From positions 1 through 64,000 of the forward strand of contig JAHBZS010000001.1 in NCBI GenBank assembly GCA_019635285.1: a stretch of 64,000 bases of DNA, in the 5' to 3' direction. Positions 1 through 64,000 of the stretch are shown in pieces. Position 1 is the first letter of the stretch. The number at the start of each line of letters is the position of its first letter. The translations under genes were made by a program, and so were the position numbers. This stretch comes from Rubrivivax sp. GTDB lineage: Bacteria > Pseudomonadota > Gammaproteobacteria > Burkholderiales > Burkholderiaceae_C. The notes beneath the pieces are model-generated. The model ran no database searches, was not told the origin of the DNA, and saw only the letters and a program-made list of their open reading frames with translations.

Positions 1-15
1 CCGCAGATGTCGCAC

Positions 16-50
16 AGCCCGTTCGCCCCCAGGCCGACGGGCTTTTTGTT
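16..50 (+). terminator. Intrinsic terminator of a gene upstream of the window
   Basis: A 7-bp inverted repeat (AGCCCGT at 16-22, ACGGGCT at 37-43) is followed at once by a T-run at 43-47. This is the shape of a Rho-independent terminator for a plus-strand gene that ends before the window. It separates that gene from the acyl-CoA dehydrogenase starting at 78. Confidence 0.7.
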
Positions 51-77
51 GCCCATTGAAGTACTGAAGGAGTTGTC

Positions 78-1871
78 ATGAGCTACGTCGCCCCCGTGAA
101 GGACATGCTTTTCTGCATGAAGGAGCTCGCCGGCCTGGAAGCCGTGTCGCAGTTGCCGGGTTTCGAAGAAGCAGGCCTGGAGACGGCGCAAGCCGTGCTC
201 GAGGAAAGTGCCAAGTTCAACGAGGGCGTGCTCGCGCCGCTGAATTTCGAGGGCGACAAGAACCCGTCGTACTGGAAAGACGGCAAGGTCTACACGACGC
301 CGGGCTTCAAGGATGCGTTCCGCCAGCTGGCCGAGGGCGGTTGGCAAGGCCTGCAGCACCCGACCGAGTTCGGCGGCCAGGGCCTGCCCAAGACCATCGG
401 TGCGGCCTGCATCGAGATGCTCAACAGCGCCAACATGAGCTTCGCGCTGTGCCCGCTGCTGACCGATGGCGCCATCGAGGCGCTCCTCACCGCCGGCTCG
501 CCCGAGCAGCAGGCCATCTACCTGCCGAACATGATCTCCGGCAAGTGGACGGGCACGATGAACCTCACCGAGCCGCAGGCCGGCTCCGACCTGGCGCTCG
601 TGCGCACGCGCGCCGAGCCGCAGCCCGACGGCACCTACAAGATCTTCGGCACCAAGATCTTCATCACCTACGGTGACCACGACATGGCCGAGAACATCGT
701 CCATCTCGTGCTGGCCCGGGTGAGCGGTGCGCCCGAAGGCGTGAAGGGCATCAGCCTCTTCGTGGTGCCCAAGTTCCTGGTCAAGGCCGACGGCTCGCTG
801 GGCGAACGCAACGACGCCCATTGCGTGAGCATCGAGCACAAGATGGGCATCAAGGCGAGCCCGACCTCGGTGATGCAGTACGGCGACCACGGCGGCGCGG
901 TCGGCACGCTGGTGGGCCAGGAAAACCGTGGCCTCGAGTACATGTTCATCATGATGAATGCGGCCCGCTATGCCGTGGGCGTGCAAGGCATTGCCGTGGC
1001 CGAGCGCGCGTATCAGAAGGCGGTGGCGTACGCCAAGGAACGTGTGCAGTCGCGGCCGGTCGACGGCTCCATCAACAAGAGCGCGCCCATCATCCACCAC
1101 CCCGACGTGAAACGCATGCTGATGACGATGCGCGCCCTCACCGAAGGCTGCCGCGCCATGGCCATCACGGCCGCGGCCGCGTACGACGCTGCTCACGCCC
1201 ACCCCGACGCCGAGGTGCGCAAGCTCAACCAGGCCTTCTATGAATTCATGGTGCCGCTGGTGAAGGGTTACAGCACCGAGATGAGCCTCGAGGTGACCAG
1301 CCTTGGCGTGCAGGTGCACGGCGGCATGGGCTTCATCGAGGAAACCGGCGCAGCACAGTACTACCGCGACGCCAAGATCCTCACCATCTACGAAGGCACG
1401 ACGGCCATCCAGGCCAACGACCTCGTGGGCCGCAAGACGGCGCGTGACGGTGGCCAGACAGCCAAGGCCATTGCGCGCCAGATCGCGGCCACCGAGGCCG
1501 ACCTGGCCAAGCACGACAGCGATGCGGCGCGCACGATGCTCAAGCGGCTGAGTGCTGCGCGCATCGCCTTCGAGCAGGTGGTCGACTTCGTCGCCGCCGG
1601 CACCAAGGGCAGCCCCAATGCGGTGTTCGCCGGCTCGGTGCCTTACCTCATGCTCGCCGGCAACGTGATGGCCGGCTGGCAGCTGGCGCGTGCGCTGCTC
1701 GTGGCCGAGACGCAGCTCAAGGCGGGCGAGGGCGACGCAGCCTTCCTCAAGGCCAAGGTGACGACGGCGGTGTTCTACGCCGATCACATCTTGAGCCGCG
1801 TACCCGGCACGCGGGACGCGATCGTCGAGGGTGCCGACAGCGTGACCGCACTCGCGCTCGAATCGTTCTGA
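78..1871 (+). CDS. Acyl-CoA dehydrogenase (C-terminal-domain type, DmdC/FadE-like)
   Basis: A 597-residue flavoenzyme predicted to oxidise an acyl-CoA to the 2-enoyl-CoA in the cytoplasm. The central segment MNLTEPQAGSDLA and the later KIFITYGDHD are typical of the flavin-binding middle domain. ILTIYEGTTAIQ near residue 440 carries the glutamate that serves as catalytic base in most family members. At about 600 residues it is longer than the classical 380-residue enzymes, as in the subfamily with an extra C-terminal domain that includes 3-methylmercaptopropionyl-CoA dehydrogenases. The ATG at 78 has a GAAGGAG Shine-Dalgarno sequence. The substrate cannot be told from sequence. Leu codons CTC and CTG are about equally used here, unlike genes beyond 7 kb. 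Confidence 0.9.
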   Translation: MSYVAPVKDMLFCMKELAGLEAVSQLPGFEEAGLETAQAVLEESAKFNEGVLAPLNFEGDKNPSYWKDGKVYTTPGFKDAFRQLAEGGWQGLQHPTEFGGQGLPKTIGAACIEMLNSANMSFALCPLLTDGAIEALLTAGSPEQQAIYLPNMISGKWTGTMNLTEPQAGSDLALVRTRAEPQPDGTYKIFGTKIFITYGDHDMAENIVHLVLARVSGAPEGVKGISLFVVPKFLVKADGSLGERNDAHCVSIEHKMGIKASPTSVMQYGDHGGAVGTLVGQENRGLEYMFIMMNAARYAVGVQGIAVAERAYQKAVAYAKERVQSRPVDGSINKSAPIIHHPDVKRMLMTMRALTEGCRAMAITAAAAYDAAHAHPDAEVRKLNQAFYEFMVPLVKGYSTEMSLEVTSLGVQVHGGMGFIEETGAAQYYRDAKILTIYEGTTAIQANDLVGRKTARDGGQTAKAIARQIAATEADLAKHDSDAARTMLKRLSAARIAFEQVVDFVAAGTKGSPNAVFAGSVPYLMLAGNVMAGWQLARALLVAETQLKAGEGDAAFLKAKVTTAVFYADHILSRVPGTRDAIVEGADSVTALALESF

Positions 1872-1951
1872 GTTTGTCGCGCGCGTGATTGCCCGGCCGG
1901 GGAGTGCTCACCACACTCGGCCTCACCCCCTTCAGAAGTCCGGAGACTCCC

Positions 1952-2911
1952 TTGGCCCTGCCTCTCGTCCTGCAGAGACTGCCGCTGCCCATCATCGGGT
2001 CGCCGCTGTTCATCATCAGCAACCCCAAGCTCGTGATCGAGCAGTGCAAGGCCGGTGTGGTGGGCTCGATGCCCGCGCTCAACGCCCGCCCGGCCGAACT
2101 GCTGGACGAATGGCTGGCCGAGATCACCGAAACGCTGGCGGCTTACAACAAGGCACATCCGGAGAAGCCCGCGGCGCCGTTTGCCATCAACCAGATCGTG
2201 CACAAGAGCAACGACCGGCTGGAGCACGACATGGCACTGTGCGCCAAGTACAAGGTGCCGATCATCATCACCTCGCTGGGCGCCCGTGAAGACGTGAACC
2301 AGGCGGTGCACGCCTGGGGCGGCATCGTGCTGCACGACATCATCAACAACAAGTTCGCTCACAAGGCGATCGACAAGGGGGCCGATGGCCTCATCGCGGT
2401 GGCGGCCGGTGCCGGCGGGCATGCGGGCGTGAAGAGCCCGTTTGCGTTGATCCAGGAGATCCGCGAGTGGTTCGACGGCCCGCTGGCCCTGAGCGGCGCC
2501 ATCGCCAATGGTGCTGCCGTGCTCGCGGCCCAGGCCATGGGCGCCGACTTCGCCTACATCGGCACCGCCTTCATCGCCACCGAAGAAGCGCGTGCCGCCG
2601 AAGGCTACAAGCAGGCGATCGTGGACGGTAGCTCCGACGACATCGTCTATTCGAACCTCTTCACCGGCGTGCATGGCAACTACCTCGCGCCGTCCATCCG
2701 CGCCGCTGGGCTCGACCCCGACAACCTGGAAGTCAGCGACGCCAGCAAGATGAGCTTCGGCTCCGACCGCGCCAAACCCAAGGCCTGGAAGGACATCTGG
2801 GGTTCGGGCCAGGGCATCGGTGCGGTGAAGAAGGTGGTGCCGGCGGGCGAGCTCATCGCGCGCCTGGCCCATGAATACGCCGCGGCGCGCCGCCGCCTGG
2901 CGCTGGCCTGA
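1952..2911 (+). CDS. Nitronate monooxygenase / 2-nitropropane dioxygenase family
   Basis: FMN-dependent TIM-barrel enzyme of about 319 residues, predicted to oxidise alkyl nitronates to carbonyl compounds and nitrite. Visible family segments are PIIGSPLFIISNPKLV near the N-terminus, AVAAGAGGHAG near the middle (the phosphate-binding and catalytic-His region) and GADFAYIGTAFIATEEA toward the end. The start is set at TTG 1952, which follows a GGAGA ribosome-binding site at 1942-1946. A TTG at 1889 is in frame but would add 21 residues with no family likeness. It lies 80 bases after the acyl-CoA dehydrogenase and may share its transcript, suggesting a catabolic or detoxifying role (inference). 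Confidence 0.85.
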   Translation: MALPLVLQRLPLPIIGSPLFIISNPKLVIEQCKAGVVGSMPALNARPAELLDEWLAEITETLAAYNKAHPEKPAAPFAINQIVHKSNDRLEHDMALCAKYKVPIIITSLGAREDVNQAVHAWGGIVLHDIINNKFAHKAIDKGADGLIAVAAGAGGHAGVKSPFALIQEIREWFDGPLALSGAIANGAAVLAAQAMGADFAYIGTAFIATEEARAAEGYKQAIVDGSSDDIVYSNLFTGVHGNYLAPSIRAAGLDPDNLEVSDASKMSFGSDRAKPKAWKDIWGSGQGIGAVKKVVPAGELIARLAHEYAAARRRLALA

Positions 2912-3226
2912 TCAGCCCGTCTCGATCGACAGATCGCAGTCGCAACCCCGCCCAGCGGCGATGAGTCGCCGTACGGCGCGCGCTGTCACGCCCGCCAGCC
3001 ACCGCGGCACGCCGAAACGCTGCGGGGCCACGACCATGCCGCACGCATAGCGGCGCTCGTGCTCGTTCCACGTCAAGGCCTTGCAGGCGCCGTGCCGGCT
3101 GCGGCTGACCAGCATGCCGACCGGGCAGGGCTCGGCCGTGCAGCAGACGCCGCAGCCGTTGCAGGGTTCACCCACGGCAGGCTTGGGCGCCGCCTCGCGA
3201 TGAATGTGGATGGTGGTGCGTTGCAT
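2912..3226 (-). CDS. Small Cys-rich protein with CxxCxxCC motif (YkgJ-like)
   Basis: A 104-residue protein convergent with the nitronate monooxygenase; the two stop codons abut. Near residue 22 it carries CNGCGVCC, the CxxCxxCC signature of small proteins presumed to bind zinc or iron. Further cysteines follow (TAEPCPVG, GACKAL, YACGM, RGCDCD), about ten in all. There is no signal peptide or membrane segment, so it is probably cytoplasmic. A mobile-element or toxin role is not suggested. Function is unknown; metal binding is inferred from the motif alone. Confidence 0.75.
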   Translation of the reverse strand: MQRTTIHIHREAAPKPAVGEPCNGCGVCCTAEPCPVGMLVSRSRHGACKALTWNEHERRYACGMVVAPQRFGVPRWLAGVTARAVRRLIAAGRGCDCDLSIETG

Positions 3227-3309
3227 CGGGGTTGATTTGTCCCTGTTCGCATTGTGCGAAGCGCCCGGGTTTCCAATCGCACGAAGTGGCTGCCAATTTC
3301 CAACGGTGC

Positions 3310-3315
3310 TACAGT
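3310..3315 (+). promoter_or_regulatory. Candidate -10 element of the sucA transcript
   Basis: TACAGT in the 228-base gap before sucA resembles a sigma-70 -10 box. No clear -35 is visible at the expected spacing. It would leave a leader of roughly 130 bases. Nothing else in this gap looks like a gene. Confidence 0.35.
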
Positions 3316-3454
3316 CGCGCCCAGACTTTTCAGGTCCTTCCCGTCCCCTTGATGTCAGTCAAGGCGGGTCGCAATCCGCCAGTCGGTTAAGCCGTGTCGC
3401 GGAAGGTTTATCAACCCACTACAGCCCCGGAAACCGGAGCGAAAGGTGAGCGAA

Positions 3455-6313
3455 ATGATGCAGGAATACAGGTCCAATTCGTACCTGTTCGGAGGCAATG
3501 CGCCCTACGTCGAAGAGATGTACGAGGCCTACCTCGACAACCCGGGCTCGGTGCCGGACAACTGGCGCGCCTACTTCGACGCCCTCCAGAACGTCCCTGC
3601 CACCGACGGCACCACCAGCCGCGACGTCGCTCACGCTCCTGTCGTCGAATCGTTCGCCCAGCGCGCCAAGGCCAATGCCTTCGCCGTCAAGGCGAGCGCC
3701 ACCGAGCTGGCCGTGGCTCGCAAGCAGGTGCACGTCCAGTCGCTGATCGCCGCGTACCGCTCGCTCGGTGCCCGCTGGGCCGACCTCGACCCGCTCAAGC
3801 GCCAGGAGCGCCCCAAGATTCCCGAGCTGGAGCCGGCCTTCTATGACCTGAGCGAGTCCGACATGGACATCACGTTCAGCGCCACCAACACCTACTTCAC
3901 CACGGCCGAGCAGCAGACGCTGCGCGAGATCGTGCAGGCGCTGCGTGAAACCTACTGCGGCTCCATCGGTGCCGAATTCATGCACATCACCGAGCCGGCA
4001 GAAAAGCGCTGGTGGCAGCAAAAGCTCGAATCGATCCGCTCCAAGCCCAATTTCACGGCGGAAGAGAAGAAGAACATTCTCGAGAAGCTCACGGCCTCGG
4101 AAGGGCTGGAGCGTTACCTGCACACCAAGTACGTCGGCCAGAAGCGCTTCTCGCTCGAAGGCGGCGAGAGCTTCATCGCCTCGATGGATGAAGTGGTGCA
4201 GCGCTCGGGCCTGAAGGGCGTGCAGGAAATCGTGATCGGCATGGCCCACCGCGGCCGCCTCAACGTGCTGGTCAACACACTGGGCAAGATGCCCAAGGAC
4301 CTGTTTGCCGAGTTCGACCACACCGCCCCCGAGAACCTGCCCTCGGGCGACGTGAAGTACCACCAGGGTTTCTCGAGCGACGTGACGACCGAGGGTGGCC
4401 CGGTCCACCTGAGCCTGTCGTTCAACCCCTCGCATCTGGAGATCGTCAACCCGGTGGTCGAAGGCTCGGTCAAGGCCCGCCTCGACCGCCGCGGCGACAA
4501 GGAGGGTGACACCGTGCTGCCCGTGCTCGTGCACGGCGACGCGGCTTTCGCAGGCCAGGGCGTGGTCATGGAAACGCTGGCGCTCGCGCAGACCCGCGGC
4601 TACTACACCGGCGGCACGCTGCACCTGGTGATCAACAACCAGATCGGCTTCACCACCAGCGACCCGCGCGATACGCGCTCGACGCTGTATTGCACCGACG
4701 TCGTCAAGATGATCGAGGCCCCCGTGCTGCACGTGAACGGCGACGACCCCGAGGCCGTGGTGCTGTGCACGCAGCTTGCGCTCGACTACCGCCAGGAGTT
4801 CAACAAGGACGTGGTGGTCGATATCGTGTGCTTCCGCAAGCTCGGGCACAACGAGCAGGACACCCCTTCGCTCACCCAGCCGCTGATGTACAAGAAGATC
4901 GGCGCCCACCCCGGCACGCGCAAGCTCTACGGTGACAAGCTCGTCGCCCAGGGCGTGCTGCCGCCCGAAGGCCCCGACGAGATGGTCAAGGCCTATCGGG
5001 CTGCGATGGAAGCCGGCAAGCACACGGTCGACCCGGTGCTGACCAACTACAAGAGCAAGTACGCCGTCGACTGGTCGCCCTTCCTCAACAAGAAGTGGAC
5101 CGATTCGGCCGACACCGCGCTGCCGCTGACGGAAGTCAAGCGCCTGGCCGAGCGCATCACCTCGGTGCCGGCCAACTTCAAGCTGCACCCGCTGGTCGAG
5201 AAGGTGCTCGCCGATCGGGCCGCCATGGGCCGCGGCGAGATCAATGTCGACTGGGGCATGGCCGAGCACTTCGCCTATGCATCGCTCGTGGCCAGCGGTT
5301 ACCCGGTGCGCCTGTCGGGCGAAGACTGCGGTCGCGGCACCTTCACCCACCGCCATGCCGTGTTGCACGACCAGAACCGCGAGCGCTGGGACGAAGGCAC
5401 CTGGACGCCGCTTCAGCACATTGCCGACAACCAGGCGCCGTTCGTCGTCATCGACTCGCTGCTGTCGGAAGAGGCCGTGCTTGGCTTCGAATACGGCTAT
5501 GCGTCGGCCGACCCCAACACGCTCGTGATCTGGGAAGCCCAGTTCGGCGACTTCGTCAACGGCGCGCAGGTGGTGATCGACCAGTTCCTCGCCTCCGGCG
5601 AAGTGAAATGGGGCCGCGCCAACGGCCTCGTGCTGATGCTGCCGCACGGCTACGAAGGGCAGGGCCCCGAGCACAGCTCGGCGCGCCTGGAGCGCTTCAT
5701 GCAGCTGGCGGCCGACAACAACATGCAGATCGTGCAGCCCACCACGGCCAGCCAGATCTTCCACCTGCTGCGCCGGCAGATGGTGCGCATGTTCCGCAAG
5801 CCGCTGGTGATCATGACGCCCAAGTCGCTGCTGCGCGCCAAGGACGCGTCGTCGCCGCTCAGCGAGTTCACCAAGGGCGAGTTCCGCACCGTCATCGGCC
5901 CCAACCACCCCGAGATCGACCCGCTGAAGGTCAAGCGCGTGATCGCGTGCTCGGGCAAGGTGGCCTACGACCTGATGAAGCGCCGCGACGAGAAGAAGTC
6001 GTTCGACACCGTCATCCTGCGCGTGGAACAGCTGTACCCCTTCCCGCACAAGGCGTTCTCGACCGAGCTGAAGAAGTTCCCCAACGCCACCGAGGTGGTG
6101 TGGTGCCAGGACGAGCCGCAGAACCAGGGTGCCTGGTTCTTCGTGCAGCACTACATCCACGAGAACATGCTCGAAGGCCAGAAGCTCGGCTACGCCGGCC
6201 GCCCGGCCTCGGCATCGCCGGCCGTGGGGTATGCGCACCTGCACCAGGAGCAGCAAAAGGCGCTGCTCGACCAGGCGTTCAGCAAGCTCAAGGGCTTCGT
6301 CCTCACGAAGTGA
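3455..6313 (+). CDS. sucA: 2-oxoglutarate dehydrogenase E1 component
   Basis: Thiamine-diphosphate-dependent E1 subunit of the 2-oxoglutarate dehydrogenase complex in the citric acid cycle. It decarboxylates 2-oxoglutarate and passes the succinyl group to the lipoyl arm of SucB. About 952 residues, the usual length for SucA. The N-terminus NSYLFGGNAPYVEEMY matches the family's E2-contacting segment. GMAHRGRLNVLVN, SFNPSHLEIVNPVVEG and LVLMLPHGYEGQGPEHSS are characteristic active-site and cofactor stretches. The start is set at ATG 3455, spaced from AAGGTGA at 3443-3449. GTG 3446 and ATG 3458 are possible alternatives. First gene of sucA-sucB-SHOCT/PspC-lpdA-zapE. Confidence 0.97.
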   Translation: MMQEYRSNSYLFGGNAPYVEEMYEAYLDNPGSVPDNWRAYFDALQNVPATDGTTSRDVAHAPVVESFAQRAKANAFAVKASATELAVARKQVHVQSLIAAYRSLGARWADLDPLKRQERPKIPELEPAFYDLSESDMDITFSATNTYFTTAEQQTLREIVQALRETYCGSIGAEFMHITEPAEKRWWQQKLESIRSKPNFTAEEKKNILEKLTASEGLERYLHTKYVGQKRFSLEGGESFIASMDEVVQRSGLKGVQEIVIGMAHRGRLNVLVNTLGKMPKDLFAEFDHTAPENLPSGDVKYHQGFSSDVTTEGGPVHLSLSFNPSHLEIVNPVVEGSVKARLDRRGDKEGDTVLPVLVHGDAAFAGQGVVMETLALAQTRGYYTGGTLHLVINNQIGFTTSDPRDTRSTLYCTDVVKMIEAPVLHVNGDDPEAVVLCTQLALDYRQEFNKDVVVDIVCFRKLGHNEQDTPSLTQPLMYKKIGAHPGTRKLYGDKLVAQGVLPPEGPDEMVKAYRAAMEAGKHTVDPVLTNYKSKYAVDWSPFLNKKWTDSADTALPLTEVKRLAERITSVPANFKLHPLVEKVLADRAAMGRGEINVDWGMAEHFAYASLVASGYPVRLSGEDCGRGTFTHRHAVLHDQNRERWDEGTWTPLQHIADNQAPFVVIDSLLSEEAVLGFEYGYASADPNTLVIWEAQFGDFVNGAQVVIDQFLASGEVKWGRANGLVLMLPHGYEGQGPEHSSARLERFMQLAADNNMQIVQPTTASQIFHLLRRQMVRMFRKPLVIMTPKSLLRAKDASSPLSEFTKGEFRTVIGPNHPEIDPLKVKRVIACSGKVAYDLMKRRDEKKSFDTVILRVEQLYPFPHKAFSTELKKFPNATEVVWCQDEPQNQGAWFFVQHYIHENMLEGQKLGYAGRPASASPAVGYAHLHQEQQKALLDQAFSKLKGFVLTK

Positions 6314-6322
6314 GGCTCACAC

Positions 6323-6358
6323 AAGCGATGGCGGCCGCCCTGCGCCGCCATCGTTTCG
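6323..6358 (+). terminator. Hairpin between sucA and sucB (attenuator-like)
   Basis: A perfect 10-bp inverted repeat, CGATGGCGGC at 6326-6335 and GCCGCCATCG at 6344-6353, is followed by TTT at 6354-6356. Flanking AA/TT pairs extend the stem. It lies 13 bases after the sucA stop. It could lower read-through into sucB or protect the 3' end of the sucA message. The T-run is short, so full termination is doubtful. Confidence 0.5.
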
Positions 6359-6446
6359 TGCGCTCGGCCGCGACAAGACGGCCACTCGCGCGGGGTGACA
6401 CCGAAGGCCAGGCCGAGACCCGTCCTGGACAACAGAAAGAATTGAA

Positions 6447-7718
<1,272 letters not shown>

Positions 7719-7741
7719 GCCACGGGCTTTCGGAGCGCCGC

Positions 7742-8050
7742 ATGAGCTTCGTCGACGAACTGGCACGGCTCGAGGAGATGCGCGCGCGCGGCAGCTTGTC
7801 GGAGGACGAGTTCCAGCGCGCCAAGGCCAAGCTCATCGACGCGCAGGGCGCGCCCGAACCCGTGTCCGCCTTCAACGGGCTGCGCCGCAGCCGCAGCGAC
7901 AAGTGGCTGGGCGGCGTGTGTGCCGGCATCGCGCAGGCCAGCGGCGTCGAGGCCTGGATCTGGCGCCTGCTGTTCGTGCTGCTGTTCATGTTCGGCGGCA
8001 CCGGCGTCGTCATCTATCTGCTGCTGTGGATCTTCGTGCCGCTCGAGTGA
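7742..8050 (+). CDS. SHOCT plus PspC domain small membrane protein
   Basis: A 102-residue protein between sucB and lpdA in the same direction. Residues 3-33 ([22 protein letters not shown]) fit the SHOCT short helical domain. Residues 46-101 fit a PspC domain: [17 protein letters not shown], then a hydrophobic segment [11 protein letters not shown] ending [11 protein letters not shown]. PspC domains occur in membrane stress responses; no other Psp protein is present here. GGAG upstream supports ATG 7742. Its role in an operon for a soluble dehydrogenase complex is not clear. Confidence 0.85.
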
Positions 8051-8072
8051 GCGGCCTTACCCTGGAAAGACC

Positions 8073-9500
8073 ATGTCCAAGACCTTCGACGTCGTCGTCA
8101 TCGGCGGCGGCCCCGGCGGCTACATCGCCGCCATCCGTGCCGCACAACTCGGCCTGAACACCGCCTGCATCGACGACTGGAAGAACGCCAAGGGCGGCCC
8201 GGCGCCGGGCGGCACCTGCACCAACGTCGGCTGCATTCCGAGCAAGGCCCTGCTGCAGTCCAGCGAGCACTTCGAACACGCCGGCCACGCCTTCGCCGAG
8301 CACGGCATCGGCCTGGAGAAGCTGAGCATCGACGTGCCGAAGATGCTGGCCCGCAAGGACCAGGTGGTCAAACAAAACAACGACGGCATCCTCTACCTGT
8401 TCAAGAAGAACAAGGTCACGTTCTTCCATGGCCGCGGCTCCTTCGTCAAGGCGGCGGAGGGCGGCTACGAGATCGCCGTTGCCGGCGACAAGCCCGAGAC
8501 GCTGCAGGCCAAGCAGGTGATCGTGGCCACCGGCTCGAGCGCGCGTGCGCTGCCGGGCGCGGCCTTCGACGAGCAGCAGATCCTGTCCAACGACGGCGCC
8601 TTGCGCGTCGGCGCGGTGCCCAAGACGCTGGGCGTGGTCGGCTCTGGCGTCATCGGGCTGGAAATGGGCTCGGTGTGGCGCCGGCTGGGTGCGCAGGTGA
8701 CGGTGCTGGAAGCGCTGCCCACCTTCCTGGGCGCGGTGGACGAGCAGATCGCCAAGGAGGCGCACAAGGTCTTCACCAAGCAGGGCCTGAAGATCCATCT
8801 GGGCGTGAAGATCAACGAGGTCAAGGCCGGCAAGAAGGGCGTCAGCGTGGCCTACACCGACGCGTCCGGTGCCGCGCAGACGCTGGACTGCGACAAGCTG
8901 ATCGTCTCGATCGGCCGCGTGCCCAACACCACGGGCCTGAACGCCGAGGCGGTGGGGCTGAAGCTGGACGAGCGCGGCTTCATCGCCGTCGACGACGATT
9001 GCCGCAGCAACCTGGCCGGCGTCTGGGCCGTCGGCGACGTGGTGCGCGGGCCGATGCTGGCGCACAAGGCCGAAGAGGAGGGCGTGGCCGTGGCCGAGCG
9101 CATCGCCGGCCAGCACGGGCACGTCAACTTCAACACCATCCCCTGGGTGATCTACACCAGCCCCGAGATCGCCTGGGTCGGCCAGACCGAGCAGCAGCTC
9201 AAGGCCTCGGGGCGGGCCTACCGCGTCGGCACCTTCCCGTTCATGGCCAACGGCCGCGCGCGGGCGCTGGGCGACACCACCGGCATGGTCAAGATGCTGG
9301 CCGATGCGGCCACCGACGAGATCCTGGGCGTGCACGTCATCGGCCCGATGGCCAGCGAGCTGATCGCCGAGGCCGTGGTGGCCATGGAGTTCAAGGCCAG
9401 CAGCGAGGACATCGCGCGCATCTGCCACGCCCACCCGTCGCTGAGCGAAGCCACGAAGGAAGCGGCTCTGGCCGTGGACAAGCGCACGCTCAACTTCTGA
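8073..9500 (+). CDS. lpdA: Dihydrolipoamide dehydrogenase (E3)
   Basis: FAD flavoprotein of 475 residues that reoxidises the dihydrolipoyl arm of SucB and reduces NAD+. The N-terminal FAD motif is [12 protein letters not shown]. The redox-active disulfide is CTNVGC, residues 49 and 54. The NAD-binding motif is [14 protein letters not shown]. The dimer-interface catalytic segment near the C-terminus is [14 protein letters not shown]. The start at ATG 8073 begins the conserved [11 protein letters not shown]; an open frame reaches further upstream but overlaps the PspC gene. It follows that gene by 22 bases and precedes zapE by 7, so all five genes from sucA are probably co-transcribed. Confidence 0.97.
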
Positions 9501-9507
9501 CGCGCGG

Positions 9508-10605
9508 ATGGCCGTCCGCGAGCTGTACGAACGCACGCTGAAAGAGCGCGGCTACCGCGCCGACGAGGCGCAGCTGCGCGCCATCGACGCGCTGGAGCGC
9601 TGCGAGAACGAATGGCTCGCCTACCTGCGCCGGCGCAGCAATGCGCTGACGAAGATGATCGTGCGCCCGCCGATCCCGCGCGGTGTGTACATGTACGGCG
9701 GCGTCGGCCGGGGCAAGAGCTTCCTGATGGACTGCTTCTTCCAGTCGGTGCCGCTGAAGCGCAAGACGCGGCTGCATTTCCACGAGTTCATGCGCGAAGT
9801 GCACCGCGAGCTGCATGAGCTGCGCGGCACCGCCAACCCGCTGGACGAACTGGGCAAGCGCATCGCGCGGCGCTTCCGCTTGATCTGCTTCGACGAATTC
9901 CACATCGCCGACGTCACCGACGCGATGATCCTGCACCGGCTGCTGGAGGCGCTGTTCGCCAACCGCGTGAGCATCGTCACCACCTCCAACTTCCACCCCG
10001 ACGGGCTGTACCCGAACGGCCTGCACCGCGAGCGCATCCTGCCGGCCATCGAGCTGCTGAAGCAGCACATGGAGATCCTCAACGTCGACGCCGGCACCGA
10101 CTACCGGCAGCTCACCTTGGACCAGGTCAAGGTCTACCACACGCCCCTGGGTCCCGAGGCCGACGCGCGCATGCTGGCGGCCTTCGAGCAGCTGGCCGAG
10201 GTGCGCGACGAAGACCCGCGCCTGCGCATCGAGCAGCGCGAGCTGCAGGCCCGGCGGCGCGCCGGCGGCGTGGTCTGGTTCGACTTCGCGCAGCTGTGCG
10301 GCGGGCCGCGCTCGCAGAACGACTACCTGGAGCTCGCCTCGCGCTTCCACACCGTGCTGCTGTCGGACGTGCCGGCCATGTCGCCGCGCCTGGCCAGCGA
10401 GGCGCGCCGCTTCACCTGGCTGGTGGATGTGCTTTACGACCGGCGCGTGAAACTGATCCTGTCGGCCGCGGTCGAACCCGAGTTGCTTTATACGGAAGGG
10501 CCGCTTTGCCACGAGTTCCCGCGCACCGCTTCCCGCCTGCAGGAGATGCAGACGGCAGCCTATCTGGGGTCGACGCGGCGCAACGTGGACACCACGCTCA
10601 CATGA
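9508..10605 (+). CDS. zapE: Cell division ATPase ZapE (AFG1-like)
   Basis: A 365-residue AFG1/ZapE-type P-loop ATPase. Walker A is GGVGRGKS at residues 64-71 and Walker B is LICFDEFHI near residue 130. VTTSNFHPDGLYPNGLHRERILP is a recognisable family stretch. In E. coli ZapE acts on the Z-ring late in division, and related proteins affect respiratory-chain turnover. Linkage to lpdA by a 7-base gap is consistent with the usual position of this gene in Burkholderiales (recalled, not checked). Confidence 0.92.
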   Translation: MAVRELYERTLKERGYRADEAQLRAIDALERCENEWLAYLRRRSNALTKMIVRPPIPRGVYMYGGVGRGKSFLMDCFFQSVPLKRKTRLHFHEFMREVHRELHELRGTANPLDELGKRIARRFRLICFDEFHIADVTDAMILHRLLEALFANRVSIVTTSNFHPDGLYPNGLHRERILPAIELLKQHMEILNVDAGTDYRQLTLDQVKVYHTPLGPEADARMLAAFEQLAEVRDEDPRLRIEQRELQARRRAGGVVWFDFAQLCGGPRSQNDYLELASRFHTVLLSDVPAMSPRLASEARRFTWLVDVLYDRRVKLILSAAVEPELLYTEGPLCHEFPRTASRLQEMQTAAYLGSTRRNVDTTLT

Positions 10606-10657
10606 GCGTGCGCTCGCCTGCCGCGGTCGGCGCGCGCACCGCGCAAAGGGCCGCACA

Positions 10658-11272
10658 GTGAAACGCGGCGGCGCGCTGTTGACGCTGCTGCTGCTGGCGC
10701 TGGGCACTGCGCAGGCCGATGAGCCGGCGTCGGCGGTGGCCGAGCGCAAGCAAATCCAGCGTGACCGGGCCGCGGTCGAGGCGCGTTACAAGCAGACCGA
10801 GGCGGAATGCAAGACGCGTTTCGCCGTCTCCGGCTGCGTGGCCGAGGCGCAGGCGCAGCGGCGCACGGCGCTGACTGCGCTGCGCGAGCGCGAGTTGGTG
10901 CTCGACGAGGCCAAGCGCAAGGCCGATGCCGAAGAGAGTGCCAGCCGCCTGCGTGCCAAGCAGGCCGAGGCAGCGGCGCGGCCCGTGCCGGTGCCCCGCG
11001 CCGCGTCCGCGCCGCCCTCGCCGCCGGCCCCGGCCGCCAGCGCAAGTGCGCGCACCGAGCGCAGCCGGCAGGTCTCCAAGACCGCCGACGACCCCAGCGA
11101 GGCCGCTGCGCGTGCGGCCGCGCAGCGACGCCGCGCCAGCGAGGCCGCCGCCCACCGGCAGGAGGTGGAGAAGCGCAATGCCGAGCGTGCGGCAAGCGGC
11201 AAGAAGTCGACGCCGCTGCCGGTGCCGTCCGCGGCCAGCGTGGCCGAAACCGCCAGCGCCGTGGCGCGCTGA
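10658..11272 (+). CDS. Hypothetical secreted coiled-coil protein
   Basis: A 204-residue protein with a clear signal peptide (TLLLLALGTAQA, cleavage after about residue 20). A charged helical region follows, rich in Glu, Arg and Lys (about 28-115). It has two cysteines (AECKTRF and SGCVAEAQ) that could form a disulfide, then an Ala/Pro-rich stretch and a second basic helical segment. GTG 10658 is supported by AAAGGG just upstream. The composition suggests an elongated periplasmic protein. I do not recognise a named family. It is convergent with the PP2C gene. Confidence 0.7.
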   Translation: MKRGGALLTLLLLALGTAQADEPASAVAERKQIQRDRAAVEARYKQTEAECKTRFAVSGCVAEAQAQRRTALTALRERELVLDEAKRKADAEESASRLRAKQAEAAARPVPVPRAASAPPSPPAPAASASARTERSRQVSKTADDPSEAAARAAAQRRRASEAAAHRQEVEKRNAERAASGKKSTPLPVPSAASVAETASAVAR

Positions 11273-11281
11273 GACCGGCCT

Positions 11282-12049
11282 TCAGGCCAGCGGGTCGATG
11301 CGCAGGATGGCCAGCGACAGGTTGTCGCCGCTGCCGCGCGCGCGCTGACGCGCCTTGTTGACGAGCATCTCGCTGGCCTCGCGCGGCGGCAGCGCGTGCA
11401 CGATGGCGCCCAGCTCGCGCGGCGTGAAGTAATGCCACAGGCCGTCGCTGCAGGCCAGCAGCGCGTCGCCGAAGTCGAGCCGCTCGATCTGCGTCACCGA
11501 CATCGGCGGGTCCTGGTGCGTGCCCAGGCAGCCGGTGAGCAGGTTGCCCTGCGGATGGGTCAGCGCTTCTTCCTCGCTCAGCCGGCCTTCGTCGATGAGC
11601 CGCTGCACGAAGGAATGGTCCTGCGTGCGCGAGACCATCTCCTGCCCGCGGAAGTGGTACACGCGCGAATCGCCGGCGTGGGCCACGGCGCAGGCCAAGG
11701 TCGGGTCGATCAGGAAGGCGGCCAGCGTGCTGTGCGGCTCTTCCTCGGAGGTGATCGCCGTGAGCTTGATCATCAGGTGCGATTCCATTACCACCTGACG
11801 CAGCGTGGCGCTGGCGTCGTCCTTGGCCGGCACGTAGCGCTCGAACACCTGGCGCGCGGTCAGCATCACCTGGTCGGCCGCCTTGCGCCCGCCGCTCTTG
11901 CCGCCCATGCCGTCGGCCACCACGGCCAGCGCGCAGCCGGGCACGCGGCTGTGCGTCATGACTTCGACCTGGTCCTGCTGGTAGGCGCGATCGCCGCGAT
12001 GCAGGCCGGTCGCCGCGGAAATGCGGTAGGCCTGTGCTGGTGCACTCAT
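11282..12049 (-). CDS. PP2C-type serine/threonine protein phosphatase
   Basis: A 255-residue metal-dependent phosphatase that removes phosphate from Ser/Thr residues. Family motifs are in order: NQD-like GDRAYQQDQ near residue 20, VVADGMGGKSGG, AHAGDSRVYHF, LLACSDGLWHY and GSGDNLSLAIL near the C-terminus, which together supply the metal-binding aspartates. ATG 12049 gives the conserved N-terminus and avoids a long antisense extension over the helicase gene. No partner kinase is encoded in the window. It is divergent from the YdcH-like gene with only 24 bases between starts. Confidence 0.92.
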   Translation of the reverse strand: MSAPAQAYRISAATGLHRGDRAYQQDQVEVMTHSRVPGCALAVVADGMGGKSGGRKAADQVMLTARQVFERYVPAKDDASATLRQVVMESHLMIKLTAITSEEEPHSTLAAFLIDPTLACAVAHAGDSRVYHFRGQEMVSRTQDHSFVQRLIDEGRLSEEEALTHPQGNLLTGCLGTHQDPPMSVTQIERLDFGDALLACSDGLWHYFTPRELGAIVHALPPREASEMLVNKARQRARGSGDNLSLAILRIDPLA

Positions 12050-12056
12050 GTGGTCG

Positions 12057-12064
12057 AATATAAA
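12057..12064. promoter_or_regulatory. AT-rich divergent promoter element
   Basis: AATATAAA lies in the 24-base gap between the PP2C and YdcH-like starts. It reads TATAAA on the plus strand and TATATT on the minus strand, so it could serve as a -10 box for either gene. Both transcripts would then be nearly leaderless, with starts 8-10 bases away. Confidence 0.35.
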
Positions 12065-12073
12065 CTCGCCGGC

Positions 12074-12295
12074 ATGACGCAAAGTCTGCAAATCAATGAC
12101 AACTTGCACTCGGTTCAGCGGCAATTGATCGAACTTCGCATCGAACACGCGGACATGGACGACATGATCGACCGCCTGGCCCTGAACCTGCCGCAAGACG
12201 ACCTGGCGCTGCGCCGCCTGAAGAAGCGTCGTCTCCTGCTGCGTGACCAGATCGCGCGGCTGGAGTTGGAGCTCGACCCACCGACTCCGGCTTGA
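12074..12295 (+). CDS. YdcH-like DUF465 small protein
   Basis: A 73-residue, highly charged helical protein. DMDDMIDRLAL and LALRRLKKRRLLLRDQI match the DUF465/YdcH pattern of a short antiparallel helical hairpin. Its stop codon overlaps the TTG start of the helicase gene (TTGA at 12292-12295), which implies translational coupling. Function is unknown for the family. Confidence 0.8.
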   Translation: MTQSLQINDNLHSVQRQLIELRIEHADMDDMIDRLALNLPQDDLALRRLKKRRLLLRDQIARLELELDPPTPA

Positions 12296-14259
12296 GCGAG
12301 CTTTCGGAACAGGTCGCGCTCGCTTTCTCGAGCCAGGGCGCGCTGGCGCGCAGCGACCCCCATCTTGCGCAGCGCGAGGCGCAGCAGCAACTGGCGCACC
12401 AGGTGGCGCTGGCCATCGAGCAGCGCGGCGCACTGGTGGCCGAGGCCGGCACCGGGGTCGGCAAGACCTTCGCCTACCTGGTGCCGCTGCTGCTGTCGGG
12501 GCGCCGCGCGCTGGTCAGCACCGCCACCAAGAACCTGCAGGATCAGCTGTTCCTGCGCGATCTGCCGTGGCTGTGCCGCGCGCTGGCCCTGCCGGTGACG
12601 CTGGCGCTGCTGAAGGGGCGGTCCAGCTACCTGTGCCTGCAGCGCCTGCAACAGGCGCGGCAGGGCGCGGAGCTGCCCGACCGCTGGGCCGTGCGCACGC
12701 TGGCGCGGGTCGAAGCCTGGGCCCAGGGCACGCGCAGCGGTGACCTGGCCGAGATCGACGGCCTGGACGACCGTTCGCCGGTGATCCCGCTGGTCACCTC
12801 GACGCGCGAGAACTGCCTGGGCAGCGAATGTCCGCAGTTCAAGAGCTGCCACGTGATGCAGGCGCGGCGCGAGGCCATGGCCGCGGACCTGGTGGTGGTC
12901 AACCACCATCTGTTCTTCGCCGACATGGCGCTGCGCGACAGCGGCGTCGCCGAGCTGCTGCCCACCGTCGATGCAGCGGTGTTCGACGAGGCGCATCAGC
13001 TGGTCGAGGCCGGCGTGCAGTTCCTGGGCACGGGCCTGGGCACGGCGCAACTCATCGACTTTTCACGCGACCTGCTGGCCGTGGGGCTGCAGCAGGCGCG
13101 CGGCCTGCGCGACTGGCAGCGGCTCGCCGGCAGCTTGGAGCAGGCCGCGCGGCAGCTGCGCCTGCGCTGTGCCGGGCCGCTGCGCGACCTGCGCGGGGTG
13201 CTCAAGCTGCGCTGGGACGAACGCGCCGGCACCGACGACTGGGCGGACGGTTTGCAGGCCGTGGCCGAGGCCGCCCAGGCGGTCGACCAGGCCTTGGACG
13301 AGGTCTGCGCCGTGGGCCCGGACTTCGAGAAGCTGCAGCAGCGTGCGCGGGCGCTGGCCGAGCTGGCGGCGCTGTTCGCGCAGCCGGCCGATGCCGACCA
13401 GGTGCGCTGGATCGACGTGTCGCCGCAGCAGGCGCGGCTGGTGCAGTCGCCGCTGGACATCCGCGAGATGCTGACCGAGCAGCGCCGGGCCTCGCCGAAG
13501 GCCTGGATCTTCACCTCGGCCACGCTCGGCGACGACCCGCAGCTGCGCTGGTTCACCGCGTCCACTGGCCTGGAGGATGCGGTGACCCTGCGCGTCGGCA
13601 GCCCCTTCGACTATGCGGCGCATGCGCGTCTGTGGGTGCCGTTGCCCTTTCCCAAGCCCAACGACGCGGGCCATCCCGCCGCGGTGGGCCGGCTGGCGGC
13701 GCGCTGCGCGCGCACGCTGCGTGGCCGCACCTTCGTGCTCACCACCACGCTGCGCGTGCTGCCGCTGATCGCCGACGCGCTGCGCGAGGCGATGGCACGC
13801 GATGGCGCGGCCATCGAGGTGCTGGTGCAGGGCAGCCAGCCCAAGCGTGCGCTGCTGCAGCGCTACGGCGACGGCCGCGACTGCGTGCTCGTCGGCTCGC
13901 AGAGCTTCTGGGAGGGCATCGACGTGCCCGGCGACGCGCTGCAGTGCGTGATCATCGACAAGCTGCCCTTTCCCCCGCCCAACGACCCGCTGGTGCAGGC
14001 GCGCGTGAAGAAGATCGAGGCGCGCGGCGGCAACGCCTTCGGCGAGTATTTCGTCGCCGAGACGGCCGTGTCGCTGAAGCAGGGCGGGGGGCGGCTGATC
14101 CGCAGCGAGAGCGACCGCGGCCTGCTGGTGGTGTGCGACCCGCGGCTGCGGCAGATGAACTACGGCGCGCGCCTGCGCGCGGCGTTGCCGCCGATGGCTG
14201 AGCTGACGCAGGAGGCCGAGGCCTTCGACTGGCTGGCCGATCTGGCCGCCGCACACTAG
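12292..14259 (+). CDS. DinG/YoaA-family ATP-dependent DNA helicase
   Basis: A 655-residue XPD-like superfamily 2 helicase. Walker A is AEAGTGVGKT near residue 57, and the DEAH box is AAVFDEAHQ. Between them lie four cysteines (SYLC, ENCLGSEC, KSCHVM) placed as in iron-sulfur helicases of this family, followed by DLVVVNHHLFF. C-terminal motifs include FTSATLGDDP, VLVGSQSFWEGIDVPG and QGGGRLIRSESDRG. Length is nearer E. coli YoaA than DinG. The TTG start overlaps the previous stop codon; family members unwind 5'-tailed or R-loop/D-loop substrates in DNA repair. Confidence 0.9.
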   Translation: MSELSEQVALAFSSQGALARSDPHLAQREAQQQLAHQVALAIEQRGALVAEAGTGVGKTFAYLVPLLLSGRRALVSTATKNLQDQLFLRDLPWLCRALALPVTLALLKGRSSYLCLQRLQQARQGAELPDRWAVRTLARVEAWAQGTRSGDLAEIDGLDDRSPVIPLVTSTRENCLGSECPQFKSCHVMQARREAMAADLVVVNHHLFFADMALRDSGVAELLPTVDAAVFDEAHQLVEAGVQFLGTGLGTAQLIDFSRDLLAVGLQQARGLRDWQRLAGSLEQAARQLRLRCAGPLRDLRGVLKLRWDERAGTDDWADGLQAVAEAAQAVDQALDEVCAVGPDFEKLQQRARALAELAALFAQPADADQVRWIDVSPQQARLVQSPLDIREMLTEQRRASPKAWIFTSATLGDDPQLRWFTASTGLEDAVTLRVGSPFDYAAHARLWVPLPFPKPNDAGHPAAVGRLAARCARTLRGRTFVLTTTLRVLPLIADALREAMARDGAAIEVLVQGSQPKRALLQRYGDGRDCVLVGSQSFWEGIDVPGDALQCVIIDKLPFPPPNDPLVQARVKKIEARGGNAFGEYFVAETAVSLKQGGGRLIRSESDRGLLVVCDPRLRQMNYGARLRAALPPMAELTQEAEAFDWLADLAAAH

Positions 14260-14284
14260 GCGCGGTGGGAGCTCCGGCGCCGCG

Positions 14285-15121
14285 TCAGTTCCAGATGTGC
14301 CACCAGGACTTGCTGGCGCGGCGCAGCCCCTGCGCAGGCAGCTTGCTGTTCGGGAAGTTCATCTTGAAGACGCGGTCGGCATCGTCGCGCAAGGTCTCCA
14401 GGCCCAGGCGGTCGTAGCTCAGCACCATGATGTACAGCGCTTCCTCGGTGGCCGGTGCGCCCTGGAAGTCGACCAGCGCCTGCTGCGCGCGGTTCACCGC
14501 GGCGACGTAGGCGCCGCGGCGGTAGTAGTAGCGCGCCACGTAGAGCTCGTACTCGGCCAGCGTGTTGACGATGTAGGCCATGCGCTGGCGCGCATCCTCG
14601 GCGTAGGCCGAGTCCGGGAAACGATCGACCAGTTCCTTGAAGGCCTGGAACGCGTCGCGCGAGGCGCGCGAATCGCGCTCGGCCAGGTCCTGCCCGGCCA
14701 GGCTGCCCATGATGCCGATGTCGTCGTTGAAGTTGATCACGCCGCGCAGGTACAGCGCGTAGTCCAGCGCGGGGCTGGACGGATTGAGCTTGATGAAGCG
14801 CTCGATCGCCGCCAGCGCCTGCGGCCGCTCGCCGCTGCGCCAGTAGGCGTAGGCCAGGTCGATCTGCGCCTGCTGCGCGAGCAGGGTGCCGGCCGCCTGG
14901 CCTTCGATGCGCTCCAACGACTTGATGGCCGCATCCCAGGCGCCGCTGGCCATGTCTTCCTTGGCCTGTGCATACAATTGATTGACCGCAGCCGGCGTGC
15001 CCGCCGCCGGCGAACCAGGGGGCGGCGGCGGTGTCTTGGAAGAGCTGCAGCCGGCCAGCGCCAGACTCAGCAGCAACACGGCCGCGCACAGGCGCCGAAC
15101 ATGAGAAACCGTCATTGACAT
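14285..15121 (-). CDS. bamD: Outer membrane assembly lipoprotein BamD
   Basis: A 278-residue lipoprotein with signal sequence VLLLSLALAGC (lipidated C25). TPR-like helical repeats follow, including YAQAKEDMASGAWDAAI and AERDSRASRDAFQAFKEL. The tail is close to the usual BamD end (YIVNTLAEYELYVARYYYRR, then a short C-terminal helix). BamD is the essential partner of BamA in inserting beta-barrel proteins into the outer membrane. bamA and bamB are elsewhere in this window. The start is ATG 15121 or, two codons on, ATG 15115. It is divergent from rluD, and its promoter lies within the stretch before rluD. Confidence 0.93.
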   Translation of the reverse strand: MSMTVSHVRRLCAAVLLLSLALAGCSSSKTPPPPPGSPAAGTPAAVNQLYAQAKEDMASGAWDAAIKSLERIEGQAAGTLLAQQAQIDLAYAYWRSGERPQALAAIERFIKLNPSSPALDYALYLRGVINFNDDIGIMGSLAGQDLAERDSRASRDAFQAFKELVDRFPDSAYAEDARQRMAYIVNTLAEYELYVARYYYRRGAYVAAVNRAQQALVDFQGAPATEEALYIMVLSYDRLGLETLRDDADRVFKMNFPNSKLPAQGLRRASKSWWHIWN

Positions 15122-15165
15122 GGTGGCACCGGCGGCGCCAACGGAGGCGGGGGACGACGGCGCGG

Positions 15166-15171
15166 ATTATA
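15166..15171 (-). promoter_or_regulatory. Consensus -10 box of bamD
   Basis: The plus strand reads ATTATA, so the minus strand reads TATAAT, a perfect sigma-70 -10 box about 45 bases before the bamD start. The same GATTATAGG stretch could provide a -10 for rluD on the plus strand. No strong -35 is visible. Confidence 0.55.
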
Positions 15172-15194
15172 GGGAGCGTCCCGATCCGGCCACC

Positions 15195-16136
15195 GTGCGC
15201 GGCGATGACCAAGCCGAGCTCACACCCGCCTTCGAACTGCGCGAGGCCACCGTCGATGAAGGCATGCACGGCCTGCGCCTGGACAAGGCGCTGGTGCGCC
15301 TGGCGCCGGAGTTCTCGCGCAACCACCTGCAGTCGCTGATCGAGCGCGGCCATGTGCGCGTGGACGGCCAGCCTGCCGCAGCGGCGTCGCGCAAGCTGCG
15401 TGCCGGCCAGCAGCTGCAGCTGGAGCTGGTGCCCACCGAAGAAAGCCGCGCCTTCACCGCGCAGCCGCTGGCGCTGGACATCGTCTTCGAGGACGAGCAT
15501 CTGCTGGTCATCGACAAGCCCGCCGGACTGGTGGTGCATCCGGCGCCGGGCCACTGGTCCGGCACCTTGCTCAACGGCCTGCTGGCGCACCACGCGGACG
15601 CCGCAGCGCTGCCGCGTGCCGGCATCGTGCACCGCCTGGACAAGGACACCTCGGGGCTGATGGTGGTGGGCAAGAGCCTGCCTGCCGTGACGGCGTTGTC
15701 GCGGGCCATCGCCGCGCGCGACGTGCAGCGCCACTACCTGGCGCTGGTGCATGGCCGCGTCGGCTGGGACGAGACCACGGTCGACGCGCCGGTCGGCCGC
15801 GACCCGGTATCGCGCGTGCGCATGGCGGTGGTCGCGTCGGGCCGGCCTGCGCGCACCGACGTGCGCTGCCTGGCCAGGCACGGTGCGGTGAGCGCCGTGG
15901 CCTGCCGCTTGCACACCGGCCGCACCCACCAGATCCGCGTGCACCTGGCGTCCATCGGGCACCCGCTGCTGGCCGACGCGCTGTACGGCGGGGCGCCCGC
16001 GCTCGGCGTGCAGCGCCAGGCGCTGCATGCGACCCGGCTGCGCCTGCAGCACCCGCTGGACCAGCGCTGGCTGGAGTTCGAGCGCCCGCCGCCCGACGAT
16101 CTGGCGCCGGCCTGGGCAGAGGTCACGGGCGGCTGA
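15195..16136 (+). CDS. rluD: 23S rRNA pseudouridine synthase RluD
   Basis: Pseudouridine synthase of about 313 residues that modifies helix 69 of 23S rRNA (U1911, 1915 and 1917 in E. coli numbering). An N-terminal S4 domain (GLRLDKALVRLAPEFSRNHL) precedes the catalytic domain with GIVHRLDKDTSGLMV, where the Asp is the nucleophile. TGRTHQIRVHLA follows. GTG 15195 is chosen as start because the open frame back to ATG 15120 crosses the bamD promoter and overlaps the bamD start codon. That upstream stretch also uses a rare AGG codon. The exact start is uncertain. Confidence 0.9.
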   Translation: MRGDDQAELTPAFELREATVDEGMHGLRLDKALVRLAPEFSRNHLQSLIERGHVRVDGQPAAAASRKLRAGQQLQLELVPTEESRAFTAQPLALDIVFEDEHLLVIDKPAGLVVHPAPGHWSGTLLNGLLAHHADAAALPRAGIVHRLDKDTSGLMVVGKSLPAVTALSRAIAARDVQRHYLALVHGRVGWDETTVDAPVGRDPVSRVRMAVVASGRPARTDVRCLARHGAVSAVACRLHTGRTHQIRVHLASIGHPLLADALYGGAPALGVQRQALHATRLRLQHPLDQRWLEFERPPPDDLAPAWAEVTGG

Positions 16137-16168
16137 GCCGGCCGGCGCGGCGCGCTGCGCGAGGGCGC

Positions 16169-16174
16169 TACAAT
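16169..16174 (+). promoter_or_regulatory. Candidate -10 box of scpB
   Basis: GCGCTACAATGCG contains TACAAT, a good -10 box, 33 bases after the rluD stop. It would give a leader of about 230 bases before scpB. No good -35 is seen. Confidence 0.45.
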
Positions 16175-16410
16175 GCGCCAACTCAGCGCTGCGCCCGGGC
16201 AGGAACCACCGATTCCGGGCCGCAACCGCCGCCACCAGTGCGCGGCCGAGGCGCCGGACTTCCGATTGTCGTTAGCCGCAGGGCAGGCCTTCGCGGGCCG
16301 CACCCTGCGGGCACGAGCTGCGATCCACCCGCGGTGCCATCGGTGCCGCTCAGCACGGGAATGACCTCCCGCGGCCCACGGGCCATGATCCAACCACCGT
16401 CAGGGCGTTC
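16175..16410 (+). other. Long structured 5' leader of scpB
   Basis: Non-coding stretch with no convincing gene. It holds several inverted repeats: GCCCGG/CCGGGC at 16193-16198 and 16215-16220; CCGCAGGG/CCCTGCGG at 16276-16283 and 16303-16310 enclosing GGCC/GGCC; and GGCC-CACG-GGCC near 16373-16384, shortly before the start codon. A 63-codon open frame from ATG 16173 overlaps the -10 box and is not believed. It may be a regulatory leader or may hide a small RNA. I do not recognise a known riboswitch. Confidence 0.4.
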
Positions 16411-17265
16411 ATGAATACACAGGATGCGAAGCGCGTCCTCGAAACCGCGTTGATCTGCGCGCAGGTGCCGTTGCCGCTGCGCGAACTGCAGGCCCTGTTC
16501 GACCAGCAGGTGGGCGCCGACACGCTGCGCAGCCTGCTCGACGAACTGGCCGTCGACTGGCAGGGCCGCGGCTGCGAGCTGGTGGCGCTGGCCTCGGGTT
16601 GGCGCTTCCAGAGCCGGCCCGAGATGCGCGAATACCTCGACCGGCTGCACCCCGAGAAGCCGCCGCGCTATTCGCGTGCGGCGATGGAGACGCTGGCCAT
16701 CATCGCCTACCGGCAGCCGGTGACGCGCGGTGACATCGAGGACATCCGCGGCGTCGGCGTGACCACGCAGATCATCAAGTCGCTGGAGGACCGCGGCTGG
16801 ATCGAAACCATCGGCTTCCGCGAAAGCGTGGGCCGCCCGGCGCTGTACGCGACGACGCGCCAGTTCCTCGACGACCTGGGGCTGGCCAGCCTGGACCAGC
16901 TGCCGATGGTGATGAGCGTCGACGGCGAGTCGCTGCAGCCCGAAGTGGCAGCCGCGCTGCAGCCGTCGCTGCTGGAATCGCCCGAGAGAGCCGCCGACGC
17001 GCCCGAGCCCGTCGAGAACGCCGCGAACGTGGCTGAGACGGCTGAGACGATCGAGCCGGCCGAGACGGCTGGCAGTTCGCTTGGCGATGCAACTGGCGAT
17101 ACGACCGAGCCGCCCGAGACGGCCGCCGCCGTCTCCGACCCGGCCGAGAACGTGGCAGACGACGCCGAGCCGGCCGAGCCGGCTGTACACCCGGCCGATC
17201 CACCGGAGCAGGCCGCCGACACGGCGCAGCCGTCCCCCCCCTCACCCCACGCTGCGAACGCATGA
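16411..17265 (+). CDS. scpB: Segregation and condensation protein ScpB
   Basis: Kleisin-associated subunit that works with ScpA and SMC in chromosome condensation. The first 185 residues form the two winged-helix domains; [29 protein letters not shown] is the hallmark. The last 90 residues are an acidic, Ala/Pro/Glu-rich tail ([14 protein letters not shown] and similar) of low complexity, making the protein 284 residues. scpA is not adjacent. The stop overlaps an ATG at 17262 (ATGA) that begins the probable original rluB reading frame. Confidence 0.93.
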
Positions 17266-17520
17266 ACCCCACAGACACCGAGACCCCGGCGGCCAGCGTG
17301 CCGCCGTCCGACACGGCGGGCCCGTCGGTCGAGGCCGAGGCCGTGGCGCAGGACGCCGCCGCGCCGGCGAAGCGCCGTCGCGCGCCGCGCAAAAAGCCGA
17401 AGCGGCCGCACCCGAAGCCGCGGCCGCGGATGCGGCGCCGCCCGCTCAGCCGACAGCCGAGACGCCACTGCTGCCGCGCCACCGCCGGCGGAAGGGCCTG
17501 CCGCGCAGGCCTCACGGAAC
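17262..17520 (+). other. Frame-disturbed N-terminal extension of rluB
   Basis: From ATG 17262, overlapping the scpB stop, the frame reads [15 protein letters not shown] and continues to RRRAPRKK at the A-run 17391-17395. Beyond it, plausible Ala/Glu-rich sequence (KAEAAAPEAAAADAAPPAQ) lies in the -1 frame up to about 17460. After that the RluB frame (DATAAAPPPAEGPAAQASRN) is found another -1 step away. One missing base at the A-run and one more near 17455-17470 would join everything into one protein. Alternatives are a real frameshift mutation in a dispensable tail, -1 slippage at C-AAA-AAG, or sequencing error. Confidence 0.55.
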
Positions 17521-19167
17521 GTGCCCGAACTGCGGCGGCGAGATCGGACGACGCTGCCGCCAGCACGGCGCCGCGCAGGCTCGCGGCGCAACCTGGCCAG
17601 CCGGCGTGGGCGGCGCGGGGCCGACCGCGCCGGCGACGGCAATGGCAGCGGCAGCGGCAACGGCGAACCCGCGGCAGACGGGCCCGCCGAGGAACGCAGG
17701 CACCTGCCGCAGCCCGAGGTCGGCGAGGTCTTCGCCAACGTGCTGTCCGGCGCCTACGACGCCGAGCCGGCGCCGGCCGAAGGCGAGAGCCTGCCGCTGG
17801 TGCCGCCCAAGCGCGTGCTGGCGCCCGATCCCGATGCGCCGAAGCTGCAGAAGGTGCTGGCGCAGGCCGGCATCGGCTCGCGGCGGGACATCGAGCAGCT
17901 GGTACAGGAAGGCCGCATCACCGTCAATGGCGAGCCGGCGCACGTGGGCCAGCGCATTTCCTTTGGTGACCAGCTGCGCATCGACGGCAAGCCGATCAAG
18001 GCGCGCATCGCGCCGCCGCCGCCGCGCGTGCTGGCCTATCACAAGCCGGCCGGCGAGGTGGTCACGCACGACGATCCGCAACACCGGCCCACGGTCTTCC
18101 GCCGCCTGCCGCGGCTGCCGCAGGGCAAGTGGCAGTCGGTGGGCCGCCTGGACATCAATACCGAGGGCCTGCTGCTGTTCACCAACTCGGGCGAACTGGC
18201 CAACCAGCTGATGCATCCGCGCTTCGGTGTCGAGCGCGAATACGCGGTGCGCGTGCTCGGCGCGGTCGACGAGGCCGCGCGCGAGCGGCTGTGCACCGGC
18301 ATCGAGATCGATGGCCAGCCCTGCGCCTTCAAGAGCCTCGAGGACGGCGGCGGCGAAGGCGCCAACCGCTGGTACCGCGTGGTCATCACCGAAGGCCGCA
18401 ACCGCGAGGTGCGCAAGCTGTTCGAGGCGGTGGGCCATGCGGTCAGCCGGCTGATCCGCGTGCGCTACGGTTCGGTGGTGCTGCCGCGCGGCCTGCGCCG
18501 CGGCCTGTGGGTGGACCTGGACGAGGTCGATGTCTGGACGCTGCGGCGCATGGCGCGGCCGGCGCCGCGGCCCCACGGCCCGGCGGCGGAGGGCGCGCCT
18601 GCCGAGGGCGAGCGCCGCGGGCGACGCGGCGGCCGCAAGGGGCGCAACCCCAACGACGCGCGTCGCGACGGCGGCCAGAACGACCCCAACGCACGCCGCG
18701 AGGGCGGCGACCGCGCGGCGCGCTTCGAAGGCGGGCCGATTCCGAATCCGCTGCAGCAGAACTTCGACAAGCGGGCCTTCCAGCAGGCGCGTGCGCAGCG
18801 CGAGATCAACGAGGACGGCCCGATCCCCAACCCGCTGCAGCAGACCTTCGACAAGCGCGCCATCCAGCAGGAGCGCACGCGCCGCCCCGAGATCAGCGAA
18901 GACGGCCCGATCCCCAACCCGCTGCAGCAGACCTACGACAAGCGCTTCGTGCAGAAGGGCGGCGGCCTGCCGCAAGGCCGCGGCGCCGGTGGCCGCAACA
19001 AGTCGCCGTCCACGCCGCGCCAGCCCGACCCGATGCAGACCGCGGTGGGCTACATCGGCGCCGACACCTTCCTGCGCAAGGGCGCCGGCAACCGGGGCGG
19101 CGGCCGCTCCGGGCGCGGCGGCAAGCCCGGTCGCGGCGGCGGCGGCGGCGGGGGACGCGGCCGCTGA
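17521..19167 (+). CDS. rluB: 23S rRNA pseudouridine synthase RluB
   Basis: Pseudouridine synthase of the RsuA/RluB/E/F family, modifying U2605 of 23S rRNA by homology. From GTG 17521 it has 548 residues. It begins with an Arg-rich basic segment, then an S4 domain ([19 protein letters not shown]). The catalytic domain has [15 protein letters not shown], with its nucleophile Asp, and [16 protein letters not shown]. The C-terminal 190 residues are basic and repetitive, with three GPIPNPLQQ-type motifs and an RGG-like Gly/Arg end. The true N-terminus probably lies at 17262 in a different frame. GTG 17521 is only the first start in the open frame and is not strongly supported. Confidence 0.85.
18733..18945 (+). 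repeat. Triplicated [12 protein letters not shown] motif in the rluB tail
   Basis: Three copies of a 14-residue motif, GPIPNPLQQ(N/T)(F/Y)DKR, are encoded at 18733-18774, 18817-18858 and 18904-18945. Spacing is 84 and 87 bases with charged linkers between. The DNA copies differ at synonymous positions, so the repeats look selected at protein level and are not recent duplications. A role in RNA binding is a guess. Confidence 0.8.
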
Positions 19168-19215
19168 CCGGGGCCGGGCGGGCCTCGACCGGCACGGCGA
19201 GGCCGGGTGCCGGGT

Positions 19216-19221
19216 TAGAAT
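19216..19221 (+). promoter_or_regulatory. Candidate -10 box of ndk
   Basis: TAGAAT in GGGTTAGAATTCG lies 40 bases before the ndk ATG. The same TAGAAT form recurs before rpsB and ppsA in this window, which supports it as a promoter element. No clear -35. Confidence 0.5.
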
Positions 19222-19261
19222 TCGAGGCTTTGCCAAGTCATTGATTCACGAGAGGTTTTTC

Positions 19262-19687
19262 ATGACCACCGAACGTACCCTGTCGATCATCAAGCCCGAT
19301 GCCGTGGCCAAGAACGTGATCGGCCAGATCTACGCCCGCTTCGAGTCCGCCGGCCTGAAGGTCGTGGCGGCGCGCATGGCGCACCTGTCGCGTGCCGAGG
19401 CCGAGGCCTTCTACGCGGTGCACAAGGCGCGTCCGTTCTTCAACGACCTGGTCAGCTTCATGATCTCGGGCCCGGTGATGATCCAGGTGCTGCAGGGCGA
19501 GAACGCCATCGCGCGCAACCGCGAGCTGATGGGCGCCACCGACCCCAAGAAGGCCGAGAAGGGCACGATCCGCGCCGACTTCGCCGACAGCATCGACGCC
19601 AACGCGGTGCACGGCTCCGACGCGCCGGAGACGGCGGCAGCGGAAGTCGCCTTCTTCTTCCCCGGCATGGGCATCTACAGCCGCTGA
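19262..19687 (+). CDS. ndk: Nucleoside diphosphate kinase
   Basis: A 141-residue enzyme that transfers the gamma phosphate from ATP to other nucleoside diphosphates. It begins [15 protein letters not shown], carries [16 protein letters not shown], and has the phosphorylated active-site histidine in [12 protein letters not shown] at residue 117. GAGAGG upstream supports ATG 19262. It opens the ndk-rlmN-pilW-rodZ-ispG-hisS-yfgM-bamB-der block, which has the same order in E. coli. Confidence 0.98.
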
Positions 19688-19703
19688 GCACGGCGCAGCG
19701 CGC

Positions 19704-20855
19704 ATGGCAGCGGTCAACCTTCTGGCATTCGACCTCGACGGCCTGACGGCCTGGTGCGACGGTCTGGGCGAGAAGCGCTTCCGCGCGCAGCAGCTGTTCC
19801 GCTGGCTGCACCAGAAGGGCGAGTCCGATTTCGCGCGCATGTCGGACCTGGCGCGCTCGCTGCGCGACAAGCTGGCCGACGCCGCCACGGTGAGCGCGCC
19901 GGCGCTGATCAGCGAGCAGGCCTCGGCCGACGGCACCACCAAGTGGCTGTTCGACGTCGGCGGCGGCAACGCTGTCGAGACGGTGTTCATCCCCGAGGAC
20001 GACCGCGGCACGCTGTGCATCTCGTCGCAGGCCGGCTGCGCGGTGGGCTGCCGCTTCTGCTCCACCGGCCACCAGGGCTTCAGCCGCAACCTGGGCACGG
20101 CCGAGATCGTCGGCCAGCTGTGGTTCGCCGAGCGCCGGCTGCGCCAGACGCTGGGCCTGCCTGAAGGCGAGCGCGCCATCACCAACGTGGTGATGATGGG
20201 CATGGGCGAGCCGCTGCAGAACTATGCGGCGCTGCTGCCGGCGCTGCGCGTCATGCTCGACGACCATGGCTACGGCCTGTCGCGTCGCCGCGTCACCGTG
20301 TCGACCTCCGGCGTGGTGCCGATGATCGACCGGCTGCGCGAGGACTGCCCGGTGGCGCTGGCGGTGTCGCTGCATGCGCCCCACGACGCGCTGCGCGACG
20401 AGCTGGTGCCGCTGAACCGCAAGTACCCGCTGGCCGAGCTGCTGCAGGCCTGCAACCGCTATCTGGAGGCCGCGCCGCGCGACTTCATCACGCTGGAGTA
20501 CTGCATGCTGCAAGAGGTGAACGACACGCCGGCGCTGGCGCACCAGCTGGTGCGCCTGGTGCGCGGCCTGGAAGGCGACGCGCCGTCACTGCGCTGCAAG
20601 CTGAACCTGATTCCGTTCAACCCCTTCCCCGAGTCCGGGCTGGTGCGCTCGACGCCGCAGCGCGTGGCGGCCTTCGCCGACGTGCTGCGCGAGGCCGGCA
20701 TCGTGACCACGGTGCGCAAGACGCGCGGCGACGACATCGCCGCGGCCTGCGGCCAGCTGGCCGGCGAGGTGCAGGACCGCACGCGCGTGCACCAGCGCCT
20801 GACGCGCCAGCCGATCCGCATCCATGCCGCGCCGCCGGCCGGGAGGACGGCATGA
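19704..20855 (+). CDS. rlmN: Dual-specificity 23S rRNA / tRNA m2A methyltransferase RlmN
   Basis: Radical-SAM enzyme of 383 residues that methylates C2 of A2503 in 23S rRNA and A37 of some tRNAs. The iron-sulfur cluster motif is CAVGCRFC, with cysteines at 112, 116 and 119. [11 protein letters not shown] and [13 protein letters not shown] are family stretches, and the mechanistic Cys near the C-terminus is in [16 protein letters not shown]. The stop overlaps the pilW start (ATGA). Confidence 0.97.
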
Positions 20856-21655
20856 CGCGCAGCGCTTTCACGGTGGCGCTGCTGTGGGCGGCGGCCGTGC
20901 TGGCCGGCTGCACCAGCACGGTGGTGCGCGACGGCAAGGAAACCGCGCCCGAGGTCAAGGCGGCACCCGACCCACAGCAGATCAAACGGGCCGCCGCCAC
21001 GCGTCTTGAACTGGCCAGCCTGTACTTCAGCCGCGGCCAGTACAACACCGCGCTGGATGAAATCAAGGCGGTGCAGCAGACCGACCCCAACAACCCGGCG
21101 GCCTTCAACCTGAGCGGCCTGATCTATGCCGCCGTGGGCAACATGCCGCAGGCCGATGCCAGCTTCCAGCGTGCGCTGCAGCTGGCCCCCGGCGACGCCG
21201 ACACGATGAACAACTACGGCTGGGTGCTGTGCCAGGCGCAGCGCTACAAAGAGGCCGAGGCGCAGTTCCAGCAGGCGCTGGTGCAGCCGGGCTATCGCGG
21301 CGCCGCGCGCACGCTGCGCGTGATGGGCATCTGCCAGGCGCGCGACGGCCGGCTCGAGGACGCCGAGGCCTCGCTGATGCGCTCGTACCAGATCGACCCG
21401 GGCAGCGCCGAAACGGCCTTCACGCTGGCCGACGTGCAGTACCGGCGCGGCCAGTACGAGCGGGCGCGCTTCTACATCGACCGCATCAACAAGTCGGCCG
21501 AGCAGTCCAACGCACAGACCTTGTGGCTGGGCTCGCGCATCGAATACAAGCTGGGCAACCTGGTGGTCGCGCGCGGCCTGGGCGAACAGCTGCGCAAGCG
21601 CTATCCGCAGTCGCCGGAAGCGCTGGCCTTCGACCAGGGCCGCTTCAATGAGTGA
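20852..21655 (+). CDS. pilW: Type IV pilus biogenesis lipoprotein PilW/PilF
   Basis: A 267-residue TPR lipoprotein with lipobox AAAVLAGC (C20). Tandem TPR units follow, such as [34 protein letters not shown] and [21 protein letters not shown]. PilW/PilF helps the PilQ secretin multimerise in the outer membrane. The start overlaps the rlmN stop and has a GGGAGG site. No other pilus gene is present, so the position reflects conserved operon order more than local function. Confidence 0.92.
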
Positions 21656-22514
21656 GACCCCTGTCCAGGAGGCGCGCGCCAGTGCCGGTGCGCTGCTGCG
21701 CGCGGCGCGCGAACGCCAGGGCATGCATGTCGCGGCGCTGGCCGCGGCCATCAAGATTCCGCAGCGCAAGCTGGAGGCGCTGGAATCCGACCGGCTCGAC
21801 GAACTGCCCGACGCCACCTTCGCGCGCGCGTTGGCACTGACCGTCTGCCGTGCCCTGAAGATCGACCCCGCGCCGGTGCTGGCGCAGCTGCCGCAGTCCG
21901 GCGCGCAGGCGCTGGCCGACGTGTCGGGCGGGCTGAACGCGCCGTTCCGCGAGCGCCCCGGCCGCTCGTCCGACGGGCCCGACAGCGGGCCGCTGCGCCA
22001 GCCGCTGGTCTGGGCAGCGCTGCTGGTGCTGGCGGCCGCGGCGGCGGTCTTTCTGCTGCCGGCCGGCTGGTGGCAGGCCTGGTGGCCGGCGACGACGGCG
22101 TCCGAGTCCCCCGTGACGGTGGCGACGGTCTCGATGCCCGATGCGGTGGCCTCGGCCCCCACCGAGGCTGAAGCGACCCCGGCGGCGCGCCCGGCCGAAG
22201 CGGTGGCGTCGACCCCCACCGTGGAAGAAGTGCGCCTGGCGCCGGCGGCCGCGTCCAGCGCCGCGGCGGAGGCACCTGCCGCGGTCGCGGTGCTCAGCGC
22301 CACCGATGCCAGCTGGGTCGAAGTCATCGACGCCGGCGGCCAGGTGCTGGTGCAGCGCGTGCTGCGGCCCGGCGAGAGCCTGGACCTCGACGGCCGTCTG
22401 CCCTTCAAGTTGAAGATCGGCAATGCCGTCGCCACGCAATTGCAGTTCCGCGGTCAGAGCGTGGACCTGAAGCCGTCCACGCGCGACAACGTGGCCCGTC
22501 TGGAACTGAAGTGA
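21648..22514 (+). CDS. rodZ: Cytoskeletal membrane protein RodZ (HTH-DUF4115)
   Basis: A 288-residue bitopic protein. The N-terminal helix-turn-helix ([22 protein letters not shown] to [14 protein letters not shown], about 10-75) binds MreB. A single membrane helix spans about 120-140. An Ala/Pro/Glu-rich periplasmic linker leads to a C-terminal DUF4115 beta domain ([20 protein letters not shown]). RodZ links MreB to the cell-wall elongation machinery. It overlaps pilW by 8 bases and ispG by 4. Confidence 0.92.
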
Positions 22515-23800
22515 CCCGCACGACCATGCATGCCGTGTCCGAAGACCTGATCCTGCCGTCCGACGTGAAGCCGCGGCGCACGCGCCAGGCCGTGGTGCGC
22601 TGGGGCAGCCATGCGCTGACCCTCGGCGGCGACGCGCCGGTGCGTGTGCAGGCCATGACCAACACCGACACGGTGGACGTGATCGGCACCGCCATCCAGG
22701 TAAAGGAGCTGGCGCAGGCCGGCTCGGAGCTGGTGCGCATCACCGTCAACACGCCCGAGGCGGCCGAGGCGGTGCCGCACATTCGCGAGCAGCTGGACCG
22801 CATGGGCATCGTCGTGCCGCTGATCGGCGACTTCCACTACAACGGCCACCGCCTGCTCACCGAATACCCGGCGATGGCCCAGGCCTTGAGCAAGTACCGC
22901 ATCAACCCGGGCAACGTCGGCAAGGGCGACAAGCGCGACCGCCAGTTCGCGATGATGGTCGAGGCGGCGATGCGCTGGGACAAGGTGGTGCGCATCGGCG
23001 TCAACTGGGGCAGCCTGGACCAGGAGCTGCTGGCGTCGCTGATGGACGAGAACGCCGCGCGTGCCGAACCGTGGGACGCCAAGTCGGTGATGTACCAGGC
23101 GCTGGTGCAAAGTGCGCTGGGTTCGGCCGACTATGCGCGCGAGCTGGGCCTGAACCCCGACCACATCATCATCAGCTGCAAGGTCAGCGGCGTGCAGGAC
23201 CTGATCACCGTCTATCGCGCGCTGGCCAAACGTTGCGACTACGCGCTGCACCTGGGCCTGACCGAGGCCGGCATGGGCGCCAAGGGCACGGTGGCCTCCA
23301 GCGCCGCGCTGGCGGTGCTGCTGCAGGAAGGCATCGGCGACACCATCCGCGTGTCGCTGACGCCGCAGCCGGGCGAGGCGCGCACGCAGGAGGTGGTGGT
23401 CGCGCTGGAGATCCTGCAGGCCTTGGGCCTGCGCAACTTCAACCCCAGCGTCACCGCCTGCCCGGGCTGCGGCCGCACCACCAGCGAGACCTTCCAGGTG
23501 CTGGCCAAGCGCATCGACGACCACCTGCGCGCGATGATGCCGGTGTGGAAGACGCGCTACCCCGGCGTCGAGAACCTGAAGGTCGCGGTGATGGGCTGCA
23601 TCGTCAACGGCCCGGGCGAGAGCAAACACGCCGACATCGGCATCAGCTTGCCAGGCACCGGCGAAGCGCCGGCCGCGCCGGTGTTCATCGACGGCGCCAA
23701 GGCGATGACGCTGCGCGGCGAGGGCATCGCCGAAGAGTTCCACCAGATCGTCGAAGACTACATCCAGCGCCGCTTCGGCACAGCCGAGGCCGCGCACTGA
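22511..23800 (+). CDS. ispG: 4-hydroxy-3-methylbut-2-enyl diphosphate synthase
   Basis: A 429-residue iron-sulfur enzyme of the MEP isoprenoid pathway that converts MEcPP to [17 protein letters not shown] at the start and [15 protein letters not shown] mark the barrel. Cluster cysteines are in [12 protein letters not shown] and [14 protein letters not shown] 22511 overlaps the rodZ stop (GTGA). dxr and uppS, other steps of isoprenoid synthesis and use, are encoded further on. Confidence 0.97.
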
Positions 23801-23830
23801 GCATCGCGGGCGTACAGCCCGCCGACCCCC

Positions 23831-25147
23831 ATGGCTGACTCCACCCAGGCCGCAAAGACGCCGACTGCACCGCTGACCGCGGTGAAGGGCATGAACGACA
23901 TCCTGCCGCCGGCTTCGGCGCGCTGGGAATGGTTCGAGCACAAGGTGCGCGCGCTGATGCAGCGCTACGGCTACCTGAACGTGCGCACGCCCATCGTCGA
24001 GCCGACGCCGCTGTTCGTGCGCGGGCTGGGCGAGGTGACCGACATCGTCGAGAAGGAGATGTATTCCTTCGTCGACAGCATGAACGGCGACCCGCTGACG
24101 CTGCGCCCCGAAGCCACCGCCGGCGTGGTGCGCGCGGTGGTCGAGCACAACCTGCTCTACGACGGCGGCAAGCGGCTCTTCTACATCGGGCCGATGTTCC
24201 GCCACGAGCGGCCGCAGCGCGGGCGCTACCGCCAGTTCCACCAGGTCGGCGTCGAGGCGCTGGGCTTCCCCGGCCCGGACGTCGATGCCGAAGTCATCCT
24301 GATGGCGCGCTCGCTGTGGCGCGACCTGGGCCTGTCCGACGTGCGGCTCGAACTGAACAGCCTGGGCCAGCCCGACGAGCGGCGCGCCCACCGCGCGGCG
24401 CTGGTCGCGCACTTCGAGCAGCACCGCGAGCTGCTGGACGCCGAAGCGCAGCGCCGCCTGCACAGCAACCCGCTGCGCATCCTGGACACCAAGAACCCGG
24501 CGATGCAGCCGCTGGTGGAAGCCGCGCCGAAGCTGATGGACTTCCTGGGCGAGGCTTCGCTGAAGCACCTGGACGGCGTGCGCGCCATGCTGGACGCCGT
24601 GGGCCAGCCCTACCGCATCAACCCGCGGCTGGTGCGCGGCATGGACTACTACAACCTGACGGTGTTCGAATGGGTCACCGACCGCCTGGGGGCGCAGGGC
24701 ACGGTGTGCGGCGGCGGGCGCTACGACGGCCTGATCGAGATGATCGGCGGCAAGCCCGCGCCGGCCGTGGGCTGGGGCCTGGGCATCGAGCGCGTGCTCG
24801 ATCTGCTGGAGCAGGAAGGCATCGCGCCGCCGGCCGTGCCGTGGGATGCCTACGTGGTGGTGCCGGATGCGAGCGCGCTGCCGCAGGCCACCGCGGTGGC
24901 CGAGACGCTGCGCGCGGCCGGCGTGTCGGTGCTGCTGCATGCGGCCGGCAAGGACGGTCCGGGCAGCATGAAGTCGCAGTTCCGCAAGGCCGATGCCAGC
25001 GGCGCGCGCTACGCGCTGATCTTCGGCGCCGACGAGCTGGCGCGTGGCGAGCTGTCGCTGAAGGCGCTGCGCGACGCGGCGGCGCCGCAGCGCACGCGGG
25101 CGCTGGCCGATGTTTCCGCCTGGGCGCATGAACTGCGCACCGCATAA
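23831..25147 (+). CDS. hisS: Histidyl-tRNA synthetase
   Basis: Class II aminoacyl-tRNA synthetase of 438 residues. Motif 1 and the His-specific N-terminus are [11 protein letters not shown], motif 2 is [36 protein letters not shown] is the HisA signature, and motif 3 is [10 protein letters not shown]. The C-terminal anticodon-binding domain covers about the last 100 residues. A paralogous regulatory subunit, hisZ, lies at 32.4 kb. A CATAAT box overlapping the stop (25143-25148) may start a transcript for the next gene. Confidence 0.98.
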
Positions 25148-25185
25148 TCCAAAACTTTTCGTTCGCGTCCCGCTCAGAGCACCCC

Positions 25186-25860
25186 ATGGCACAACCTCTA
25201 GACCTGCAGGAGCAGGAGCAGCTCGACGCCCTCAAGTCCTTCTGGAAGACCTACGGCAACCTCATCACCTGGGCCCTGGTGGCGGCGCTGGCCGTCTACG
25301 CGGGCTGGAATGGCTGGCGGTGGTGGCAGCGCGACCAGGCGGCCAAGGCCGCGGCGATGTTCGCCCAGCTGGAGCAGGCGGCGCAGGCGGGCGACGCGCA
25401 GCGCAGCGGCCAGATCTTCAATGACCTGAAGGAGCGCTATCCGCGCACCGTCTATGCCGAGCAGGCCGGCCTGATGGCGGCGCGCGTGCAGTTCGATCGG
25501 GGCCAGGCCGACGCTGCCCAGGCCAGCCTCGCCTGGGTGGCCGACCACGCCAGCGAAGACGAATACAAGACCGTGGCGCGCCTGCGCCTGGCCGGTCTGC
25601 TGCTGCAGGCCAAGGATTTCGACGGCGCCCTGAAGCAACTCGACGCTGCCAAGGCGCCGACCTTCGAGGCGCTGGTCGCCGACCGCCGCGGCGACGTGTT
25701 GTTGGCGCAGGGCAAGCCGGCCGATGCGCGTGCCGCCTACCAGACGGCGTGGAAGACGATGGACGACAAGGTGGAATACCGGCAACTGATCGGCGCCAAG
25801 CTCACCGCGCTGGGCGCCGCACCCGCGCCGGCCGCCAAGGCCTCGGAGGCGGCCCAGTGA
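25186..25860 (+). CDS. YfgM-like TPR membrane protein
   Basis: A 224-residue protein with an N-terminal cytoplasmic helix (LDLQEQEQLDALKSFWKTYGN), one membrane helix at about 27-46, and a periplasmic TPR-like domain. E. coli YfgM binds the SecYEG translocon with PpiD and helps hand proteins to periplasmic chaperones. Position between hisS and bamB is the conserved one. The stop overlaps the bamB GTG. Confidence 0.9.
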   Translation: MAQPLDLQEQEQLDALKSFWKTYGNLITWALVAALAVYAGWNGWRWWQRDQAAKAAAMFAQLEQAAQAGDAQRSGQIFNDLKERYPRTVYAEQAGLMAARVQFDRGQADAAQASLAWVADHASEDEYKTVARLRLAGLLLQAKDFDGALKQLDAAKAPTFEALVADRRGDVLLAQGKPADARAAYQTAWKTMDDKVEYRQLIGAKLTALGAAPAPAAKASEAAQ

Positions 25861-26975
25861 GAGCGGCGCGCCTCGGCTGGGGGCTGGTGTGTCTGACGCT
25901 GGCCCTGCTGGCCGGCTGCAGCAGCAACAAGCCGAAGCCGAAGCCGCTGGAGCCGGTGGCGCAGAAGATCGCCGGCCGGCAGGTGTGGTCGGTCAAGCTG
26001 GACAGCGTGGCCTTCCCGCTGTCCATCGTGTCGCACGACGGCCAGTTCGTCGTCGCCTCCACCGACGGCACTTTGATGGCGCTGGACGCGGCGACCGGCC
26101 GCCAGATCTGGCGCGCCAGCGCCGGCGCGCCGCTGAGTGCCGGCGTGGGCAGCGACGGGCGCTTCCATGCGGTGGTCAGCAACGACAACAAGCTGGTCGG
26201 CTTCGACGGCGCGCAGCCGGCCTGGCGCGTGCAGTTGAACTCGCGCGTCAGCACCGCGCCGCTGGTGGCCGGAGAGCGTGTCTTCGTGATGGGCGTGGAC
26301 CGCGCGGTGCAGGCCTTCGATGCCAAGGACGGCACCCGCCTGTGGACGCTGCAGCGGCCCGGGGACGCGCTGACGCTGCTGCAGAACGGCGTGCTCACCG
26401 CGGTCAAGGACACGCTGGTGGCGGGGCAGGGGCCGCGGCTCGCCGGCATCGACCCGACGCGCGGCACGGTGCGCTGGGAAGTGCCGATCGGCAACCCGCG
26501 CGGCACCAACGAGGTCGAGCGGCTGGCCGACCTGGTGGGCCCGGCGGTGCGCGTGGGCAACCAGTTGTGCGCGCGCTCCTTCCAGGCGGCCGTGGGCTGC
26601 GTGGACGCCGACACCGGCCGCTTGATCTGGACGCGCAACGCCGGCGGCGTGAACGCGGTGGGGGGTGACGATGAAGTCATCGTCGGCGCCGATGCCACCG
26701 ACCGCATCGTCGCCTGGAAGACGGCCAACGGCGACCTGGCCTGGACCAGCGAGCGCATGCTGTTCCGCGGCCTGAGCGCGCCCACGGCGGTCGGCTCGAC
26801 CGTGGCCTTCGGCGACTTCGAGGGCTATGTGCACTTCCTCGACCGCAAGGACGGCACGCCGCTGCTGCGCCTGTCCACCGACGGCTCGCAGGTCGTGGGC
26901 AAGCCGGCGCGCTCGGGCAACACCTTGCTGGTGGCCACGCGCAACGGCGGCTTCTTTGCCTTCCGCCCCGAATAG
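25857..26975 (+). CDS. bamB: Outer membrane assembly lipoprotein BamB
   Basis: A 372-residue lipoprotein; signal LTLALLAGC places the lipidated Cys at 21. The rest is an eight-bladed beta-propeller of PQQ-like repeats, for example ASTDGTLMALDAATGRQIW, VQAFDAKDGTRLW and GYVHFLDRKDGTPL. BamB assists BamA in folding outer-membrane barrels. GTG 25857 overlaps the previous stop, with GGAGG upstream. Confidence 0.95.
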   Translation: MRAARLGWGLVCLTLALLAGCSSNKPKPKPLEPVAQKIAGRQVWSVKLDSVAFPLSIVSHDGQFVVASTDGTLMALDAATGRQIWRASAGAPLSAGVGSDGRFHAVVSNDNKLVGFDGAQPAWRVQLNSRVSTAPLVAGERVFVMGVDRAVQAFDAKDGTRLWTLQRPGDALTLLQNGVLTAVKDTLVAGQGPRLAGIDPTRGTVRWEVPIGNPRGTNEVERLADLVGPAVRVGNQLCARSFQAAVGCVDADTGRLIWTRNAGGVNAVGGDDEVIVGADATDRIVAWKTANGDLAWTSERMLFRGLSAPTAVGSTVAFGDFEGYVHFLDRKDGTPLLRLSTDGSQVVGKPARSGNTLLVATRNGGFFAFRPE

Positions 26976-26996
26976 CGGGCCCGCGGCAGCCAGCGC

Positions 26997-28337
26997 ATGA
27001 AGCCCGTCCTCGCCATCGTCGGCCGGCCCAACGTGGGCAAGTCCACGCTGTTCAACCGCCTGACGCACAGCCGCGACGCCATCGTCGCCGATTTCGCCGG
27101 GCTGACGCGCGACCGCCACTACGGCGATGCACGCGTCGACGGCCGCGAGTTCATCGTCGTCGACACCGGCGGCTTCGAGCCCGACACCAGCGACGGCATG
27201 CTGCAGGAGATGGCCAAGCAGACGCGCCAGGCGGTGGCCGAGGCCGACGTGGTGGTCTTCGTGCTGGACGCGCGCGCCGGCCTGAGCGCGCAGGACCACG
27301 AGATCGCCCGCTACCTGCGCAGCACCGCGCCGCGCATCGTGCTGGCGGTGAACAAGGCCGAGGGCATGAGCGAATCGCCGCGGCTGGCCGAGTTCCACGA
27401 GCTGGGCCTGGGCGAGCCGCATCCGATCTCGGCGGCGCACGGCCAGGGCATCCGCAGCCTCATCGAAGCGGCCTTCGAAGGCCAGCCCGAGCCCGAGCCG
27501 GAGCCCCCCGCGGACGAAGACGCCAGCAAGCCGATCCGCCTGGCCGTGGCCGGGCGGCCCAACGTGGGCAAGTCCACGTTGATCAACACCTGGCTGGGCG
27601 AGGAACGCCTGGTCGCCTTCGACCAGCCCGGCACCACGCGCGACGCCATCCACGTGCCCTTCGAGCACCAGGGCCGGCGCTTCGAGCTCATCGACACCGC
27701 CGGCCTGCGGCGCAAGGGCAAAGTGTTCGAGAGCATCGAGAAGTTCTCGGTGGTGAAGACGCTGCAGGCCATCGCCGACGCCAACGTGGTGCTGCTGTTG
27801 CTGGACGCGACGCAGGGCGTCACCGACCAGGACGCGCACATCGCCGGCTACATCCTCGAGGCGGGCCGGGCGGTGGTGCTGGCCGTGAACAAATGGGACG
27901 CGGTGGACGCCTACCAGCGCGAGTTGCTGGAGCGCTCGATCGTGCAGCGCCTGGCGTTCCTGAAGTTCGCGCCGGTGCAGCGCATTTCGGCGAAGAAGCG
28001 CCAGGGCCTGGGGCCGCTGTGGAAGGCGATCGGCGACGCGCATGCCTCGGCGGTGAAGAAGATGCCGACGCCGGTGCTGACGCGCCTGCTGCTGGAGGCC
28101 GTGCAGCACCAGGCCCCCAAGCGCGCCGGCCACTTCCGGCCGAAGCTGCGTTATGCGCACCAGGGCGGCATGAACCCGCCGATCGTGGTGATCCACGGCA
28201 ATTCGCTGGACCACGTGACCGATGCCTACAAGCGCTACCTGGAAGGGCGCTTTCGCGAGCACTTCAAGCTGGTCGGCACGCCGATGCGGCTGGAGATGCG
28301 TTCCTCGAAGAATCCCTATGTCGACCGGGGGGGCTGA
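26997..28337 (+). CDS. der: Ribosome biogenesis GTPase Der (EngA)
   Basis: A 446-residue essential GTPase with two tandem G domains, each with its own P-loop: [14 protein letters not shown] (residue 8) and [14 protein letters not shown] (about 185). DTGGF and DTAGL are the G3 motifs, and VNKAE/VNKWD the G4 motifs. A C-terminal KH-like domain ([22 protein letters not shown]) binds rRNA. It acts in 50S subunit maturation. Confidence 0.98.
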
Positions 28338-28418
28338 AGGTCATGTTGCAGTGCACGACGGACGCGCCTTGCCTGTGATAAGGTCCCCTTCCCAAGAACT
28401 TTCATCACGGAGCATATC

Positions 28419-28661
28419 GTGAGCAATAAAGGGCAGTTGCTGCAAGACCCGTTCCTGAACCTGCTGCGCAAGGAGCATGTTCCGGTGTCGATCTACCTGG
28501 TCAACGGCATCAAGCTGCAGGGGCACATCGAATCCTTCGATCAGTACGTCGTGTTGCTGCGCAACACCGTCACCCAGATGGTCTACAAGCACGCCATCTC
28601 CACCGTCGTGCCTGGGCGCGCGGTGAACTTCCACGCCAACGAACCCGGCGAGCAAGCCTAG
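28419..28661 (+). CDS. hfq: RNA chaperone Hfq
   Basis: An 80-residue Sm-like protein that pairs small RNAs with mRNAs. [27 protein letters not shown] (Sm1) and the [11 protein letters not shown] stretch (Sm2) are canonical. GTG 28419 has ACGGAG upstream. The short C-terminal tail (about 10 residues after Sm2) is typical of betaproteobacteria. It precedes hflX, as in the E. coli hfq-hflX-hflK-hflC order. Confidence 0.98.
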
Positions 28662-28679
28662 CGGCCGGGCGCGCCGCAC

Positions 28680-29942
28680 ATGGCGTTGGCAAGTTCGGTC
28701 TTGAACTCCTCCTCCACCGCATCGGCCGCGCAGGCGGGACGGGCCACGCGCGCCGTGCTCGTCGGCGTCGACTTCGGCAAGGACGCCGGCTTCGACGCGA
28801 CGCTGGACGAGCTGGCGCTGCTGGCGCAATCGGCCGGCGACGAACCGGTGGCGCGCGTCGTGGCGCGCCGCAAGGCGCCGGATGCGGCGCTGTTCGTCGG
28901 CGTCGGCAAGGCCGACGAGATCCGCACGCTGGTGCAGTCCACCGGCGCGCAGGGCGTGATCTTCGACCAGGCGCTGAGCCCGGCGCAGCAGCGCAACCTG
29001 GAACGCCACCTGGGCGTGTCGGTGGCCGACCGCACCGGCCTCATCCTCGACATCTTTGCCGCCCGGGCGCAGAGCCATGAAGGCAAGCTGCAGGTCGAGC
29101 TGGCGCGGCTGCAGTACCTGGCGACGCGCCTGGTGCGGCGCTGGTCGCACCTGGAGCGCCAGAGCGGCGGCATCGGCCTGCGCGGCGGCCCGGGCGAGGC
29201 GCAGATCGAGCTCGACCGCCGCATGATCGGTGAGCGCATCAAGTCGCTGAAGGAGCGGCTGCAGAAGGTCAAGCGCCAACGCGGCACGCAGCGCAAGGCG
29301 CGCGAGCGGCGGGGCACCTTCCGCATCTCGCTGGTCGGCTACACCAACGCCGGCAAGTCGACGCTGTTCAATGCGCTGGTCAAGGCGCGTGTGCTCGCCG
29401 CCGACCAGCTGTTTGCCACGCTGGACACGACCACGCGCGCGCTGTGGCTGGCCGAAGACTTGGGCACCGTGTCGCTGTCCGATACCGTGGGCTTCATCCG
29501 CGATCTGCCGCACAAGCTGGTCGAGGCCTTCCAGGCCACCTTGCAGGAAGCCGCCGACGCCGACCTGCTGCTGCACGTGGTCGACGCCTCCAGCCCGTCG
29601 TGGCGCGAGCAGTGCGACGAGGTGGAGCGCGTGCTGGACGAGATCGGCGCGGCCGACGTGCCGCAGCTCATGGTCTGCAACAAGTGCGACCTGCTGGAGC
29701 CGTCGCGGCGCCCGCGCCAGGCCGCGGACTGGTTCGAGCGGGCCAACGGCCAGCGCGCGCGCCGCGTGTTCGTCAGCGCGACCAGCGGCGAGAATATCGA
29801 CGTGCTGCGCGACGTGCTGGCCGATACCGTGCGTGAGCGCTTGAAGGCTGAACCGGTGTCCCCATCTTCGGCGCACGACCCGCGCTCCCTTCCCGCCGAT
29901 GCGGGCCTTTCCATCCCGTCCCACCGATCACACCATGTCTGA
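28680..29942 (+). CDS. hflX: Ribosome-splitting GTPase HflX
   Basis: A 420-residue GTPase that rescues stalled or heat-stressed ribosomes. The N-terminal HflX domain (RVVARRKAPDAALFVGVGKADEI) contacts the ribosome. A helical linker with GGIGLRGGPGEAQIELDRR precedes the G domain: G1 GYTNAGKST, G3 DTVGF, G4 CNKCD. The stop overlaps the hflK start by 8 bases. Confidence 0.97.
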   Translation: MALASSVLNSSSTASAAQAGRATRAVLVGVDFGKDAGFDATLDELALLAQSAGDEPVARVVARRKAPDAALFVGVGKADEIRTLVQSTGAQGVIFDQALSPAQQRNLERHLGVSVADRTGLILDIFAARAQSHEGKLQVELARLQYLATRLVRRWSHLERQSGGIGLRGGPGEAQIELDRRMIGERIKSLKERLQKVKRQRGTQRKARERRGTFRISLVGYTNAGKSTLFNALVKARVLAADQLFATLDTTTRALWLAEDLGTVSLSDTVGFIRDLPHKLVEAFQATLQEAADADLLLHVVDASSPSWREQCDEVERVLDEIGAADVPQLMVCNKCDLLEPSRRPRQAADWFERANGQRARRVFVSATSGENIDVLRDVLADTVRERLKAEPVSPSSAHDPRSLPADAGLSIPSHRSHHV

Positions 29943-31242
29943 GATCCACCACGACCGGCGTTCCACCGGCCTGGGCGAGCTGGCCGCCGCGGCGGGAGCG
30001 CTGCTGCGCGGGTTGCTGCGCTGGCCCACGCGCCCCGGCGCCGACACCCTGGTGCTCAGCAACGGCGGGCGCAACGACGGCCCGCCGGACCTGGACGAAC
30101 TCTGGCGCGACTTCAACCGCAAGCTCAGCGGCATGTTCGGCAAGGGCGGGCCGCGGCCGAACCGCAACGACGAGCGGCCGCCGGAGGGAGGGCCTCCGTT
30201 CCAGCCCAACATCAAGAGCGCCGGCATCGGCATCGGCCTGATTGCCGGCGTGGTGGCGCTGGTCTGGCTGGGCAGCGGCGTGTTCATCGTGCAGGAAGGC
30301 CAGCAGGCGGTCGTCACCTCGTTCGGCCGCTACGCCTACACCGTGGACGCCGGCATCCAGTGGCGCTTCCCCTATCCGTTCCAGGCGCACGAGACGGTGC
30401 CGGTGACGCAGCTGCGCTCGGTGGAGATGGGCCGCAACACGCCGGTGCCGGCCACCGGGCTGCGCGATTCGTCGATGCTGACGCAGGACGAGAACATCAT
30501 CGACATCCGCTTCACCGTGCAGTACCGGCTGAAGGACGCGCGCGCCTTCCTGTTCGAGAACCGCAACCCCGACGAAGCCGTGGTGCAGGCCAGCGAGTCG
30601 GCGGTGCGCGAAGTGGTCGGGCGCAGCAACGTCGATGCGGTGCTGTACCAGGCGCGCGACGTGCTGGCCAGCGACCTGCTGAATTCGGTGCAGGCGCAGC
30701 TGGACCGGTTGAAGACCGGCATCCAGGTGGTCAACGTCAACGTGCAGACCGTGGCCGTGCCCGAGCAGGTGCAGGCCTCGTTCAACGACGCCGTCAAGGC
30801 CACTGCCGACCGCGACCGCTTCAAGAACGAGGGCCAGGCCTATGCCAGCGACGTGATCCCGCGCGCCCGCGGCACGGCCGCGCGCCTGCGCGAGGAAGCC
30901 GAGGGCTACCGCTCGCGCGTGGTGTCGATGGCCGAAGGCGATGCCGAGCGCTTCCGCTCGGTGGTCGACGAATACAAGAAGGCGCCCCAGGTGACGCGCG
31001 ACCGCATGTACCTGGACACGATGCAGCAGGTCTACGGCAACGTCAGCAAGGTGCTGGTCGACAGCCGCGCCGGCTCGAACCTGCTGTACCTGCCGCTGGA
31101 CAAGCTGATGCAGCAGGCCGGCGGGGCCGCCGCCGTGGCGCCTGCACCGCAGCCGATGCCGGCGGAGGCGCCGGCTGCCGCGGCGACGGGCGACGCGCGC
31201 TCGCGCGACGGCGGGCGCAGCCGCGAGCGCGACGTTCGCTGA
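29935..31242 (+). CDS. hflK: FtsH protease modulator HflK
   Basis: A 435-residue SPFH-domain membrane protein that assembles with HflC around FtsH. The N-terminal Gly/Pro/Arg-rich cytoplasmic region (RDFNRKLSGMFGKGG) precedes one membrane helix at about 95-118. FIVQEGQQAVVTSFGRY starts the SPFH domain. A helical coiled region and an Ala/Pro-rich tail complete the protein. ATG 29935 lies inside the hflX stop region. Confidence 0.96.
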   Translation: MSEIHHDRRSTGLGELAAAAGALLRGLLRWPTRPGADTLVLSNGGRNDGPPDLDELWRDFNRKLSGMFGKGGPRPNRNDERPPEGGPPFQPNIKSAGIGIGLIAGVVALVWLGSGVFIVQEGQQAVVTSFGRYAYTVDAGIQWRFPYPFQAHETVPVTQLRSVEMGRNTPVPATGLRDSSMLTQDENIIDIRFTVQYRLKDARAFLFENRNPDEAVVQASESAVREVVGRSNVDAVLYQARDVLASDLLNSVQAQLDRLKTGIQVVNVNVQTVAVPEQVQASFNDAVKATADRDRFKNEGQAYASDVIPRARGTAARLREEAEGYRSRVVSMAEGDAERFRSVVDEYKKAPQVTRDRMYLDTMQQVYGNVSKVLVDSRAGSNLLYLPLDKLMQQAGGAAAVAPAPQPMPAEAPAAAATGDARSRDGGRSRERDVR

Positions 31243-31262
31243 AGCCGGCCGGAGACAAGCAC

Positions 31263-32144
31263 ATGAATCGAATCGGAATGTTTGCCGCCGCGGTGCTGAT
31301 CGCGCTGATGATTGCCGCATCGACGATGTTCATCGTCGACCAGCGGCAGGTGGCGGTGGTGTTCGCGCTGGGTGAGATCAAGGAGGTCATCACCGAGCCG
31401 GGCCTGAAGTTCAAGCTGCCGCCGCCGTTCCAGAACGTGGTGTTCCTGGACAAGCGCATCCAGACGCTGGACAACTCGGAGAACCGGCCCATCTTCACGG
31501 CCGAGAAGAAGAGCCTGGTCATCGACTGGCTGGTCAAGTGGCGCATCAAGGAGCCGCGCCAGTTCATCCGCAACAACGGCACCGATTTCCGCAACCTGGA
31601 GAACCGGCTCGGCCCGGTGGTGCAGGCGGCCTTCAACGAAGAAGTGACGCGGCGCAACGTGTCGGGCGTGCTGTCGGTCGAGCGCGAGCACGTCATGCGC
31701 GACGTGCTCAAGCGCCTGGCCGACGAGGCGCAGGCCTTCGGCATCGAAGTCGTCGACGTGCGCATCAAGCGTGTGGACTTCGTCGCCGACATCACCGACT
31801 CGGTGTTCAAACGCATGGAGTCCGAGCGCAAGCGTGTGGCCAACGAGTTGCGCTCGCAGGGCATGGCCGACGGCGAAAAGATCCGGGCCGAGGCCGACCG
31901 GCAGCGCGAGGTGATCGTCGCCGAAGCCTACCGCGACTCGCAGAAGATCAAGGGCGAAGGCGATGCCAAGGCCACGGCGCTGTACGCGGAATCCTTCGGG
32001 CGCGACCCGCAGTTCGCCAAGTTCTATCGCAGCCTGGAAGCGTATCGCGCGAGCTTCCGCTCACGCTCCGACCTGATGGTGGTCGACCCGAACAGCGAGT
32101 TCTTCCGCGCGATGCGCGGCAGCGGCTCCGCGGACGCCAAGTAG
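31263..32144 (+). CDS. hflC: FtsH protease modulator HflC
   Basis: A 293-residue SPFH partner of HflK. The membrane helix is at residues 5-25, then FIVDQRQVAVVFALGEIKEV and GLKFKLPPPFQNV. The coiled segment is VANELRSQGMADGEKIRAEA. It ends with YRASFRSRSDLMVVDPNSEFF, a typical HflC C-terminus. The gap from hflK is 20 bases. Confidence 0.97.
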   Translation: MNRIGMFAAAVLIALMIAASTMFIVDQRQVAVVFALGEIKEVITEPGLKFKLPPPFQNVVFLDKRIQTLDNSENRPIFTAEKKSLVIDWLVKWRIKEPRQFIRNNGTDFRNLENRLGPVVQAAFNEEVTRRNVSGVLSVEREHVMRDVLKRLADEAQAFGIEVVDVRIKRVDFVADITDSVFKRMESERKRVANELRSQGMADGEKIRAEADRQREVIVAEAYRDSQKIKGEGDAKATALYAESFGRDPQFAKFYRSLEAYRASFRSRSDLMVVDPNSEFFRAMRGSGSADAK

Positions 32145-32165
32145 CCGTCCTGCCGCCGCTGCCCC

Positions 32166-32351
32166 ATGTCCGACCTGCTGCTCGGTGCCATCGCGCTGAT
32201 GCTGGTGCTCGAAGGCTTGCTGCCCTTCCTGAGCCCGCAGCGCTGGCGCTCGATGTTCCAGAAGGCCACGCTGCTCAGCGACGGCCAGATCCGCTTCGTC
32301 GGGCTGAGCTGCATGCTGGTCGGCATGCTGCTGCTGCTCGTCTGGAGCTGA
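32166..32351 (+). CDS. DUF2065 small membrane protein (YjeT-like)
   Basis: A 61-residue protein of two membrane helices (about 4-20 and 43-60) joined by FLSPQRWRSMFQKA, matching the DUF2065/YjeT pattern. It sits between hflC and hisZ, a common position in betaproteobacteria. Function is unknown; linkage to hflKC hints at a role in the membrane. Confidence 0.88.
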   Translation: MSDLLLGAIALMLVLEGLLPFLSPQRWRSMFQKATLLSDGQIRFVGLSCMLVGMLLLLVWS

Positions 32352-32373
32352 GTGGCGCCGCGGAAGCCGTCGA

Positions 32374-32379
32374 TACAAT
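32374..32379 (+). promoter_or_regulatory. Candidate -10 box of hisZ
   Basis: GATACAATCGG contains TACAAT 26 bases before the hisZ ATG, in the only gap between DUF2065 and hisZ. A leader of about 20 bases is implied. Confidence 0.45.
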
Positions 32380-32405
32380 CGGTTTTTAGCTTCCCGGGCC
32401 CGTTC

Positions 32406-34948
<2,543 letters not shown>

Positions 34949-34983
34949 GAACCCGCTTTCACCACCACCCACGGAAGTCCGAC

Positions 34984-35505
34984 ATGCTCACCGACGACGG
35001 CAAACACCTCTACGTGTCCTGGGACGAATACCACATGCTCACCGAGCGCCTGGCGCTGAAGGTGCACAACTCGGGCTGGGCCTTCGACCAGATCCTGTGC
35101 CTGGCGCGCGGCGGCATGCGGCCTGGCGACGTGCTGTCGCGCGTCTTCGACAAGCCGCTGGCGATCATGTCCACCAGCTCCTACCGTGCCGAGGCCGGCA
35201 CCATCCAGGGCCGGCTGGACATCGCCAAGTACATCACCCTGCCCAAGGGCGAACTGGCCGGGCGCGTGCTGCTGGTGGACGACCTGTCGGATTCGGGCGT
35301 CACCCTGCAGGCGGTGGTGGAGCGGCTGCGCGGCATGCCTTCGATCAGCGAACTGCGCTCGGCGGTCATCTGGGTCAAGGCGGCCTCGACCTACACGCCG
35401 GACTACTTCGTCGAGCACCTGCCCACCAGCCCGTGGATCCACCAGCCCTTCGAGGAGTACGACAACATGCGCCCGGACCGACTGGCGAAGAAGTTCGAGG
35501 TCTGA
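34984..35505 (+). CDS. Purine phosphoribosyltransferase family protein
   Basis: A 173-residue type I phosphoribosyltransferase. The PRPP-binding signature VLLVDDLSDSGVTL is at residues 95-108 with its paired aspartates, and CLARGGMRPGDVLSRV near residue 39 provides the PPi loop. It resembles hypoxanthine/xanthine-guanine enzymes that salvage free bases. The exact base is not decided by sequence. It follows purA by 35 bases, so a joint purine role is likely. An 8-bp inverted repeat (GCCGCGCC 35533-35540, GGCGCGGC 35573-35580) lies downstream. Confidence 0.85.
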   Translation: MLTDDGKHLYVSWDEYHMLTERLALKVHNSGWAFDQILCLARGGMRPGDVLSRVFDKPLAIMSTSSYRAEAGTIQGRLDIAKYITLPKGELAGRVLLVDDLSDSGVTLQAVVERLRGMPSISELRSAVIWVKAASTYTPDYFVEHLPTSPWIHQPFEEYDNMRPDRLAKKFEV

Positions 35506-35585
35506 CGCGCCCAAGAAGCACAAGGCCGGCATGCCGCGCCTTTCGACGCCCCCGCGCACGGCACGCCGTTGCGGCGCGGCGGGCC

Positions 35586-35620
35586 CAAAGAGAAAGGGTC
35601 GGCACTTGCGTACCGACCCT
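35586..35620 (-). terminator. Terminator of tRNA-Leu
   Basis: On the minus strand AGGGTCGG and CCGACCCT (plus 35613-35620 and 35595-35602) form an 8-bp stem with a 10-base loop. TTTCTCTTT follows. It starts 10 bases after the tRNA 3' end and reads as a Rho-independent terminator for the tRNA transcript. Confidence 0.75.
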
Positions 35621-35629
35621 CTATCATTT

Positions 35630-35714
<85 letters not shown>

Positions 35715-35727
35715 ACTACAACCGGAA

Positions 35728-35733
35728 AGTATA
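35728..35733 (-). promoter_or_regulatory. -10 box of tRNA-Leu
   Basis: The minus strand reads TATACT 14 bases before the tRNA 5' end, a good -10 box, in a locally AT-rich stretch. The region up to 35777 is the whole space between the tRNA and the rnr start. Confidence 0.5.
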
Positions 35734-35777
35734 GCATCAAACAATCCATTCATACGAACCCTGGCACCGGCGCCGCC

Positions 35778-38000
35778 TTGTTGAGCGAAGTCGAGGGTCA
35801 GGTCGAAGGCCACCAGGACGGGCACGGCTTCGTGCGCCGCGACGACGGCGGGCCGACCATCTATCTCTCGCCGCAGGAGATGCGCGCGGTGCTGCACCGC
35901 GACCGCGTGCGCGTGCGCATCGTGCGCTACGACCGCAAGGGGCGACCCGAAGGCCGCGTGCTCGACATCGTCGAGCGGCGCAAGGCGCCGATCATCGGCC
36001 GCCTGCTGCACGAGGCCGGCATCTGGCTGGTGGCGCCCGAAGACCGGCGCTACGGCCAGGACATCATGGTGCCGAAGAACGCCACGGCCAATGCCGTGGT
36101 CGGGCAGGTGGTGTCGATCGAGCTGACCGAGGCGCCGTCGATGTACTCGCAGCCGATGGGCCGCGTGATCGAGGTGCTGGGCGAGATCGACGACCCCGGC
36201 ATGGAGATCGAGATCGCGGTGCGCAAGTACGAGGTGCCGCACCGCTTCTCGCCGGAGACGCTGGCACAGGCGGCTGCGTTGCCCGACAAGCTGCGCCCGG
36301 CGGACCGCCGCCACCGCATCGACCTGAGCGACGTGCCGCTGGTGACCATCGACGGCGAGGACGCGCGCGACTTCGACGACGCGGTGTACTGCGAGCCCTT
36401 CGTGCGCGGCCGCGGCAAGAGCCGGGTCGAGGGCTGGCGGCTGATCGTCGCCATCGCCGACGTGAGCCACTACGTCAAGCCCGGCGAGCCGATCGATGCC
36501 GACGCCTACGAGCGCGCCACGTCGGTGTACTTCCCGCGCCGCGTCATTCCGATGCTGCCGGAGAAGCTGTCCAACGGCCTGTGCTCGCTGAACCCTGAAG
36601 CCGACCGCCTGGCGATGGTCTGCGACATGGTCATCGACACCGAGGGCGCCATCGATGCCTACCAGTTCTATCCGGCGACGATCTGCTCGCACGCGCGGCT
36701 GACCTACACCGAAGTGGCCGCGGTGCTGGCCAACACGCGCGGCCCCGAGGCCAAGGCCCGCGCCGACCTGGTGCCGCACCTGCTGCACCTGCACGAGGTC
36801 TACCGCGCATTGCTGAAGCAGCGTGCCCGGCGCGGCGCGGTGGACTTCGAGACCACCGAGACGCAGATCGTCTGCGACGAGAACGGCCGCATCGAGAAGA
36901 TCGTGCCGCGCACGCGCAACGAGGCGCACAAGCTCATCGAAGAGGCCATGCTGGCGGCCAACGAATGCGCGGCCGGCTTCATCGAAGCCGCCGGCCATCC
37001 GGCGCTGTTCCGCGTGCACGAAGGCCCGACGCCGGAGCGCCGGGTCACGCTGCAGAACTACCTGCGCGCGCTGGGCATCGGCCTGCACCTGAGCGACGAC
37101 CCGACGCCGGGTGAGTTGCAGAACATCGCGCTGGCCACCAAGGACCGGCCGGACGTGACGCAGATCCACACGATGCTGCTGCGTTCGATGCAGCAGGCCG
37201 TGTACACCAGCGCCAATGCCGGCCACTTCGGCCTGGCCTACCGCGCCTATGCGCACTTCACCAGCCCGATCCGGCGCTACCCCGACCTGCTGGTGCACCG
37301 GGTCATCAAGGCCATCCTCGGCGAGAAGCGCTATCAGCTGGATGCGGCGCTGGTGGCCAGCCTGCCGCAGGCACCGCCGCGCCGCGGCGCCAAGCCGGGC
37401 GCGGCCAAGCCGGCCAAGGCGATGAGCAAGGAGCTGGAGACCTGGGAGCTGGCCGGCGCGCATTGCAGCGCCAACGAACGCCGCGCCGACGAGGCCTCGC
37501 GCGATGTCGAAGCCTGGCTCAAGTGCCGCTTCATGCGCGAGCATCTGGGCGAGGAGTATTCCGGCACGGTCAGCGCCATCACCAGCTTCGGCCTGTTCGT
37601 CACGCTCGATGCACTGTACGTCGAAGGCCTGGTGCACATCACCGAACTGGGCGGCGAGTACTACCGCTTCGACGAGGTGCACCAGGAACTGCGCGGCGAG
37701 CGCTCCGGCGCGCGTTATGCCGTGGGCACGCGTGTGCGTGTGCAGGTCAGCCGCGTCGACTTGGACAGCCGGCGCATCGATTTCCGCCTGGTGCGCGACG
37801 CCGAACTGGGCCCGCCGCAGACGCGCGGGCGCGGCGAGCGGGCGCGTGCGGCGAGTGCGGTCGATGAGTTGAAGTCCGTGCAGGAGGCCGACCGCGCCGG
37901 CAAGGCGGCGGTGCGCCACAAGGCCGGCAAGAAGGCGGTTGGCGGCACGGCCAAGGCGGTGCGCAAGACGGGCAAGACGCCACCGCGCACGCGCCGCTAA
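35778..38000 (+). CDS. rnr: Ribonuclease R
   Basis: A 740-residue 3'-5' exoribonuclease of the RNB family that degrades structured RNA. Order: cold-shock domains (EGHQDGHGFVRRDD, then IVERRKAPIIGRLL), catalytic RNB domain (IDGEDARDFDDAVYC with the metal-binding aspartates, later YAHFTSPIRRYPDLLVHR), S1 domain (EYSGTVSAITSFGLFVTLD), and a Lys/Arg-rich tail. It is shorter than E. coli RNase R (813 residues); the N-terminal helix-turn-helix domain is missing. The first possible start is TTG 35778 (or 35781), without a clear ribosome-binding site, and the open frame upstream runs into the tRNA gene. The TAA stop is in the first unit of the 11-bp array. Confidence 0.93.
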   Translation: MLSEVEGQVEGHQDGHGFVRRDDGGPTIYLSPQEMRAVLHRDRVRVRIVRYDRKGRPEGRVLDIVERRKAPIIGRLLHEAGIWLVAPEDRRYGQDIMVPKNATANAVVGQVVSIELTEAPSMYSQPMGRVIEVLGEIDDPGMEIEIAVRKYEVPHRFSPETLAQAAALPDKLRPADRRHRIDLSDVPLVTIDGEDARDFDDAVYCEPFVRGRGKSRVEGWRLIVAIADVSHYVKPGEPIDADAYERATSVYFPRRVIPMLPEKLSNGLCSLNPEADRLAMVCDMVIDTEGAIDAYQFYPATICSHARLTYTEVAAVLANTRGPEAKARADLVPHLLHLHEVYRALLKQRARRGAVDFETTETQIVCDENGRIEKIVPRTRNEAHKLIEEAMLAANECAAGFIEAAGHPALFRVHEGPTPERRVTLQNYLRALGIGLHLSDDPTPGELQNIALATKDRPDVTQIHTMLLRSMQQAVYTSANAGHFGLAYRAYAHFTSPIRRYPDLLVHRVIKAILGEKRYQLDAALVASLPQAPPRRGAKPGAAKPAKAMSKELETWELAGAHCSANERRADEASRDVEAWLKCRFMREHLGEEYSGTVSAITSFGLFVTLDALYVEGLVHITELGGEYYRFDEVHQELRGERSGARYAVGTRVRVQVSRVDLDSRRIDFRLVRDAELGPPQTRGRGERARAASAVDELKSVQEADRAGKAAVRHKAGKKAVGGTAKAVRKTGKTPPRTRR

Positions 38001-38118
38001 CGTCTCACTAGTGCTCCGTTAGCGCCGCACTAGCGCCGCACTAGCGTCGCACTAGCGCCGCACTAGCGCCGCACTAGCGCCGCACTAACGCCGCACTAAC
38101 GCCGCACTAACGCCGCAA
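37998..38118. repeat. 11-bp tandem repeat array with stops in all six frames
   Basis: Eleven consecutive 11-bp units, consensus TAGCGCCGCAC, fill the gap between two convergent genes. Five units are perfect (from 38020, 38031, 38053, 38064 and 38075). 38042 has one change. 38086 and 38097 have TAA for TAG, 38108 has two changes, and the first two (37998, 38009) are degenerate. Every unit from 38020 to 38107 carries TAG or TAA on the plus strand and TAG on the minus strand across unit joints. Because 11 is not a multiple of 3, three units cover all three frames on each strand. Six CTAG tetramers occur in 70 bases. No hairpin or T-run is formed. Confidence 0.95.
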
Positions 38119-39663
38119 GGGCGTTCGGCGCAGCGCGGCCGTCTCGCGCATCTGCTCGCTCAGGTCGCCGGCAGGCAGCGCCAGGCTGCCCGGCGCTCGC
38201 GCCAGCAGGCGATCGGCGGCACGGCCGTGCAGCCAGGCGGCGGCTTCGGTGGCCCAGCGTGCCGCCTGCGGATCGGAGGTGTCGGCCTGCGCCCAGAACG
38301 CGCCGATCCAGCCGGCCAGCACGTCGCCGCTGCCGCCCCCCGCGAGCAGGCCGTTGCCGGTGGGGTTGAGGGTCGGTGCGCCGGCAGGGCCGGCGATGAT
38401 GCTGCCCGAGCCCTTCAGCAGCACCACGCAGCGGTGCCTGGCGGCCAACTCGCGTGCGGCGCGCAGCCGATCGGCTTGCACCTGCGCCGCATCGCAGCCC
38501 AGCAGGCGCGCCGCCTCCAGCGGGTGCGGCGTCAGCACCGTGGCCTGGCCGCGCCCGGCGCGGGCGTCGAGCAGCGTGCGCAGGGCTTCGTCGGCGGCCA
38601 GCGCGTTCAGCGCGTCGGCATCGAGCAGCAGGCGCGCGCTGCGCGACAGCACGGTAGGCAGCGCGTCGCGCACCGCCGAGCCGCCGCCGCAGCCGCAGAC
38701 CACCGTGCTGCGCGCCAGCCGCGCGGGGTCGTGGCGCCAAGCGTCCCGGCGCAGCATCAGCTCGGGCCGCAGCGGGTCGCCGGACGGGGCCTGCGCGTCG
38801 AGCAGGCTGACGAAGACGCGCCCGGCGCCCGCGGCCAAGGCCGCACGTCCGGCCAGCCAGGCCGCGCCTGTCATGCCTGCGGCGCCCCCCACCACCAGCA
38901 GGTCGCCGAAGCTGCCCTTGTGGCTGGCGTGGGCGCGCGGCGCCAGGCCGTCCAGCACGTCGGCGCCCGTCAAGCGCGCGGTGGCCTCGGCGCCCGTGAC
39001 GTCCACGCCCAGCGTGTCGAGCCAGATCTGCCCGGCATGGTCGCGGCCGGCCGCGGTGAACAGGCCCGGCTTCAACGTCAGCAGCGACAGCGTGTGCGTG
39101 GCCACCACGGTGTCGCCGCCGAGCCGCTGGCCGGTGTCGGCGGACAGGCCGGAGGGCAGGTCCACCGCCAGGATGTCGGCCTGCAGCGCACGCAGGCGGG
39201 CGATGGCGCCGGCGATCGCCCCTTGCGGCGGGCGCGCGGCGCCGAGCCCGAGCAGGGCGTCGATGGCCAGATCCACCGGCGTCTCGTCGGACAGCGGGGC
39301 GATCGACAGCCCGGCTTGCAGCGCCTCGTGCCAGGCATGGCGCGCGTCGTCGGGCAGGCGCTGCGCGTCGCCGAACAGCGTGGCGCTGACCGACCGGCCC
39401 GCACGCAGCAACCAGGTGGCGGCCACCAGCCCATCGCCGCCGTTGTTGCCGGGCCCGCAGGCCACCCACACGTGGCGGGCATGCGGGGCCACGGCCAGCG
39501 CCAGCCGGGCGACGGCCTGCCCGGCACGCTGCATCAGCGCGTGCGGCGCATGGCGCGCCAGCGCGGCGGCCTCGAGGGCGCGCGACGCGGCCACGTCGTG
39601 CAGCGCGCAGGCGGCATCGCCGGGCAGGATGCGCAGTGGGCTGGCAGGGCGGGGCGCGGTCAT
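38107..39663 (-). CDS. nnr: Bifunctional NAD(P)H-hydrate epimerase / ADP-dependent dehydratase
   Basis: A 518-residue fusion that repairs damaged NAD(P)H hydrates. The N-terminal YjeF_N epimerase has ACGPGNNGGDGLVAATWLL and AVDLPSGLSADTG. The C-terminal carbohydrate-kinase-like dehydratase has SHKGSFGDLLVVGG, VLTPHPLEAARLLG and LAGGGSGDVLAGWIGAF, the nucleotide-binding and catalytic motif. The stop codon TAG falls inside the 11-bp repeat array, so its last residues (TPLRR) are partly repeat-encoded. It is the last gene of an amidase-dadA-nnr minus-strand set. Confidence 0.95.
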   Translation of the reverse strand: MTAPRPASPLRILPGDAACALHDVAASRALEAAALARHAPHALMQRAGQAVARLALAVAPHARHVWVACGPGNNGGDGLVAATWLLRAGRSVSATLFGDAQRLPDDARHAWHEALQAGLSIAPLSDETPVDLAIDALLGLGAARPPQGAIAGAIARLRALQADILAVDLPSGLSADTGQRLGGDTVVATHTLSLLTLKPGLFTAAGRDHAGQIWLDTLGVDVTGAEATARLTGADVLDGLAPRAHASHKGSFGDLLVVGGAAGMTGAAWLAGRAALAAGAGRVFVSLLDAQAPSGDPLRPELMLRRDAWRHDPARLARSTVVCGCGGGSAVRDALPTVLSRSARLLLDADALNALAADEALRTLLDARAGRGQATVLTPHPLEAARLLGCDAAQVQADRLRAARELAARHRCVVLLKGSGSIIAGPAGAPTLNPTGNGLLAGGGSGDVLAGWIGAFWAQADTSDPQAARWATEAAAWLHGRAADRLLARAPGSLALPAGDLSEQMRETAALRRTPLRR

Positions 39664-39709
39664 GGCTGAGGTGGCGGACGGCAGCGCATTGTGCGGCCGG
39701 GGGCCGGGC

Positions 39710-41011
39710 TCAGGCGTGCAAGCGCTGCGGGCCCAGGCCGCTCAGGTCGATGGCCGGCTCACGGCCCGACAAGAGGTCGGCCACCAGCCGCGCCGACCCG
39801 CAGGACAGCGCCCAGCCGCTGGAGCCGTGCCCCAGGTTGAGCCAGATGCCGGGCACGCGGCTGCGGCCGAGCACCGGCGGCCCGTCGGGCAGCATCGGGC
39901 GTGCGCCTTTCCAGGCGCTGGCCTGCGACAGGCGCGCCGCACCGGGGAACCAGTCGTCCAGCACCTTGTAGAGGGTGGCCAGCGGCGCCGCATGCAGCTC
40001 GTCCGGCTTGCCGCCGATCTCGGCGCTGCCGGCAACACGGATGCGCTGGCCGAGGCGCGAGATCGCCACCTTGAACTTCTCGTCCATCACGGCGCCGCGC
40101 GGGCCCAGCGTCGTCGGCAGCTCGCTCAGGCTCAGCGGGGCGGTGACCGAGTAGCCGTAGACCGGGGCGATGGGCAGCGACAGGCCCAGCGGCTTCAGCA
40201 GGCGCCGTGCCTGGTGGCCGGCGCAGACCAGCACGGCATCGAAGTCGGCTTCCACGGCCCGTCCGCCGCGGCCGCCGTGACCGGGGCCGGCCGCCGACAG
40301 GTCGCTGGCCACGACCTGCGGCGTGCTGCCGGGGCGCAATGCGCGCACGTCGTGCTGGAACAGGAAGCGCGCGCCCAGGCGTTGCGCCTGGGCCTTCAGC
40401 AGATGGGTGAACTGGCGGCAGTTGCCGACTTCGTCGCGCGGCAGCGAGATGCCGGCCTGCAGCGGCATGTCGGCATTCAGGCCGGGCTCGAGGCGCCGGC
40501 ACTGCGCGGCGTCCAGCAGCTCGAAGCCGACCTGCAGCTCGGACAACATGTGCAGCGAGGCCTGCGCCTGGTCCACGTCGCGGGCGCTGCGCAGCAGCAC
40601 CAGCAGGCCGCGCGCCTGCTCGTATTCCAGCTGCAGCTCGTGCGTCAGCAGGTGCAGCCGCTGGCTGCTGTAGTGCGCCAGCTGATACATGCGGCCGCGG
40701 TTGGCCTGGTACACCGCCGGCCGGCACGCGCGCCACCAGCGCCACATCCACGGCAGCTGGGCCAGCGCGTTGGCGCCGCTCAGGCGCACCGGCGCGTGCT
40801 TGCCGAACAGATGGCGCAGCACCTTCAGCGGCATGCCGGGCGCGGCCCAGGGCGTGACGTAGCCCGGTGCCACCACGCCGGCGTTGGCGAAGCTGGTCTC
40901 GCTGGCCACGGCCGCATGCCGCTCGTAGACGGTGACCTCGTGGCCGTCGGCGGCGAGCTCGTGCGCACTCGTCACGCCGATGATGCCGGCGCCGATGATG
41001 GCGAGGCGCAC
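39710..41011 (-). CDS. dadA: D-amino acid dehydrogenase
   Basis: A 433-residue FAD oxidoreductase that deaminates D-amino acids and passes electrons to the respiratory chain. It starts RLAIIGAGIIGVTSAHEL (FAD-binding motif), then FANAGVVAPGYVTPWAAPGMP, a DadA signature, and ends with GIWLNLGHGSSGWALSCGS. The start is GTG 41011, 4 bases after the amidase stop, so the two are co-translated. No alanine racemase is nearby. The substrate range may differ from D-alanine. Confidence 0.9.
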   Translation of the reverse strand: MRLAIIGAGIIGVTSAHELAADGHEVTVYERHAAVASETSFANAGVVAPGYVTPWAAPGMPLKVLRHLFGKHAPVRLSGANALAQLPWMWRWWRACRPAVYQANRGRMYQLAHYSSQRLHLLTHELQLEYEQARGLLVLLRSARDVDQAQASLHMLSELQVGFELLDAAQCRRLEPGLNADMPLQAGISLPRDEVGNCRQFTHLLKAQAQRLGARFLFQHDVRALRPGSTPQVVASDLSAAGPGHGGRGGRAVEADFDAVLVCAGHQARRLLKPLGLSLPIAPVYGYSVTAPLSLSELPTTLGPRGAVMDEKFKVAISRLGQRIRVAGSAEIGGKPDELHAAPLATLYKVLDDWFPGAARLSQASAWKGARPMLPDGPPVLGRSRVPGIWLNLGHGSSGWALSCGSARLVADLLSGREPAIDLSGLGPQRLHA

Positions 41012-41015
41012 GTCG

Positions 41016-42407
41016 TCAGCGCCCGGCGCCGTCGAGCGCGCGCTCGATGGCCAGCGACACGTCGAGCACGGTGTCGTCGTGCAGGGCCGGCGCCCACACC
41101 ATCAGGCCCACCGGCAGTTCATCCGCGGCCTGGCAGGGCAGCGACAGCGCGCAGCCGTCGAGGTAGTTGACCACGGATGGGTTGCGCAGCAGCAGCGCGT
41201 TGGTGGCGAAGAAGGCTTCGTCATCGTGCAGCATCGGCTGCAGGGGCGGGGCGACGACGGGCACCGTCGGGCAGATGAAGGCGTCGATGCCCGCCGCCGA
41301 CGCCTCGACTTGCGCGATCCAGCGGCGGCGCGCCTGCAGCCGGTCGATGTAGTCGGCGGCCGAGATGCCGCTGCCGCCGCGGATGCGTGCCAGCACGCGC
41401 GGGTCGTATTGGCCGCTGTGTGCCTCCAGGCGCGGGCGATGCCAGGCCCAGGCTTCGGCCGAGCTGATCTGGCCGCTGCTCTGCGGCGGCGCGTCGTCGG
41501 CGGGCAGCGCGACCTCGACGATCTCGGCACCGGCGGCGCGCAGCGCGGCCAGGGTCCGCTCGAAGGCGCGGGCCACGGTGGCGTCCAGGCCGTCGAGCAG
41601 GCCCGCGCCTTGCGGCAACGCCAGGCGCAACGCGCGCAGCGGCCGGCCGCGCAGCTTGACGCGGCGCGCGGCCAGCAGCTCGTGCAGCAGCACCGCGTCG
41701 CGCACGCTGCGTGTGATGGCGCAGGTGGTGTCCAGCGTGAACGACAGCGGGATGCAGCCGTCGGCGGGCGTCAGCGCCTGCGTGTTCTTGAAGCCGACGA
41801 GGCCGTGCAGCGCCGCCGGCACGCGGATCGAGCCGCGCGTGTCGGAGCCCAGCGCGGCCCAGGCGGCGCCGGCGGCCACGGTGACGGCGCCGCCGGAGGT
41901 CGATCCACCGGGGATGCGCGGCGTGGCGTCCAGCGCCGGCGTCGCGGCATTGGCCGGCGTGCCGTGGTACGGATTGATGCCGACGCCGGAAAACGCGAAC
42001 TCGGTCAGGTTGGTGTGGCCCGTCAGCGCGGCGCCGGCGGCGCGCAGGCGCGCCACCGCAGTGCAATCGGCAGCGGCCGGTGCCGCGTCGGCCAGTGAAG
42101 CCGAGGCCGCGGTGCTGGGCATGCCGGCCACGTCGAACAGGTCCTTCACCGACACGGCCAGGCCGGCCAGCGGCGGTACTGGCGCGCCGGCATCGCGGCC
42201 GGCGTCGATGGCCGCCGCGGTGGCGCGGGCCGTCGCGTCGAAGCGGCGGATGTAGGCATGACGGCACAGCGGGCCGTCCGCGGCAGCGGTCGCCAGCTGC
42301 AGCGCCTCGCGGGCCGATTGCCTGCCGGCCGCCACGCGCGCCGCCTCGGCACACAGGTCGCGGGAGCCCTCGCGTGCTAGAATCCTTGAGTTCGCTGACG
42401 TATCCAT
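41016..42407 (-). CDS. Amidase (amidase-signature family)
   Basis: A 463-residue Ser-cisSer-Lys hydrolase. The catalytic Lys is in [12 protein letters not shown]. The Gly/Ser loop is [14 protein letters not shown] and the nucleophilic Ser follows in [15 protein letters not shown]. It could hydrolyse an amide feeding D-amino acid catabolism by dadA (inference from 4-base spacing). ATG 42407 gives the open frame used, but its first codons (AGG, CTA) coincide with the rpsB promoter on the other strand. A GTG at 42335 (24 codons in) is an equally likely start. Confidence 0.88.
42378..42383 (+). promoter_or_regulatory. -10 box of the rpsB operon
   Basis: GCTAGAATCC contains TAGAAT. It lies within the annotated 5' end of the divergent amidase gene, about 155 bases before the rpsB ATG, which argues for a later amidase start. 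Confidence 0.55.
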
Positions 42408-42538
42408 TGCCGCGATTGTCGCAGCAGCCTCGGAACGTGCTTGTGGACGATGCCGCGAACCCGGCCGCCGAACGGTGCTGCTTTCCTGCGATGGAGGCGG
42501 TTCTGGCTGGAGTTCAAGACCCAACCTTCGGAGAGACC
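42390..42538 (+). promoter_or_regulatory. 5' leader of rpsB (possible S2 autoregulation)
   Basis: About 150 untranslated bases between the predicted transcription start and rpsB. In many proteobacteria ribosomal protein S2 binds its own leader to repress rpsB-tsf. I see no specific conserved fold by eye, so this is inference from position and length. An in-frame ATG at 42491 is not taken as the start. Confidence 0.35.
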
Positions 42539-43285
42539 ATGTCCGTATCCATGCGTGAAATGCTGGAAGCCGGTGTCCATTTCGGGCATCAGACGCGCTT
42601 CTGGAACCCCAAGATGGCCCCGTACATCTACGGCCATCGCAACAAGATCCACATCATCAACCTCGAGAAGACGCAGCCGCTCTTCGACGAGGCCACCAAG
42701 TTCATCCGCCAGCTGGCCGCCAAGCGCGGCACGATCCTGATGATCGGCACCAAGCGCCAGGCGCGCGAGGTGGTGGCGATGGAAGCGCAGCGCTGCGGCA
42801 TGCCTTACGTCGACCAGCGCTGGCTCGGCGGCATGCTGACCAACTTCAAGACCGTCAAGGCCTCGCTGAAGAAGCTCAAGGAGATGCAGGCGCAGAAGGA
42901 AGCCGGCATCGACCAGATGATCAAGAAGGAAGGCCTGCTGTTCGAGCGCGAGCTGGCCAAGCTCGAGAAGGACATCGGCGGCATCCAGGACATGAACGCG
43001 CTGCCCGATGCGCTGTTCGTCATCGACGTCGGCTACCACAAGATTGCCGTGTCCGAAGCGCAGAAGCTGGGCATTCCGGTGGTCGGCGTGGTCGATACCA
43101 ACCACTCGCCGGTGGGCATCGACTACGTCATCCCCGGCAACGACGATTCGGCCAAGGCGGTGGCGCTGTATGCGCGCGCCGTGTCCGACGCCGTGCTCGA
43201 AGGCAAGAACAGCGCGGCCCTCGACGTGGTGCAGGCGGTCAACGCCGACGGCGACGAATTCGTCGAGGTGCGCGAAGGCGCCTGA
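42539..43285 (+). CDS. rpsB: 30S ribosomal protein S2
   Basis: A 248-residue ribosomal protein. [41 protein letters not shown] and [20 protein letters not shown] are standard. ATG 42539 follows GGAGAG closely. It is the first gene of rpsB-tsf-pyrH-frr-uppS-cdsA-dxr-rseP-bamA-skp-lpxD-fabZ-lpxA-lpxB-rnhB, an order widely shared among proteobacteria. Confidence 0.99.
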
Positions 43286-43321
43286 GGCCGGCGCGCCGCT
43301 GACGGCGCTTGGCTGACCCAC

Positions 43322-43363
43322 ACCGGCTTGCCGCGGCATCGCGCCGAGCCGGTTTCAGTTTTC
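43322..43363 (+). terminator. Attenuator hairpin between rpsB and tsf
   Basis: ACCGGCT (43322-43328) and AGCCGGT (43347-43353) form a 7-bp stem, followed by TTCAGTTTT. It ends 13 bases before the tsf ATG. An intergenic attenuator at this place is known in E. coli, where it sets S2 above EF-Ts; the same use is inferred here. Confidence 0.6.
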
Positions 43364-43375
43364 CGAAAGAGACAA

Positions 43376-44269
43376 ATGCCCGCAATTACCGCAAGCATGG
43401 TTGGCGCTCTGCGCGCCAAGACCGATGCCCCGATGATGGAATGCAAGAAGGCCCTGACCGAGGCCGACGGCGACATGGAGCGCGCCGAAGAGATCCTGCG
43501 CGTCAAGCTCGGCAGCAAGGCCGGCAAGGCGGCGTCGCGCGTCACCGCCGAAGGCGTGGTGGCGGCGTCGGTGGCCGGCAGCACCGGCGCGCTGGTGGAG
43601 ATCAACTGCGAGACCGACTTCGTGTCGAAGAACGAGTCCTTCCTGGCCTTCGCCCAGGCGGCGGCCGAGCTGGTGGCCAAGCACGGCCCGGCCGACGTGG
43701 CGGCGCTGTCGGCGCTGGCCTACAGCCAGGACGGCTTCGGCCCGACGCTGGAGGACGTGCGCAAGGGCCTGATCGGCAAGATCGGCGAGAACATGTCGAT
43801 CCGCCGCTTCAAGCGCTACCACGGTGGCGCGGCGCTGGCGCACTACCTGCACGGCACGCGCATCGGCGTGATCGTCGAATTCGACGGCGATGCCACCGCC
43901 GCCAAGGACGTGGCGATGCATGTGGCGGCGATGAAGCCGGCCGCGCTGTCGTCGGCCGAGGTGCCCGCCGAGCTGGTGGACAAGGAGCGCAAAATCGCCG
44001 CCGAGAAGGCCGCCGAATCCGGCAAGCCGGCGGAGATCGTCGCCAAGATGGTCGAGGGCTCGGTGCAGAAGTTCCTCAAGGAGGTCTCGCTCGTCGACCA
44101 GGTCTTCGTCAAGGCCGCCGACGGCAAGCAGAGCGTCGGCGCGATGCTCAAGGACAAGAAGACCGCGCTGAAGGGCTTCACGCTGTACGTGGTGGGCGAG
44201 GGCATCGAGAAGCGCACCGACGACTTCGCTGCCGAGGTGGCGGCGCAGGTGGCGGCGGCCAAGGCGTAA
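43376..44269 (+). CDS. tsf: Elongation factor Ts
   Basis: A 297-residue nucleotide exchange factor for EF-Tu. The N-terminal UBA-like domain is [20 protein letters not shown]. The core includes [19 protein letters not shown], with the TDFV motif that enters EF-Tu. The start is ATG 43376 with CGAAAGAG upstream; an upstream in-frame ATG at 43328 falls within the attenuator hairpin. Confidence 0.98.
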
Positions 44270-44346
44270 CAAGGCGTTGTGCAAAGCGCCGGCCGTCGGG
44301 CCGGCGCGCCTTACACTTCGCACCCATCGCCGCAACGGAATCCTGC

Positions 44347-45057
44347 ATGCCGGCCTACAAGCGCATCCTGCTGAAGCTGTCGGGCGAAGCCCTGATGGGC
44401 GACGATGCCTACGGCATCAACCGCGCGACGATCGTGCGCATGGTGCGCGAGATCCAGGACGTGACGGCGCTGGGCTGCGAGGTGGCGGTGGTCATCGGCG
44501 GCGGCAACATCTTCCGCGGCGTGGCCGGCGGCTCCGTGGGCATGGACCGCGCCACCGCCGACTACATGGGCATGCTGGCCACGGTGATGAATTCGCTGGC
44601 GCTGGCCGACACCATGCGCCAGGAAGGCATGACCGCCCGCGTCATGTCGGCCATCGCCATCGAGCAGGTGGTCGAGCCCTACGTGCGGCCGAAGGCGCTG
44701 CAGTACCTGGAAGAAGGCAAGATCGTCGTCTTCGCGGCCGGCACCGGCAACCCGTTCTTCACCACCGACACGGCCGCCGCGCTGCGCGGCGCCGAGATCG
44801 GCGCGCAGGTGGTGCTGAAGGCCACCAAGGTCGACGGCGTGTACAGCGCCGATCCGAACAAGGACGCGATGGCCACGCGCTATTCGACCATCAGCTTCGA
44901 CAAGGTCATCGCCATGAACCTGCAGGTCATGGACGCGACGGCGTTTGCGCTGTGCCGCGACCAGAAGCTGCCGATCAAGGTGTTCAGCATCTTCAAGCCC
45001 GGTGCGCTGAAGCGCGTGGTGATGGGCGAGGACGAAGGCACGCTGGTGCATGTTTGA
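44347..45057 (+). CDS. pyrH: UMP kinase
   Basis: A 236-residue hexameric kinase of the amino-acid-kinase fold, making UDP from [47 protein letters not shown] and [14 protein letters not shown] are diagnostic. It sits between tsf and frr in the usual order. Confidence 0.98.
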
Positions 45058-45069
45058 CGAAGAGCGATC

Positions 45070-45630
45070 ATGAGCATTGCAGACATCAAGCAGACCGCCG
45101 AACACAAGATGGCCCGCACCATCGAGAGCTTCAAGGCGGAGTTGCAGAAGATCCGCACCGGCCGCGCCCACCCCGGGTTGCTCGACCAGGTGCACGTCGA
45201 GTACTACGGCAGCGAGGTGCCCATCAGTCAGGTGGCCAACGTCACGCTGCTGGATGCACGCACGATCAGCGTGCAGCCCTGGGAAAAGGGCATGGGGCCG
45301 AAGATCGAGAAGGCCATCCGCGAGTCGAGCCTGGGCCTGAACCCCTCGGCGCAGGGCGACCTGCTGCGCGTGCCGATGCCGGCGCTGACCGAAGAGCGCC
45401 GCAAGGACCTGACCAAGGTGGTGCGCCACGCCGGCGAAGAGGCCAAGGTCGCCGCGCGCAACCTGCGCCGCGACGCCAACGAGCACCTGAAGAAGCTGCT
45501 GAAGGACAAGCTGGCGACCGAGGACGAGGAGCGCCGCGCACAGGACGATGTGCAGAAGCTCACCGACCGCACCATCGCCGAGGTCGATCGCCTGGTGCAC
45601 AGCAAGGAAGCCGAGATCCTGGCGGTCTGA
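45070..45630 (+). CDS. frr: Ribosome recycling factor
   Basis: A 186-residue factor that splits post-termination ribosomes with [42 protein letters not shown] and [20 protein letters not shown] are conserved. It follows pyrH by 12 bases. Confidence 0.98.
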
Positions 45631-45633
45631 GCC

Positions 45634-46379
<746 letters not shown>

Positions 46380-46380
<1 letters not shown>

Positions 46381-47222
46381 TGTCGATGCTCGGGCAGCGC
46401 GTCGCCACCGCAGTCGTGCTGCTGGCCCTGTTGGTCCCCGCGCTGTTCGCGCCGGTGAACTGGCCCTTCGATGTGCTGACTCTCGTGCTCATCGCTGCGG
46501 CCGGCTGGGAATGGGGCCGCCTGAACCAGCTGCGCATGGGCCCTTCGCTGGGCCTGGGTGCGGGGCTGGCGCTGGCCTGCGTGGCCGCGCTGCTCGGGGG
46601 CTGGTCGGTGCAGCCGCCGCCGGTGGTGTGGTGGCTGGCGGCGGCGGTGTGGGTGTTGGGCGGCGCGGTGGCGCTGCGCAGCGGACCGGCGCTGTGGCCG
46701 CAGCTGCCGCGCCTGGCGCGGCTGGCGCTCGGCCTGGCCGCGCTGTGGGCCGCCTGGCTGGCCATGAGTCATGCGCGCGGCATGGGCATCAACTTCATCC
46801 TGTCGGTGTTCTGCCTGGTGTGGGTGGCCGACATCGCCGCCTATTTCGGCGGGCGCCGTTTCGGCAAGCGCAAGCTCGCGCCGACCATCAGCCCCGGCAA
46901 GAGCTGGGAAGGCGTGTACAGCGGACTGGCCGGCGTGTTCATCCTGACCTTGGTGTGGCGCGCGCTGGAATCGCGCGCCGGCGCCGACAGCCTGAGCCTC
47001 TACGGCCGGCTGGTGGAGCACCTGGGGCTGCTCGGCGGCCTGGCGGCGCTGGCCTTCCTGGTGGGCATGAGCGTGGTTGGTGACCTGATGGAGTCGCTGG
47101 TCAAGCGCGCGGTGGGCGCCAAGGACTCCAGCCAGCTGCTGCCGGGCCACGGCGGCGTGCTCGACCGGGTCGATGCGCTGCTGCCGGTCTTTCCCCTGTC
47201 GCTGGCCCTGCTCAGCCTGTAG
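46380..47222 (+). CDS. cdsA: Phosphatidate cytidylyltransferase
   Basis: A 280-residue polytopic membrane enzyme making CDP-diacylglycerol from phosphatidate and CTP. There are about seven to eight hydrophobic helices. The signature near the C-terminus is [20 protein letters not shown] followed by [32 protein letters not shown] is also characteristic. It starts at ATG 46380 (TGATG overlap with uppS). Confidence 0.97.
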
Positions 47223-47236
47223 GCACGGCCCCCACC

Positions 47237-48424
47237 ATGCAGCGGCAGCGCCTCGTCATCCTGGGATCCACCGGTTCGATCGGCACCAGCACGCTCGACG
47301 TGGTGGCCCGGCATCCGGATCGCTTCGACGTGGTGGGCCTGAGCGCGCATCAGCGTGTCGACGACCTGGTGGCCCAGTGCCTGCGTTGGACGCCGCGCTG
47401 GGCGACCGTGCCCGACGAGCCGCGGGCCCGCGTGGTGCGCGATGCGCTGCGCGCGCATGGCGTGCCGACGCAGGTGCTCAGCGGCCCCCAGGCGCTGTGC
47501 GACATGGCCGCCGATGCGGACGTCGACAGCGTGATGGCGGCCATCGTCGGCGCGGCCGGCCTGCCGCCCTGCCTGGCCGCGGCGCGTGCCGGCAAGCGGC
47601 TGCTGCTGGCCAACAAGGAGGCGCTGGTCGTCGGCGGCGCCTTGTTCATGCAGGCGGTGAAGCAGGGCGGGGCGACGCTGCTGCCGATCGACAGCGAGCA
47701 TTCGGCCATCTTCCAGTGCCTGCCGCAGCAGCGCGCCCATTGGGCCGAGACCATCGACCACATCGTGCTCACCGCGTCCGGCGGGCCGTTCCGCCAGCGC
47801 GACCCGGCCACGCTGCACAGCGTCACGCCGGAGCAAGCCATCGCCCACCCCAACTGGACGATGGGCCGCAAGATCTCCGTCGATTCGGCGACGATGATGA
47901 ACAAGGCGCTCGAGGTGATCGAGGCGCGCTGGCTCTTCGACCTACCGCCGGAGCAGGTCAAGGTGGTGATCCACCCGCAGAGCATCATCCATTCGATGGT
48001 CGTCTGCCGCGACGGCAGCGTGCTGGCGCAGCTGGGCACGCCGGACATGCGCGGGCCGATCAGCTATGGCCTGTCGTTTCCGCAGCGCATCGAATCGGGC
48101 GCGGCCCGGCTGGACTTTGCCGCGCTGTCCGCGCTGACCTTCGAAGAGGCCGACGCGCATCGCTTCCCGGGCCTGCACCTGTCATGGGCCGCACTGCGCG
48201 GACCCGAGGGCAGCACGACGGTCTTGAACGCGGCCAATGAAGTGGCGGTGGCCGCGTTCCTGGATCGGCAGATCGGCTTCGACGCCATCTACCGCATCAA
48301 CGCCGACACGGTCGACGCCGTGCCGCCGCAGTTGGGCGATACGCCGGCGCTGGCGGACCTGCTGGCGCTGGACGAGCGCGCGCGTGCGCATGCGCGGCAG
48401 CGGGCGCAGGAGCTGGCGCGGTGA
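47237..48424 (+). CDS. dxr: 1-deoxy-D-xylulose 5-phosphate reductoisomerase
   Basis: A 395-residue NADPH enzyme making MEP, the committed step of the MEP pathway. [19 protein letters not shown] is the NADPH motif. [25 protein letters not shown] and LTASGGPFR form the substrate and metal site. [14 protein letters not shown] and [12 protein letters not shown] follow. The stop overlaps the rseP GTG. Confidence 0.98.
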
Positions 48425-49791
48425 TCACCACGGTGCTCGCGTTCCTGCTGACGCTGGCCATCCTGGTGGTCATCCACGAATACGGCCACTACCGCGTGGC
48501 GGTGGCCTGCGGCGTCAAGGTGCTGCGCTTCTCGGTGGGCTTCGGCCGCGTGCTGTGGCGCCGCCAGAGCGGGCCCGACGCCACCGAATTCGTGGTCTCG
48601 GCGCTGCCGCTGGGCGGCTACGTGCGCATGCTCGACGAACGCGAGGGCCCGGTGGCGCCGCAGGATCTGCCGCGGGCCTTCAACCGCCAGTCCCTGGCAC
48701 GGCGGGCGGCCATCGTCGCCGCCGGGCCGGCCGCCAACCTGCTGCTGGCGGTGCTGCTGTTCGCGGCGGCCCAGTGGATCGGCACGTCGGAGCCGCGAGC
48801 GGTGCTGAGCGCGCCGCTGCCGGCCAGTGTGGCCGAGCAGGCCGGCCTGCGCTCCGGCGACCACGTGGACGCGGTGTCGCGGGACGGCAGCGAATGGACC
48901 GACGTGCGCTCGATGAACGACCTGCGCTGGCACGTCACGCAGGCGGTGCTGGATGGTGAGCCGCTGCAGCTGTCGGTGAGCAGCCGGCGCGGCGGCGGCA
49001 GCCACACCCTGCACCTGGACCTGCCGCGGCTGGGCACGCGCGATGTCGACGCCACCGTGCTGCGCCATGTGGGCCTGGGCGCGCCGTACAGCGAGGCGGT
49101 GATGGGCGAGGCCAAGCCGGCCGGCCCGGCCGCGCGCGCCGGCCTGCGTGCCGGTGACCGCGTGCTCACCGTCGACGGCCGGGCCGTGGACGATGCGCAG
49201 GACCTGCGCGAGCGCATCCGCCGCGCGGTGCGTGACGGCGTGGCGTTGCCGATGCGCTGGCAGGTCGATCGCGACGGGCAGCGCGTCGATCTGGAGGTGC
49301 TGCCGCGTGTGGTCGAGGACGGCGGCCAGCGCATCGGCCGTGTCGATGCCTACATCGGCCAGCCGGTGGAAATGGTCACGGTGCGACGCGGCCTCTGGGA
49401 AGGCCTGGGCCTGGGCGTCCAGCGCACCTGGGACCTGAGCGTGCTGACGCTGAAGATGCTGGGCCGCATGCTTGTCGGCGAGGCGTCGCTGCGCAACCTG
49501 AGCGGGCCGCTGACCATTGCCGACTATGCCGGCCAGTCGGTGCAGCAGGGCATCGGCTACTACCTGGGTTTTCTGGCGCTGGTCAGCGTGAGCCTGGGCG
49601 TGCTCAACCTGCTGCCGCTGCCGATGCTCGACGGCGGGCACCTGATGTATTATCTTTTCGAGGGGTTGACCGGGCGGCCTGTGTCCGAGCTCTGGCTGGG
49701 GCGGCTGCAACGCGGCGGCATCGCCATCCTGCTGGCCTTGATGTCGGTGGCCCTGTTCAACGATGTGGCCCGTCTGTTGGGCCTGCACTGA
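48421..49791 (+). CDS. rseP: Intramembrane zinc protease RseP
   Basis: A 456-residue site-2 protease that cuts anti-sigma factors in the membrane. HEYGH at residues 19-23 is the zinc motif. A pair of PDZ-like domains lies between membrane helices ([16 protein letters not shown] and [15 protein letters not shown]). The third metal ligand is in [21 protein letters not shown] 48421 overlaps dxr (GTGA). It sits directly before bamA, linking envelope stress and barrel assembly. Confidence 0.96.
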
Positions 49792-49801
49792 GTCTCCCCT
49801 G

Positions 49802-52117
49802 ATGCCCCCTGTGTTCCTGCCGCGGGTCGCCACGAATGTGTTGCGCTGGCTGATGGCCTGCCTGCTGCTGGCGAGCATGTTGTTCGCGCCGGCCGCGCAT
49901 GCGGTCGAGCCCTTCGTCATCAAGGACATCCGCATCGAAGGCATCCAGCGCACCGACCCCGGCACGGTGTTCGGCGCGCTGCCCTTCCGCATCGGCGACA
50001 CCTACACCGACGAGAAGGGCGCAACCGCGCTGCGCGCCTTGTTCGCCACGGGCCTGTTCAAGGACGTGCGCATCGAGATCGAAGATCAGATCGTCGTGGT
50101 CGTCATCGAAGAGCGGCCGATCATCGCCACGGTGTCCTTCGTCGGCCTGAAGGAGTTTGAGCAGGATGTGCTCGTCAAGTCGCTGCGCGAAGCCGGCATC
50201 GGCGAGGGCCTGCCCTTCGACCGCGCCCTGATCGACCGGGCCGAGCAGGAGATCAAGCGCCAGTACCTGTCGCGCAGCCTGTACGGCGCCGAGGTGGTGA
50301 CCACGGTGACGCCGATCGAGCGCAACCGCGTCAACATCACCTTCACGATGACCGAGGGCGACGCGGCACGCATCCGCGAGATCCGCATCGTCGGCGCCAA
50401 GGCCTTCAATGAGTCGACGCTGCTGAGCCAGTTCGAGGCCAGCCCCAGCGGATGGCTGAGCTGGTACACCAAGGGCGACCGCTACTCGCGCGCCAAGCTG
50501 AACGCCGACCTGGAGACGCTGCGCGCCTGGTATCTGAACCGCGGCTACCTCGAGTTCGCAATCGAATCGACGCAGGTCACGATCTCGCCCGACAAGCAGG
50601 ACATCTCGATCACCATCACCATCCGCGAAGGCCAGGTCTTCACCGTCACCGGGGTGCGCCTGGAGGGCAATTTTCTGGGGCGCGAAGACGAGTTCCGTGC
50701 GCTGGTCAGCGTGGTGCCGGGCCAGCCGTACCGCGGCGACGACGTGGCCGCCACGGTGCGGCGCTTCGGCGACCTGTTCGCCAACTACGGCTTCGCCTTC
50801 GCCCGCATCGAACCTCGGCCGGACATCGACCGCAACCTCGGCCAGGTGCAGGTGGTGTTTGCCGCCGAGCCGCAGCGCCGCGTCTACGTGCGACGCATCG
50901 ACGTGGCCGGGAACACGCGCACGCGCGACGAGGTCATCCGGCGCGAGTTCCGGCAATTCGAGGCCTCGTGGTACGACGGCTCGAAGATCAAGCTGTCCAA
51001 GGAACGCCTGGACCGCCTGGGCTTCTTCAAGGAGACCTCGGTCGACACCACCGAGGTGCCGGGCACGGCGGACCAGGTGGACCTGCTGATCACGGTGGAG
51101 GAGAAGCCCACCGGCAACCTGTCGCTGGGCGCCGGCTATTCCAGCGCCGAGCTGCTGACGCTGAGCGCGTCGATCCAGCAGGAGAACGTGTTCGGCTCGG
51201 GCCACTTCCTGGGCCTGAGCGTCAACACCGGCAAGAGCAACCGCACGCTGGTCATCAACACCGTCGACCCGTACTGGACCGTCGATGGCGTGTCCCGCGC
51301 CTTCGACCTGTACTACCGCAATTCCAGCCCGCTGAACACCTACGGCGACAGCTACCAGCTGACCACCTGGGGCGGGTCGGTGCGCTTCGGCGTGCCCTTC
51401 AGTGAAGTCGACACGGTGTTCTTCGGCGCGGGCTTCGAACAGACGCAGATCGGCGACGACGTCTTCCTGCCGAACAGCTATTTCCTCTACCGCCAGCAGT
51501 ACGGCGCCACCAGCTACGGTTTCCCGCTGACGGTGGGCTGGTCGCGCGACGGTCGCAACAGCGCGCTCTTCCCCACCGAGGGTCGCTTCTACCGTGCCAA
51601 CGCCGAGATCAGCGCACTGGGTGACCTGCAGTTCGCGCGCGTCAACCTGCAGGCCCAACAGTACCTGCCGTTGCCCTACAACCTGACGCTGGGCCTGAAC
51701 GGCGAGATCGGCTGGGGCTTCGCGCTCGGCCCGCGGCCGTACCCCGTGTTCAAGAATTTCTACAGCGGCGGCTTGGGCTCGGTGCGCGCCTTCCAGCAGA
51801 ACTCGCTGGGCGTCATCGACCCCACCGGCGCGTTCGTCGGCGGCAACCGCAAGATGAACGCGAATGCCGAGCTGTACATCCCCGTGCCCGGCATGGGCAG
51901 CGACAAGAGCCTGCGCTTCTTCGCGTTCTTCGACATCGGCAACGCCTGGGGCGAGGACCAGTCGATCACCTTCGGCAGCCTGCGCGCGTCCACCGGCCTG
52001 GGCATCAGCTGGGTCTCGCCGATGGGCCCGCTGAAGCTCAGCTACGGCACGCCGGTGATGTCCCAGGGAACCGATAGAATCCAGCCTTTCCAATTCCAGA
52101 TCGGGACCAGATTCTGA
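49802..52117 (+). CDS. bamA: Outer membrane protein assembly factor BamA
   Basis: A 771-residue Omp85 protein, catalytic centre of the BAM machine. Signal peptide ends at AAHA (about residue 34). Five POTRA domains follow, beginning FVIKDIRIEGIQRTDPGTV. A C-terminal 16-strand barrel ends in FQIGTRF with terminal Phe. The VRGF-like motif is present as GSVRAFQQNSLG. Its partners bamB and bamD are elsewhere in the window; skp follows with a 1-base overlap. Confidence 0.97.
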   Translation: MPPVFLPRVATNVLRWLMACLLLASMLFAPAAHAVEPFVIKDIRIEGIQRTDPGTVFGALPFRIGDTYTDEKGATALRALFATGLFKDVRIEIEDQIVVVVIEERPIIATVSFVGLKEFEQDVLVKSLREAGIGEGLPFDRALIDRAEQEIKRQYLSRSLYGAEVVTTVTPIERNRVNITFTMTEGDAARIREIRIVGAKAFNESTLLSQFEASPSGWLSWYTKGDRYSRAKLNADLETLRAWYLNRGYLEFAIESTQVTISPDKQDISITITIREGQVFTVTGVRLEGNFLGREDEFRALVSVVPGQPYRGDDVAATVRRFGDLFANYGFAFARIEPRPDIDRNLGQVQVVFAAEPQRRVYVRRIDVAGNTRTRDEVIRREFRQFEASWYDGSKIKLSKERLDRLGFFKETSVDTTEVPGTADQVDLLITVEEKPTGNLSLGAGYSSAELLTLSASIQQENVFGSGHFLGLSVNTGKSNRTLVINTVDPYWTVDGVSRAFDLYYRNSSPLNTYGDSYQLTTWGGSVRFGVPFSEVDTVFFGAGFEQTQIGDDVFLPNSYFLYRQQYGATSYGFPLTVGWSRDGRNSALFPTEGRFYRANAEISALGDLQFARVNLQAQQYLPLPYNLTLGLNGEIGWGFALGPRPYPVFKNFYSGGLGSVRAFQQNSLGVIDPTGAFVGGNRKMNANAELYIPVPGMGSDKSLRFFAFFDIGNAWGEDQSITFGSLRASTGLGISWVSPMGPLKLSYGTPVMSQGTDRIQPFQFQIGTRF
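52075..52080 (+). promoter_or_regulatory. Possible internal promoter before skp
   Basis: TAGAAT in the last bamA codons (GAT AGA ATC, using a rare AGA codon) lies 37 bases before the skp ATG and matches the TAGAAT boxes seen before ndk, rpsB and ppsA. Confidence 0.3.
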
Positions 52118-52650
52118 TGAAGATGCTGCCGCTGACTGCCCGGGTGTTTCTCGCCGGGGTATCGGCCGTCTTGGTTTCCCTCCCCGCCGGCGTCATGGCG
52201 CAGGAGTTGAAGATCGGCTACGTGAACAGCGAGCGCGTGCTGCGCGAAGCCGCCCCCGCGAAAGCCGCGCAGTCGCGCCTGGAAGGCGAATTCAGCAAGC
52301 GTGAGAAGGACCTGACCGAGCAGGGCACACGGCTGAAGGCCGCGGCCGAGCGCTTGGAAAAAGAGGCGCCGACGCTGAGCGAGAGCGAGCGTTCGCGCCG
52401 GCAGCGCGAACTGGTCGAGCAGGACCGCGACATGCAGCGCCGCCGCCGCGAGTTCCAGGAAGACCTGACGCAGCGCAAGAACGAAGAGCTGGCGGCCGTG
52501 GTCGAGCGCGCCAACCGCGTCATCAAGCAGATCTTCGAGCAGGAGAAGTACGACGTCATCCTGCAGGAAGCGATCTTCGCCGGCCCCCGCGTGGACATCA
52601 CCGAAAAGGTCATCAAGGCCTTGAACGCCGCGCCGCCGGCACCGCGCTGA
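52117..52650 (+). CDS. skp: Periplasmic chaperone Skp/OmpH
   Basis: A 177-residue chaperone that carries unfolded outer-membrane proteins. The signal peptide ends at GVMA (residue 28); [15 protein letters not shown] follows. A long charged coiled-coil ([20 protein letters not shown] onward) forms the tentacles, and [20 protein letters not shown] is the conserved end. It starts at ATG 52117 inside the bamA stop. Confidence 0.95.
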
Positions 52651-52672
52651 ACCCGGGCATCTCAGGCCCCGC

Positions 52673-53701
52673 ATGTTCGAGGTCCGCAGCGCCGAACTGG
52701 CCGCCCGGCTGGGCGGCGAACTGATCGGCAACCCGGACCTGCCGTTGCGCGGCATCGCCGCGCTGGAAGATGCCGGGCCGCACGACGTCAGCTTCCTGGC
52801 CAACCCGCGCTACCTGCCGCTGCTGCAGCAGTCCGCCGCCGGCTGCGTGATCGTCGGCGCCGCGCAGCGCGACGCGGTCGCATCGCGGCCGAGTGCGATC
52901 GTCAGCCCCGACCCGTACCTGTACTACGCGCGGCTCACCCAGTGGTGGGCGCGCCAGGTGGGCCCGGCTTTCGTCGCCGGCGTCCACCCCAGCGCCGTGG
53001 TCGAGCCCGGCGCGCAGGTCGATGCGCAGGCCTGCATCGGTGCGCTGGCCTACGTGGGCGCCGGTGCGGTGGTGGGCCGCGGCTCCACCGTCGGGCCGCA
53101 GAGCCATGTCGGTGCCCATGCGGTGATCGGCGAGGACACGCGGCTGGCGGCGCAGGTGGTGGTGGGCGAGCGTTGCCGCGTCGGCGCGCGCTGCATCCTT
53201 CACGCCGGCGTCGTCATCGGTGCCGACGGTTTCGGCTTCGCGCCGACGCAGGGCCGCTGGGAAAAGATCGAGCAGCTTGGCGCAGTGCGCATCGACGACG
53301 ACGTGGAGATCGGCGCCAACTCCTGCGTCGACCGCGGCGCGCTGCGCGACACGGTGCTGGAGCAGGGCGTCAAGCTGGACAACCTGGTGCACATCGCGCA
53401 CAACGTGCACGTCGGCGCGCATACCGCGATGGCGGCCTGCGTGGGCATCGCCGGCAGCACGCGCATCGGCGCGCACTGCACCTTCGCCGGCCAGGCGGGC
53501 GTGGTCGGCCACGTGCAGATCTGCGACCACGTGCATATCGGCGCGGCCTGCGCGGTGACGCGCTCGATCACCAGGCCGGGCAGCTACGGCGGCATGTTTC
53601 CCTTCGACGAGAATGGCGTGTGGGACAAGAACGCGGCCACGCTGCGGCAGCTGTATGCGCTGCGCGGCCGGGTCCGCGCACTGGAGAGCAAGAGCAATTG
53701 A
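52673..53701 (+). CDS. lpxD: UDP-3-O-acylglucosamine N-acyltransferase
   Basis: A 342-residue left-handed beta-helix enzyme adding the second acyl chain in lipid A synthesis. The N-terminal uridine-binding domain carries [19 protein letters not shown] and SFLANPRY. Hexapeptide repeats follow, with the catalytic His in [12 protein letters not shown] (about H240). [17 protein letters not shown] is near the end. It stands 2 bases before fabZ. Confidence 0.97.
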
Positions 53702-53703
53702 CC

Positions 53704-54141
53704 ATGGACATCCACCAGATCCTCAAGCGCCTGCCGCACCGCTACCCGATCCTGCTGGTCGACAAGGTGCTCGAGCTCGAGAAGGGCAAGCGCATCCGCG
53801 CGCTGAAGAACGTGACCATCAACGAACATTTCTTCGTCGGGCACTTTCCGCAGCGGCCGGTGATGCCCGGCGTGCTGATGCTCGAGGCCCTGGCGCAGGC
53901 AGCTGCGGTGCTGGGTTTCGAGACCCACGACATCACGCCGGACGACAAGACCATCTACTACTTTGCCGGCATCGACGGGGTGCGCTTCAAGCGGCCGGTG
54001 GAACCGGGCGACCAGCTGATCCTCGACGTATCGGTGTCGCGCATGCGCGCGGGCCTCTGGAAGTTCGACGCCAAGGCGCTGGTGGGCGAGGAGATCGCGG
54101 TCGAGGCCGAGCTGATGGTGGCGATCCGCAAGATCGACTGA
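53704..54141 (+). CDS. fabZ: 3-hydroxyacyl-ACP dehydratase FabZ
   Basis: A 145-residue hot-dog enzyme of fatty-acid synthesis. [15 protein letters not shown] and [20 protein letters not shown] carry the catalytic His47 and Glu61. Placed among lpx genes, it competes for the same hydroxyacyl-ACP pool used by LpxA and LpxD. Confidence 0.98.
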
Positions 54142-54148
54142 CGCGGCC

Positions 54149-54937
54149 ATGGCACGCATCCATCCGACGGCCCAGGTCGACGCCGGTGCCGAGTTGGGCG
54201 AGGACGTGGAGGTGGCGGCCTACGCGCTGATCGGCCCGCACGTGCGCATCGGCGAAGGCTGCCGCATCGGCCCGCACAGCGTGATCGAAGGGCACACGAC
54301 CCTCGGGCGCAACAACCGCATCGGCCAGGCCAATTCGATCGGCTCGCCGCCGCAGGACAAGAAGTACGCCGGCGAGCCGACGCTTCTTACGATCGGTGAT
54401 GGCAACACCATTCGCGAGTTCTGCACCATCAACACCGGCACCGTGCAGGACGCCGGCGTGACGCGCGTGGGCGACGACAACTGGATCATGTCTTACGTGC
54501 ACATCGCGCACGATTGCCAGGTGGGCAGCCACACGACGATGGCCAACCTGACGCAGCTGGCCGGCCATGTGCACCTGGGCGACTGGGTGGTGGTCGGCGG
54601 CATGGCGGGCATGCACCAGTTCGTGCGCGTCGGCGCGCACGCGATGATCGGCTTCCAGTCGCGGCTATCGCAGGACCTGCCGCCCTTCGTGGTGGTGGCC
54701 GGCAACCCGGCCGAGGCGCAAGGCATCAATGCCGAAGGGCTGCGCCGGCGCGGCTTCACGCCGGAGCGCATCGCCGCGGTCAAGCAGATGCACCGCCTGC
54801 TGTACCGCAAGGGCCTGACGCTGGACGACGCGGTGCGCGAGATCGGCGATATGGACGGCGTGCCGCCGGAGTCGGCCGCCGACATTCGCCAGATGCTCGA
54901 CTTCCTGGGCTCCGCACAGCGCGGCATCGTGCGCTGA
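54149..54937 (+). CDS. lpxA: UDP-N-acetylglucosamine acyltransferase
   Basis: A 262-residue beta-helix enzyme for the first step of lipid A synthesis. Hexapeptide repeats begin at [15 protein letters not shown]. The catalytic base is in [11 protein letters not shown] (His121). [18 protein letters not shown] and [15 protein letters not shown] are family stretches, and a helical C-terminal domain follows. Its gap from fabZ is 7 bases. Confidence 0.98.
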
Positions 54938-54947
54938 CCCCCGCCGC

Positions 54948-56093
54948 ATGCAGCTCGCGGGCATGCCCTTGGCGATGGTGGCAGGCGAGGCCTCGGGCGA
55001 CCTGCTGGCCGGGCTGCTGCTGGGCGGCCTGCGCGAGCGCTGGCCGGGGCTGCAGACGGTGGGCATCGGCGGGCCGAAGATGGCCGAGCAGGGCTTCCAG
55101 GCCTGGTGGCCGCACCACAAGCTGTCGGTGCACGGCTATGTCGACGCGCTGCGCCATTTCCGCGAGATCTACGGCATCCGCGAGGCGCTGACCGAGCGCC
55201 TGCTGCAGCAGCGGCCGCTGGGCTTCGTCGGCGTCGACGCGCCGGACTTCAACCTCGGGCTGGAGCTGCGGCTGCGCCGGGCGGGCATCCGCACCATCCA
55301 CTTCGTCTGCCCGTCGATCTGGGCCTGGCGCGGCGGGCGCGTCAAGCGCATCGCGCGCAGCACCGACCATGTGCTGTGCCTGTTCCCCTTCGAGCCCGAA
55401 CTGCTGGCGCGGGCCGGCGTGCCCGCCACTTTCGTCGGCCACCCGCTGGCCGACCTGATTCCGCTGGAGGTGCCGCGTGCCGCCAGCCGGCAGGCGCTGG
55501 GCCTGGCCGACGACGCCGCCGTGGTGGCGCTGCTGCCGGGCAGCCGCGCGGGCGAGATGCGCCGCATCGCGCCGCCGTTCCTGCAGGCGGCCGCGCTGCT
55601 GCAGCGACGCCGCCCGGAGCTGCGCTTCGTGCTGCCGGTGGCCGACGGCTTGCGTGGCCTGCTCGACGAACTGCAGCGCGAGCATGCGCCCGAGTTGGCG
55701 GTGCAGGTGCTGGACGGCCGCTCGCACGAGGCGCTGGCCGCCTGCGACGCGACCCTCATCGCCAGCGGCACCGCGACGCTCGAGGCGGCGCTGTTCAAGC
55801 GGCCGATGGTCATCGGCTACCGCGTGCAATGGCTCAATGCGCAGATCTGGCGCATGCTGGGCTACCTGCCGTGGGTCGGGCTGCCCAACATCCTGTGCCG
55901 CGAGTTCGTGGTGCCCGAACTGCTGCAGCAGCAGTGCGAGCCGCAGGCCCTGGCCGACGCGGTGCTGGCGCAGCTGGACGACCGCGCCGGCGCCGAGCGC
56001 CTGGCGCTGCGCTTTACCGAACTCCACCACCTTCTACGGCGCGACACCGCGCGCCGTGCCGCCGATGCGATCGCGCAAGTCCTTCAAGGCTGA
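54948..56093 (+). CDS. lpxB: Lipid-A-disaccharide synthase
   Basis: A 381-residue glycosyltransferase joining UDP-diacylglucosamine and lipid [16 protein letters not shown] begins the Rossmann fold. [40 protein letters not shown] and [20 protein letters not shown] are diagnostic. Its 3' end overlaps the chosen rnhB start by 29 bases. Confidence 0.97.
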
Positions 56094-56685
56094 GCAGCTG
56101 AGCCTGCCCTGGTTTGGCCCGGGGCTGATCGCCGGCGTCGACGAGGCGGGCCGCGGGCCGCTGGCCGGCCCGGTGGTGGCAGCGGCGGTGGTGCTCGACG
56201 ACCTGCAGACGATCAAGGGCCTGGCCGATTCGAAGGCGCTGTCGCCGCGACGTCGCGAGCGGCTGTACGACGAGATCCGTGCCAAGGCGTTGTGCTGCAG
56301 CGTCGCCGAGGCCAGCGTCGAGGAGATCGACCGCCTCAACATCCTGCAGGCCACGCTGCTGGCGATGCGCCGGGCCGTCGAGGGCCTGCGCTTGCGGCCG
56401 CAATGCGTGCTGGTCGACGGCAACCGGCTGCCGGTGCTGCCGGTGCAGGCGCAGGCCATCGTCAAGGGCGACGCCCGGGTGCCGACCATCTCGGCCGCGT
56501 CGATCCTGGCCAAGGTGCACCGCGACCGGCTCTGCCTGGCGCTGGACGAGCGCCATCCACAGTACGGCTTTGCCGCGCACAAGGGCTACCCCACGGCCGA
56601 GCACCTGCAGGCGCTGCGGCGCTTCGGCCCCTGTCCGGAGCACCGGCGCAGCTTCGGACCGGTGCGCGCGGCGGTGGTGCGATGA
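56065..56685 (+). CDS. rnhB: Ribonuclease HII
   Basis: A 206-residue enzyme that removes ribonucleotides from [22 protein letters not shown] holds the first acidic pair (D26, E27). [12 protein letters not shown] gives the third, and [17 protein letters not shown] and [15 protein letters not shown] follow. ATG 56065 overlaps lpxB; GTG 56056 is also in frame. The stop overlaps the methyltransferase start. Confidence 0.95.
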
Positions 56686-57464
56686 CGCCGCTGGCCATCC
56701 GCTCGCGCGACAACCCGAGCCTGGCCATGGTGCGGCGCGCGCTGCGCGATCCCGGCGCCTATCGCCGCGACGGCGCCTTGCTGTGGCTGGAGGGCGATCA
56801 CCTGCTGCGTGCCTGCGTGGCCCGCGGCTGGCCGCTGCAGCAGGTGCTGGTGGCCGAATCCGCCTGGGCGCGCCCGGACCTGCAGGCGCTGGCGCAGCAG
56901 GCGCGGCGCGTGCTGCTGCTGCCCGACGCGCTGCACAAGGAACTCAGCGCACTGGAGTCGCCGGCGGCCATCGGTGCGCTCATCGAGCGGCCGCCCGCCC
57001 TGGCGCTGCAGGACGGCGTGGGCACCTTGCTGCTCGACCGGCTGCAGGACGCCGGCAACGTCGGCAGCATCCTGCGCAGCGCGGCGGCGCTGGGGGTGGG
57101 CCAGGTGGTGGCGCTGAAGGGCACGGCCGCGCTGTGGTCGCCCAAGGTGCTGCGCGCGGCCATGGGCGCGCACTTTGCGCTGGCGCTGCACGAAGGGCTG
57201 GCGCTGGACGACCTGCAGGCGCTGCGCACGCCCTGGGTGGCGACCAGTTCACATGCGCCGCAGGCGCTGCATCAGAGCGCGCTGCCGCAGCCCTGCGTCT
57301 GGGTCTTCGGCCACGAAGGCCAGGGCGTGGCGCCGGAACTGATGGCGCGCTGCGCGCTGACGCTGCGCATCCCGCAGCCCGGCGGCGAGGAGTCGCTGAA
57401 CGTGGCCGCGGCGGCGGCCATCTGCCTGTACGAGGCGCTGCGCCAGCGCGGCGCCTCGGCATGA
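56682..57464 (+). CDS. SpoU/TrmH-family RNA 2'-O-methyltransferase
   Basis: A 260-residue SPOUT methyltransferase with an N-terminal substrate-binding domain ([17 protein letters not shown]). The knotted domain has [32 protein letters not shown] and [23 protein letters not shown]. The last motif binds S-adenosylmethionine. The RNA target (23S rRNA or tRNA) cannot be fixed. It is last in the rpsB-to-rnhB string and convergent with ppsR. Confidence 0.92.
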
Positions 57465-57534
57465 CGAGCCGCTACCGGGTCCTCTGATCGCCATGGGGGC
57501 CAGGCCGGACGTGGGGCCCGGTCCCCGGGCGCGC

Positions 57535-58359
57535 TCAGTAGATCAGCCGGTCCGGCCGGATGTCGCGCAGGATGGTGGTGGCGATTTCTTCGATCGACTT
57601 GTGCGTCGACGACAGCCAGGCGATGCCGGCCTTGCGCATCATCAGTTCGGCTTCCAGCACCTCGTAGCGGCAGTTCTCCAGCGACGCGTACTTGCTGCCC
57701 GGGCGGCGCTCGTTGCGGATCTGTGCCAGCCGCTGCGGGTTGATCGACAGGCCGAAACACTTGGACTTGTAGGTGGCCAGCGCCTGCGGCAGCCGGCCGC
57801 GCTCGAAGTCCTCGGGAATCAGCGGGTAGTTGGCCGCCTTGACGCCGTGCTGCATCGCCAGGTACAGCGAGGTCGGCGTCTTGCCGCTGCGGCTGACGCC
57901 CACCAGCACCACGTCGGCCTGCTCCAGGTTGCGCGAGGACTGGCCGTCGTCGTGCTCGAGCGAGAAGTTGATGGCGTCGATGCGTCCGTGGTATTCCTCG
58001 CTCTTGGCGGCGTCGGAGAAGCGGCCGATGCGGTGGTTGGACTTGACGCCGAACTCCTCCTCCAGCGGCTGGACGAAGGTGCTGAACATGTCCAGCACTA
58101 GGCCCTTGCAGGTCTCGGTGGTGAGCACGCGCCGCACTTCGTCGTTGACCAGCGTGACGAAGACGATGGGGCGCTTGCCCTCGCGGTCGGCGGCCTCGTT
58201 GATCTCCTGCAGCACGCCCAGCGCCTTGTCCACGCTGTCGATGAAGGGCCGTCGCACATGGCGCGGGCGTGCCGGAAACTGCGCCAGGATCGAATTGCCG
58301 AAGGTTTCGGCGGTGATGCCGGTGCCGTCCGACACGAAGAACACGGTGCGATTGGGCAT
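57535..58359 (-). CDS. ppsR: PEP synthase regulatory kinase/pyrophosphorylase
   Basis: A 274-residue DUF299 protein that switches PEP synthase on and off by phosphorylating or dephosphorylating a Thr next to its active His. RTVFFVSDGTGITAETFGNS begins it, the P-loop-like motif is VGVSRSGKTPTSLYLA, and KCFGLSINPQRLAQIRNERR follows. It is divergent from its target ppsA across about 200 bases. Confidence 0.97.
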   Translation of the reverse strand: MPNRTVFFVSDGTGITAETFGNSILAQFPARPRHVRRPFIDSVDKALGVLQEINEAADREGKRPIVFVTLVNDEVRRVLTTETCKGLVLDMFSTFVQPLEEEFGVKSNHRIGRFSDAAKSEEYHGRIDAINFSLEHDDGQSSRNLEQADVVLVGVSRSGKTPTSLYLAMQHGVKAANYPLIPEDFERGRLPQALATYKSKCFGLSINPQRLAQIRNERRPGSKYASLENCRYEVLEAELMMRKAGIAWLSSTHKSIEEIATTILRDIRPDRLIY

Positions 58360-58417
58360 GGCGGTGGCGGGGACTCCGGCCCCTCGAGTGACGCGGCGAT
58401 GATAGGCAATTCCTCCG

Positions 58418-58423
58418 TAGAAT
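58418..58423 (+). promoter_or_regulatory. Candidate -10 box of ppsA
   Basis: CCGTAGAATCGG contains TAGAAT, giving a leader of about 130 bases. The neighbouring GATGATAGG may serve the divergent ppsR. The remaining 58424-58559 stretch shows no gene. Confidence 0.5.
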
Positions 58424-58559
58424 CGGGCCCAACAGCCCCTTCGCGCCGACCCCCGTCCATGCCCGCCCCCGGTTGCCCAGAAAAAGTCAAAGATGCAGCC
58501 GCGCGCGGCCCGGTCGAGCCCATGGGAGCACCGCTTTTGTCACATCACGGAGCCTTCCC

Positions 58560-60965
58560 ATGTCTTCCCCCTTGCTGGCGACCGCCCTGGTCGTACCGTT
58601 TGATCACCTGAGAATGACCGACGTCGAGTCGGTGGGCGGCAAGAACGCCTCGCTCGGCGAGATGATCAGCCAACTGGCCGCATCCGGCGTGGCCGTGCCC
58701 GGGGGCTTCGCCACCACGGCGCATGCCTTCCGCGAGTTTCTGAAGCAGGACGGCCTGGCGCAGCGCATCCAGGCCAAGCTCGATGCGCTGGACGTGGACG
58801 ACGTGCGCGCGCTGGCCGAGGCCGGTGCGCAGATCCGCCAGTGGGTGCTCGACACGCCGTTCCCGCCGGCGCTGCAGGAGGCGGTGGCCGCGCAGTTCGA
58901 GAGCCTGACGCGCGACCACCCTGGCGCGTCGTTCGCGGTGCGCTCCTCGGCCACCGCCGAGGACCTGCCGGATGCGTCCTTCGCCGGCCAGCAGGAGACC
59001 TTCCTCAACGTCGTGGGCATCGAGCAGGTGCTGCACAAGATGAAGGAGGTGTTCGCCTCGCTGTACAACGACCGCGCCATCAGCTACCGCGTGCACAAGG
59101 GCTTCGCGCACGGCGACGTGGCGCTGTCGGCCGGCGTGCAGCGCATGGTGCGTTCCGACCTGGCCTCGTCGGGCGTGATGTTCACCATCGACACCGAATC
59201 GGGTTTCAAGGACGTGGTCTTCATCACCGCCGGCTATGGCCTGGGCGAGACGGTGGTGCAGGGCGCGGTCAACCCCGACGAGTTCTATGTGCACAAGCCG
59301 ACGCTGCGCGCCGGCAAGTTCCCGATCATCCGACGCAGCCTGGGCAGCAAGCTGCTGCGCATGGAATTCGCCGACGAGCGCGAGCGCGCCGCCACCGGCC
59401 AGCTGGTGCGCACCGTGGACACGCCGCCGGAGATGCGCAACCGCTATGCGCTGAGCGATGCCGACGTGGTGGAGCTGGCGCGCTATGCGCTGATCATCGA
59501 GCAGCACTACGGCCGCCCGATGGACATCGAATGGGGCAAGGACGGCCAGGACGGCAAGCTGTACATCCTGCAGGCGCGGCCCGAGACGGTGAAGAGCCAG
59601 GGCGACGGCAAGGTCGAGCAGCGCTACAAGCTCAAGGGCGACCGCTCGAAGAACGTGATCCTGGCCGAAGGCCGCGCCATCGGTCAGAAGGTGGGGACCG
59701 GCCCGGTGCGGCTGATCCGCAGCCCGGCCGAGATGGAGCGCGTGCAGCCCGGCGACGTGCTGGTCACCGACATGACCGATCCGAACTGGGAGCCGGTGAT
59801 GAAGCGCGCGGCGGCCATCGTCACCAACCGCGGCGGGCGCACCTGCCATGCGGCGATCATCGCGCGCGAGCTCGGCATTCCGGCGGTGGTGGGCTGCGGC
59901 GACGCCACCGACAAGGTGCAGGACGGCGCGCTGGTCACGGTGTCCTGCGCCGAGGGCGACACCGGCTTCGTCTACGACGGCCTGCTCGAGACCGAGGTCA
60001 GCGAGGTGCAGCGCGGCGAGATGCCGTACTGCCCGATCAAGATCATGATGAACATCGGCAACCCGCAGCTGGCCTTCGAGTTCGCGCAGATGCCCAACTC
60101 CGGCGTCGGCCTGGCGCGGCTGGAGTTCATCATCAACAACAACATCGGCGTGCACCCGAAGGCCATCCTCGACTATCCGAACATCGATCCCGACCTGAAG
60201 AAGGCGGTGGAGTCGGTGGCGCGCGGCCACGCGTCGCCGCGCGCCTTCTACGTCGACAAGCTGGCCGAGGGCATCGCCACCATCGCCGCGGCCTTCTGGC
60301 CGAAGAGCGTGATCGTGCGGCTGTCGGACTTCAAGTCCAACGAATACCGCAAGCTGATCGGCGGCTCGCGCTACGAGCCGGACGAGGAGAACCCGATGCT
60401 CGGCTTCCGTGGCGCGTCGCGCTACGTCAGCCCGGAGTTCGCCGACGCCTTCGCGATGGAGTGCGAGGCCATCAAGCGCGTGCGCAACGACATGGGGCTG
60501 GTCAACGTCGAGATCATGGTGCCCTTCGTGCGCACGGTGCGCCAGGCGCAGCGGGTCACCGAGATGCTGGCCGAGCGCGGCCTGAAGCGCGGCCAGGACG
60601 GGCTGAAGCTGGTGATGATGTGCGAGGTGCCCAGCAACGCCATCCTGGCCGACCAGTTCCTGGAGTACTTCGACGGCATGTCGATCGGTTCGAACGACCT
60701 GACGCAGCTGACGCTGGGCCTGGACCGCGACTCGGGGCTGGAGCAGCTGGCCCACGACTTCGACGAGCGCGACCCGGCGGTCAAGGCGATGATCTCGCGC
60801 GCCATCACCGCCTGCCGCGCCACCGGCAAGTACGTCGGCATCTGCGGGCAGGGGCCCAGCGACTATCCCGACTTCGCCGACTGGCTGGCCGAGGAGGGCA
60901 TCGTGTCCATGTCGCTGAACCCGGATACAGTGGTCGATACCTGGCTGCGCCTGGCCAAGAAGTAG
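58560..60965 (+). CDS. ppsA: Phosphoenolpyruvate synthase
   Basis: An 801-residue enzyme converting pyruvate and ATP to PEP, AMP and phosphate for gluconeogenesis. N-terminal ATP-grasp domain: [15 protein letters not shown] and [23 protein letters not shown]. The phosphohistidine segment is [21 protein letters not shown]; the Thr before Cys-His is the residue PpsR modifies. The C-terminal PEP barrel includes [19 protein letters not shown] and [22 protein letters not shown] 58560 has a GGAG upstream. Confidence 0.97.
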
Positions 60966-60989
60966 GGCCGCGGGCCGCGGCGACGGCAG

Positions 60990-61286
60990 ATGCTGCACGC
61001 TCTAGAGATCGCGCAACTGGTGCTGTACATCGCGCTGCTGTCCTTGCTGGGGCAGGCGGCGCTGTACCTGCTGGCCGGCGCCAGGCGCGACGGCAACTTC
61101 TTCTATCAGCTGCTGCAGATCGTCGGCCGGCCGTTCACGCGGCTGGTGCGCCGCCTCACGCCCAGGCAGGTGGCCGATCGCCATGTGCCGGTGCTCACCT
61201 TCTTGCTGCTGCTGCTTGCCTACGCGGTGGTCACCGTCGAGCGCATTTCGCTGTGTGTGCACAGCGGCATGGAGACTTGCCGGTGA
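60990..61286 (+). CDS. Small two-helix membrane protein, unknown
   Basis: A 98-residue protein with hydrophobic helices at about 6-28 and 67-83. Between them is a basic stretch (QIVGRPFTRLVRRLTPRQVADRH) that would lie on the cytoplasmic side. It ends LCVHSGMETCR with two cysteines. The stop overlaps the GTG of the next gene. I do not recognise a named family. Confidence 0.7.
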   Translation: MLHALEIAQLVLYIALLSLLGQAALYLLAGARRDGNFFYQLLQIVGRPFTRLVRRLTPRQVADRHVPVLTFLLLLLAYAVVTVERISLCVHSGMETCR

Positions 61287-61843
61287 GAGGTTGGCGCCAT
61301 CGGCTGTCCAGGCTGCAGGCCATGGCCTGGCTGGCGTTGGGGCACGGGCACCGGGCGTTGCCGCACTTCGACGAGATGCTGCGCCGCGACCCCGACGCCA
61401 CGGACGTGCGGGCCGGGCGCGCGCATCTGCGGGCCCAGCTGGGGCATGACGTGCCGGCGCTGGCCGACTACGAGGTGCTGCTGCGCCAGGTCCCCGACGA
61501 TGCGAGCGCCTGGTTCAACATGGGCTTCGTGCTCGACCGGCTGGGACGCTGGGACGAGGCCTTGGCCGCGTTCCGTCGCGCCACCGATCTCAACCCGCAG
61601 CTCGATCGAGCCTGGTACGGACAGGGGCTGGTGCTGATCCGCCTGCGCCGCCTGGACGAGGCCATCGCCGTGTTGCAGCGCAATACCGAGCTGCAGCCGT
61701 TGAGCCCCCATGGCTGGTACCAGCTGGCGCGCATCCATGCCGAGCAGCAGCAGCCGGCCGAGGCCCTGAAGATCATCCGACGCCTCCAGGCTTTCGAACC
61801 CCGGGTCGCGGCGCAGTTGCAGCGCGAGACCGGCCTGGCCTGA
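61283..61843 (+). CDS. TPR repeat protein
   Basis: A 186-residue protein of about four TPR units (LALGHGHRALPHFDEML, SAWFNMGFVLDRLGRWDEALAAF, DRAWYGQGLVLIRLRRLDEAI, HGWYQLARIHAEQQQPAEAL). There is no convincing signal peptide. GTG 61283 is chosen for its GTGA overlap with the previous gene; ATG 61322 is an alternative. Translationally coupled to the membrane protein before it, it may be its soluble partner (inference). Confidence 0.8.
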   Translation: MRGWRHRLSRLQAMAWLALGHGHRALPHFDEMLRRDPDATDVRAGRAHLRAQLGHDVPALADYEVLLRQVPDDASAWFNMGFVLDRLGRWDEALAAFRRATDLNPQLDRAWYGQGLVLIRLRRLDEAIAVLQRNTELQPLSPHGWYQLARIHAEQQQPAEALKIIRRLQAFEPRVAAQLQRETGLA

Positions 61844-61865
61844 CACGACGCAGCAAGGTGCAGCG

Positions 61866-62123
61866 ATGCAAGTCAGCGAAAACCTCCGCAGCTACTGGCG
61901 CAAGAACCTCAGGATCACGGCGGTTCTGATGTGCGTCTGGTTCGCCGTGACCTTCGGCGTCGCCTACTTCGCGCGCGACCTGAGCTTCAACTTCTTCGGC
62001 TGGCCCTTCAGCTGGTGGGTGGCGGCGCAGGGCGCGCTCATCGTCTACGTGCTGATCATCGGCTTGTACGCCTACCTCATGAACCGGCTGGACGTGGCGC
62101 ACGGCGTGGCCGAGGAAGAGTAA
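61866..62123 (+). CDS. DUF4212 protein, small subunit of a sodium/solute symporter
   Basis: An 85-residue protein with two membrane helices at about 17-36 and 46-70. WRKNLRITAVLMCVWFAVTFG and FFGWPFSWWVAAQGALIVYV are typical of DUF4212 (putative solute:sodium symporter small subunit). Members are normally followed by a large SSS-family transporter gene. Here the next gene is rpsF, so no partner is present. Confidence 0.88.
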   Translation: MQVSENLRSYWRKNLRITAVLMCVWFAVTFGVAYFARDLSFNFFGWPFSWWVAAQGALIVYVLIIGLYAYLMNRLDVAHGVAEEE

Positions 62124-62138
62124 GCCGGCGCGGTCTTT

Positions 62139-62146
62139 GTTATACT
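62139..62146 (+). promoter_or_regulatory. Extended -10 promoter of the rpsF operon
   Basis: TTGTTATACT carries TATACT at 62141-62146 with an upstream TG in the extended -10 position. It lies 93 bases before the rpsF start and serves rpsF-priB-rpsR-rplI. The leader has no recognised S6/S18 binding fold that I can see by eye. Confidence 0.6.
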
Positions 62147-62238
62147 CATAGGCTTTTCCCTTGCCGCACCCGCTTGACGATGCATCGTCAACGACGCCCC
62201 GGGGCGGCTTCCATCACTGGAAACCACAAGGAGTATTC

Positions 62239-62604
62239 ATGCGTCACTATGAGATCGTCCTGCTGATCCATCCGGATCAAAGCGAGCAGGTTCCGGCGAT
62301 GCTCGAGCGTTACAAGACGCTCGTCACGGCTGGCGGCGGCACGGTGCACCGTGTCGAGGACTGGGGGCGGCGCCAGCTGGCCTACCTGATCCAGAAGCTC
62401 GCGAAGGCCCACTACCTGTGCCTGAACATCGAATGCAGCAAGGAAACGCTGAACGAGCTGGAAACCGGCTTCCGTTTCAACGATGCCGTGCTGCGCCATC
62501 TGACCGTGGCGCGTGACAGCGCGATCACCACGCCGTCGACGATGATGAAGGCCGCCGACAAGGACGAGCAGCGCCGCGCCCCCGCGCCGGCGCCGCAGGC
62601 CTGA
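62239..62604 (+). CDS. rpsF: 30S ribosomal protein S6
   Basis: A 121-residue protein. [40 protein letters not shown] and [14 protein letters not shown] are standard S6. An AAGGAG site precedes ATG 62239. The stop overlaps the next frame's CTG codon (CTGA at 62601-62604). Confidence 0.98.
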
Positions 62605-62897
62605 ACCGGCTGGTTCTCGCCGCGCGCCTGATCGAGCGTCGCGCCCTGCGCTATACCCCGGCCGGCCTGCCGGTTCTGGACTTCGAGCTGAAGCACGAAT
62701 CCGAACTGAGCGAAGCCGGCCAGGCGCGCAAGGTGGCGCTGCAAATCAGGGCCATGGCCATCGGTGGCATCACCGGGGCGCTGGCCGAAGCGACGCTGGG
62801 CAGCGACGGCACATTCGCCGGCTTCCTGGCGGCAGCGCGCAACGGGCGAGGCCTGCTGTTCCATGTCACGGCCTACGAGCCCGCCGCACACAACTGA
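62601..62897 (+). CDS. priB: Primosomal replication protein N (PriB) with apparent CTG start
   Basis: A single-stranded-DNA-binding OB-fold protein of about 98 residues that helps restart replication with PriA. After the first codon it reads [19 protein letters not shown], the same NRLVL beginning as E. coli PriB, then [19 protein letters not shown] and [15 protein letters not shown]. The codon at the expected Met position is CTG, overlapping the rpsF stop. In this frame there is no ATG, GTG or TTG between the upstream stop (62514-62516) and 62601. The next candidates (GTG in ARKVAL or later ATG) would remove over 40 residues. Position between rpsF and rpsR is the normal one. Confidence 0.85.
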
Positions 62898-62918
62898 ATT
62901 GCTTACAAGGAGTTCCTC

Positions 62919-63209
62919 ATGCCCCCGCCACGTGGTAAAGGTCGGTTTTCCAAGGACAAGCGCCCGAAGCGCAACCAGCAATCGCTGCTGTTCCGCCGCA
63001 AGCGTTTCTGCCGCTTCACCGTCGCCGGTGTCAAGGAGATCGACTACAAGGACATCGACACGCTGCGCGACTTCATCGGTGAGAACGGCCGCATCACCCC
63101 GGCTCGCCTGACCGGCACGCGCGCCTTCTTCCAGCGCCAGCTGACCACGGCCATCAAGCGCGCGCGTTTCCTCGCGCTGCTGCCGTACTCCGACCAGCAC
63201 AAGGTCTGA
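62919..63209 (+). CDS. rpsR: 30S ribosomal protein S18
   Basis: A 96-residue protein. [21 protein letters not shown] and [18 protein letters not shown] are typical of S18, with a slightly longer basic N-terminus ([18 protein letters not shown]). AAGGAG precedes ATG 62919. S18 pairs with S6 on the 30S platform. Confidence 0.98.
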
Positions 63210-63223
63210 TCGGGAGCCACACC

Positions 63224-63676
63224 ATGCAAATCATCCTTCTGGAAAAGATCGCCAACCTGGGCAACCTGGGTGACGTGGTCAAGGTCAAGGACGGCTACGC
63301 CCGCAACTTCCTGATCCCGGGCAAGCACGCGCGCCGTGCCACCGAAGCCGCGATCAAGGAATTCGAGGCGCGCCGCGCCGAACTGGAAAAGGCCGCCGCC
63401 GACAAGCTGGCCGCGGCCCAGGCGCTGCAGGAACAACTGGCCGGCAAGGTCGTGCGCATCAGCCAGAAGGCCGGCGTCGACGGCCGGCTGTTCGGCTCGG
63501 TGACCAACGCCGACATCGCCGAAGCGCTGACGAAGATCGGCTTCGCGATCGCCAAGGCCCAGGTGCGCATGCCCAACGGCCCGCTGAAGACCGTCGGCGA
63601 CCATGCCGTGTCGGTGTCGCCGCATACCGACGTCGTCGCCGAGATTGCCGTGCAGGTGATTGCGCAGGCCGATTGA
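63224..63676 (+). CDS. rplI: 50S ribosomal protein L9
   Basis: A 150-residue protein. [21 protein letters not shown] and [17 protein letters not shown] are the N-terminal domain, a long helix follows, and [17 protein letters not shown] starts the C-terminal domain. It is the last gene of the rpsF operon and is followed by a terminator. Confidence 0.98.
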
Positions 63677-63700
63677 CCCGGGTAACCTGAGCGCACGACA

Positions 63701-63736
63701 GAAGGCCGGCTGCCAAGCCGGCTTTCTGCTTTCAGG
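63701..63736 (+). terminator. Intrinsic terminator of the rpsF operon
   Basis: GCCGGCT (63705-63711) and AGCCGGC (63716-63722) form a tight stem with a 4-base loop, extended by AAG/TTT pairs, then TTTCTGCTTTC. Confidence 0.8.
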
Positions 63737-63766
63737 GCCGGCAGTTGTGCACCGCTCATGCGCCGG

Positions 63767-63775
63767 CTATCCACA
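63767..63775 (+). promoter_or_regulatory. DnaA-box-like site before dnaB
   Basis: CTATCCACA matches the DnaA box TTATCCACA at 8 of 9 bases. It lies 21 bases before the dnaB ATG, in the gap between the rplI terminator and dnaB. A single box in a GC-rich genome may be chance. Confidence 0.35.
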
Positions 63776-63796
63776 GACTTGACCACAAGGCCCGCG

Positions 63797-64000
63797 ATGT
63801 CCGCTCTCTTCGACCCCCGCGACAGCGGCCCGCGCGACGACGAGGTGGCGCGCCTGCGCGTGCCGCCCAACTCCAACGAAGCCGAGCAGAGCGTGCTCGG
63901 CGGGCTGCTGCTGGACAACCTGGCCTGGGACCGCGCGGCCGATCTGCTGTCCGACAGCGACTTCTATCGCCACGAGCACCGGCTGATCTACGGCGCGGTC
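63797..64000 (+). CDS. dnaB: Replicative DNA helicase DnaB (N-terminal part)
   Basis: The first 68 codons of dnaB, cut by the window end. RVPPNSNEAEQSVLGGLLL followed by DLLSDSDFYRHEHRLIYGA is the conserved DnaB N-terminal domain that binds DnaG primase. The motor domain lies beyond the window. An ATG start at 63797 with an ACAAGG purine stretch is accepted. The rplI-dnaB order is common. Confidence 0.95.
   Translation, partial: MSALFDPRDSGPRDDEVARLRVPPNSNEAEQSVLGGLLLDNLAWDRAADLLSDSDFYRHEHRLIYGAV

Follow-up and report, generated by a model that had tools for sequence, protein, structure and literature searches.

The rnr gene, encoding ribonuclease R, occupies positions 35778..38000 on the plus strand of the window (the whole stretch of DNA analysed here, 64,000 nucleotides long). 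This assignment follows from the open reading frame and its translation, the gene caller and the match to the TIGR02063 RNase_R profile (779.9 bits at a cut-off of 597.85). The rnr start codon is uncertain (35778 or 35781), and the TAA stop lies at 37998-38000. The convergent nnr gene (NAD(P)H-hydrate epimerase/dehydratase) is located on the minus strand at 38107..39663, where the TIGR00196 (173 bits) and TIGR00197 (114.8 bits) profiles both score above cut-off; it ends in the codons TTG CGG CGT (Leu-Arg-Arg) followed by a TAG stop at 38107-38109. The profile matches confirm the names given to both genes in the original prediction. The DNA is GC-rich with antisense shadow ORFs, and the gene caller was seeded with rnr, nnr and the next gene; predicted genes should be taken as approximate.

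Between and partly over the two gene ends lies a tandem array. A unit-by-unit comparison clearly showed that the 121 bp at 37998-38118 consist of exactly eleven 11-mers with the consensus TAGCGCCGCAC, units 1-11 matching it at 8, 6, 11, 11, 10, 11, 11, 11, 10, 10 and 9 of 11 positions. The eleven units claimed originally are thus present as an exact split into 11-mers, but only nine of them are clear (38020..38118, plus strand, 9 to 11 of 11 matches); TRF delimits the array to 38020-38117, with period 11, 8.9 copies and 96% matches. The variants among the nine clear units are three TAACGCCGCAC/A on the nnr side and one TAGCGTCGCAC. The other two units, TAACGTCTCAC and TAGTGCTCCGT (37998..38019, plus strand), are decayed and stand in register with the rest. 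Their 8 and 6 matches should be compared with chance levels, at least eight matches being found at 0.0035 of the window positions and at least six at 0.073, so that the second decayed unit is weak. The units adjoining rnr are therefore the decayed ones, and the inner units are near-identical. As predicted, both stop codons lie within the array, the rnr TAA in unit 1 and the nnr TAG on the minus strand. The strictly intergenic space is 106 bp (38001-38106), and the array does not fill it exactly, as had been proposed, but reaches beyond it to cover the two stop codons and, in unit 11, the final three codons of nnr.

The array contains CTAG six times (38008, 38030, 38041, 38052, 38063 and 38074), and the scarcity of this tetramer, also part of the original prediction, was confirmed: a 455.6-kb sample of the same genome contains 89 copies vs. 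426 expected from the CTA, TAG and TA counts, i.e., about a fifth of the expectation. Six of the 14 CTAGs in the window lie inside the array. A frame-by-frame check likewise upheld the claim that a stop is met within 33 bp in all six frames, 33 bp being the longest distance to the next stop in each of them. The array thus consists of head-to-tail, high-identity copies of one short unit, as expected for bacterial short-unit tandem repeats; the units are contiguous, with no unique spacers between them of the kind found in CRISPR arrays.

The folding of RNA from both strands of 37990-38125 was then compared with shuffled sequences. The nnr-sense (minus-strand) RNA gave -86.8 kcal/mol with z -5.2, none of 200 shuffles being as good, and a rerun with 60 shuffles and slightly other ends gave z -4.1. 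The fold is a ladder of self-complementary units with G-U pairs: with G-U allowed, the nnr-sense unit pairs with itself, so that its repeats stack one upon another. The rnr-sense (plus-strand) RNA has A and C opposed at those pairing places and is not unusual (-57.2 kcal/mol, z -1.7); an unusually stable hairpin is thus predicted for one strand and not for both. No T-run terminator site was found on either strand of 37600-38500, nor was an intrinsic (bidirectional) terminator with a GC-rich hairpin and a T-run. The original statement that neither a hairpin nor a T-run exists is therefore right as to the T-run and wrong as to the hairpin, which is present in the nnr-sense RNA. A search of 13 loci against Rfam at the gathering score, including the one that holds this junction, yielded only two tRNAs. 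Bidirectional intrinsic terminators lie between convergent genes, and the array resembles them in its location and its self-complementary sequence on one strand, but differs from them in having no terminator-like site and a strong fold on one strand only. The bacterial REP and BIME elements are dispersed extragenic palindromes; the array is likewise extragenic with a quasi-palindromic unit, but it is built of contiguous 11-bp tandem units and occupies a single genomic place.

A pattern search of the same genome revealed no second array of this unit, and three CTAGs at 11-bp spacing were found nowhere but at the array. Nor was the array found in any of 80 other same-genus genomes (allowing up to 3 mismatches); 24 of them gave one or two scattered 3-mismatch matches, and a reversed control behaved alike. 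The junction of L031, the closest relative read (rnr 93-94% identical), has no array, and only 8 bp separate its two stops; the array is also absent from the junction of another close relative, L032. By these measures the array is specific to its lineage, but the same unit occurs in a member of the Burkholderiaceae belonging to another genus (L080). The check proposed originally, a search for TAGCGCCGCAC arrays elsewhere, thus turned up none in the same genome or the 80 genus genomes and one at the same junction in another genus.

An exact two-unit scan of a species-level collection, from which records like our own may have been left out, gave six stretches: 2 copies in Ideonella (L081), 2 in a member of the Burkholderiaceae (L084), 2.8 in Herbaspirillum (L082), 3.3 in Bacteroidales (L083), 3.9 in Paenibacillus (L085) and 7.5 in L080. 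Among 399 genomes of the order, the pattern matched our genome and, once, G376, and the reversed control matched three genomes once each. Among 399 genomes of the family, seven had a match and runs of at least three units occurred only in our genome and in G729, which agrees with the L080 genome (G479) in contig number and match ends. The reversed control matched 19 of these 399 genomes, some several times, so that single matches carry no weight. Its repeated matches within single genomes (6 in G019, 5 in G882 and 4 in G885) may represent arrays of another 11-mer. Judged by sequence matching, the recurrence of the 11-mer does not appear to exceed chance, with the exception of one Bacteroidales genome (G482; 41 matches vs. 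0 for the control). No match was found in 20,395 E. coli, 72,556 plasmid or 50,697 phage records, and viral contigs did not contain two units as an exact match; a mobile or viral origin was accordingly rejected. A general 11-bp periodicity downstream of genes was also rejected: lag 11 was not prominent in 141 segments of our genome or in 145 of G482.

To place the array in context, the rnr-nnr junction was compared across the genus. We read 71 rnr loci (30 from the first rnr search, 40 more, and L080), of which 68 included the rnr stop; omitted from the junction counts were nine of the 79 genus genomes with an rnr match and three loci whose contig breaks off ahead of the stop. The nnr gene is convergent with rnr in 63 of the 68 junctions with L080, i.e., in 62 of the 67 genus junctions, our own included; among the five without nnr is L164, where the sequence ends 170 bases in. 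The gap between the stops is at most 50 bp in 39 of the 62 convergent genus junctions. In two genomes, rnr was matched in two pieces (G040:C141:33102-35134) or carries one internal TAG (G071:C289:23480-25705), each a possible frameshift, assembly error or pseudogene.

Seven of the 67 genus junctions (L156, L180, L154, L051, L036, L038 and L175) have an array of some other unit across the rnr stop. The periods are 26 (three arrays), 29 (two arrays), 31 and 32, with 1.9-5.1 copies and 72-97% matches; our own array is not counted among them, since TRF places its start 22 bp beyond the rnr stop. The background was estimated from 1.26 Mb of eight genus genomes, where 6 of 1099 predicted stops bear an array, our own array included. 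The six include L306, whose predicted stop falls within predicted coding sequence, so that the gene end called there may be wrong. The comparison of 7/67 with 6/1099 gives an odds ratio of 21 and a p of 2e-6, which is generous, as the genomes are related and the seven include three weak arrays (L175 with 1.9 copies at 79%, L038 with 2.2 at 81%, and L036 with 72% matches). Two control genes at convergent junctions (57535-58359 and 12292-14259; 30 loci each, among 79 and 75 genomes with a match) had such arrays in 0 of 30 loci each, and the excess at rnr has a p of 0.07 against each of them alone. L182 has a lower-scoring 11-bp array on its rnr end CGG CGC TGA, made up of 2.5 copies of CGGCGCTGAGC with 100% matches. 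The recurrence of stop-spanning arrays with different units across the genus makes the rnr-nnr junction a natural system for the study of gene-end slippage.

We consider the array most probably a short-unit tandem repeat (minisatellite) that is specific to its lineage and grew by replication slippage from a gene end. We infer that its seed was likely the nnr end CGG CGT TAG (Arg-Arg-stop), the minus-strand unit being this end plus two bases. Slippage at such a GC-rich Arg-Arg-stop end would have produced a duplication, later slippage would have amplified it, and the expansion may have been tolerated in the short space between two convergent gene ends. The decayed units on the rnr side and the near-identical inner units fit such an amplification. 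The properties which make the array look designed, namely the six-frame stops and the evenly spaced CTAG, would be produced by a slipped unit with a stop codon: each copy inherits the stop codon of the unit that was duplicated; the 11-bp period, not being divisible by three, shifts the stops from frame to frame; and CTA reads as TAG on the complementary strand, so that stops occur on both. The array probably has no selected function. Of the options named in the original prediction, a variable-number repeat thus fits best, in a comparison of one genome per species; the array may nevertheless bind protein or act at the transcript level.

Acting as an all-frame stop, as originally predicted, the array would end the read-through of either gene, and the stop within 33 bp in six frames is in keeping with this. 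Such closure is automatic, however, once a unit with a stop is repeated at a period that is not a multiple of three. Selection for an all-frame stop should leave few stop-spanning arrays with a period divisible by three. In the 1.26 Mb of the genus, 4 of the 15 stop-spanning arrays (TRF score at least 55) have one, close to the third that chance alone would give. The claim is thus unsupported, and a selected all-frame stop was rejected as the main reading. Furthermore, 45 of 59 junctions, L080 among the 59, have no TRF array at a score of at least 40, and our genome, in which 315 of 404 predicted genes end with TGA, has no second array of this kind. On the other side, periods divisible by three are absent from the eight strong arrays at the rnr junction (our own plus the seven), an outcome with a probability of about 0.04. 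They are also more frequent in the other arrays located outside predicted genes (14 of 24) than in those that span stops (4 of 15; p 0.10), although some of the 24 may sit in genes missed by the caller. These two comparisons lean against the slippage reading and toward avoidance; all in all, we regard a selected all-frame stop as highly improbable. The hairpin offers another possibility, that the array is a 3′ end structure of the nnr mRNA, where a G-U-tolerant hairpin would stop the transcript or protect it against 3′ exonucleases, RNase R included. This is in line with the fold of the nnr-sense RNA, as well as with the folding of 59 of the 63 junctions (our own and L080 included; four with an overlap of more than 30 bp or a gap of more than 200 were omitted), of which 8 of 59 had a z below -3 for one strand or both, vs. 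8 of 131 other convergent junctions (p 0.10). One of the junctions (L047) has both stops inside a single perfect 24-bp palindrome. Yet the mean z of the 59 junctions (-0.90 on both strands) is little below that of the 131 others (-0.67 and -0.59), no T-run follows the array, and a self-pairing unit folds once repeated, whether selected or not. The L080 array of the same unit folds no better than shuffles (z 0.05 and +1.39), which shows that the hairpin is not a common property; we therefore rejected it as a conserved function, and consider it unlikely as the explanation of the array. As to the junctions with large rnr-nnr overlaps, those in L058 and L169 probably reflect a missed nnr end.

A role on the other strand, as a Rho-dependent termination region for rnr, would rest on the rnr-sense RNA being C-rich and G-poor with a C-bearing unit every 11 nt; the C over G skew of the 110 nt after rnr, +0.278, is in the 98th percentile of 399 gene ends of our genome sample. 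This composition, however, is a by-product of one repeated unit, the relatives have no array, and in L080 the inverted array puts the G-rich strand on rnr. RNA structure hinders Rho binding, and the predicted rnr-sense fold amounts to -57.2 kcal/mol. Such a region thus seems hardly probable at all. Finally, the array might have come by descent or transfer from a lineage like that of L080, or be a copy of a dispersed element. It is true that the same unit is found at the same junction in the other genus, and that similar units are dispersed in G482, but the orientations are opposite, the L080 rnr is only 74% identical to ours, and neither the phage, plasmid and E. coli records nor the viral contigs gave a match. 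With the array missing from L031 and L032 and the orientations differing, shared descent is unlikely, and we find inheritance or transfer very unlikely.

The L080 array deserves closer consideration. It comprises 7.5 copies of the unit of our array and is inverted, such that GCGGCGTTAGT runs along rnr in L080 and along nnr in our genome. In both cases, the gene end matching the unit is CGG CGT TAG (Arg-Arg-stop), that of rnr in L080 and that of nnr here. The simplest account is that the two arrays expanded separately from seeds of one kind, each taking its orientation from the gene that supplied the seed. Under a purely random process, the same unit would rarely appear, inverted, at the same junction; the common CGG CGT TAG seed softens this coincidence, but does not remove it.

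In G482 (L083 and L117-L136), a metagenome-assembled Bacteroidales genome, the 41 matches to the two-unit pattern were obtained with up to 2 mismatches, and arrays of 11-bp units resembling TAGCGTCGCAC lie at 25 places. Among the 20 of these places that were fetched, four have a predicted stop within 40 bp upstream; each of these four stops is TAG and keeps the register of the units. Two places, L130 and L131, are predicted to form very strong hairpins (z -8 to -11). The G482 arrays are a separate lead, and are no evidence of a function for our array. Four other genomes of its genus (G524, G533, G497 and G530) have regions downstream of genes (L201-L206) with short tandem periodicities differing by genome (7 and 14; 7, 8 and 16; 6, 18 and 24; 22), as judged from small samples of 5 to 25 segments picked near pattern matches.

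A broader interpretation would be that stop-anchored 11-bp arrays are a recurrent class of elements, in which independent lineages expand a stop codon into similar 11-mers containing CTAG or CTAA. The lineages concerned would be the two genera with the array at rnr-nnr in opposite orientation and the Bacteroidales genome with its 25 places, where the TAG of a nearby gene end itself serves as a unit. Eleven base pairs make about one turn of an A-form helix, and a stop repeated at about one such turn per unit might form a selected 3′ end structure or a barrier. We consider this quite unlikely, but if the recurrence of similar 11-mers in distant lineages is not due to chance, they would represent a new class of stop-anchored elements.

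The interpretation as a slippage-grown repeat places the array within the known class of short-unit tandem repeats, which it fits. Long simple sequence repeats with units of 5-11 nt are a described bacterial class (Mrazek et al. 2007, as described in PMC4679880), and Burkholderia species are among the ten genomes richest in them, according to PMC4679880. Our array is like those described there in its head-to-tail, near-identical short units and in slippage as the proposed origin (PMC4679880), and differs from them in lying on two stops at a convergent junction, with 11 bp being the upper limit of unit length. PMC4679880 also describes TAACTGA heptamer repeats, phylogenetically scattered over Beggiatoaceae, Cyanobacteria and Bacteroidetes, which close all three forward frames; the BOGUAY genome has 169 sets, most of them immediately before start codons, and in 13 cases the repeats overlap the stop of the upstream gene, the author noting that stops limit their possible positions. 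The likeness to our array consists in a short tandem unit, stops in all three forward frames and a scattered phylogeny, but these are 7-bp repeats with many sets near starts, and our unit is unrelated to theirs and forms one array at two gene ends. Membership of the TAACTGA family was thus rejected, the unit being TAGCGCCGCAC at one place. In searches of open-licence papers, no title among the matches listed dealt with the rnr-nnr junction or the unit, and queries with the letters of the unit in three forms retrieved, by title, none on bacterial repeats.

Other tandem arrays were noted in the course of this work. In the same genome, a 58-bp array of 3.9 copies (L067:18057-18287) starts exactly at a predicted TGA stop, so that each unit carries TGA, and a 26/52-bp array (L070:903-1035) lies over another predicted stop. 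A 54-bp array of 6.2 copies (L065) is in no predicted gene and at no stop, which means that stops are not the sole seeds. Within the window, an 87-bp (29-codon) repeat of 2.6 copies is found at 18726-18945, inside the predicted gene 17521-19167. In G045, an 83-bp array of 10 copies at 96% (L295:11859-12689) reaches a predicted gene stop.
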